DNA of 32,677 bases. Origin: a virus. A model generated the notes under the pieces. It was not told where the DNA came from. It did not search any database and saw only the letters and a program-made list of their open reading frames with translations. Below, one piece after another: positions 1 to 32,677 of this stretch; the first letter of the stretch is position 1, and each line of letters begins with the position of its first letter. Made by a program: the position numbers and the translations under genes. The stretch covers positions 1 through 32,677 of the IMG/VR virus record IMGVR_UViG_3300006802_000298, one strand, 5' to 3'.

Positions 1-1
1 A

Positions 2-352
2 GGTGGTAACAGTAGGCAAGAGATTAATTACAATAACAAGCATTATGTTGCTGTGTGTTGGCTTGGTGGCTCAAAACCTACCGACAAACCTTCAGATAAA
101 GCTGTTGAATCTGTCAAGTGGCTCTACGAACAAGTCGGTGGAGAACTAAGACCTCACTCTTCGTTTAAACAAACAAGTTGTCCTGGTGATGCTTGGAGAC
201 AGCACATAGTAGAAGGTTTAGTTACTACCACAATTAGTAATGAAAGTCCACCTGATATGATACATCCACAGTTTATTCAAAAGAAATTAGACACAATTAT
301 TGCTAAACTAGAGAACATTGAAAACAAATTGAAGTTAGGAAGAATGATATAA
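2..352 (+). CDS. N-acetylmuramoyl-L-alanine amidase (endolysin), C-terminal part, cut by window edge
   Basis: The reading frame is open to the left edge, so this is the last 116 codons of a longer gene; the GTG at 53 is internal. The visible part runs HYVAVCWLGG, then a helix with SVKWLYEQ, then RPHSSFKQTSCPGDAWR. The late T-x-CPG-x-xW block is typical of the zinc amidase/PGRP fold (Amidase_2), where this Cys is the last metal ligand (compare T7 lysozyme). The family cuts the amide bond between muramic acid and the stem peptide at the end of infection. A tail of about 35 residues with a short coiled helix (KLDTIIAKLENIENKLK) follows and may oligomerise. Its stop overlaps the holin start by one base (TAATG), so the two lysis genes are coupled. 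Confidence 0.82.
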   Translation, partial: GGNSRQEINYNNKHYVAVCWLGGSKPTDKPSDKAVESVKWLYEQVGGELRPHSSFKQTSCPGDAWRQHIVEGLVTTTISNESPPDMIHPQFIQKKLDTIIAKLENIENKLKLGRMI

Positions 353-540
353 TGAGTGAAGAATATAAAGTAATTTTAGAAAAAACTTTGTGGACATTTG
401 TTGAAGCATTTATTGGTTCATTAACAATAGCACCATTAGTAGGTGTAGATGCAAACGCAGTTCAATTAGCTGCTATTGCAGGTGCATCATCTGCTTTAGT
501 AGTAGTTAAAGAGTTCGCTAAGAAAAAAATTATTAAGTAG
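352..540 (+). CDS. Holin, r1t-like small membrane protein
   Basis: This 62-residue protein has two hydrophobic stretches, roughly residues 15-33 (FVEAFIGSLTIAPLVGV) and 36-53 (AVQLAAIAGASSALVVV), split by a short polar turn and followed by a basic tail (KEFAKKKIIK). Size, two helices, a basic C-terminus and its place directly after the amidase fit the r1t-type phage holin family, which makes lesions in the inner membrane so that the endolysin reaches the wall. The start is fixed by the TAATG overlap with the amidase. A terminator hairpin begins 9 bases after the stop. Family assignment is by pattern, not by search. Confidence 0.78.
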   Translation: MSEEYKVILEKTLWTFVEAFIGSLTIAPLVGVDANAVQLAAIAGASSALVVVKEFAKKKIIK

Positions 541-548
541 TTTAAATA

Positions 549-592
549 GCAAAGCCGAGGGTGTTATCCTTTCTACCTCGGCTCTTGCTTTG
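549..592. terminator. Bidirectional terminator between convergent genes
   Basis: A perfect 8-bp stem, AGCCGAGG (553-560) with CCTCGGCT (576-583), encloses a 15-nt loop. It lies between the rightward holin (stop at 540) and the leftward gene ending at 598. T-rich flanks occur on both sides (TTGCTTTGTTT rightward; TTTGCTATTTAAA leftward), so it probably ends both transcripts. Confidence 0.8.
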
Positions 593-597
593 TTTAA

Positions 598-1362
598 TTA
601 GAAGGGTGCTTCACCTGGACCAATATCATCCATTGATTTAGCCTTTGGTAAAGTCATACCATTTTGAACTGCAGCAAAGTCTTTCCAACTATTTGGTGTT
701 GCTTTGTTATCCATCCACCAAGACTTAGCAAATACCCTACCATCTACAGTATCACCTGCAGTACAGTTGCCCATAGCTGTACATCTAAAGTCAGGGCTTG
801 TAGCCTTAGTCTTTTCTTTGTCTGTATAATACTTGACCATTGCACCGCATGGGCATAGCAATCCTTTATCATTGATTGCAGGCTCACCACTAGCGTGCTT
901 ATCAAACTTAACATCACCAAATCCTGCTTCTGATATATCTTTCACAGGAGAACTAGCAGGGGCTTGTGTGGTTGGGCTTGTTGAAACCCCTGCTTTGTCC
1001 TCTTTTGGTAATGGCTTTGATGATGAAACCTTACTCATTTCTTCTTTACTTGGTCTAGCTTTGTCAGTACCTTGATACTTCCAGTTAGCTAAAGCTCTAC
1101 CTATAGCAGATGTCTCACAGTTTTCCATCCATGCATCTGCATTAGCAAAGCCACCTTGACCTTTTGTTTCTTGAGCTATCCCTGTTGATACAGGTAAGAC
1201 TACCTTTGCATCAGGAAATACCTCTGCTTTAATAGTGACACACGAACCATCATCAGTAATGTGTACCACTTGTGTATCAATCCTTCCATTAGGATTGTCA
1301 GCCCAAAACTTCTTGAGCCTTTCTTCAACAGTTTCATAACTGTTTAAATCGAACTTAGCCAT
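598..1362 (-). CDS. Putative phage DNA-recombination (single-strand annealing type?) protein with C-terminal zinc ribbon
   Basis: The protein has 254 residues. The N-terminal half (about 1-110) ends in ENCETSAIGRALANWKYQG (residues 80-98) followed by RPSKEEM. This 'E-TSA-GRALA' block recurs in phage proteins found in recombination and replication modules, which suggests an ERF/Rad52-like annealing role. I recognise the block but cannot name the family with certainty. A Ser/Pro/Lys-rich linker (about 110-145) follows. A zinc ribbon with C170, C172, C194 and C200 then precedes a Trp-rich stretch (KSWWMDN), as in DNA-binding modules. Start ATG at 1362 has a strong AAAGGAGGATA ribosome site. It is the last gene of the 2832-598 leftward unit, next to a phosphoesterase, which fits DNA processing. 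Confidence 0.55.
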   Translation of the reverse strand: MAKFDLNSYETVEERLKKFWADNPNGRIDTQVVHITDDGSCVTIKAEVFPDAKVVLPVSTGIAQETKGQGGFANADAWMENCETSAIGRALANWKYQGTDKARPSKEEMSKVSSSKPLPKEDKAGVSTSPTTQAPASSPVKDISEAGFGDVKFDKHASGEPAINDKGLLCPCGAMVKYYTDKEKTKATSPDFRCTAMGNCTAGDTVDGRVFAKSWWMDNKATPNSWKDFAAVQNGMTLPKAKSMDDIGPGEAPF

Positions 1363-1381
1363 TATCCTCCTTTATTATTAC

Positions 1382-1507
1382 CTAAAGAGCTTGTTCTTCT
1401 TTTACATATTGTTTAGTTAGATACAGTCTGCATACCATATTAATACACATTAGATAGCCTCTCTTAACATAGAGAGCCTTTCCACAACTGTAACATATGT
1501 GTGACAT
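1382..1507 (-). CDS. 41-residue zinc-finger protein
   Basis: This small open frame lies in the gap between two larger genes. It begins MSHICYSCGKALYVKRG and continues with C21 and C26. The pattern C5-x2-C8 ... C21-x4-C26 is a likely single zinc-binding site. The ATG is 1 base after the TGA of the upstream phosphoesterase. Its ribosome site is the GAGGAG that encodes the last two Glu codons of that gene, so translation is coupled. The end is basic and polar (KQYVKEEQ). No specific function can be assigned; DNA or RNA contact, or a protein-protein adaptor role, is possible. Confidence 0.62.
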   Translation of the reverse strand: MSHICYSCGKALYVKRGYLMCINMVCRLYLTKQYVKEEQAL

Positions 1508-1508
1508 G

Positions 1509-2573
1509 TCACTCCTCTAAATTGACAAGATATTCAGCAGTAACCCCCTTGTCAGGTTTCACAAACAAACAGTATTGTGAAGGTCTGCCCATACTTGCTA
1601 GTTGTTCTTGTGCGTAGCTGTTATAACTTTCAGTAGAGCCATTAACCCATACACGAACATCATTAATATATAGTGATGTTGGTGTGTGATAATGACCGCA
1701 TACTGCGTGGGTAAAGTCTTCCATTAACTCTTGTGAAGCTAATGCTTTCCAACCCAATATCTTTTTGTTGTAACCATAGAAAGGTAAGCCCATACTTCCA
1801 CGAATATTATCCCCATGAAAACAAAGGAACTTAGCTTTCTTACCTAGGTCTGCAACTGCATACCAGTGTTGGTCAACACCTTCAGGAATATGGAATTTGA
1901 TTCGCTTTTCGTTAGCGAACATAGTTGATAGTATCTTACCTAACATTCTATCTGCATTAGTTTCAGGATTGTAATCACGCCTTGAGCGACCACCCAATGC
2001 ACCATGATTACCAATCACCCAATAACATTCTACTTCTTGAAATGCTTCTAGTAAAATACTAAAGAATGCATGTAATATTCTTGGACCATCAACTGTTACC
2101 TGCCTGTATAAAGAACTGTCAATTAAATGTGCCTGCCCTGGAAAAATAAGTTCTCCTTCCACAATATCTCCTAGAGCAAGTACCACGCATTTATCTACAG
2201 AGTGTGACTGTCTCTGTATATTAGTGAGTTTGACTATACGATGTGCATACTCAATTACTCTCTTCTCTGCAACTTCAGTGCCATAGTCTGTGGTTCTCTT
2301 CGCAAGTTGTATATCTGAGAGCAGGGGTACGCATAACTCGGTGTCCTTTTTATTGTTCTTTGATTTGGGTTTTGTTATTTTAGGAAGTGTTAGAGTACTC
2401 ATACCATCTCTAGCACCTTGATAAACTGCTTCAATCATATCTGCTTTTTTGTCTTTGAGTTTGTCAATTTGTTTTAATAAGCGTTCATTAGTACGCTTTA
2501 AATCTTTTAACTTATCACTCTCAGCTTCAGCTATGAGTTCAGCTAGTAATTTACTCTGATTGTTTTTCGGCAT
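1509..2573 (-). CDS. Calcineurin-like metallophosphoesterase with N-terminal coiled coil
   Basis: In this 354-residue protein, residues 1-50 are charged and helical (coiled coil; LKDLKRTNERLLKQIDKLKD). The metallophosphoesterase motifs follow in order: SDIQ (D87), LGDIVEG (D136), GNHGA (N189, H190), FHGDN (H253, D255) and CGHYHTP (H294, H296). The set matches the two-metal phosphoesterase fold seen in Mre11/SbcD-type nucleases and phosphodiesterases. The first motif has Gln (Q89) where the family consensus has His (D-x-H). The enzyme probably hydrolyses a phosphodiester, perhaps in DNA, given the neighbouring recombination-like and putative DNA-binding genes. The substrate cannot be read from the sequence. 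Its start overlaps the upstream gene by 23 bases in another frame. Confidence 0.82.
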   Translation of the reverse strand: MPKNNQSKLLAELIAEAESDKLKDLKRTNERLLKQIDKLKDKKADMIEAVYQGARDGMSTLTLPKITKPKSKNNKKDTELCVPLLSDIQLAKRTTDYGTEVAEKRVIEYAHRIVKLTNIQRQSHSVDKCVVLALGDIVEGELIFPGQAHLIDSSLYRQVTVDGPRILHAFFSILLEAFQEVECYWVIGNHGALGGRSRRDYNPETNADRMLGKILSTMFANEKRIKFHIPEGVDQHWYAVADLGKKAKFLCFHGDNIRGSMGLPFYGYNKKILGWKALASQELMEDFTHAVCGHYHTPTSLYINDVRVWVNGSTESYNSYAQEQLASMGRPSQYCLFVKPDKGVTAEYLVNLEE

Positions 2574-2832
2574 ATTGCTTTTCCAATTTAACTAACCAAT
2601 GTCTAACTCTGCTGTATGAAACTTCAAAGTCAAACTCATTAGCTAGTATTTCTGATACTACACGAGCATTAGCTTTTGCCCCTTGATTAACAACCCTGTC
2701 AGATAACTCATCTATAAAAGGTACTGCTTCTTTAGGTAATCTTTTATACCAAGACACAGTTCCACCTATTGCTTGTGTGGTGGCTTTATTAAGTAAGTCA
2801 TCTACATTTATTTCTATCTTTATATCTTTCAT
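2551..2832 (-). CDS. Small putative DNA-binding protein
   Basis: This protein of 93 residues is the first gene of the leftward unit 2832-598. Residues about 35-90 are helical, with VVSEILANEFDFEVSYSRV followed by RHWLVKLEKQYAEK. The turn between 'LANEFDFEVSYSRVRHWL' helices resembles a helix-turn-helix, with the basic recognition-like helix SRVRHWLVKL. It may regulate the operon or bind phage DNA together with the phosphoesterase. I do not recognise the family. No Shine-Dalgarno sequence is visible before the ATG. Instead TATGAT lies exactly 6 bases upstream, so the message could be leaderless. The end overlaps the phosphoesterase start. Confidence 0.6.
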   Translation of the reverse strand: MKDIKIEINVDDLLNKATTQAIGGTVSWYKRLPKEAVPFIDELSDRVVNQGAKANARVVSEILANEFDFEVSYSRVRHWLVKLEKQYAEKQSE

Positions 2833-2853
2833 ACGATAATCATACCATAAGCG

Positions 2854-2908
2854 TATGCATATGCATAACTTAAAATAAAAAAAATTATATGCATATGCAT
2901 ATGCATAA
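2854..2908 (-). promoter_or_regulatory. Control region with repeated ATGCAT palindromes
   Basis: Two clusters of the self-complementary hexamer ATGCAT lie upstream of the gene starting at 2832. TATGCATATGCATA (2854-2867) has two copies. A second cluster at 2887-2908 has three overlapping copies at 6-base steps. AT-only DNA separates them. On the minus strand TTATGCAT falls near the -35 position of a possible TATGAT -10 element next to the ATG. The repeats look like operator or activator sites. Confidence 0.5.
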
Positions 2909-2910
2909 GT

Positions 2911-2964
2911 AAAAATAAAAAAGGGGTGGGGGTGTAGGGAAACTATAAAACCTACACCCCACCC
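2911..2964 (-). terminator. Rho-independent terminator of the leftward operon
   Basis: Stem GGGGTGTAGG (2929-2938) pairs with CCTACACCCC (2951-2960) around a 12-nt loop. The outer GGGT/ACCC extends it past one bulged G. Read leftward, the stem is followed by TTTTTTATTTTT (2922-2911), a textbook U-tract. It lies 56 bases beyond the stop of the VWA gene and before the promoter of the next unit. Confidence 0.9.
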
Positions 2965-3019
2965 TAGACACAGCTAAGAGAGAGCAAACCTAGCTTGTCT
3001 ATCAATAAGTTAATCTAGA

Positions 3020-4795
3020 TTAACCTATGTGATTAGCATACTGAGTTGCAAACTCTTTAACATATTTATACTTCTCAATAGGTATAATATTATGCTTTCT
3101 AATAAAGTGTGATATCTCAGCCAAGAACTCAGACTTTAGATTTGCTGCATAACCATCTAAAACACCAATAACTTGTTGGTCTGATACCCAAATGCGTGGC
3201 TCATCTTGTTGAGCAAGCCATTTAAGAGCATCAAGGTCAATGTTGTTATTGCCGTGGTCACCCAATCTATCAATAGCATTGTCATCATATTTACCCTTGT
3301 CAGCAATGACACGAATATCTCCGTGATATTTGCCCATACCACCTGCGTAACCTGTATAACCAGCGATAGTAGAAGCTGGTAGTAATCTAATTACTTCTCT
3401 AACTTCATCTCTACCCCAACCCATAGAGCCACTAAAGTCAATCATTACAGAGCCACCTGCAATTTTCTTTCTTCGTGTAAATACTTTCTTGTCAGTAAGT
3501 ATTCTATGGATATTTCTAGGTTTAATACCTGCATCACTAAGTTGTCTGTGTAGCTTTTCTTCAGCTACCTTATCCCTTCTATTAGGAACAAACTTGTGAA
3601 ACTTAGCTTTACCATGATGTCCACCTTCATCTTTCTTGTAGTCAATCTTATTACCAATATTTCTTTGGAAGTTTGTATTGGCTTCTTCAATGATTTTGTT
3701 TGCTAGTTCTTCACTAACAAACCTAGGTAGCACTTCACTTGCTTTGACATCAGCATCTTTAACATTTCTTTCACTAATGACACCATTGTAAGATATATTG
3801 AACTTGGTATATATATCTTCATCATCTACTTTCTCAACCATATCATTAGTTGTTGGTGTACCTTGTGATATATTAAGATACTTCTCATCTTGTCTCTTGT
3901 GGATAAAGTCTCTAGTCTCTAAGTAAGTTGGTAAAGATAGATGTCTAATCATATCTTTAAGATTTTTAGGACTAAGTTTCCTACTTCTCTTACGATGTAA
4001 GACACTCCTAGCTTTTCTAATCATGCCATACATAGCTTGTAAGTCAGCACCAATATAGAGATAGTCATTGTATAACTCCCACTTGGTAGCCATAGGATTT
4101 TCTAGTGCAATAGCTTGATACAAAGCCATTTGTGTTAAGTCTCTCCTATCATACTTATCCCACTCTAAGTCATTACTACCTTGAACTACACTTAACATTT
4201 CATCAAAGTATTCAACTTCACCTTTACCTAGTGTGTAATTAGTTATATCTGACAATGGCGTAAAGTCATAGTAATACCACCTAGTACCAATTTGTATATC
4301 GTAGTTTGCTACTGTTTCCATAAGCAAACGATATATCTTTTCAGGTGTAGCGCTCTTGTTGTAGTACGCTTGCACTATTGAATTAATCATACGCTTTATC
4401 TTAAAGACACTTACACTAGGCACTAAGTCAGAATTTAAATCTGTAGTAACAGACCTAAGTGTGTTACTACGCCTAGCATTTCTAAGCCAAGTATCTGCTT
4501 GATAACCTGAAGCATATCTCTCTGCAACAGGAATACTTGTTTCTTTATCAAGTGGACTAACATTTCTGTATGTCTTTTTAGGAAACATTTTCTGTTGAGC
4601 TAAAGCAATTAGCTTTTCTCTCCTAGCATTATCCTCGTTACTGCTATCAACTATTGGAATAGCACCTGATTGTAGCTGAGGTTTCACACCTTTAGCATCA
4701 GATACTTTTGTATATCTCTTTCCAGTAGATTGTAAAGCAAGGTTAGGGAACTGTTGTCCTTTGCTACGAGCTTTACCTCTCTTTACAAACAGCAT
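3020..4795 (-). CDS. VWA-domain protein, CobT-like partner of the adjacent AAA+ ATPase
   Basis: This is a 591-residue protein. The first roughly 430 residues are Lys/Arg-rich and mostly helical and carry no motif I recognise. The C-terminal part (about 445-591) is a von Willebrand A fold: VMIDFSGSMGWG gives a MIDAS metal site D453-x-S455-x-S457, followed by a Rossmann-like pattern ending in PRIWVSDQQVIG. The combination of a MoxR/CobS-like ATPase with a VWA protein directly downstream (one-base TAATG overlap) is the standard arrangement of metal-chelatase-like or MoxR-VWA remodelling pairs. CobT is the cobaltochelatase member. No cobalamin pathway gene is nearby, so a protein-remodelling role during infection is likelier than vitamin B12 synthesis. 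It is the last gene before the terminator at 2964. Confidence 0.78.
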   Translation of the reverse strand: MLFVKRGKARSKGQQFPNLALQSTGKRYTKVSDAKGVKPQLQSGAIPIVDSSNEDNARREKLIALAQQKMFPKKTYRNVSPLDKETSIPVAERYASGYQADTWLRNARRSNTLRSVTTDLNSDLVPSVSVFKIKRMINSIVQAYYNKSATPEKIYRLLMETVANYDIQIGTRWYYYDFTPLSDITNYTLGKGEVEYFDEMLSVVQGSNDLEWDKYDRRDLTQMALYQAIALENPMATKWELYNDYLYIGADLQAMYGMIRKARSVLHRKRSRKLSPKNLKDMIRHLSLPTYLETRDFIHKRQDEKYLNISQGTPTTNDMVEKVDDEDIYTKFNISYNGVISERNVKDADVKASEVLPRFVSEELANKIIEEANTNFQRNIGNKIDYKKDEGGHHGKAKFHKFVPNRRDKVAEEKLHRQLSDAGIKPRNIHRILTDKKVFTRRKKIAGGSVMIDFSGSMGWGRDEVREVIRLLPASTIAGYTGYAGGMGKYHGDIRVIADKGKYDDNAIDRLGDHGNNNIDLDALKWLAQQDEPRIWVSDQQVIGVLDGYAANLKSEFLAEISHFIRKHNIIPIEKYKYVKEFATQYANHIG

Positions 4796-5490
4796 TATTC
4801 TGTGTCATCTGCGTGTGAAACTACCAAAGCATCAGCAATCTCATCGTAGTTGTCAGGGAATATTGTTTGTAATGCGTAGTCCAATGGAACTTCTTTGTCC
4901 ATTAGTTGACCTAGTGCTACCCACTTACGAACTGAGAAGTCGCCATCATTGTAATCTGCATATACTGCACGCAGTTTCTCAGGCAAACTCTCTAGTGCTT
5001 TAGGGTGTACTTTGTCAATGTTTATCCTTACAGGAAATCTATCAAGTAAGGCTTCTGGTAAGTCCTCTGGAACTCCGTTCATAGTTGCAACTACTTGGAA
5101 GTTAGGTTGTGGTCTTACCTGTTCTTTGTTCTTGTTAGGCAAAGTAAACTTTGCAAACTCAGGGTCATCTAGTAAGGCATGCAGAAATGATTGCACATCT
5201 ACACCAGCGTGGTCAATCTCGTTAATAACAAGTCTTGCACCATCTTTCCAAGCTTGAATACCGACACCATCTAGCCAATCCATACCACCTTCTTCATTGA
5301 GTATGTAATGACCTAGCACTTCACTAGCACTACTATCTTGTGTCAATGTAATATTGTATGTTTCTCTACCCTCTAATTTGGTTGTGTTTGCTTGGTATGT
5401 TTTACCAGTACCCGGTTTACCATAGAGCAATACTCTTGGTGTAGCACCAATAATTGCATCAAACAGTTTCCAACAGTTACTCTCTGTCAT
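4795..5490 (-). CDS. AAA+ ATPase of the MoxR/CobS type
   Basis: This 231-residue protein has Walker A GKPGTGKT (24-31), Walker B LVINEID (87-93), a sensor-1-like region ATMNG (135-139) and an arginine-finger-like ALLDRF (147-152). The 'LPEALLDRFP' block and short length are typical of MoxR/CobS ATPases, which form rings and use ATP to remodel a partner held by a VWA protein. The partner here is the next gene, whose start overlaps this stop. A ribosome site (GAGGAGGAATAAACA) precedes the ATG and is encoded in the end of the upstream gene. CobS-like genes have been noted in several marine phages. The annotation 'cobaltochelatase subunit' should not be taken literally without a biosynthetic context. 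Confidence 0.87.
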   Translation of the reverse strand: MTESNCWKLFDAIIGATPRVLLYGKPGTGKTYQANTTKLEGRETYNITLTQDSSASEVLGHYILNEEGGMDWLDGVGIQAWKDGARLVINEIDHAGVDVQSFLHALLDDPEFAKFTLPNKNKEQVRPQPNFQVVATMNGVPEDLPEALLDRFPVRINIDKVHPKALESLPEKLRAVYADYNDGDFSVRKWVALGQLMDKEVPLDYALQTIFPDNYDEIADALVVSHADDTE

Positions 5491-5493
5491 TGT

Positions 5494-6042
5494 TTATTCC
5501 TCCTCTGTTGAGTTCTTACCCAACATCTTTTCTATATTTTCGATGAAGTCTTTATTAAGTTGTTCATCATCAACTTCTGACCACTCTGATAAGAAAGCTT
5601 CACGCTCCATTTCAGTAGCAGCTTTTGGATTTAACCACTGAATATCAGGAACATTCGGTAATAAATCCAGTGCATCAGCAGGAACATCTACAAATACAGT
5701 TGCGTATTTAGTATCAAGTTCCTTACCTGATTTACTTTTAACGATAACTTCTAGCATCAAACGATAGTGCAGTTCTGCTGGAACTCCGTTCTTGTGATAA
5801 TGTGGCATAGCCAACATCACAATCGCAGGAAATCTATCATCTGCCCTATGGTCATGGTCATCATACTTGTCGCTATCATCAATTCTTTCATCTAAGAAAC
5901 CTTCTCGTATCTGTCTGTTATAACCATTTTCAATAGACAAATCGTTTAGTAACGATAGGATTGGTATGGTAATAGCACAGTTCTTTAGTCTCTCAGTTGC
6001 TTCCTCAACATCTTTAGGGAAGCCTTCAATTCCACTAACCAT
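5494..6042 (-). CDS. Acidic hypothetical protein
   Basis: The protein has 182 residues, is strongly acidic and is not recognised. A charged His/Asp-rich segment (DDSDKYDDHDHRADDRF, about 55-71) precedes beta-like stretches (PAIVMLAMPHYH; HYRLMLEVIVK; YATVFVDVPADAL). The C-terminus is an acidic helix ending NSTEEE. The Glu codons double as the ribosome site of the ATPase gene, 3 bases downstream. The start is set by a one-base overlap with the gene above. Its place immediately upstream of the ATPase-VWA pair makes it a candidate third component or substrate; this is context only. Confidence 0.65.
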   Translation of the reverse strand: MVSGIEGFPKDVEEATERLKNCAITIPILSLLNDLSIENGYNRQIREGFLDERIDDSDKYDDHDHRADDRFPAIVMLAMPHYHKNGVPAELHYRLMLEVIVKSKSGKELDTKYATVFVDVPADALDLLPNVPDIQWLNPKAATEMEREAFLSEWSEVDDEQLNKDFIENIEKMLGKNSTEEE

Positions 6043-6341
6043 TAGTTCTCCTCTCTAATTCGTGCATATAATCTACAAGTATTAGTCTGACCTAGTCTTC
6101 TAGTCTGACATTGCAACACTTGTCCATTACCTTGTAGCTTGCTTGTCCAATACCTAGCAGTGCTATCATAAGAATTTGCTTTCTTGTTATAGTCATCACC
6201 AGTGTATTCGGCAATCAAAAACCAATCATCTCTATTGGCTTCCATCAATGAAATAGTTGAGTTGGTAAATATATAGCCACCTCTATTTACTTCATCTGCA
6301 TCTACTTTCTTTGGTTTGAATATAGGGATTATATTATCCAT
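6042..6341 (-). CDS. Hypothetical protein, 99 residues
   Basis: This unrecognised protein probably forms a small alpha/beta fold: GGYIFTNSTISLMEAN, then WFLIAEYTGDDY, then STARYWTSKLQG and a C-terminal QTRRLGQTNTCRLYARI. The block 'WFLIAEY...A..Y......R' resembles small phage proteins built around a single aromatic-rich sheet, but no family can be named. The start codon overlaps the previous stop (TAATG), with GAGGAGGAA just before it. The stop overlaps the next start in the same way. Confidence 0.62.
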   Translation of the reverse strand: MDNIIPIFKPKKVDADEVNRGGYIFTNSTISLMEANRDDWFLIAEYTGDDYNKKANSYDSTARYWTSKLQGNGQVLQCQTRRLGQTNTCRLYARIREEN

Positions 6342-6700
6342 TATTCCTCCTCATCTTTCTTAGCTATAAACTCTTTATAGCCATCTTCATTACAACAAAC
6401 ACAAGTCTGTTCTACCTGAAACTCTTCAGGATATTTAGCCTTGTATTCATCTAAACAGTTGGTACATAAGGCATAACTTCCGTGTATATAAACACTTGTC
6501 GGCTTGTCAAATGTTCCAACTTCTATCTGTGTATTACAGAAATCACATACCCACTCATCATCTCCAATACCAGTATCAATCAAGGTATCAAAGAATACAT
6601 CGTGCCTACCATTTTCTTTGTAGTATTGTTCTCTCTGTAATCTATCTTTAGCCCTGTGTAATACAGGGTTTTCTACTATGGTGTTCACCACGCCATACAT
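6341..6700 (-). CDS. Zinc-ribbon protein, 119 residues
   Basis: Three cysteine pairs are visible: WVCDFCNTQI (about residues 51-57), ALCTNCLDEY (about 79-86) and TCVCCNED (about 99-104). Together they can build one or two structural zinc sites. The N-terminal 45 residues are basic and helical (HRAKDRLQREQYYKE). The end is the acidic tail KKDEEE, whose codons form the ribosome site of the next gene. The protein is probably an adaptor or nucleic-acid-binding protein. It is one of several zinc-ribbon products in this operon. The family is not recognised. Confidence 0.68.
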   Translation of the reverse strand: MYGVVNTIVENPVLHRAKDRLQREQYYKENGRHDVFFDTLIDTGIGDDEWVCDFCNTQIEVGTFDKPTSVYIHGSYALCTNCLDEYKAKYPEEFQVEQTCVCCNEDGYKEFIAKKDEEE

Positions 6701-6924
6701 TATTCTGCCTCCTCATCAGCATCATACCATCGGCTTTTTTCCCAAAAGGTTGGGTTATGGTCTATGAGCTTGATATCAGCATTGTCATCTGCTAACGAAA
6801 CTAACTTATCTATCTGTGCGATAGCATCTACTTTCTTTATCTTGGACATAAAGGTAAAGTCCACAGTTAGTTTATTAACATCTTCATTACTTGTACTTGT
6901 TAAGTCATATACATTATCACTCAT
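6700..6924 (-). CDS. Hypothetical protein, 74 residues
   Basis: This small acidic protein (YDLTSTSNEDVNKLTVDF, then MSKIKKVDAIAQIDKLVSLA) ends YDADEEAE. It has two predicted helices and no cysteine. The ATG overlaps the stop of the tiny upstream frame (ATGA) and is preceded by AAGGAG at a suitable distance. It overlaps the next gene by one base. No function can be proposed. Confidence 0.55.
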   Translation of the reverse strand: MSDNVYDLTSTSNEDVNKLTVDFTFMSKIKKVDAIAQIDKLVSLADDNADIKLIDHNPTFWEKSRWYDADEEAE

Positions 6925-7007
6925 AACTTATACTTTCTCCTTATCCTTCTTATCTGATAATTTAACTGTTGTCGTAGTAGCCACATATCAAAGTCAAATT
7001 TTTTCAT
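6921..7007 (-). CDS. Possible 28-residue basic peptide
   Basis: The frame begins MKKFDFDMWLLRQQLNY and continues QIRRIRRKYKL, with a strongly basic C-terminal half. It fills most of the only gap in this part of the operon, and its TGA overlaps the ATG of the next gene (ATGA). Against it, no Shine-Dalgarno sequence precedes its ATG, and the ribosome site of the next gene lies inside it. It may be a real coupled leader peptide or merely spacer. Confidence 0.38.
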   Translation of the reverse strand: MKKFDFDMWLLRQQLNYQIRRIRRKYKL

Positions 7008-7020
7008 CGTAATAAATAAT

Positions 7021-7251
7021 TTAATCTTGTTCATCACAGCAACCACACTTCGTATCAACAGGTTGTATAATAAACCTGCCTATTACTAACTTATGATATG
7101 TGCAATTAACAAAGAGTTCAGTTTCATTTTTTACACCAACCTCTAACTGCTGTTTATACACACTACCATCTATACCACCAGTCTCATCTATACAAGTTTT
7201 ACAATGGACATATCCATCTAAAGCACCTAGTTCTTCTAGTGTTACAGGCAT
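7021..7251 (-). CDS. Cysteine-rich small protein, likely zinc-binding
   Basis: In this 76-residue protein, HCKTCIDETGG (residues 16-26), NCTYHKL (about 49-55) and TKCGCCDEQD (about 67-76) give a Cys/His set suited to a compact zinc site. The middle part is beta-like (YKQQLEVGV; RFIIQPV). The start is set by GAGGAGGAATAATG at the end of the gene above. It was not matched to any family I know. It is another zinc-ribbon-like member of the operon. Confidence 0.62.
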   Translation of the reverse strand: MPVTLEELGALDGYVHCKTCIDETGGIDGSVYKQQLEVGVKNETELFVNCTYHKLVIGRFIIQPVDTKCGCCDEQD

Positions 7252-7802
7252 TATTCCTCCTCATCTTTCTTGAATACATCTTTAAGTAAGTCATCAACTG
7301 CTTGTTTAAAGTCACCTTCAACAACTTCTTCCTCTGACTTAGCAACAACATTACCTACTAACATTGGATTACCTATGTTGATAATGTCAGGAACAGAGCC
7401 GTAGAACGCTTGAAACATACTGTCATTAGCTTCCTCACTCTTAAGAACTTTGAGTAATGCTTTAAGGTCATCACCCAATTCATCTCCGTGTTTAGCACGA
7501 AATGCTCTTTCAACTATATCTAACTGAGCATGAGTTACTGTTATCATTGCTTGTTGCCACAAACTATCCCAGTAAATAGCCATTGCAATTACAGGATTTT
7601 GTGCATCAATATAAGCTCTCCTTTGGTCTATCTCTGCTTTTTCATTATCAATCATTATTGAATTGAAACCAAAGACAGTGTTCATTGGAAAAGGAAAGTA
7701 ATTTACTATGTCTTTCATATTAAATTCTTCCTCTAACTTCTTAATATACTCATCTCGTTTTTCTCTATTATTTTCATTTTGCGAATACGCATCGATACCC
7801 AT
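7251..7802 (-). CDS. Hypothetical protein, 183 residues
   Basis: This mostly helical, acidic protein contains EYIKKLEEEFNMKDI near the N-terminus, an aromatic block YFPFPMNTVFGFNSIM, the helix PVIAMAIYWDSLWQQAMI (about 90-107) and a long C-terminal acidic helix ending FKKDEEE. It has no catalytic motif or cysteine cluster. The start overlaps the stop of the 51-residue zinc ribbon (TAATG), with GAGAGGAGG 9-10 bases before. The last three Glu codons provide the ribosome site of the next gene. The family is not recognised. Confidence 0.62.
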   Translation of the reverse strand: MGIDAYSQNENNREKRDEYIKKLEEEFNMKDIVNYFPFPMNTVFGFNSIMIDNEKAEIDQRRAYIDAQNPVIAMAIYWDSLWQQAMITVTHAQLDIVERAFRAKHGDELGDDLKALLKVLKSEEANDSMFQAFYGSVPDIINIGNPMLVGNVVAKSEEEVVEGDFKQAVDDLLKDVFKKDEEE

Positions 7803-7957
7803 TACAGATACCTCCTCTCATCTCTCTTTACATTACTTCTCTTGACTGTTTGATAGCCACAAGTATTACATTGAACTCTGTGATACACAGAGGATTTAAC
7901 ATTTGCTTCTATCAACAATCGGTTGTATGTGCCTTGATAACACATATCGCATACCAT
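7802..7957 (-). CDS. 51-residue zinc-ribbon protein
   Basis: The frame starts MVCDMCYQGTYNRLL and continues to RVQCNTCGYQTVKRSN. Two C-x2-C knuckles (C3/C6 and C30/C33), 24 residues apart, form a classic zinc ribbon. A basic tail (KRSNVKRDERRYL) follows, suited to binding nucleic acid. The ATG has an AAGGAG ribosome site 5 bases upstream. The stop overlaps the next start (TAATG). It is too short for routine gene calling but well supported by codon structure, motif and coupling. Confidence 0.75.
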   Translation of the reverse strand: MVCDMCYQGTYNRLLIEANVKSSVYHRVQCNTCGYQTVKRSNVKRDERRYL

Positions 7958-7973
7958 AGCTCTCCTTCCATAG

Positions 7974-8098
7974 ATAGCTCGATACCTACACTTTCAATAC
8001 ACAAACAGGGACTTAAAATGTTTTACTAATGTAGGTATCAAGCTACCTACAAGGCAGGGAGAAAGGAGACACATTAGCTTAATGTCATAGACCTGCCC
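7974..8098 (-). ncRNA. Candidate structured leader RNA with competing hairpins
   Basis: Several inverted repeats crowd a gap between genes. TGTAGGTA (8030-8037) pairs perfectly with TACCTACA (8044-8051) around 6 nt. The same left arm, extended to 8046, can instead pair with 7974-7990 at 16 of 17 positions. GGCAGG (8053-8058) pairs with CCTGCC (8092-8097) and encloses ACATTA-GCT-TAATGT (8072-8086). The arms at 8030-8046 are mutually exclusive, as in switch-like leaders. It lies just upstream of the ribosome site of the 51-residue zinc ribbon. No known riboswitch class is recognised. Confidence 0.45.
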
Positions 8099-8113
8099 GT
8101 AGATAGCTTTATT

Positions 8114-8227
8114 TTATGGGATAAACTTTAAATCAAAGTTATTCTTTATTCTATTCTTTATAGTATCTTTATTCTTTTTCCAATATAGATACGCTTTATA
8201 TTGCTTATGTTCTTTATTAACAGCCAT
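8114..8227 (-). CDS. 37-residue basic protein
   Basis: The frame begins MAVNKEHKQYKAYLYWKKN and continues with KDTIKNRIKNNFDLKFIP. It is rich in Lys and Tyr and helical. The start overlaps the stop of the small zinc-ribbon frame upstream (TAATG), and GAAAGGAAG lies 5-13 bases before, within that gene. No family is recognised. Tiny basic proteins of this kind often bind nucleic acid, but nothing specific can be shown here. Confidence 0.5.
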   Translation of the reverse strand: MAVNKEHKQYKAYLYWKKNKDTIKNRIKNNFDLKFIP

Positions 8228-8355
8228 TACACAACTTCCTTTCTACAATCGTTGCACTTACGATAGCCTTTGCTTACGAACTCAATGGGCAGAATAATAA
8301 AACACTGAATACATTGGGGCTTCTGCCTCAATGATAATGTAATCGTATCTGTCAT
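8227..8355 (-). CDS. 42-residue zinc ribbon overlapping the previous gene in another frame
   Basis: From an ATG at 8355 the frame gives MTDTITLSLRQKPQCIQCF, then LPIEFVSKGYRKCNDCRKE. C15-x2-C18 and C34-x2-C37 are separated by the spacing and 'LP-EF' phrase seen in many short phage zinc ribbons of the form 'K-C-x-x-C-x-x-x-L-P-x-x-x-F ... C-x-x-C'. That pattern makes it real despite sharing 74 bases with the end of the 8722-8282 gene in a different frame. The start is uncertain: an in-frame ATG at 8373 is also possible and neither has a strong ribosome site. Its stop is coupled to the next gene (TAATG). Confidence 0.6.
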   Translation of the reverse strand: MTDTITLSLRQKPQCIQCFIILPIEFVSKGYRKCNDCRKEVV

Positions 8356-8722
8356 TGGGTTTCCATTGACCATCTCTAACATCATCTTTGTCAAGATGAA
8401 CTTCATAGATACAAGCATCATCACAATCACAGTTCTTGATATGTTGCTCTCTAGCTTCTGTATCATCAACAGTCTTGATGACTTTACTTGCATCTTTGTT
8501 ACAAAGCGAACACACTTTGCGACCAACCTTTGTAGTAGCTTGACAGAAACGACAAGTCCATAGGTACTTATCACCATCTTCTACTGCAATAGTAGGCTCT
8601 CTACTGCCTGATAAATCAGGCACTCTAGTATCTATTACAACAGGTACATCATTTAGTTTGTCGTAACCAACTAGAGTTCTCTTGGTTTTAGGAACACTTG
8701 AGTTCCTATATCTTTTACTCAT
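8282..8722 (-). CDS. Zinc-ribbon protein, 146 residues
   Basis: The N-terminal third is basic and disordered (MSKRYRNSSVPKTKRTLVGY). Then come WTCRFCQATTKVGRKVCSLCNKD (C57, C60, C71, C74), a compact four-cysteine zinc ribbon, and NCDCDDAC (about 97-102), which may add a second site. The C-terminal region is beta-like (CIYEVHLD; YDYIIIEAEAP). Start ATG has AAAGGA 9 bases upstream, and a promoter region with ATGCATA repeats lies 27-43 bases beyond. Its final 74 bases are shared with the 42-residue zinc ribbon. The function is unknown. Confidence 0.68.
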   Translation of the reverse strand: MSKRYRNSSVPKTKRTLVGYDKLNDVPVVIDTRVPDLSGSREPTIAVEDGDKYLWTCRFCQATTKVGRKVCSLCNKDASKVIKTVDDTEAREQHIKNCDCDDACIYEVHLDKDDVRDGQWKPNDRYDYIIIEAEAPMYSVFYYSAH

Positions 8723-9038
8723 CTGTATATCCTTTCTCTATATACGATATGCATAAAAATGCATAAAGCCGAAAATTTTTGGGCTTGGAATTATTTTGCG
8801 ACTTTGAAATTTTTTTGCGATTTTGCTTATGTTAATAGAATGACTTGACATTTTCGTATATCTTGATGCAGTGTGTGTTGCATAGAATACTAGAATATTT
8901 TTTTTTGTTTACTATGCATATAGATTGTTTAGTTAGGTTTTGATTATTAGGGTATCAGTTTGTGGTATGAGACAACTGTTCCTGTATCAGACCATCGTTA
9001 GAATAATCTTGTGATGGGATGTTAACACGAATGGTGGT

Positions 9039-9058
9039 GGGTGGGTGTCGGGGGTGGG
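9039..9058 (+). other. Canonical G-quadruplex motif
   Basis: Four G-runs (9039-9041, 9043-9045, 9050-9054, 9056-9058) are separated by loops of 1, 4 and 1 bases, satisfying the G3+N1-7 pattern on the plus strand. It stands in a noncoding gap of an AT-rich genome, downstream (leftward) of the gene 9370-9119. Folding would occur in plus-strand DNA or RNA; leftward transcripts would carry the C-rich complement. Confidence 0.6.
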
Positions 9059-9078
9059 CGACAAATTTTTTTATGTAG

Positions 9079-9104
9079 AAGTGTGAACTAAGGGGGAAGT
9101 CCAC
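9079..9104 (-). terminator. Hairpin after the 83-residue gene (weak terminator)
   Basis: GTGTGAACT and AGTCCACAC form a 9-position stem with one A-C mismatch around an 8-nt loop, 15 bases beyond the leftward stop at 9119. Leftward it is followed by TTCTACATAAAAAAATTTG rather than a U-run, so termination would be inefficient or factor-dependent. Confidence 0.4.
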
Positions 9105-9118
9105 ACAACTACAATTAT

Positions 9119-9370
9119 TTATACTGTACTGAAGTCGGGCATTTTATCTACGATTTGGATTAGTTCTGCTAGGTCATTGTTTACACTAGCTGATATTCCT
9201 TTCCACTGTAGATGGTTAGGCTCTAAGTGTACATTTTCGTTTGAAAGAGATTGTACTTTATCATTAATCTCTTTGAGTGTACCTGTGATTGTGTAATCAC
9301 TTTGGATTTCTCTATATGGGAACAAGTCTGTACCCATATCTTTTAGTACTGTGAATGTTATTACTATCAT
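9119..9370 (-). CDS. Hypothetical protein, 83 residues
   Basis: The start was placed at the ATG at 9370 (MIVITFTVLKDMGTDLF) because AGAAAGGAAACT precedes it and two hairpins lie further upstream; a longer frame reaching 9478 would run through those hairpins and into the neighbouring gene. The fold is probably beta-beta-alpha: FTVLKD, then DYTITGTLKEINDKVQSL, then LAELIQIVDKMPDF. Its family is not recognised. It is the second gene of the leftward transcript starting near 9881. Confidence 0.55.
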   Translation of the reverse strand: MIVITFTVLKDMGTDLFPYREIQSDYTITGTLKEINDKVQSLSNENVHLEPNHLQWKGISASVNNDLAELIQIVDKMPDFSTV

Positions 9371-9382
9371 AGTTTCCTTTCT

Positions 9383-9420
9383 GTTCGCCATAGCGAACAA
9401 GCGCGTGCCGAAGCACGCGC
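9383..9420 (-). other. Tandem intercistronic hairpins, one with a UUCG tetraloop
   Basis: Read leftward, GCGCGTGC-TTCG-GCACGCGC (9420-9401) is an 8-bp GC-rich stem with a C(UUCG)G tetraloop, the most stable loop type. Two bases on, GTTCGC-TATG-GCGAAC (9398-9383) forms a second stem ending 4 bases before the AGAAAGGA ribosome site. No U-run follows. They probably separate expression of the genes at 9854 and 9370 by blocking RNA decay or causing partial termination. Confidence 0.7.
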
Positions 9421-9434
9421 TCGATTTGAATAAG

Positions 9435-9854
9435 TTACTTTCTACGATATGTAGATTTAGCTTTACCTTGCTTTGCACTCCAAGAGTTCATTGTCTCTTT
9501 GATTTCTGCAAGAGTGCGAACTTTACCTTTGGTTACTTTGTTTATCTTGTCTGTACCAAGTAAGTCAAGTAGTGCTTTAGGTAGTTGTCCTTTAGCAGTT
9601 AACTTGAACTCGCCTTTCTTTAAGATAGTAGGGCAATTATCAAGTATATCCATAAACTGCATAATAGCTGGATAGCTACCTGAAGGTATTTGTTGTAATG
9701 TGGAAGGATTAGCCATACCATTAGTTTGTTGTGCTATATGATATGTATATTTACCTGTTTTGGTATCTACTAATTTTACTCCACAAAATGGACTACCAAA
9801 AAATGATTGTCCCATATAATATTTAGGTTGTTTAACCCAAGTATCTGTACTCAT
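9435..9854 (-). CDS. Hypothetical protein, 139 residues, basic C-terminus
   Basis: This is the first gene of the leftward transcript. The N-terminal half is beta-rich (YYMGQSFFGSPFCGVKLVD; GKYTYHIAQQ). A middle helix PAIMQFMDILDNCPTILKKG follows, then a Lys/Arg-rich end (SAKQGKAKSTYRRK) that may bind nucleic acid. No family is recognised. The start ATG has GAAAGGATAAATAAT before it and follows a well-spaced promoter at 9888-9916. As the promoter-proximal product of the leftward operon it is probably made early and in quantity. Confidence 0.62.
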   Translation of the reverse strand: MSTDTWVKQPKYYMGQSFFGSPFCGVKLVDTKTGKYTYHIAQQTNGMANPSTLQQIPSGSYPAIMQFMDILDNCPTILKKGEFKLTAKGQLPKALLDLLGTDKINKVTKGKVRTLAEIKETMNSWSAKQGKAKSTYRRK

Positions 9855-9887
9855 ATTATTTATCCTTTCTCTATGAATAGCTTATAC

Positions 9888-9916
9888 TTTATAACCCAAT
9901 GTGAAATGAGTTACAA
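9888..9916 (-). promoter_or_regulatory. Leftward promoter
   Basis: On the minus strand TTGTAA (9916-9911) and TATAAA (9893-9888) are separated by 17 bases, the ideal spacing for a main-sigma promoter. Transcription would begin near 9881 and give a leader of about 27 nt carrying the AAAGGA site of the gene at 9854. Confidence 0.6.
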
Positions 9917-10283
9917 AAAAACTGAGTAAGCGTGCTTTTTTAAAGTGTCAAATTTGTTTTGTATCCTATGTCGTAGCTTGAGTGGAAAAATACACAAGGA
10001 ATTTCCGAAGGAAAGGAAGGTGCTATTTTTATAAGGGAAAGCACAGACTATTGCAGAATAAATTTTATGCTTTACGAAAAGTATGCTAGAACGAAATTGG
10101 AACTCTTTTCTTATCGGCACTAGGAATTAAATTATTGAAAGAGTTATGCCGATTACAATAAAGCTAGGAAAGACAAAGGGTGGTGGGTGGGAATAGATGC
10201 GTTCGGCAGTTGATATTTTAATGGGGGGTAAGTTATGCCGAACTACTTAAGGGTTTGTATCGTTTTAATGCAAGGGCGTGTGT

Positions 10284-10312
10284 TTGTAAGACAAAATACG
10301 ACATACTATAAC
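10284..10312 (+). promoter_or_regulatory. Rightward promoter inside the noncoding region
   Basis: TTGTAA (10284-10289), 17 bases, TATAAC (10307-10312). The -35 element and spacing match those of the leftward promoter at 9916-9888. No gene follows for about 570 bases, so it would produce a noncoding RNA or a long leader. Confidence 0.45.
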
Positions 10313-10487
10313 TATAACCACTTAGAACTACCCAATACGCAGTCAATCTGCGTGTTGCTATAAACTATTAACAAGGTGGAAGTTTGAGCTAGTGACAACA
10401 GTTCACAGCGAGTGTTAATGTGGGTGGGGGGTGTGTCTATTATGTAACATCTCCAATAATTACTGGCAATTTCTTCTACATAAAAAA

Positions 10488-10585
10488 AGGTAGCTAGTTA
10501 ATCCTATAAGTGTTTAAGAAACTCTATTGCTAGAGTAAGTTACAGGTTACAGTGAGAAAACATCCCATAAGTTAACTAACTACCT
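10488..10585. ncRNA. Candidate structured RNA or origin stem, 98 nt
   Basis: AGGTAGCTAGTTAA (10488-10501) is complementary to 10572-10585 at 13 of 14 positions. Inside, ACTCTA-TTGC-TAGAGT (10521-10536) is a perfect 6-bp hairpin and GTTACAG is repeated in tandem (10539-10552). The result is a closed multi-armed shape, but the arm sizes do not fit a tRNA. It lies downstream of the rightward promoter at 10284. Confidence 0.45.
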
Positions 10586-10739
10586 AATGTAGTATTTTAG
10601 CACACTTACAGTAAAAAAAGAAGTTATAAAACTCTTTTTTCTATAGTACGCATATGGGGGGTGGTTTCGGGCAGTAGCGGACATATATGCTACGCATATT
10701 ATTGAAGCTGAGTTAATAATTTTCTAGTGTCCTTGGGTA

Positions 10740-10788
10740 CTGACTTTGTGGTAATCCCAGTCCATCTTGGTAGATGCAGTCAGCTTTT
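10740..10788 (+). terminator. Possible terminator before the rightward operon promoter
   Basis: CTGACT (10740-10745) pairs with AGTCAG (10778-10783), which is followed by CTTTTT. The enclosed loop is long (32 nt) and contains a CCA/TGG mini-stem. An outer GGTAC/GTACC pair (10736-10740, 10793-10797) is an alternative. It would end transcripts from 10284 about 50 bases before the next promoter. The stem is short, so this is weak evidence. Confidence 0.35.
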
Positions 10789-10837
10789 TGCCGTACCGAT
10801 AGCTCTTACCTGTAACACTGTAGTCATTAAAAACTAT

Positions 10838-10864
10838 TTGTTAAATTCACTATAGTGCTATAAT
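10838..10864 (+). promoter_or_regulatory. Rightward operon promoter with palindromic operator
   Basis: TTGTTA (10838-10843), a 15-base spacer and TGC-TATAAT (extended -10; TATAAT at 10859-10864). The spacer contains the perfect palindrome CACTATAGTG (10849-10858), well placed as a repressor site. Transcription would begin near 10871, just before the GGAGG site of the nuclease gene. Confidence 0.65.
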
Positions 10865-10891
10865 AATTTTATTCAAGTTACAGGAGGATAA

Positions 10892-11422
10892 ATGTTTGAT
10901 TTTGAAGAACAGCTAGCTGTCGGTAAGAAGGGTGAACAGTTAGTTAAATATTATTATGAATCCCAACTAGATGAGGGTAAGACTAAGTTTATCGTAAGGG
11001 ATGCTAAAGAAGAAGAACAGAAAAAAGGGGCAGACTTATTTATAATTAACAATGAACTTGGTCTTAGGTATGTAGAAGTAAAAACTGACACCAGGGCGGA
11101 GGAGACAGGGAATGTAGCACTAGAAGTACAAGTTGTGTATGGGGATACAGATAAGCGTATTGGATGTGCATTAAAAACATTCCCTGACTTTCTCTTCTAC
11201 TGGATATACCCAACCAACGAACTTCTTTACTGGAATCCTGATGAGCTAGTTCCATACATTATGGACTGGCTAATAGAAAGTAAATACAGGATAGTAAATG
11301 CAGAAAATAAAAATTTTTTTTCACGCTCTTTGATAGTGCCTATAGAAGACTTACGAGCAACCGGGGTCATACACTCGATAAGCGTAAGTTATCATCTTTT
11401 AGAAAAAGTGGAGACAAGCTAG
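10892..11422 (+). CDS. PD-(D/E)XK-type nuclease
   Basis: In this 176-residue protein, the N-terminal helix QLAVGKKGEQLVKYYY carries Glu15. It is followed by GADLFI (D48) and RYVEVKTDT (E62-x-K64), the core Asp...Glu-x-Lys set of restriction-endonuclease-like enzymes. The next phrase, 'T-GN-ALEVQ' (about 72-80), is shared with small phage nucleases of this fold that I recall as 'ELKTD...TGN.F.E'. Such enzymes cut DNA during recombination, repair or genome processing. The start ATG has a strong CAGGAGGATAA site and its own promoter at 10838-10864. It leads the rightward operon that ends in terminase and portal, so a DNA-packaging or resolvase role is plausible but unproven. Confidence 0.75.
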   Translation: MFDFEEQLAVGKKGEQLVKYYYESQLDEGKTKFIVRDAKEEEQKKGADLFIINNELGLRYVEVKTDTRAEETGNVALEVQVVYGDTDKRIGCALKTFPDFLFYWIYPTNELLYWNPDELVPYIMDWLIESKYRIVNAENKNFFSRSLIVPIEDLRATGVIHSISVSYHLLEKVETS

Positions 11423-11450
11423 GTAAAGGAGGAAAACCTAGCCTATCTCC
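11410..11450 (+). other. Hairpin after the nuclease gene
   Basis: GCTAGGT (11418-11424) pairs with ACCTAGC (11436-11442) around the loop AAAGGAGGAAA. GGAGA (11410-11414) and TCTCC (11446-11450) extend it past a small internal loop. The purine loop resembles a ribosome site held in a hairpin. No U-run follows, so it is more likely a processing or translation-control element than a terminator. Confidence 0.45.
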
Positions 11451-11464
11451 TCTATAATTATATA

Positions 11465-11635
11465 ATGAGAGAAATCACAAAGTGTAAACTTTGTAACAAG
11501 GACTTTGAGTTAACGCAAAGTTACAAGATTTGTGTTAATCTTGGTTGTACAGAATACAATAAACGGATTAGGAGAAATAATGCCAGTAAGCAAAAAAGGT
11601 ATGAAAAAAAGATACGGGGCGAAGAAGAAGAGTAA
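11465..11635 (+). CDS. 56-residue zinc-finger protein
   Basis: The frame begins MREITKCKLCNKDFELTQSY and continues KICVNLGCTEYNKR. Cysteines C7-x2-C10 and C23-x4-C28 form one zinc site, close in pattern to the N-terminal finger of the large terminase here (C-x4-C ... C-x3-C). The C-terminal half is highly basic, then ends EEEE. There is no adjacent Shine-Dalgarno sequence, but TATAAT lies exactly 6 bases before the ATG, so a leaderless message is possible. Its last 56 bases overlap the 24-residue gene in another frame. Confidence 0.6.
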   Translation: MREITKCKLCNKDFELTQSYKICVNLGCTEYNKRIRRNNASKQKRYEKKIRGEEEE

Positions 11636-11654
11636 AAAATATTCTAAGCTCTAA
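11580..11654 (+). CDS. 24-residue strongly basic protein
   Basis: The product starts MPVSKKGMKKRYGAKKKSKK and ends YSKL, so about half the residues are Lys or Arg. AGGAGAAATA gives a good ribosome site, and the stop overlaps the next ATG (TAATG), which together argue that so small a frame is real. Similar tiny Lys-rich proteins occur ahead of terminase genes in many podoviruses. A DNA- or RNA-neutralising role is only a guess. Confidence 0.6.
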   Translation: MPVSKKGMKKRYGAKKKSKKYSKL

Positions 11655-11860
11655 TGGGTAAAAAAATTAAAACAAGGAGAAATATTTTTAGTAGCCCACA
11701 GCTACTTAAAGAATGGTCAATGGACCTTGCCGAAGCATGCGGTAGTGTTCTTATACAAAAGAAACCTAATGTATCTAAAATAGATGCTTTAGTGGAAAAG
11801 TTTGTAATTGACTACAATGCTAATATGGAGTTATTAAGTGGCAAAGAAAAAAAAGAATAG
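11654..11860 (+). CDS. Hypothetical protein, 68 residues
   Basis: A basic start (MGKKIKTRRNIF) is followed by helices LLKEWSMDLAEACGSVLIQ and SKIDALVEKFVIDYNANMELL and a charged end. Size, helices and position two to three genes before the large terminase would suit a small-terminase-like or regulatory helical protein, but no motif proves it. The start is fixed by TAATG coupling. The last 23 bases overlap the next gene in a different frame. Confidence 0.6.
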   Translation: MGKKIKTRRNIFSSPQLLKEWSMDLAEACGSVLIQKKPNVSKIDALVEKFVIDYNANMELLSGKEKKE

Positions 11861-11969
11861 TTTAGTTGGAAATATTAACAAAAGAAAAAAAGCTGGAACT
11901 TCTCGTTCCAAAAAAAATTCTACTATTTCTAAGAAGGCATATGCTGCTATGAAAAAAGGTTGGAAGTAA
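11838..11969 (+). CDS. 43-residue basic protein, GTG start
   Basis: The frame reads MAKKKKNSLVGNINKRKKAG, continues with the low-complexity run TSRSKKNSTISKKAY and ends AAMKKGWK. The pattern 'GNINKRKKAGTSR...SKKAYAAM' is of a kind seen in short phage proteins ahead of terminase genes, though I cannot name the family. GTG at 11838 begins inside the previous gene. The stop overlaps the next ATG (TAATG). There is no good ribosome site, so coupling to the upstream gene is likely. It is too short for routine calls but well supported by composition and coupling. Confidence 0.65.
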   Translation: MAKKKKNSLVGNINKRKKAGTSRSKKNSTISKKAYAAMKKGWK

Positions 11970-12241
11970 TGGCAATTGAATATAGAGGTGAAAAGTTTTC
12001 AGGTTACAACAAACCAAAGCGTACTCCTAAACATCCTAGTAAATCTCACGCTGTATTAGCTAAAGAAGGAAGTAAAGTTAAATTAATTAGATTTGGTCAG
12101 CAAGGTGTTAGTGGTGCTGGTAAAAATCCTAGTTCTGCTAAAGAAAAAGCTAGGAGAAAATCGTTTAAAGGCAGGCATGCTAAAAATATTAAAAAAGGAA
12201 AAATGTCTGCAGCTTATTGGGCTGATAAAGTCAAATGGTAA
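11969..12241 (+). CDS. Small conserved basic phage protein (DUF6321-like)
   Basis: The protein has 90 residues from the ATG at 11969, chosen over a TTG nine bases earlier because of the TAATG overlap. The text KSHAVLAKEGSKVKLIRFG, then QQGVSGAGKN, then KEKARRKSFKGRHAKNI and KGKMSAAYWADKVKW is highly characteristic of a family found beside terminase genes in aquatic podoviruses. I believe it is catalogued as DUF6321, but the number should be checked. Its function is unknown. The charge and position suggest DNA contact or a packaging role. It overlaps the terminase start by 7 bases. Confidence 0.78.
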   Translation: MAIEYRGEKFSGYNKPKRTPKHPSKSHAVLAKEGSKVKLIRFGQQGVSGAGKNPSSAKEKARRKSFKGRHAKNIKKGKMSAAYWADKVKW

Positions 12242-14148
12242 AAAATATAATTTGTATTGCACCTGATTGCGATGCACAACTTCCTGAAGGTAAAACAAAA
12301 TATTGTAGTGATACCTGCTATAAAAGAATATCTCAGAGAATACATAGAGCTAAGAAAAAAGGTGAGACATACGAATTACCTGTCAAAGAAATAAATCAAC
12401 CTAAGTCTGCAACTGTTAGGCGTGGTTCTTTGTATGACAAGTTTAGAAACCAAGGCTATGCATCAGAACTAATTAGAGATGTAATTACAAGACAAGAAGT
12501 AGCAGATGCACTAGGTTGTACTGCAGGTCATGTAGCTAGAATGTTAGCTGCATATAGAGAAGATTTAGAAAAAGACATACAAGCAGAAAACTGGGAAGTA
12601 TCTGATGATGCTAAACAATCACTAGAAGATTTTAAAAACTTTAGAGATAGATACTTTCTTACAGAACAAGGTGTACCTTTTGAAACAGCAAAATTTCACA
12701 ATAACTGGATAAAATCAATTAACAAAGCTTTACTTAATGGTGGACAACAAATGATACTTAGTCCGCCTAGACACGGCAAAACAGAATTGTTAATACATTT
12801 TGTTATATGGCTTATATGCAGAAACCCTAACATTAGAGTTATGTGGGTAGGTGGTAACGAAGATATTGCTATGAACTCTGTTATGTCTGTTATGGATACA
12901 TTAGACAGTAACGAAAAACTTAAAGAAGATTTTTGTGGACCTGGTGGTTCTTTTAAACCTGCAACTAGAGCAGGTAAGATGTGGTCAAGAAATGGCTTTA
13001 CAGTATCTACAAGAACAGTATCAGGTATAAAGTCTCCAACAATGATAGGTATAGGTAGGGGAGGTAAAATCTTATCTCGTGACTGCGACATAATTATTGC
13101 AGATGATATTGAAGACCACAGCTCTACTATGCAACCTGCATCAAGGAACAATACAAAGAACTGGTGGACTACAACATTAGGCAGTCGTAAAGAGGAACAT
13201 ACAGCTATGGTGCTTATAGGTTCAAGACAACACCCTGATGATTTATATTCTGCATTGTTAGAAAACGAAGCATGGGAGACAATAGTAGAAGAAGCACACG
13301 ATTCTATGTGTATGAAACCTGAACTAGAAGAAGATGACCATACTGATTGTATGTTGTGGGAAGGCAAAAGAACTTTTAAATGGCTAATGAATAGAAAAAG
13401 AGATTCTATGACTACTGGTGGTCTTAAGAACTTTGAGATGGTGTATCTTAACAAAGCAATGAGTGAAGCAGCTAGATTGTTTAATCCTGAACAAATTGCT
13501 AAATGTTACGATATAAATATGCCATTAGGCACAATTCCTAGTGGTTCTTACTTAGTTGCTGGTTTAGACCCTGCTGCAACAGGATATCAAGCAGGTTTCT
13601 TGTGGGCAGTAGAAACAACAAGTAGTGATATAAAACTTACAATGGTTGATTTAGACAACCACTTAGGTGGTGGACTAGATGAAGCATTTGAGTTAATTAA
13701 GAAGTGGTGGGATATGTATGGTTGTTACCACTGGGTAATTGAAGAGAATGGTTTTCAGAAAGCTATTAGACAAGACAAGACAATCAAACAGTTTTGTAAT
13801 GTGCAAGGTATAAAGCTAGAAGGACACGAAACCCATAAAAACAAATGGGATGATAGATTTGGTGTTACTTCTCTTGCACCTATGTTTAATGACCAAATGA
13901 TTACATTGCCATACTTAGATGCTGAAGCACAACAAAAGACAACACAATACACTAAACAGCTAACATACTTCGCTTCGAAAGGAAGTGGCGGCAAAGGATA
14001 CAAAAGTGACATTGTGATGGCAAGTTGGTTTCCTATGAAAGTAGTTAGAACCTTGACAAAATTAACTTATGCTGATATGGGAATTGAGTACACTCCTAGC
14101 TTTGATGGTTATAATAGTGTACAATGGAACGAAACACCTTGGAGTTAA
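12235..14148 (+). CDS. terL: Terminase large subunit with N-terminal zinc finger and helix-turn-helix
   Basis: This 637-residue protein is the packaging motor. Residues 1-45 hold a zinc finger (C7, C12, C24, C28) followed by a basic helix. Residues about 80-112 form a helix-turn-helix (TRQEVADALGCTAGHVARML). The ATPase domain has Walker A SPPRHGKT (176-183) and Walker B DIIIADDIED (285-294). The RNase H-like nuclease has D445 (AGLDPAATG), a VDLD strand near 473 and EENG (503-506), with DIVMAS near 592. The ATPase pulls DNA into the capsid through the portal and the nuclease cuts it to length. No separate small terminase is obvious. The extra N-terminal DNA-binding parts may take over that role. 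The portal start follows with no gap. Confidence 0.95.
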   Translation: MVKNIICIAPDCDAQLPEGKTKYCSDTCYKRISQRIHRAKKKGETYELPVKEINQPKSATVRRGSLYDKFRNQGYASELIRDVITRQEVADALGCTAGHVARMLAAYREDLEKDIQAENWEVSDDAKQSLEDFKNFRDRYFLTEQGVPFETAKFHNNWIKSINKALLNGGQQMILSPPRHGKTELLIHFVIWLICRNPNIRVMWVGGNEDIAMNSVMSVMDTLDSNEKLKEDFCGPGGSFKPATRAGKMWSRNGFTVSTRTVSGIKSPTMIGIGRGGKILSRDCDIIIADDIEDHSSTMQPASRNNTKNWWTTTLGSRKEEHTAMVLIGSRQHPDDLYSALLENEAWETIVEEAHDSMCMKPELEEDDHTDCMLWEGKRTFKWLMNRKRDSMTTGGLKNFEMVYLNKAMSEAARLFNPEQIAKCYDINMPLGTIPSGSYLVAGLDPAATGYQAGFLWAVETTSSDIKLTMVDLDNHLGGGLDEAFELIKKWWDMYGCYHWVIEENGFQKAIRQDKTIKQFCNVQGIKLEGHETHKNKWDDRFGVTSLAPMFNDQMITLPYLDAEAQQKTTQYTKQLTYFASKGSGGKGYKSDIVMASWFPMKVVRTLTKLTYADMGIEYTPSFDGYNSVQWNETPWS

Positions 14149-15885
14149 ATGAAACCGCAAGAAATTATTGAACGAGCATCGTATCTTAAAAGAATGCATG
14201 ATGATGCACTTATAGACAGAAGTAGATTTAGAGCAATTTTAAATGGTGGAGAAGATGGTATACGACAATTACTTGGTCCAGGACTAGATAATAACGAATC
14301 ACATACTATACCTGCACCTAACTTGCTTTTATCTGCATTAGATAGATTGTCACAAAAAATAGGTAAAGTACCTAGTCTTGATGTTCATATAACAAATGCA
14401 AGGGATAGTCAAAGAAATAAAACTAAAAAAGACAAACTAGAAAGAATTATTACTGCATACGATAAGATGCAACAATTAGAATTACAATTACCACAAGTAG
14501 CTAGATGGTTACCGGGTTATGGTTTTGTAGTATGGGTTATTACTTCTAAGCCTGATGCAAATGGAAATATGTATCCTTGTGCTGAATTAAGAAATCCATA
14601 TGATTGTTTCCCTGGATATATGGGAAATATGCAAAGCCCTAGTGAATTAGCAATAATACAAAAAGTTCCTATAAGAAAACTTATAGATATGTATCCTGAG
14701 CTAAAAGCATACTTTGAAAACAAAGATTCAGAAGATACATCATATGACTCTTACAACCTTAGATATACCGATGATGGTAGCTGGGAGAACTCTGATGAAA
14801 ACGGAGATGTAATTTTAGAGTATATGAACGAAGAAGGAACTTATGTTGTACATGTTGCTTCTAAAAAAATAGTAGATTTTGTTCCTAATCCACTTAAATC
14901 AGGTCCAGCATTTGTTATAGCTAAAAGATTTAGCTTTGACAGATTACAAGGACAGTTTGACCAAGTTGTAGGTTTAATGGCTGCTATGGCAAAAATAAAC
15001 ATATTGTCAGTTATTGCTATGGAAGATGCTGTATTTACAGAAACAAACATAGTAGGAGAAATAGAATCAGGTCAATATAGAAAAGGTAGAAATGCTATAA
15101 ACTATTTGACACCAGGTTCACAAGTAGTCAAGCCTACAACAAACTTACCATATCAGTTGTTTGAAGCTGTAGGTAGATTAGAAAGACAATTAAGAGTAGT
15201 TGCAGGATATCCTGTACAGGATGATGCTATATCTCCTAACTCTTTTGTAACTGGTAGAGGATTAGAAGAATTAGAGTCAGGTGTTGGTGCAATGGTAAAT
15301 GAATACCATACTGTGCTTGAGTATGCTTTACAAGAGATAGATGCTAAAAGATTAGAACTTGATGAGGTATTGTTTGCTAATAAGAGAAAACCTATATCAG
15401 GTACATACAAAGGTGCATCCTTTTCTGAAAGCTATACACCTTCATCAGACATAGATAAGAATTATGTAACTAAAAGAAAATATGGTGCTATGGCTTCTTT
15501 CGATGCACCTAATAAAATTATTACTGGTTTACAACTTTTACAAGCGGGTATCATAGATAGAGAGACTATGCAACAAGAAATGGATGGTTTAGAAAATCTT
15601 ACTCAGATTAATGAAAGAATTACTAAACAAAGAACCGAGGAAATATTATACCAGATGTTGTTACAAAATTCTCAACAGGGTGACAAATCTGCAATGATGG
15701 CAGTAGTAGAAATATATAACAATCCAAAACAAATGGGAAATATATTGGAAAAATACTTTACTGCACAAGGTGAAGAGCCAAGTCCTGAAGAACAAGCATT
15801 GATGCAAATGTCACAACAAGGACAAGCTCCTACTCCACAAGGACCACCTAACTTAGCAGCATTGCTAGGAGGTGCAAGTGCCTGA
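14149..15885 (+). CDS. Portal protein
   Basis: This 578-residue protein is placed directly after the large terminase. It opens with a helical region (QEIIERASYLKRMHDDAL), then PNLLLSALDRLSQKIGKVPSL, an aromatic block PGYGFVVWVI, and PCAELRNPYDCFPGYMG, typical of phage portal cores. A long helical stretch (about 360-440: RLERQLRVVAGYP; RGLEELESGVGAMVNEY) fits the stem and wing helices. The C-terminus is Gln/Pro-rich. Twelve copies would form the ring through which DNA enters and leaves the head. There is no catalytic motif. The assignment rests on position, length and pattern. Confidence 0.88.
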   Translation: MKPQEIIERASYLKRMHDDALIDRSRFRAILNGGEDGIRQLLGPGLDNNESHTIPAPNLLLSALDRLSQKIGKVPSLDVHITNARDSQRNKTKKDKLERIITAYDKMQQLELQLPQVARWLPGYGFVVWVITSKPDANGNMYPCAELRNPYDCFPGYMGNMQSPSELAIIQKVPIRKLIDMYPELKAYFENKDSEDTSYDSYNLRYTDDGSWENSDENGDVILEYMNEEGTYVVHVASKKIVDFVPNPLKSGPAFVIAKRFSFDRLQGQFDQVVGLMAAMAKINILSVIAMEDAVFTETNIVGEIESGQYRKGRNAINYLTPGSQVVKPTTNLPYQLFEAVGRLERQLRVVAGYPVQDDAISPNSFVTGRGLEELESGVGAMVNEYHTVLEYALQEIDAKRLELDEVLFANKRKPISGTYKGASFSESYTPSSDIDKNYVTKRKYGAMASFDAPNKIITGLQLLQAGIIDRETMQQEMDGLENLTQINERITKQRTEEILYQMLLQNSQQGDKSAMMAVVEIYNNPKQMGNILEKYFTAQGEEPSPEEQALMQMSQQGQAPTPQGPPNLAALLGGASA

Positions 15886-16108
15886 TATTAATCAAGAGTT
15901 TGCAAAAATTATTGCACAAAATTACACAGCAGAAGAACAACCTATGTGGGAAGCATCATCAGAAATGCTTGCTAATAAGCGTCAGTTTGATATTGGAAAA
16001 GTAATTGACATTATGACTATTGCATACATACCTATGGTAGGAAGAATAGACATACTTATTGTTCCTGATGATTTCGATTATGGAGAAGATTATGGCACGA
16101 CAAGCTAA
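15878..16108 (+). CDS. Small hypothetical protein after the portal
   Basis: The protein has 76 residues from GTG 15878 (MPDINQEFAKIIAQNY). That start was preferred to GTG 15872 because AGGAGG (15867-15872) lies 5 bases before it. It is acidic and helical, with hydrophobic FDIGKVIDIMTIAYIPMVGRI and an acidic end DDFDYGEDYG. It overlaps the portal end by 8 bases and the next gene's start by 17. It may be a head-completion or virion accessory protein, but no family is recognised. Confidence 0.6.
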   Translation: MPDINQEFAKIIAQNYTAEEQPMWEASSEMLANKRQFDIGKVIDIMTIAYIPMVGRIDILIVPDDFDYGEDYGTTS

Positions 16109-16406
16109 AAGAAGATATATTTCAGAGTCTTATGGTGACAGTCAAGAGTTATCAGAACAACAAAATGCTGCTGAAATGTTTGCACAAGAAGAACAAAGGT
16201 TAGCACCACAACCTGTAGCACCGCCTAGAGTAGATGCTTTACCTTTGAATAGACCAACAGAAAGACCATTTGAATCTGTTACAGCTAATAACTTAAATCA
16301 ATTTGGTACTGGGTTACAAATGGATAGAAACTTTCTACTAAGTCAAATGTATGCAGTTCTACCTAGCTCAGACATATTAGCTTTAATGGATGATGGAGTT
16401 AGTTAA
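16092..16406 (+). CDS. Small hypothetical protein, Gln/Pro-rich
   Basis: The protein has 104 residues from ATG 16092 (MARQAKRRYISESYGDSQEL), selected because GGAGAAG precedes it; the frame continues further upstream without such a signal. The middle is low-complexity and Pro/Gln-rich (EEQRLAPQPVAPPRVDALPL). The C-terminal third is helical (MDRNFLLSQMYAVLPSSDIL). The stop overlaps the start of the giant gene by one base (TAATG, with GGAG before it). It is probably a virion linker or chaperone for the giant protein; this comes from context only. Confidence 0.6.
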   Translation: MARQAKRRYISESYGDSQELSEQQNAAEMFAQEEQRLAPQPVAPPRVDALPLNRPTERPFESVTANNLNQFGTGLQMDRNFLLSQMYAVLPSSDILALMDDGVS

Positions 16407-19400
16407 TGGCATGGGAGTGGGGTTTTACATCACCATATCAAGATGCTCTTGATACGGAATTTGTCAGACAAAGAAAACAACAAGCACAAGAATTAAGAAA
16501 TTACTTTGCTAATAATGAAATAGCACAAAATCTAGTAGGTATTGCTAATGAATATGGCTTCTTACCTACTGATGTTCAAGTAGCAGGTGCTATGGTTGGT
16601 CTTACTAAAGACAGTCCTGAGTTTACATCTATTGTTAATTCCTACTTAGACAAAGAAAGAAGTTGGTGGGAAAGCATTAAGGCATCAGGTAGAGGTGCAA
16701 TCAGAGGTGCATTTGTTGGTATGGAATCTGCTAGCCAGTTTGTAAAACGATTTGGTACAGCAGGTATGAGATATTACTCAAAGAAACAACAAAACCCATT
16801 GTTATTCTTTTCAGGCATAGGTACTGCACTAGCAGTAATTAATCCTGATTACCATACAGAATTAAAAAATGTTATGGAAGAAACAGGACCTACACTTGCG
16901 GGTAGAGCATTTGAAGAGATTAGAAAAGGTAATAAAGTTAATTTAGGTGAAGGTTACTTTGGAAATTCTACAATAGCAGAAGATACAGATGTATATAAAG
17001 AATTAGTTGGTAGAGGTGCTAATCCTGATGAAGTTAGAGAAGCTTTACAAGAACAATTAGGTAAGCCATTATCACAACCAACAATACAAGATAGAGAAGC
17101 TGCTGCACTTAGTTATCAAGGTAGAAAAGGCACAGTTAAGTTATCTCCTGGTCGTGTAGCTGCAGTAGAAATATTTGAACCTGGAAGTAGAGCATTTAAA
17201 TTTATGTCAGGTGTTATTGATGGTGCATATACTATATTTACAGACCCTACAACATATCTTGGTTTAGGTTTGTCTAGAGCTGGTAAAGCTGCTAGGACAT
17301 TTACACCTAACAATAAACCTGGTCTTATAAACAGAGCTGTTAGAGCTACAGTTAACCAACCTGCTGCTAGAGAATTTTATCAATCACAAGTAGGTATTGA
17401 TATTGCAGAAATGTTTTCTAAAGCAAACACATATGACCAAATAGATGTTCTTACTAAAGGTCAGCTAAGAAATTTACCTGATGGTGCAAGTATTGGTAAA
17501 AGACTTAGAGATACTGACAATGTATCAGAGATACAAGAAATACTTATAAACACAACTAAAGATAACTTAAGATTTCAAAATAGATTAGATGCAAACTCTT
17601 TAGTGTTTAAAGGTAAAGTATCTAGAGCTGCTGCTAAAGCATACTATGGTGGTGAATTTGCTGCTGGTGGTTTTAAGACAGCAATGAAACTAAACAATGC
17701 AGATAGCAAATGGGGTAGGTTATTTCAACAATTCCCTGCACCAAAACTAAATGCTAATGATTTAAATACAACTTTTTTTGAATTAAAAGACTGGATGCGT
17801 TTTGCAAAAGTAGATGATGAGGTTGCATTTAAAGCATTAGATAGAATAGCAGATGCTATTGATGATGATGATTTATTAAAAATGGCAGATATGCCTTTAG
17901 ACCCTACACAACAGTTTGACCCAAGACCTGCAAACCTAGCTAAGTTAACATTAGTATTAGATGTTCTTGGTGGTGATGATGGTGTGTTTACACACATAGC
18001 AACAAAGTTTGATGCTTTAGATTTACCACCTGAACTTAGTAAAGGTATTAGAAAGTTTATGGGTGCTGTTGATGAAACTAGAAAATACTTTAGAACTAAT
18101 TTATCAGAAGAGTTTTGGCAAGGACAAAAGCTTGACATTATAGATAGTCAAGGTAATGCAATACTGTCACAACAGTTTGAATTAGAAAAAGCATTAGAGA
18201 TTATAGAGAGAGTAGCTGAGAGAGCTGGTGTTAAAAAAGTAGAAGTAGGTGGTAGAAGAAGATTAATCAGAGATGCTAGGACAAACTTAGAAAAGTTTAT
18301 AGATGATGCACCTGGCACAGGAACTATTATTAAAGGTGGTGCAAGAACTGCAGATGATGGATTTGAAGTATCTACTGCAGGTGATGATTTTGGTAAACAG
18401 TTCTCAGCACTTAATGCTAAGTTTGCAGATGGAGATACTGTAGAACTTAAGTGGGCTAAAGCTAAAGGTTACTCAACTATTAAGGCTGCAAAAAACCAAC
18501 CTATGGTAGATGCTCAAGGTAGACCTATAGAAAATTTTGAACAATATTACGAAGAGTATTTAAAAATATGGAATGCATGGGCTGATGAAAACCCTGACCT
18601 TATACAAGAGTTAGCTGTCAAAGCTCAAGGTAAAACATTAACAGATAAGTTTGCTAAAACAGATAACAATCAAGCTAGAGCATTAGCTGAAATTATAAAT
18701 AAACGATTTGGTAAAGGAAACATTAATGACATAAGAGCAGAAGGTAATCCTATACCTATGAACTTTAAAGTACCTAAAAGAGGTACACCATTTGCTAATA
18801 AAGACACAAACACTATGGAACTTATACTCCAAGGTAAGAGAACTTCTACTACAAGAACTCTTGCTGGCTATGGACAAAACGCTCCTGAAGTAGGACAGAT
18901 AAGATTATTTACAGACAAGAGTGGTAGAAAAGCTATGGTAAGAATTACCAAAGTAGAACTTGTAGATAAAGATTTATTTATTAATCCCGATAAAGAAGCT
19001 TTAGCTAGAGAGATTGCAAAGAAAGAAGGATATACCTTTGAGTATTATAAAGAAAGAGTTGCTAATAAAGTTGCTAAAGATAATTATGTTCGTGTTGAAT
19101 ATGAACTTGCAGGTCCAAACAATGTTATTAATGACTTAAAAGATGTAGCAAGTATGAATGCACTTAAAGATGATTTCTTAGAACAAGTAATGCCTGAAGC
19201 TACTATTGACAGACTTGACCCTGAGATGGAAGTCTTAGTAAAAGAACTTAACAGTGGTGGTCAAGAAGGTATAGACTTTTTAGGGTTACAAGTAGCAGAT
19301 GAATTAGGAATACCTACTGGTGGTGTTGGTATGCCTGGTCTTACACAAAAAACTTTAAAAGATGGTAGATACGATGGCAACGCAGGACAACTTCTTAAAT

Positions 19401-22400
19401 ACAATGTTCAAGATTCTATTGACTTAGCTATAGAAGAAACAAAAAATCAATTAGCTAAATTATCAGAAAAGATATTAAAGAATGCATCAGGTGGTAGATA
19501 TTTAGATTCCCCTAACATGGAAAAATATTTAAATACATCTGAGATAAAAAGATTTCAACAATTAACTAGAGATAGAGAAAAGTTAAGAGCTGAAGGTAAA
19601 GAGTTAAACAATACAGATTTAAATGATTTAAAAGCGTTAGATATTAAAAGGCGTGGTGGTTTAAAGAACTTTAAAAAAGGTGAAGATGCACAGAAAGCTA
19701 TTAATGATTACCTTACTACTGTCAAAGTCAAAGGTGGTACAGATTCTGTATTAGAAAGAACTTACAAATTAGAAGAATCAATATTGGCTTTACAAAATAA
19801 AATTAAACAAGCTAAAGAAAACTTATTAAAGAAGGGTGTGTTACCTGACAACCCTACAGATGAAGATATACAAAAAGTTTTAAAAAGTGCAGAGATTGCA
19901 GATACAGCATTACAAAAATTAAATGTAAAGCTAGAAGGTAAAAACTTTAGAGGACAAACTCAAGAAGGTAAGCGTATTAGGGAAAGGTCAGTACCAACTA
20001 AAGACCTTGAAGGATTATTAGACCCTGACAAAACAATACAAGAATCTATTGATGAATTACAGTTTACAAGAAAAGCTTTAGACTTTTTAACTAACAAATC
20101 AATTGTTTATAGAATAAAAGGTAAAGAAGATTTAGTAATTGTAAGATATACAAAAAACCAAACTGATAATGGCGTATCTCCTGAACTAAACACACCAAAA
20201 AATTTAAGAGACTTTTTGAAAAAAGAGTATGATTACACTACTCCAAAAACACTTACTGAAGAAGCTAAAAAACAACAAGGTAAAGTAACTGACCCTAAAA
20301 AACAAATACCATCAGAGAGAGCATTTGAATTTGAAAAATTAGAAATAGAAAGAGTTATTGATTATGATGATTTTAATATTCAAGGGTATAAAGATTATGT
20401 AAATGAAGGTGGAGAACTAATAGCTAACTTACAAATTAAATTAAATAAAACTAGAGAACAGTGGAATAAATTAGAAGCTATTAAAGGTTATCAAGGTAGA
20501 GATGCAGATAGGTATTTAGAATTAACAGAAGCTTTAAAAGAGTTAGAGCTTGGTGACTTAGGTGGTATAAAACCAAAGCCAAGTCATTACAGGATGAGAA
20601 CTATGGCTAATGTAGATAACACAGATGTAACCATAGTTGCATTTAGTAAAAATAATATTTTAAAAGATACAGGAACAGCTAAAACAATATTTTATGCATC
20701 AAGAGGTAAATGGCTAGGTGATGAGTGGAAGAAGTTAATACAAGACAATATAGACAAATATGATACTGGTGTGTTTGCTAGAAGTAATAACAAACCTCTT
20801 ATCCTTATTAACTTAGATAATCCACAGCTAACAGATGACTTTATTTTAGAAGCACAGAACTTTCTAAAAGGTAAGAAGGTTAATATTGCAGGACCAAGCT
20901 CTTATCAAAATAAAGAAGTATTAGAACAAGTATTAAGACCATTATTTCTTAGAAGTAAAACACCTTTAAAGAAAACTAAAAAAGGTGCAAAGATGATTGA
21001 CAATGCAAGAGTTACACCACAACAGATATTGAGTTTCTTTGAAGATAAAGTACAGAACTATGAAACTATGGAAAGAATTAGCTCTGAGCTGTTCAAGGAA
21101 GCTCAGATAGAGGACATAGCTAAGATTAAGGGAAGACCTACCGCACAGCTAATTGCAGAGTATCTAGGTACAGATGCTATACCAATGCCTGATGCAAGGT
21201 TGTTCTTGAGAGTATATTCTCCTGCTAGAGAGTTTTGGATGAGGGCTTCAGGTAAAGGTAAATTAATACCTAAGAGAATTGCAGGACTACAAGGTGATGA
21301 AATTATTGCATCAGAGTTTGAAAGAGAACTAGCTAAACCTGTTGCTAGATTATATGAACTAACAACTAAAGACCAAAAGAGTACAGCAGAAACTGCAGAA
21401 CTTATGGTTAGAAATGCTAGAAGAAGATTTAAATTAACTAAGAACGAAGAAGATAAAGTTGTTAGAGAACTTACTGCAGGTTATTTAAGTACTCTTGGTG
21501 ACTACTACATGAACAAAGCTTGGAAGCCAGCAATACTTCTTAGAGCTGCTTGGACATCTAGGGTTGTAGGTGAAGAACAGATTCGTATGTGGCAAGATAA
21601 CCTTGACAATGTATTTAGTCATCCACTATCTGCGTTTGCTTGGATTATGGGTAAGGATAAAAGAAGACTTGCACATAAGTTTAGAGGACATGATGAAGAT
21701 GATTTTGCAGAGAGATTAATTGCAAAAGGTGTGTATGACATTAAAGGTGACACTATAGGGGATAGTATTGCACATGGTGCTGCTATGACTAAGACACATG
21801 GTGGTGTGTTAGACCCAACTGTATTAACAAGAAAAGGTTCATTCTTAGAAGTAAATAAAACAGATGATGCTTTCTTTGGTGGTGGTGCAGCAGAGATTAT
21901 ACAGTTAGGTGATGACCCTATAGCTGCAGAGATAGCATTTAGACTTACAGGATTTAACGGAACATTTAGAGGTGAGTTAATCTCTATGAAGAGATTTACA
22001 CCTGGCATTGTGAAAAACAATCCTAATAAAATCTTTGTCTTTGGTGATAACTTGGCTAGAACAGGTAAAGCAGGTCAAGCTATAATAAGAGATGAGCCTA
22101 ATGTTATAGGTGTTCCTACAAAGATATCTCCTAGAAAGTTTTTTAGTGATGATAACTTTGATGAAGCAGTAGAAGCAATAGATGCAGCATTCCTAGAGAT
22201 AGATGAAGCAAGAGGTCTTGGTAAAGTAGTTGTATTACCTGAAGATGGTTTAGGTACAGGTCTTGCACAGCTAGAAGAAAAAGCTCCAAGAATAAATAAC
22301 TACTTACAAAGAAAACTTAAAGCATTAAAAGAAGAACAAACTGAAGCTGTATTAGAAGAAACAGTATCTGCAGAAGATGCTATACAAAGTATTAAAGATG

Positions 22401-24985
22401 ATTTTTGGGAGGGCGACCTAAGAGGTTGGAGAGAGTCTGTAACTTATGGTGCTGATGAAGTAGGTAAATATCAAAAGGTAAGAATGCTTACAGATAGAAA
22501 AGCTGCTGATGCATATATTGATAGCGTTGTTTCTAGAATACATTACAAGACTGGTGGACACTTTGATACCTATGAAGTATTTCCTGATGGAACAGAAACA
22601 TTATTACATAAATCTAATGGTGACTTTAAAGCTATATCAAGAAAGTCTCCTACAAGTCTTATTGAACACAGAATAACAAAACCTGGTGATGAAGAATTAA
22701 TTAGACATATTGCATTTGGTAAACAAATACAATCAACTAGAGACTTAATACCTAGAGGTAAGCCAGGTAAATTAAAACTAGGTGTTGATGCTGATGGTAA
22801 CCCTATTGAAATAACTTGGGGTAGAAACCAAACATTAGATGACCATAGAACTTATAAAGGTTATTTAAGAAAAATAGATGAGCAAAGAAAAATATTTGAT
22901 GAAGCTCATGTAATGAAGAAGTCTACCTACGATATGAATGCAGAAACAGTTAGTAAGTATGACCAAATCATAGAGAATATGTTTACTACTTTTATGGCTG
23001 TACCTACTAACAGATTATCTAGGTCATCTGCATTTAGACAGTATTACTGGAGATTCATAGAAGAAAATGGTGCATATTATAATGATGAATTAAAAAATCA
23101 AATTATAGGAATAGCAAAAGAACCTACATCTAAGTGGGTAAAGAACTCTGCAGGTACAGCAAAGATACTTAAGGGAACTAAACAAATAGCAGATGCTGAT
23201 TCTATATTAGGAATAGAAAACTTAAATGAGTTAGATGAAGCAGCTAAAGCTTATGCATTACACGAAACTAAAAGACTTCTATACGATTTAAATAAACGAC
23301 ATGTAGTCTCAGATATGTTAAGACTTGCATTCCCATTCGCAGAAGTTTATCAAGAGATTATAGGTACTTGGTCAAGATTAATTAACCAACAGAAAGCATT
23401 GTCTGCACGAAAGATACAGCGTGTAGTTCAAGGTGCTAGAGGTACAGGTGAAGAAGGAGAAGAAGGTTTCTTTCATACTGATGAGATGTCAGGAGAAGAA
23501 ATGTTTTTCTTTCCTGGTACTGAGTTACTAACTAGCTGGATGTTTGGAGAAGATGAAGATAGATTATTAACTAATCCTGTAACAGGAGACCCAATGGAAG
23601 CACCTGATGTAAGAGTTAAACTAGAAGGTTACTCATCATCACTTAACATGGTTGCAGGTAATCCTGTTCCTGGTTTAGGTCCTTTGGTTGCAATACCAGC
23701 AGCTAAGTTACTTCCTGATACAGAAATCATTGACAAGTTATTCTTTCCATATGGTAGAGAAGAAGGTTCTGCACTAAGTCCATATACATTCTTAGAGCAA
23801 ACAATACCTTCTTGGTTAAAGAAAGTATTAAGTATAGGCAACATTAGTTCTCCTGAAATAAAGAGAACATACGCTAATACATACAAAGATGTTCTTAGAA
23901 TGCTAGTTACTACTGGTTTGTTTGATGATTCTACTAAAGCTAAACAACAAGATGCTATGAGAAAAGCTGAAGAGATAGCTACAAAGATGACTTGGATTAG
24001 AGCTGCTGTTCAGTTCGCAGCACCTACAGGTGCAGTAGTTAGGTATGAAATAGAAACTACTCCTGGTGGTGCATTGTATTTAGACCCAGCAGAGTTTAGT
24101 GAAAGTGACCCTGATGGTTATTACTTTGGTATGTCTGTATTTGCAGATGCATATTATAGAATATTATCTAAATACAAAGGTGACCAGTTAGCTGCAACAA
24201 CAGAGTTTGTTAATCAGTTTGGTATTGACCCTACAGCATTGCTTACATCTAAATCAAAAGAAGTTCAGAAGCGTTCTTATACAGAAGTTGGTGGTAGGTT
24301 TACAAGACAGAACCAAGAAGTATTAGATAGATACCCTAACATTGGATACTATATATTCCCTGATAACCCATTAGATGAGTTTGATTTTAATTCTTGGGCA
24401 GATTCTTTTGCAGAAAGAGATAGAATAGAACTATCAGAAGATGAGTATGTAGCTGCAATTAGAAATGCACAAGGTAGATTAGCTTATGAATATCAGAGAA
24501 GATTATTGTTTGATACACCTGCATATGCAAATGTTCCTAGTCAAAACAAGTTTGAAATGCTAACTGCTATAAGACAAGCATTGATACAAGAGTATCCTGG
24601 TTATGGTGTAACCTCTACAGTCCCTACATCAATGGATGTTGCTTCAAAGATAAGAGAGTTTGAAGATATGATTGCACAAGATGGTAATACTAAAGTTAAA
24701 TTACCTGATGGTAGAAGTGTTGAACTAGCTAAACTACCTGCAGTAGAAGGTGCATTAGTTTATATGCAGGAAAGAAACAGGCTTTTGTCAGAAGCTAGAC
24801 TTGTTCTTGGAAGTAATGTATCATTACAGAGAGAACAACTGAGTGGAGCAAGAGCTAGATTAAGGCAACTATCTCAAGAGTTATTTGCCCAGTATCCTGA
24901 CTTTTACTATGTGTATCTAGATTTGTTTAAGTATGAAGTTGAAGAAGAGTTTACAGATACGACATTATACGGAGGTAACTCTTAA
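16406..24985 (+). CDS. Giant polyvalent internal-virion protein with ASCH, split SLOG and DUF7831-like domains
   Basis: This 2859-residue protein takes over a quarter of the window. Residues 1-780 are helical, virion-type sequence. Residues 785-902 form an ASCH (PUA-like) domain: FKVPKRGTPF, then M804-ELILQGKRTSTTR817. S950-GGQ953-EGID plus LGIPTGG (967-973) begin a YpsA/'molybdenum-carrier' SLOG fold. Its second half appears at 1395-1516: Y-R-x-R, NVDNTDVTIVAF, ILINLD, VNIAGPSS. About 385 Lys/Glu-rich residues separate the halves. Residues 1857-1972 match a small phage domain: MKRFTPGIVKNNPNKIFVFG, DNLA, EDGLGTGLAQL. The rest, including KPAILLRAAWTSRVVGEEQIR (about 1704) and FPFAEVYQEIIGTW (about 2310), resembles large ejection proteins of podoviruses. 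It is probably injected with DNA. Domain roles are inferred from families. Confidence 0.8.
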   Translation: MAWEWGFTSPYQDALDTEFVRQRKQQAQELRNYFANNEIAQNLVGIANEYGFLPTDVQVAGAMVGLTKDSPEFTSIVNSYLDKERSWWESIKASGRGAIRGAFVGMESASQFVKRFGTAGMRYYSKKQQNPLLFFSGIGTALAVINPDYHTELKNVMEETGPTLAGRAFEEIRKGNKVNLGEGYFGNSTIAEDTDVYKELVGRGANPDEVREALQEQLGKPLSQPTIQDREAAALSYQGRKGTVKLSPGRVAAVEIFEPGSRAFKFMSGVIDGAYTIFTDPTTYLGLGLSRAGKAARTFTPNNKPGLINRAVRATVNQPAAREFYQSQVGIDIAEMFSKANTYDQIDVLTKGQLRNLPDGASIGKRLRDTDNVSEIQEILINTTKDNLRFQNRLDANSLVFKGKVSRAAAKAYYGGEFAAGGFKTAMKLNNADSKWGRLFQQFPAPKLNANDLNTTFFELKDWMRFAKVDDEVAFKALDRIADAIDDDDLLKMADMPLDPTQQFDPRPANLAKLTLVLDVLGGDDGVFTHIATKFDALDLPPELSKGIRKFMGAVDETRKYFRTNLSEEFWQGQKLDIIDSQGNAILSQQFELEKALEIIERVAERAGVKKVEVGGRRRLIRDARTNLEKFIDDAPGTGTIIKGGARTADDGFEVSTAGDDFGKQFSALNAKFADGDTVELKWAKAKGYSTIKAAKNQPMVDAQGRPIENFEQYYEEYLKIWNAWADENPDLIQELAVKAQGKTLTDKFAKTDNNQARALAEIINKRFGKGNINDIRAEGNPIPMNFKVPKRGTPFANKDTNTMELILQGKRTSTTRTLAGYGQNAPEVGQIRLFTDKSGRKAMVRITKVELVDKDLFINPDKEALAREIAKKEGYTFEYYKERVANKVAKDNYVRVEYELAGPNNVINDLKDVASMNALKDDFLEQVMPEATIDRLDPEMEVLVKELNSGGQEGIDFLGLQVADELGIPTGGVGMPGLTQKTLKDGRYDGNAGQLLKYNVQDSIDLAIEETKNQLAKLSEKILKNASGGRYLDSPNMEKYLNTSEIKRFQQLTRDREKLRAEGKELNNTDLNDLKALDIKRRGGLKNFKKGEDAQKAINDYLTTVKVKGGTDSVLERTYKLEESILALQNKIKQAKENLLKKGVLPDNPTDEDIQKVLKSAEIADTALQKLNVKLEGKNFRGQTQEGKRIRERSVPTKDLEGLLDPDKTIQESIDELQFTRKALDFLTNKSIVYRIKGKEDLVIVRYTKNQTDNGVSPELNTPKNLRDFLKKEYDYTTPKTLTEEAKKQQGKVTDPKKQIPSERAFEFEKLEIERVIDYDDFNIQGYKDYVNEGGELIANLQIKLNKTREQWNKLEAIKGYQGRDADRYLELTEALKELELGDLGGIKPKPSHYRMRTMANVDNTDVTIVAFSKNNILKDTGTAKTIFYASRGKWLGDEWKKLIQDNIDKYDTGVFARSNNKPLILINLDNPQLTDDFILEAQNFLKGKKVNIAGPSSYQNKEVLEQVLRPLFLRSKTPLKKTKKGAKMIDNARVTPQQILSFFEDKVQNYETMERISSELFKEAQIEDIAKIKGRPTAQLIAEYLGTDAIPMPDARLFLRVYSPAREFWMRASGKGKLIPKRIAGLQGDEIIASEFERELAKPVARLYELTTKDQKSTAETAELMVRNARRRFKLTKNEEDKVVRELTAGYLSTLGDYYMNKAWKPAILLRAAWTSRVVGEEQIRMWQDNLDNVFSHPLSAFAWIMGKDKRRLAHKFRGHDEDDFAERLIAKGVYDIKGDTIGDSIAHGAAMTKTHGGVLDPTVLTRKGSFLEVNKTDDAFFGGGAAEIIQLGDDPIAAEIAFRLTGFNGTFRGELISMKRFTPGIVKNNPNKIFVFGDNLARTGKAGQAIIRDEPNVIGVPTKISPRKFFSDDNFDEAVEAIDAAFLEIDEARGLGKVVVLPEDGLGTGLAQLEEKAPRINNYLQRKLKALKEEQTEAVLEETVSAEDAIQSIKDDFWEGDLRGWRESVTYGADEVGKYQKVRMLTDRKAADAYIDSVVSRIHYKTGGHFDTYEVFPDGTETLLHKSNGDFKAISRKSPTSLIEHRITKPGDEELIRHIAFGKQIQSTRDLIPRGKPGKLKLGVDADGNPIEITWGRNQTLDDHRTYKGYLRKIDEQRKIFDEAHVMKKSTYDMNAETVSKYDQIIENMFTTFMAVPTNRLSRSSAFRQYYWRFIEENGAYYNDELKNQIIGIAKEPTSKWVKNSAGTAKILKGTKQIADADSILGIENLNELDEAAKAYALHETKRLLYDLNKRHVVSDMLRLAFPFAEVYQEIIGTWSRLINQQKALSARKIQRVVQGARGTGEEGEEGFFHTDEMSGEEMFFFPGTELLTSWMFGEDEDRLLTNPVTGDPMEAPDVRVKLEGYSSSLNMVAGNPVPGLGPLVAIPAAKLLPDTEIIDKLFFPYGREEGSALSPYTFLEQTIPSWLKKVLSIGNISSPEIKRTYANTYKDVLRMLVTTGLFDDSTKAKQQDAMRKAEEIATKMTWIRAAVQFAAPTGAVVRYEIETTPGGALYLDPAEFSESDPDGYYFGMSVFADAYYRILSKYKGDQLAATTEFVNQFGIDPTALLTSKSKEVQKRSYTEVGGRFTRQNQEVLDRYPNIGYYIFPDNPLDEFDFNSWADSFAERDRIELSEDEYVAAIRNAQGRLAYEYQRRLLFDTPAYANVPSQNKFEMLTAIRQALIQEYPGYGVTSTVPTSMDVASKIREFEDMIAQDGNTKVKLPDGRSVELAKLPAVEGALVYMQERNRLLSEARLVLGSNVSLQREQLSGARARLRQLSQELFAQYPDFYYVYLDLFKYEVEEEFTDTTLYGGNS

Positions 24986-26379
24986 TGGATAGAGAACAAA
25001 AAAGATATCAAGAGATTGGTTTTACTGTTAGAACCATAATGGATGCAGTTAAAAATGGTTTTATTGCATTTGATAAAAAAATAATAGAAGGTTTTTTCCC
25101 ATCACCTCCACCTGATGAAATAGTAGAAAGTATATTAAATTTAATTGAAAAAGGTTCGGAAACAAAAGCTATACAAGCTATAGGTAACTTTATAGTTCCT
25201 GATAATGCAACAAGAGAACGAAGAAAGAAAATAACTTCTGCATTTGTTTCAGGTTTAACTGGACAAGACCCTGATGCAATTACTGTTGATTTAGACCAAC
25301 AAGATATGTTGAAAGAAGCTGATGCTGCTTATGCAGAAGGATTAGGTTTAAATGAAAGACAATACACTCCTTTTCCTGAAAGACCTGTAGTTACAGAAGA
25401 AGGGCTAGCAGATGCAGCTTGGACTAAATATAAAGAAACAGGAGATACAGAAGCATTAATAGATGCATTAGCAAGAGTTGAGTTAAAAGAATTTGAATAC
25501 GATGGTGTTCCTACTTTTGCTGCAAGATATACATCAGGACAATTACAGTTCTACGGATTACAAGATGATTTACAATTAGCTAACTTTAGAGAAGCTGCAG
25601 GTAACAGAAACCTTACACCAGTATTTAACTTTGGTATAGCATCTACATTCTTAGCAGGTATGGACGCAGGTAGAATAGCCAATGTTCAGGACAAACTTAT
25701 GAGAGCTGGTTTCTTACAGCCAGGTTCATATGTTCCTGGTGTTGTTGGTGCAGTAGGTGTAGGAAATGAAGATAATACTATAGAAGCATTAGAAGCATCT
25801 TTTAGTTACTTCAATACAAAGCCTGAGTATGCACTAGATGTAAATGATTTGAGAGAGATAAACGAGTTATCAGGTGGAGAAGAAGGTGTGTTCTTAGGAT
25901 TTATGAGAAACTACTTTGAAGAGATTATTGAAGAAGTAAGTATTAGAGATATAAATCCTATCATTACAGCACCTACTCTAATAGCACAAGCTAACCCTGA
26001 GTTCTTAAAGTTTAATGTAAATCAAACAGTTAGAGATACTATTGGTGCTAACCCTAGCCTTAGAGATTATGAAGTTATATATAACTGGGCATCAAATGAA
26101 ATAGAAAAACTTAGTGCTGCATATGCAGAATCACAAAAGGTTTATGAACAAGCTAGAGTTGATGTTGCCGCACAGGCACATCAAGATAGAGTTGCAGGTA
26201 AAGAAGAAGAGTATTATTTATTACCACCAGCAATGTCTGATGATGATGTATCAGCAGCATTTGCTACAGGTTTAGATGAGTTTGTGTATAATTATTTCAA
26301 ACCAATGTTAGACCAAGGTAAAGAAGACCAAGCCTATCAGCAAGGACTAGGCGTAGCTATAGCAAGTTTGAGTAGGTAA
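24985..26379 (+). CDS. Putative internal virion protein, 464 residues
   Basis: This acidic, mainly helical protein has no catalytic motif. It starts by TAATG overlap with the giant gene, and GGAGG is encoded in that gene's last codons. Recognisable stretches include ESILNLIEKGSETKAIQAIG, a Pro-rich turn FFPSPPPDE, AGMDAGRIANVQDKLMRAG (a helical 'bundle' region) and a long C-terminal helix EIEKLSAAYAESQKVYEQA. A place inside the portal-to-capsid cluster and an unbroken chain of overlapping genes suggest a virion protein ejected with the giant protein or holding it in the head. No family is recognised. Confidence 0.6.
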   Translation: MDREQKRYQEIGFTVRTIMDAVKNGFIAFDKKIIEGFFPSPPPDEIVESILNLIEKGSETKAIQAIGNFIVPDNATRERRKKITSAFVSGLTGQDPDAITVDLDQQDMLKEADAAYAEGLGLNERQYTPFPERPVVTEEGLADAAWTKYKETGDTEALIDALARVELKEFEYDGVPTFAARYTSGQLQFYGLQDDLQLANFREAAGNRNLTPVFNFGIASTFLAGMDAGRIANVQDKLMRAGFLQPGSYVPGVVGAVGVGNEDNTIEALEASFSYFNTKPEYALDVNDLREINELSGGEEGVFLGFMRNYFEEIIEEVSIRDINPIITAPTLIAQANPEFLKFNVNQTVRDTIGANPSLRDYEVIYNWASNEIEKLSAAYAESQKVYEQARVDVAAQAHQDRVAGKEEEYYLLPPAMSDDDVSAAFATGLDEFVYNYFKPMLDQGKEDQAYQQGLGVAIASLSR

Positions 26380-27080
26380 TGGACGAAGATTTTTTTATAA
26401 CGATAGATAGATTAAGAAATCAATTTAACATTGAAGATAAGTATATACCTGCATTAATGATGACAGCTTATTATGAATCAACATTGAACTTCGATACTAT
26501 CAATGAAAATAAAGATGAAAAAGGTAATGTTCTAAGTAAAGATATAGGATACTTTCAGATTAATGCTGCTAGTTTTTATGACAAGCAAGGTAACCCTGAC
26601 CCAACACTAACTAGATTTTTTGAAAAGATGGGAGACAAAAAAGAATTAAAACAAAGTGCATTTGAAGATAAATTGTTAAATGAAAAATACAACACAGCTT
26701 ATGCTGCTCACATAATTAAAGACTTCCATGAATACAGCACTAAAGACCCATTTGGTAAATGGACTGCATATACAGATTATGTTAAGCCATTCTTACAAGG
26801 AGACCCAATACCTGGTAAAACATTACAAGAACAAATTAATGGTATCCAAGCATACATGGAAGCTTATATGTATATACACGGATTGAAAGAAAAAGAAAGT
26901 CTTAAAAAAGCTTTTAGTAATCCTAAAGTAAAAGTATTAGATAATTTTAAAGATAAATTATTACTTGGAACACGCTCTTATGATGTAAGACAAGGACAAG
27001 GTCAATCTTATGATGTAAGACCTGAAAGTCAATCTTATGATGTAAGACCTGAAAGTCAATCTTATGAGGAAAACAAATGA
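26379..27080 (+). CDS. Lysozyme-like lytic transglycosylase
   Basis: In this 233-residue protein, the catalytic glutamate is E33 in ALMMTAYYESTLNF, and the second hallmark is D-I-GYFQIN (55-62), as in SLT/goose-lysozyme-type transglycosylases ('ES...N', 'GLFQIN'). AAHIIKDF and GKWTAY (about 107-128) complete the fold. It cleaves murein between MurNAc and GlcNAc, probably letting the ejected proteins and DNA cross the wall, since the gene sits among virion genes and apart from the amidase-holin lysis pair. The C-terminal 36 residues are repeats of SYDVRPESQ, an unusual flexible tail. It overlaps both neighbours (TAATG, ATGA). Confidence 0.8.
   Translation: MDEDFFITIDRLRNQFNIEDKYIPALMMTAYYESTLNFDTINENKDEKGNVLSKDIGYFQINAASFYDKQGNPDPTLTRFFEKMGDKKELKQSAFEDKLLNEKYNTAYAAHIIKDFHEYSTKDPFGKWTAYTDYVKPFLQGDPIPGKTLQEQINGIQAYMEAYMYIHGLKEKESLKKAFSNPKVKVLDNFKDKLLLGTRSYDVRQGQGQSYDVRPESQSYDVRPESQSYEENK
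26976..27068 (+). repeat. In-frame tandem repeat in the transglycosylase tail
   Basis: Units beginning TCTTATGATGTAAGA start at 26976 (30 bases), 27006 (27 bases), 27033 (27 bases) and a broken fourth at 27060. They encode SYDVRQGQGQ, then SYDVRPESQ twice, then SYEENK. The two middle units are identical at DNA level, which points to recent duplication. Confidence 0.9.
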
Positions 27081-28324
27081 CAGAAAAATCTTGGAAGTAT
27101 TCAGATAAACCTACACCTGATTTAATTTATTATGATGTAGATACAGGTAAGTATTACTACTTATATAATGCAGGAGACTTTATATCAGATGAAGAAGAAG
27201 TTTACATTTCTTACGATGTAGGTACACAAAAGCCTAGAGGTTTAACAAACGACAGAGTTATACCTGATATTGTAACTACAGCACCAGGTATATTGCTAGG
27301 TCATACTGCACTTACTGCATCACAGATATCATCACAATACAATGATATGGATGACTTTAACCCTGCAGAAATCTTTGAAGAAACAATAGAACTATATGCA
27401 GACTATGCACCTTGGTTTTATGAAGTAGTAAAAGATGAGGAAGGTAATGTAACTGCTGCTCCTGGTATGTCATTGTTACTAGAACACCTATGGTTAAACA
27501 GACCAATAGATGAGAATGACCCAAGACTAAAAGATTTAAAGATGCCTTACACAGTAGGACAGATACAGTTTATAAATGCTGGTGGGTTAAAGAATAATGA
27601 TTACGATACTAATGCTAGGTTAAGAGAACTTAGAGATGGTAAGACAGAAGAAGTAAACTCTATACTTACAAAGATTGGTATTGATGTAGATGACTTTGTG
27701 AATACTAACTTTGATGGATACCAAAACTTAATAGAGGTTTATACAAAAGGATATCTTAACTCTGCTAACTTAGATGACTTCTTAAAACATTACACAGGTA
27801 TAGAAACATTAGCATCATCAGACTCTAGGTATTTATCATTTAAAAATATTATAGAAGAACAAGTAGATGGTGAGATAAAACTAGAACTAGGCTCATTAGA
27901 TTTTAGAAAATCAAAAGCTGCAGAGAGATTAGGTATTAGATATTTAGGACAACTTAAATACAATACATTAGATGAAGATACTAAAAAAGAAATATCATAC
28001 TTAGTATCTACAGACCAACAAGATGCAGCAGAACAAAAGCTACAAAATATATTTGATAGTGACCCATACTTTGAAAGATTTGCTGGCAAAGGTCTTAACT
28101 ATGGACAAGTAGTAGGACCATACAAACAATTATACACTTCTATCTTTGGAGATGCACCTGATGAAACAGATACATTTCTATATGAGATGGTAGGTCTAGG
28201 TTTTCAAGATGCTGGAAAAGCTATGAGACAAAAAGCATTTGATACAGGTAATCAATACTTTGGAAGAACAGTTGCTACAGCCATGAACCAAGGCTTAGGT
28301 GGTAATGTGATAAGGGGAATATAA
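27077..28324 (+). CDS. Putative internal virion protein, 415 residues
   Basis: The start overlaps the transglycosylase stop (ATGA). The N-terminal 60 residues are aromatic and beta-like (LIYYDVDTGKYYYLYNAG; VYISYDVG). The remainder is helical with acidic surface: IFEETIELYADYAPWFYEVV, PGMSLLLEHLWLNR and QDAGKAMRQKAFDTGNQYF at the end. It has no catalytic motif. Context (between transglycosylase and scaffold, translation-coupled on both sides) suggests a virion component of the ejection apparatus. I do not recognise the family. Confidence 0.6.
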   Translation: MTEKSWKYSDKPTPDLIYYDVDTGKYYYLYNAGDFISDEEEVYISYDVGTQKPRGLTNDRVIPDIVTTAPGILLGHTALTASQISSQYNDMDDFNPAEIFEETIELYADYAPWFYEVVKDEEGNVTAAPGMSLLLEHLWLNRPIDENDPRLKDLKMPYTVGQIQFINAGGLKNNDYDTNARLRELRDGKTEEVNSILTKIGIDVDDFVNTNFDGYQNLIEVYTKGYLNSANLDDFLKHYTGIETLASSDSRYLSFKNIIEEQVDGEIKLELGSLDFRKSKAAERLGIRYLGQLKYNTLDEDTKKEISYLVSTDQQDAAEQKLQNIFDSDPYFERFAGKGLNYGQVVGPYKQLYTSIFGDAPDETDTFLYEMVGLGFQDAGKAMRQKAFDTGNQYFGRTVATAMNQGLGGNVIRGI

Positions 28325-29391
28325 TGGTTAGAGTATATAGAAAAGATTTTCTTGAAGGTTATGAAATAGGCGATGACCCAGATACATTAAAAGATTTTCA
28401 GGATAGTGGTTATACTACAAATTACAATGAAGCATTAGCTGGTTCTACAGACCCAGGTGGTCAAAATTATACTGGAACTGCAGCAGATACCACTACATCT
28501 AGTACCACTACATCTAGTGGGTATACAGCAGAACAAGCACAAGTGCTTATGCCTTGGCTTACAAAACTTTCACCAGTAGAAGGAAAAAAACTTATTGATG
28601 AGTATGTGCAAGGTTACATCGAAACAGGGGAAGCTACATTTGCGTTAGCAAAGATGAGAGCTAGTGATAGTTATGAGAAGGTATTTACAGGTATAACTAG
28701 AGATGATGGTTCTTTAAGAATGACAGAAGCACAGTATCTACAAAACAAAGAAGCTGTTCTTATACACTTCAATGAGTTTGGTGTAGGTGGATATGGTAGC
28801 CAAGTTATTGATACATTGTTTCCTGACCTAGTAGCCAACAATGTATCTCCTGATGAGATAGCATCAAGGCTATCAGTTGCAGATAGACAACTTAGTAATT
28901 TATCAGCAGAACAAAAAAGAAATGTATTGTCTGCTTATGAAGAATACTATTCTACAGAACTAGGTGAAGCTATACAATTAGATGATGCTGCACTTATACC
29001 TCTAGTTATAGACCCTGAAATAAATTCACAAATATTAAATAGACAACTTAATGTTGCAAGAATAGGTAATCAGTATCAGCAAGTTGCTGGTGTTGAAGCT
29101 AGCAGAACTGCTATTGAAAGTTTAGTAGGTGCAGGGTTACAGGCATCTGAAGCACAAAGAACATTTCAAGCTGCTGTAGATAGAGCCTTGATTAGTTCTA
29201 GGATTGCTAGAAGACAAGGTAGGACAGATACTCCTACATCCTTAGAGATATTACAAGCTCAGTATCTAGGAGACTTAGAAACACAACAACAACTCCAAGC
29301 TATTGAAGCTCAAAACATATCAGAATCTACTGCACAGTTAGGTGCAAGAAGAACTGGAGAAGGTCAAGTTATTGGCTTGACAGAACAATAA
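28324..29391 (+). CDS. Putative internal virion protein, 355 residues
   Basis: Helical protein. After a Thr/Ser linker (GTAADTTTSSTTTSS, about 52-66) come helices with PWLTKLSPVEGKKLIDEYVQ, then KMRASDSYEKVFTGITRDDG-SLRM and EAQYLQNKEAV. The phrase 'S..Y...F.GI.R.DG..RM.E..Y' recurs in phage internal or tail-lumen proteins. The C-terminal half is long Gln/Ala helices (TFQAAVDRALISSRIARRQG). It is likely a structural protein ejected with DNA. The last codons overlap a promoter (29377-29403). The start is coupled to the previous gene by TAATG. Confidence 0.62.
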   Translation: MVRVYRKDFLEGYEIGDDPDTLKDFQDSGYTTNYNEALAGSTDPGGQNYTGTAADTTTSSTTTSSGYTAEQAQVLMPWLTKLSPVEGKKLIDEYVQGYIETGEATFALAKMRASDSYEKVFTGITRDDGSLRMTEAQYLQNKEAVLIHFNEFGVGGYGSQVIDTLFPDLVANNVSPDEIASRLSVADRQLSNLSAEQKRNVLSAYEEYYSTELGEAIQLDDAALIPLVIDPEINSQILNRQLNVARIGNQYQQVAGVEASRTAIESLVGAGLQASEAQRTFQAAVDRALISSRIARRQGRTDTPTSLEILQAQYLGDLETQQQLQAIEAQNISESTAQLGARRTGEGQVIGLTEQ

Positions 29392-29403
29392 TTGTGCTAT
29401 ACT
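29377..29403 (+). promoter_or_regulatory. Promoter for scaffold and capsid genes
   Basis: A perfect TTGACA (29377-29382) is followed after 15 bases by TGC-TATACT (extended -10; TATACT at 29398-29403). Spacing and the TGC before the -10 match the operon promoter at 10838-10864. It overlaps the end of the preceding gene and would boost capsid and scaffold mRNA, which are needed in many copies. Confidence 0.65.
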
Positions 29404-29570
29404 ACATATAGTGCCTGGCAGGATACGGCACACTAAATATAGGGCTGCACTGCGATAACATCGCCAAGGTATGTTATCTGTTATTCATAAACCCTTGTGT
29501 AAAATCCTTTTAATTACCTAGCGATTAATGTTTTAGGATTATTTATATGCTAGAGAAGATGGAGAAAATA
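29404..29570 (+). promoter_or_regulatory. Structured 5' leader of the scaffold-capsid mRNA
   Basis: About 160 noncoding bases, unusual in this tightly packed operon. GATAACAT (29454-29461) pairs perfectly with ATGTTATC (29471-29478) around 9 nt. GTGCC (29411-29415) pairs with GGCAC (29427-29431). The hairpins may stabilise the mRNA or control translation of the scaffold. No known riboswitch is recognised. Confidence 0.5.
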
Positions 29571-30041
29571 ATGGAAGAAAACACAGAACAAATAGAAAAT
29601 ACTACAGTTGAAGAAGATTCATCTGATGGTATTAAACAACTTAGAGAAGAGTATAAAAAGCTTAAGGCTGAGAATAAAGAGTTCAAAGCCAATGCCATGA
29701 ATAACGCATTAAGTTCTTTAGGACTAACTGCTGATAAGGGATTAGGAAAAGCTGTTACAAAACTCTATGATGGTGAAGTTACTGTAGATGCAATTAAAGA
29801 CTTTGTAGCTCAAGAGTTTGGAGAAGTTAGTAGTTCTGAACAACCTAGCGAAGATGTTGTATCAAATGTAGTAGAAGCTCAATCAAGAGTTGAACAACTC
29901 AATAAGATTGGTGTAAATGCAGAACCACAAGATGTTTCTGCAGAATTTCTAAAGTTTGTGAAAAGTTCCGATACAAAACCAAGAGACTCTATTAATGCAA
30001 AATTGCGTATGATGGATACTCTTAAAGAACAAAACAAGTAA
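29571..30041 (+). CDS. Scaffold protein
   Basis: The protein has 156 residues from ATG 29571 (MEENTEQIENTTVEEDSSDG), preferred to an ATG at 29547 because GGAGAAAATA sits just before it. It is acidic at the N-terminus. A coiled coil (IKQLREEYKKLKAENKEFKA, about 20-39) follows and the C-terminus is basic and helical (SINAKLRMMDTLKEQNK). This is the usual layout of phage scaffolds, whose basic end holds the capsid protein during assembly before they leave or are cut. Immediate position before the major capsid gene supports it. No protease gene is seen nearby. Confidence 0.8.
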   Translation: MEENTEQIENTTVEEDSSDGIKQLREEYKKLKAENKEFKANAMNNALSSLGLTADKGLGKAVTKLYDGEVTVDAIKDFVAQEFGEVSSSEQPSEDVVSNVVEAQSRVEQLNKIGVNAEPQDVSAEFLKFVKSSDTKPRDSINAKLRMMDTLKEQNK

Positions 30042-30063
30042 TAATTTATAGGAGAAGTATAAA

Positions 30064-31182
30064 ATGGCAAATATATCGTTAACAAACAGTACGATTTATG
30101 CACAAAACATTAATAACTTCACTGGTGAATTGTTCAAAGTTGGTGGTCAGAGAACACCTTTACTCTCTGCAGTTGGTGGTTTGAATGGTGGTAAAGTATT
30201 AAACTCTACATTTTGGCAAGTCCAAGTAGAAGATAATGCAACCATTTCTTCAGAACCAACTAAAGGGCAAGAAGGTTCTACACCTACAGAATATCTTGGA
30301 AGAGACAGAGCTGCATATACTTATGTAACTCAGATTTTCCACAAGGGTGTACAAATGACATATACCGCTTTGGCATCTACTCAAAATCAAAACCCATTTG
30401 ATTTATCAGCAAACATTGCTAACGCCTCCGATGGAGACGGAACAACAACTGCTGGTGACAAATTGGCTTTATTTGGTGGTAGCCCAGTGGCAGATGAATT
30501 TGCTTTCCAAATGGAAAAAGCAATGGAAAAAGTAGCAAGAGAAGTTGAGTGGTTTGCATTCAATGGTTCTTTCTCTGATGGTGCTAATGTAACACCAGGG
30601 TCAGGAACTAGAGAAATGTATGGTGTCGATGTATGGATTACAATCGGCAAAAACGCTGACAACTCTGCAGCAGTAAACCCATTAGGCGGAAACTGCTACT
30701 ACAATGACACAGCAGGTGATGGAACTGGTACTGCACAAGTTCTTAACTTCGCAGCTATTTCAGGTGCGTTGAAGAGAATGTATGACAACCATGCTCCAAT
30801 GACAAACCCTGTGCTATGTGTTAGTCCAAAACAACTACTAGACCTCAACAATGAGCTTATTAGTGGTACAGTTGATATAGCAGGAACAATCCTTCCTAGA
30901 GATAGGAATGTTGCTGGTGTTGATATCGATACAGTCATCACACCATTTGGTTCAATAGGACTAATGGTTATTGACCCTGATATCATGCCTTCAGGTTCTG
31001 CTTTCATCTTAGACTTAGCTTACATTCAACCAGTGTTCACAAATATCCCTGGATATGGAACAGTGTTTGTTCGTGACATAGACCAAGATGCCAACGCTAG
31101 AATTGGAAAAGCAATTTATATGGAGATGGGATTCGAGTTCGGACCTCCTTCATATCACTGCAAAATTCAAGCAGTAGCATAA
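30064..31182 (+). CDS. Major capsid protein
   Basis: In this 372-residue protein, an N-terminal segment (TPLLSAVGGLNGGKVLNSTF) leads into the helix FAFQMEKAMEKVAREVEWFAF (about 140-160, 'spine'-like) and the beta-rich P- and A-domain text DRNVAGVDIDTVITPFGSIG and PDIMPSGSAFILDL. The pattern fits the HK97 fold, and of those I know it is closest to the SU10-like major capsid family (DUF5309), a tentative match. ATAGGAGAAGTATAAA provides the ribosome site. A terminator follows 17 bases after the stop, so the scaffold-capsid unit can be expressed as a separate strong transcript. Confidence 0.87.
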   Translation: MANISLTNSTIYAQNINNFTGELFKVGGQRTPLLSAVGGLNGGKVLNSTFWQVQVEDNATISSEPTKGQEGSTPTEYLGRDRAAYTYVTQIFHKGVQMTYTALASTQNQNPFDLSANIANASDGDGTTTAGDKLALFGGSPVADEFAFQMEKAMEKVAREVEWFAFNGSFSDGANVTPGSGTREMYGVDVWITIGKNADNSAAVNPLGGNCYYNDTAGDGTGTAQVLNFAAISGALKRMYDNHAPMTNPVLCVSPKQLLDLNNELISGTVDIAGTILPRDRNVAGVDIDTVITPFGSIGLMVIDPDIMPSGSAFILDLAYIQPVFTNIPGYGTVFVRDIDQDANARIGKAIYMEMGFEFGPPSYHCKIQAVA

Positions 31183-31199
31183 TTTAATATTGAAGATTA

Positions 31200-31230
31200 G
31201 GGTGGAACTCCACCTCCACCCTTTTCTTCT
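31200..31230 (+). terminator. Terminator after the major capsid gene
   Basis: GGGTGGA (31200-31206) pairs with TCCACCC (31215-31221) around an 8-nt loop and is followed at once by TTTTCTTCT. It probably ends most capsid transcripts, with read-through supplying the adaptor and tail genes. Confidence 0.85.
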
Positions 31231-31247
31231 GCTATCATAGGTAAGAT

Positions 31248-32246
31248 ATGAGTCAGAACATAGGTGAATTAGTAGATAGAGTTTACAGAGAGTACCTAGA
31301 ACCAAACGATGATATACAATCTTTTTCTATTTTAAGAGGTGCAATGGATGCTGATACTACGGACCAAACAGTAGAATATATATCAGATTATCTAACATCA
31401 GAAGAAGAAGATTTATTAGAGCCAGGTGCGGTAGTCGAAGTAAATAGAGAATTGATGTTAGTTACTGCATTAAATACCTCTGCAGAACAATTAACAGTTA
31501 AAAGAGCTTTTAGAGGAACTACATTAGCTGCACATTTAGTAGATGATGTTATGCGTGTTAACCCAGTGTTTCCTAGAAAAACAGTATTTGATGCTGTGTG
31601 TGACCAAATTAAAAATTTATATCCAACACTTTTTGCAACAGAAACAAAATCAATTACTTCTAAGACAGGTTATATACCTTTAAGTGGAACAAATGATAAT
31701 TATTTAATAGCACCTATACAAGCTATATCCCAATATACAGACTTCTCTGCTGGCTCAGATGAAACAGGTACTGTGTATGCAGGAGTAGCAGTGGAGATTG
31801 TAGATTTACCAAATCCATTTACTTATACAGATGCAAATGGTGTATCACAAACTATTACATATAGCAATAACGGACCTAATAAAGTCAATGCTGTACAAAT
31901 ATATAATGTAAATGCAGGTCATACTGTATTTGTTACATTTAAAAAGAAGTTTGTAGAACCTACTGAAGAGAGTGACACTCTCGCAACTATAGGTTTAGAA
32001 AGTGAATATGAACCTATAATTATGGCAGGTGTTGCTGCACAATTAATATCAGGTAGAGATATACCTGCAGCTACTGCTGAGAATATAACTCAGTCAATGC
32101 AAACACAAAGTTTTCCTGTAAACTCTGCATCTACAATTAGAAATTCTTTATTACAATATCAAAGAGCATTGATACAACAAGCACGAAAGGATTTAAGAGC
32201 TAGGTATCCAGAACCAGTAACCATTAATAAGATTTCGTATACCTAA
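31248..32246 (+). CDS. Head-tail adaptor (connector-type) protein
   Basis: This 332-residue protein lies between major capsid and tail gene. It has an N-terminal helix MSQNIGELVDRVYREYLEP; beta strands near EPGAVVEVNRELMLVTAL and LTVKRAFRGTTLAAH; a region PNPFTYTDANGVSQTITYS; and a C-terminal helix IRNSLLQYQRALIQQARKDL. The 'GEL..R...EY' and 'V.RG..GT' phrases recur in phage connector proteins that sit under the portal. There is no enzyme motif. The start has only a weak AGGTAAG site. The stop overlaps the next gene by one base. Confidence 0.65.
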   Translation: MSQNIGELVDRVYREYLEPNDDIQSFSILRGAMDADTTDQTVEYISDYLTSEEEDLLEPGAVVEVNRELMLVTALNTSAEQLTVKRAFRGTTLAAHLVDDVMRVNPVFPRKTVFDAVCDQIKNLYPTLFATETKSITSKTGYIPLSGTNDNYLIAPIQAISQYTDFSAGSDETGTVYAGVAVEIVDLPNPFTYTDANGVSQTITYSNNGPNKVNAVQIYNVNAGHTVFVTFKKKFVEPTEESDTLATIGLESEYEPIIMAGVAAQLISGRDIPAATAENITQSMQTQSFPVNSASTIRNSLLQYQRALIQQARKDLRARYPEPVTINKISYT

Positions 32247-32677
32247 TGCCTAGAGTACCTTTAACTTCTGAAGTAACAAATCCTAAAAGAAAAGGTTATG
32301 ATTTAGCTTTGGATGACTTATTGTTTAGGGCAGCTATTGCACCTAATAGACAAATGACTATATCTACTGCAGAGTTTCCACAGCAAGAAATAAATCTTAA
32401 ACAAAATCCTGAAGACATTACAACTAACATAGGTCAGATATTTTCTAGGTCAGACTTTAGTGGTGGTCAAGGATTAGACTCTGCACACAAAAGAAACAAT
32501 ACACAGAAAGATGTTACTAGATTTTATGACAGCAAAGGTGTAGACCCTTTTCACGGAGGAGAAGAAAGTTCTTACCACATTCATTTACTATATACTATGG
32601 CAGCTAGTGGGCAAACATTGGATAGTGTTCCAGTTAATGGTTTAACATTTACAGGAACAGAACAATATTTAGCACAG
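32246..32677 (+). CDS. Tail protein, N-terminal part, cut by window edge
   Basis: There are 144 codons, open to the right end of the window. It begins MPRVPLTSEVTNPKRKGYDL. The text INLKQNPEDITTNIGQIFSR, then SDFSGGQGLDSAHKRNN and TRFYDSKGVDPFHGG resembles the start of the large podoviral tail protein with a repeated beta fold ('beta-propeller' type). Its place just after the adaptor supports a tail tube or nozzle role. The identity cannot be settled without the rest of the gene. The start is fixed by TAATG coupling. Confidence 0.6.
   Translation, partial: MPRVPLTSEVTNPKRKGYDLALDDLLFRAAIAPNRQMTISTAEFPQQEINLKQNPEDITTNIGQIFSRSDFSGGQGLDSAHKRNNTQKDVTRFYDSKGVDPFHGGEESSYHIHLLYTMAASGQTLDSVPVNGLTFTGTEQYLAQ

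Follow-up and report, generated by a model that had tools for sequence, protein, structure and literature searches.

The window analysed here is a 32,677-base fragment of the virus record IMGVR_UViG_3300006802_000298. Its intergenic region 9855-10891 (1,037 bases) has leftward genes on one side and a rightward block on the other. The leftward operon begins with a 139-aa gene (9435..9854, minus strand), for which no family was found, and the rightward block with a 176-aa gene (10892-11422, plus strand), followed later by TerL, portal and capsid. The 176-aa protein contains the pattern GADLFI..YVEVKTD and has a weak Pfam match to NOV_C (E 0.0015, below the cut-off), and may possibly be a PD-(D/E)XK-type nuclease. 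After the portal block, 16406-24985 is occupied by a single reading frame of 2,859 aa, with a counterpart of 2,016 aa at the same place in L169, a locus from another marine MAG. In the leftward operon, a MoxR/CobS-like AAA ATPase adjoins a large protein whose DxSGSMG motif is VWA-like (3020-5490), and both are also found in L169. These CobS-like and VWA genes hinted at membership in the Cobaviruses, which was rejected: TerL and portal are nearest to those of Streptomyces phages and the capsid to that of Mycobacterium phages, at 22-30% identity.

The first-pass annotation, made from the window alone, had placed a possible noncoding RNA gene at 10284-10797, and several of the features that it described are present. 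There are no ORFs of at least 60 aa in 10121-10891, consistent with the gene-free stretch that it reported. The 14-position inverted repeat (AGGTAGCTAGTTAA/TTAACTAACTACCT, 10487-10500/10574-10587) forms 13 of 14 pairs, and both the internal hairpin ACTCTA/TAGAGT (10523-10538) and the tandem GTTACAG (10539-10552) exist. The fold of 10320-10797 taken by itself is weakly unusual (z -1.9 on the plus strand, -3.3 on the minus strand), and z-scores of this kind, calculated from single sequences, did not tell the strands apart. Our conviction that an RNA is encoded here therefore rests on comparative evidence.

Searching with the protein of the 176-aa gene, we identified 80 marine viral loci, and the alignment of their upstream regions shows strongly conserved blocks alternating with variable stretches; in several stems the sequence is wholly replaced between clades, with complementarity retained. 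A scan with the motif GGGTACTNNNNTTGNGGTAATCCC returned 87 stretches with one match apiece. Besides the window, the motif is carried by about 130 loci, some of which overlap the same contigs, with 71 distinct core sequences. There is one copy of the RNA per phage record, and it was found in every relative examined whose region was readable. A homologue of the 176-aa gene lies nearby in 126 of 131 entries; this gene is missing near the RNA of L093, L101 and L143, and in L093-type phages another gene follows. The RNAs of these three loci are hybrid, with a left half resembling clade 2 and a right half resembling group 1, a sequence pattern that suggests modular exchange within the RNA.

In L169 and in L164, a divergent copy of the RNA lies directly before TerL. 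Moreover, we identified the RNA (E 1.5e-5 or better) in all 60 loci with upstream sequence among the distant loci found by a TerL-based scan (group T), whose TerL is 52% identical to that of the window. Here the core ends about 70-80 nt before TerL, at ~3412-3441 in loci whose TerL starts at 3501; in the window, 1.4 kb separates the RNA from TerL. The first leftward gene also differs between groups. Since the RNA persists whichever gene comes first on its left or right, it does not serve one neighbouring gene. Matches to the motif in cyanobacterial sequences (L160, L161, L162, L165) all fall in the same short reading frame, which looks like psbX, and lack the rest of the RNA, and were therefore discarded as chance matches.

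The best-conserved part of the element is a core domain of ~170 nt near the 5' end of the RNA (10661..10832, minus strand), supported by covariation and by the models R1 and R2 (window match 168.6 bits, and all of the group T loci just mentioned). The same models did not detect the RNA of clade 2, which is argued from its position, its promoter and its minus-leaning fold. The core has five helices, one of which crosses others. Comparison of real with permuted arms identified covarying helices at 10725/10820, 10489/10584, 10763/10776 and 10298/10593. In alignment A2 (32 sequences), 25 pairs are 97% paired and 13 of them change on both sides, with a covariation score of 0.445 against a shuffled mean of 0.125 (0/500). 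In alignment A5, which has 52 sequences of both groups and was built with a model containing neither helix H8 nor helix C, 90% of cells pair across 51 distinct sequences and 16 pairs have double changes; the score is 0.389 against 0.121 when shuffled (0/500), and slid versions reach at most 0.081. Compensatory changes above both shuffled and slid controls, as expected of a structured RNA, are therefore present. The first-pass annotation had proposed conservation of the stems and a covariance search as checks: the stems are indeed kept by compensating changes across relatives, and covariation exceeds its controls, but Rfam 15 gave no match.

Among the core helices, all read on the minus strand, H7 (10725-10730 with 10815-10820) closes the domain, pairs in 57% of sequences against 5% with permuted arms, occurs with 10 arm types and has double changes in five of its six pairs. 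H8 (10736-10739 with 10807-10810; span 10734..10812) gains two extra pairs only as G-U on the plus strand; its pair 10736/10810 is G-C in 42 sequences and A-U in nine, with none broken. S2 (10740-10744 with 10779-10783) has double changes in four of five pairs and 97% of cells paired, and the apical hairpin E (10763-10766 with 10773-10776) changes on both sides in all four pairs, its arms being widely variable with complementarity retained. Helix C (10678-10682 with 10793-10798) crosses H7 and H8, making the core pseudoknotted. One of its pairs is G-C in 30 sequences and A-U in 21 with none broken, and in group 1 the helix is Watson-Crick in 140/140 cells; its last pair is not formed in group T. 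Both H8 and helix C covary though absent from the model that aligned A5. An alternative helix S1 (GGG 10735-10737 with CCC 10756-10758) was rejected, being invariant in group 1 and absent in group T, which supports H8 instead. S2 forms part of what had been taken for a terminator at 10740-10788. This segment belongs to the conserved core fold, and relatives have CTTTC or CTTTT there, so that the U-run is not conserved.

Outside the core, the 14-position repeat corresponds to a long helix, H3 (10487..10587, minus strand), whose loop holds the internal hairpin and the tandem GTTACAG. Of 28 dereplicated relatives, 50% can form it, against 11% with permuted 3' arms, and its sequence differs between clades; it is confined to group 1 and, with other sequence, to clade 2, and was not seen in group T. 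Our first fold, based on the rough alignment A1, missed this helix because that part was misaligned. Within the loop, GTTACAGG (10539-10546) is complementary to CCTGTAAC (10809-10816), and both are invariant, which places this potential pairing beyond the reach of covariation. A long-range helix, H2 (10293-10304 with 10588-10599, minus strand; one mismatch in the window), pairs in 39% of sequences against 8% when permuted, and the arms ACTACAT, CTAGACA and AGGACA each have a matching complement. Three further hairpins are seen among the closest relatives of the window: H1 (10333..10357), which has compensating changes only there, and two recognized by eye in their alignment. These are GTTCGGCA/TGCCGAAC at 10201..10243, with counterparts GTTCACA/TGTGAAC in L074 and ATTCGC/GCGAAT in L015, and ATCGGCA/TGCCGAT at 10113..10153, with counterparts AACAGCA/TGCTGT in L074 and TGCGC/GCGCA in L060. 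The element is thus larger than 10284-10797: its right edge lies at least at 10832, and on the left compensating hairpins extend to ~10113 in these closest relatives. We also observed that plus-strand G-runs recur in the intergenic region (10179-10192, 10220-10229, 10421-10436, 10656-10664), the two right-hand ones being conserved in group 1.

Concerning the strand, the first-pass annotation had proposed rightward transcription from ~10319, driven by TTGTAA (10284-10289), a 17-base spacer and TATAAC (10307-10312). Both hexamers exist, but their role as a promoter is not supported: a consensus scan misses them, relatives do not keep them, and 10293-10304 is the arm of H2 that covaries with 10588-10599, a pairing that ties this region to the latter in several clades. 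AATACGACATACTATA at 10295-10310 resembles a T7-type promoter, with a full match once and other matches at chance level; a PF00940 search in 12 relatives gave no match, but neither did the control. The evidence favours instead a leftward transcript. A leftward promoter is predicted at 10849..10876 (minus strand), with -35 TTGAAT (10876-10871), N16 and -10 TATAGT (10854-10849), from which the RNA would start near 10842. Among 45 members drawn from both main groups, 34 have a minus-strand match to TTGnnn-N15..18-TAnAnT, against 4.7 in shuffles (sd 2.0), and in almost all of these the end of the -10 lies 29-35 nt upstream of the core. Clade 2 has a match in nine of 10 members. A clean match is absent from L044, L045, L047, L052, L054, L071, L102, L114 and L122, and several clades lack the promoter match. 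Overlapping this promoter is a divergent late promoter (10838..10864, plus strand; TTGTTA-N15-TATAAT, TGC before the -10), matched in 36 of 45 members.

The fold points the same way. By structure conservation index (RNAalifold), 11 of 12 clades favour the minus strand: five of six in group 1, all five in group T, and clade 2 as well. Core columns that are conserved but unpaired read U12 C4 A2 G1 on the plus strand and hence A12 G4 U2 C1 on the minus strand, and conserved loops of structured RNAs are typically A-rich. Read sequence by sequence, the interior imperfect pairs of H3 are 20 A-C to 1 G-U on the plus strand, the A-C becoming G-U wobbles on the minus strand, although these mismatch counts are not phylogenetically independent and the aligned columns of H3, partly misaligned, lean to G-U on the plus strand (17 vs 5). 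Further evidence against the minus strand comes from H1, some pairs of H2 and the outer H8, where G-U falls on the plus strand. The core helices are nearly all Watson-Crick, with G-U almost absent on either strand, and therefore their own wobble counts cannot decide. Overall, a noncoding RNA gene in this divergent control region is strongly supported by covariation, by the presence of the RNA in all relatives checked and by its independence of the flanking genes, and comparative sequence evidence makes both its identity as an RNA and its leftward strand very probable.

We then considered known systems. The window and 13 relatives gave no match at gathering score in Rfam 15, which includes GOLLD, ROOL, OLE, known riboswitches and ribozymes, and a permissive search of 9855-10891 gave weak matches only, far below gathering scores; nor did we find a description of this RNA in the open-access literature searched. 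We rate it as a new family among large structured phage RNAs. The put antiterminator RNAs of HK022-like phages are ~65-70 nt long, fold into two hairpins and occur twice per genome. Like them, the window RNA is structured and would follow closely on an early phage promoter and precede a long operon: it comes after the conserved leftward promoter, whose early timing is assumed, and before the leftward genes. It differs from them in being single-copy, several hundred nt long and pseudoknotted, the core alone having ~170 nt and five helices rather than forming a ~70-nt two-hairpin element. The prohead (packaging) RNA of phi29 is associated with the packaging ATPase. In our case the RNA adjoins TerL in group T only, this adjacency being lost in the window's own group, fold and size are different, and transcription is most likely away from TerL. 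ColE1 RNAII is a structured transcript of several hundred nt in a control region and is similar in these respects, but support for an origin or for replication is absent for the window RNA. GOLLD and ROOL, which form multimeric cages (PMC12286853), are also phage-encoded, hundreds of nt long and pseudoknotted; they lie near tRNA islands, whereas the window RNA is located at a divergent operon junction.

The best explanation in our view, to which we would give an even chance, is that this conserved pseudoknotted phage RNA is a leader, or a released 5' product, acting on the leftward operon. Several hundred nt long, the RNA would be transcribed leftward from the promoter at 10876-10849 and would either stay joined to this operon, which is probably early, as its 5' leader or be set free as a distinct 5' product. 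The genes that come next on the left share the direction of the RNA. Terminator scans of the window were negative and those of relatives gave few matches, and since no conserved intrinsic terminator follows the RNA, the transcript probably runs on into the operon; the simplest reading is then that the RNA is a leader and acts on the transcription complex or on the operon as a whole. In group T loci such as L205, L210, L213 and L222, long inverted repeats without a U-run lie between the core and the first leftward gene, and are possible RNase III or processing sites. The core would be complete ~180 nt after the start and would fold while leaving RNA polymerase. By analogy with put, the folded core might then alter the progress of that polymerase along the leftward operon, as an antitermination or attenuation control; this is the mechanism that we favour, though tentatively. 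As the leftward promoter is back to back with the late promoter, its use would bear on the early/late switch.

The same leftward transcript could instead be released as a large ornate RNA working in trans, as RNA or as an RNP particle, during infection, which is how GOLLD and ROOL appear to behave. Its size and pseudoknots would fit, as would its conservation irrespective of neighbouring genes and the arrangement of one well-conserved end with a clade-variable remainder, which is also that of GOLLD (PMC12286853). However, the RNA always heads an operon, no conserved intrinsic terminator would release it, and Rfam gives no match. We regard this possibility as somewhat doubtful in itself and nearly as likely as the leader reading. 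A leader sensing a ligand or a protein, i.e. a riboswitch or autoregulatory element for the first leftward genes, would agree with the 5' position and with the highly conserved unpaired A/G positions of the core, but is unlikely given that the first leftward gene varies between groups, that several hundred nt is large for such an element and that known riboswitches do not match.

The two remaining readings are more improbable still. If the RNA were encoded on the plus strand, in keeping with the direction given by the first-pass annotation, as a leader of the rightward late operon or as an RNA linked to packaging, this would account for the constant position before TerL in the 60 group T loci and for the G-U pairs of H8 and H1, yet the majority of strand tests lean to the minus strand, the late promoter lies after the RNA, and TerL is distant in the window and replaced by another following gene in L093-type phages; we consider this reading very unlikely. 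Hardly more credible is the primer RNA at a replication origin that the first-pass annotation had offered (a primer or pre-primer similar to RNAII of ColE1), or a folded single-stranded DNA element. Either would be compatible with a large folded element that lies between divergent genes, where the plus strand has G-runs, and the scarcity of G-U in the core helices would suit DNA. Nevertheless, the cumulative GC skew turns at ~8.5-9 kb, within the leftward genes (8000-9500) and away from the divergent junction, the repeat search gave no iteron array, and conserved promoter spacing and A-rich loops favour RNA.

As to the host, one Actinomycetota MAG contains a 58.3-kb contig (L170-L172; G013:C30) in which the RNA occurs twice, at a distance of 43.86 kb; this contig is probably the circularly permuted genome of a phage, with assembly having continued beyond one unit. 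A host-chromosomal RNA was rejected, as R2 gives no match in 41 other genomes of the order of this MAG. All genomes of that order are ~0.6-1.1 Mb, a size that fits Candidatus Actinomarinales (PMC7771536). With these observations, and with TerL, portal and capsid nearest to those of Streptomyces and Mycobacterium phages, the host is plausibly a marine actinobacterium, which we state provisionally since phage contigs may be binned wrongly.

These data indicate that a divergent phage intergenic region may carry an RNA pointing away from the adjoining late genes, and strand tests should therefore precede any functional reading. To our knowledge, phages have few large structured RNAs, and this one lies at a control point with a fold defined enough for direct testing. 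It might, if speculatively, represent a new class of phage RNAs, large and pseudoknotted, which either reprogram host RNA polymerase directly or act in trans as RNA machines, at the early/late junction of a widespread lineage of uncultured marine phages, possibly phages of Candidatus Actinomarinales.
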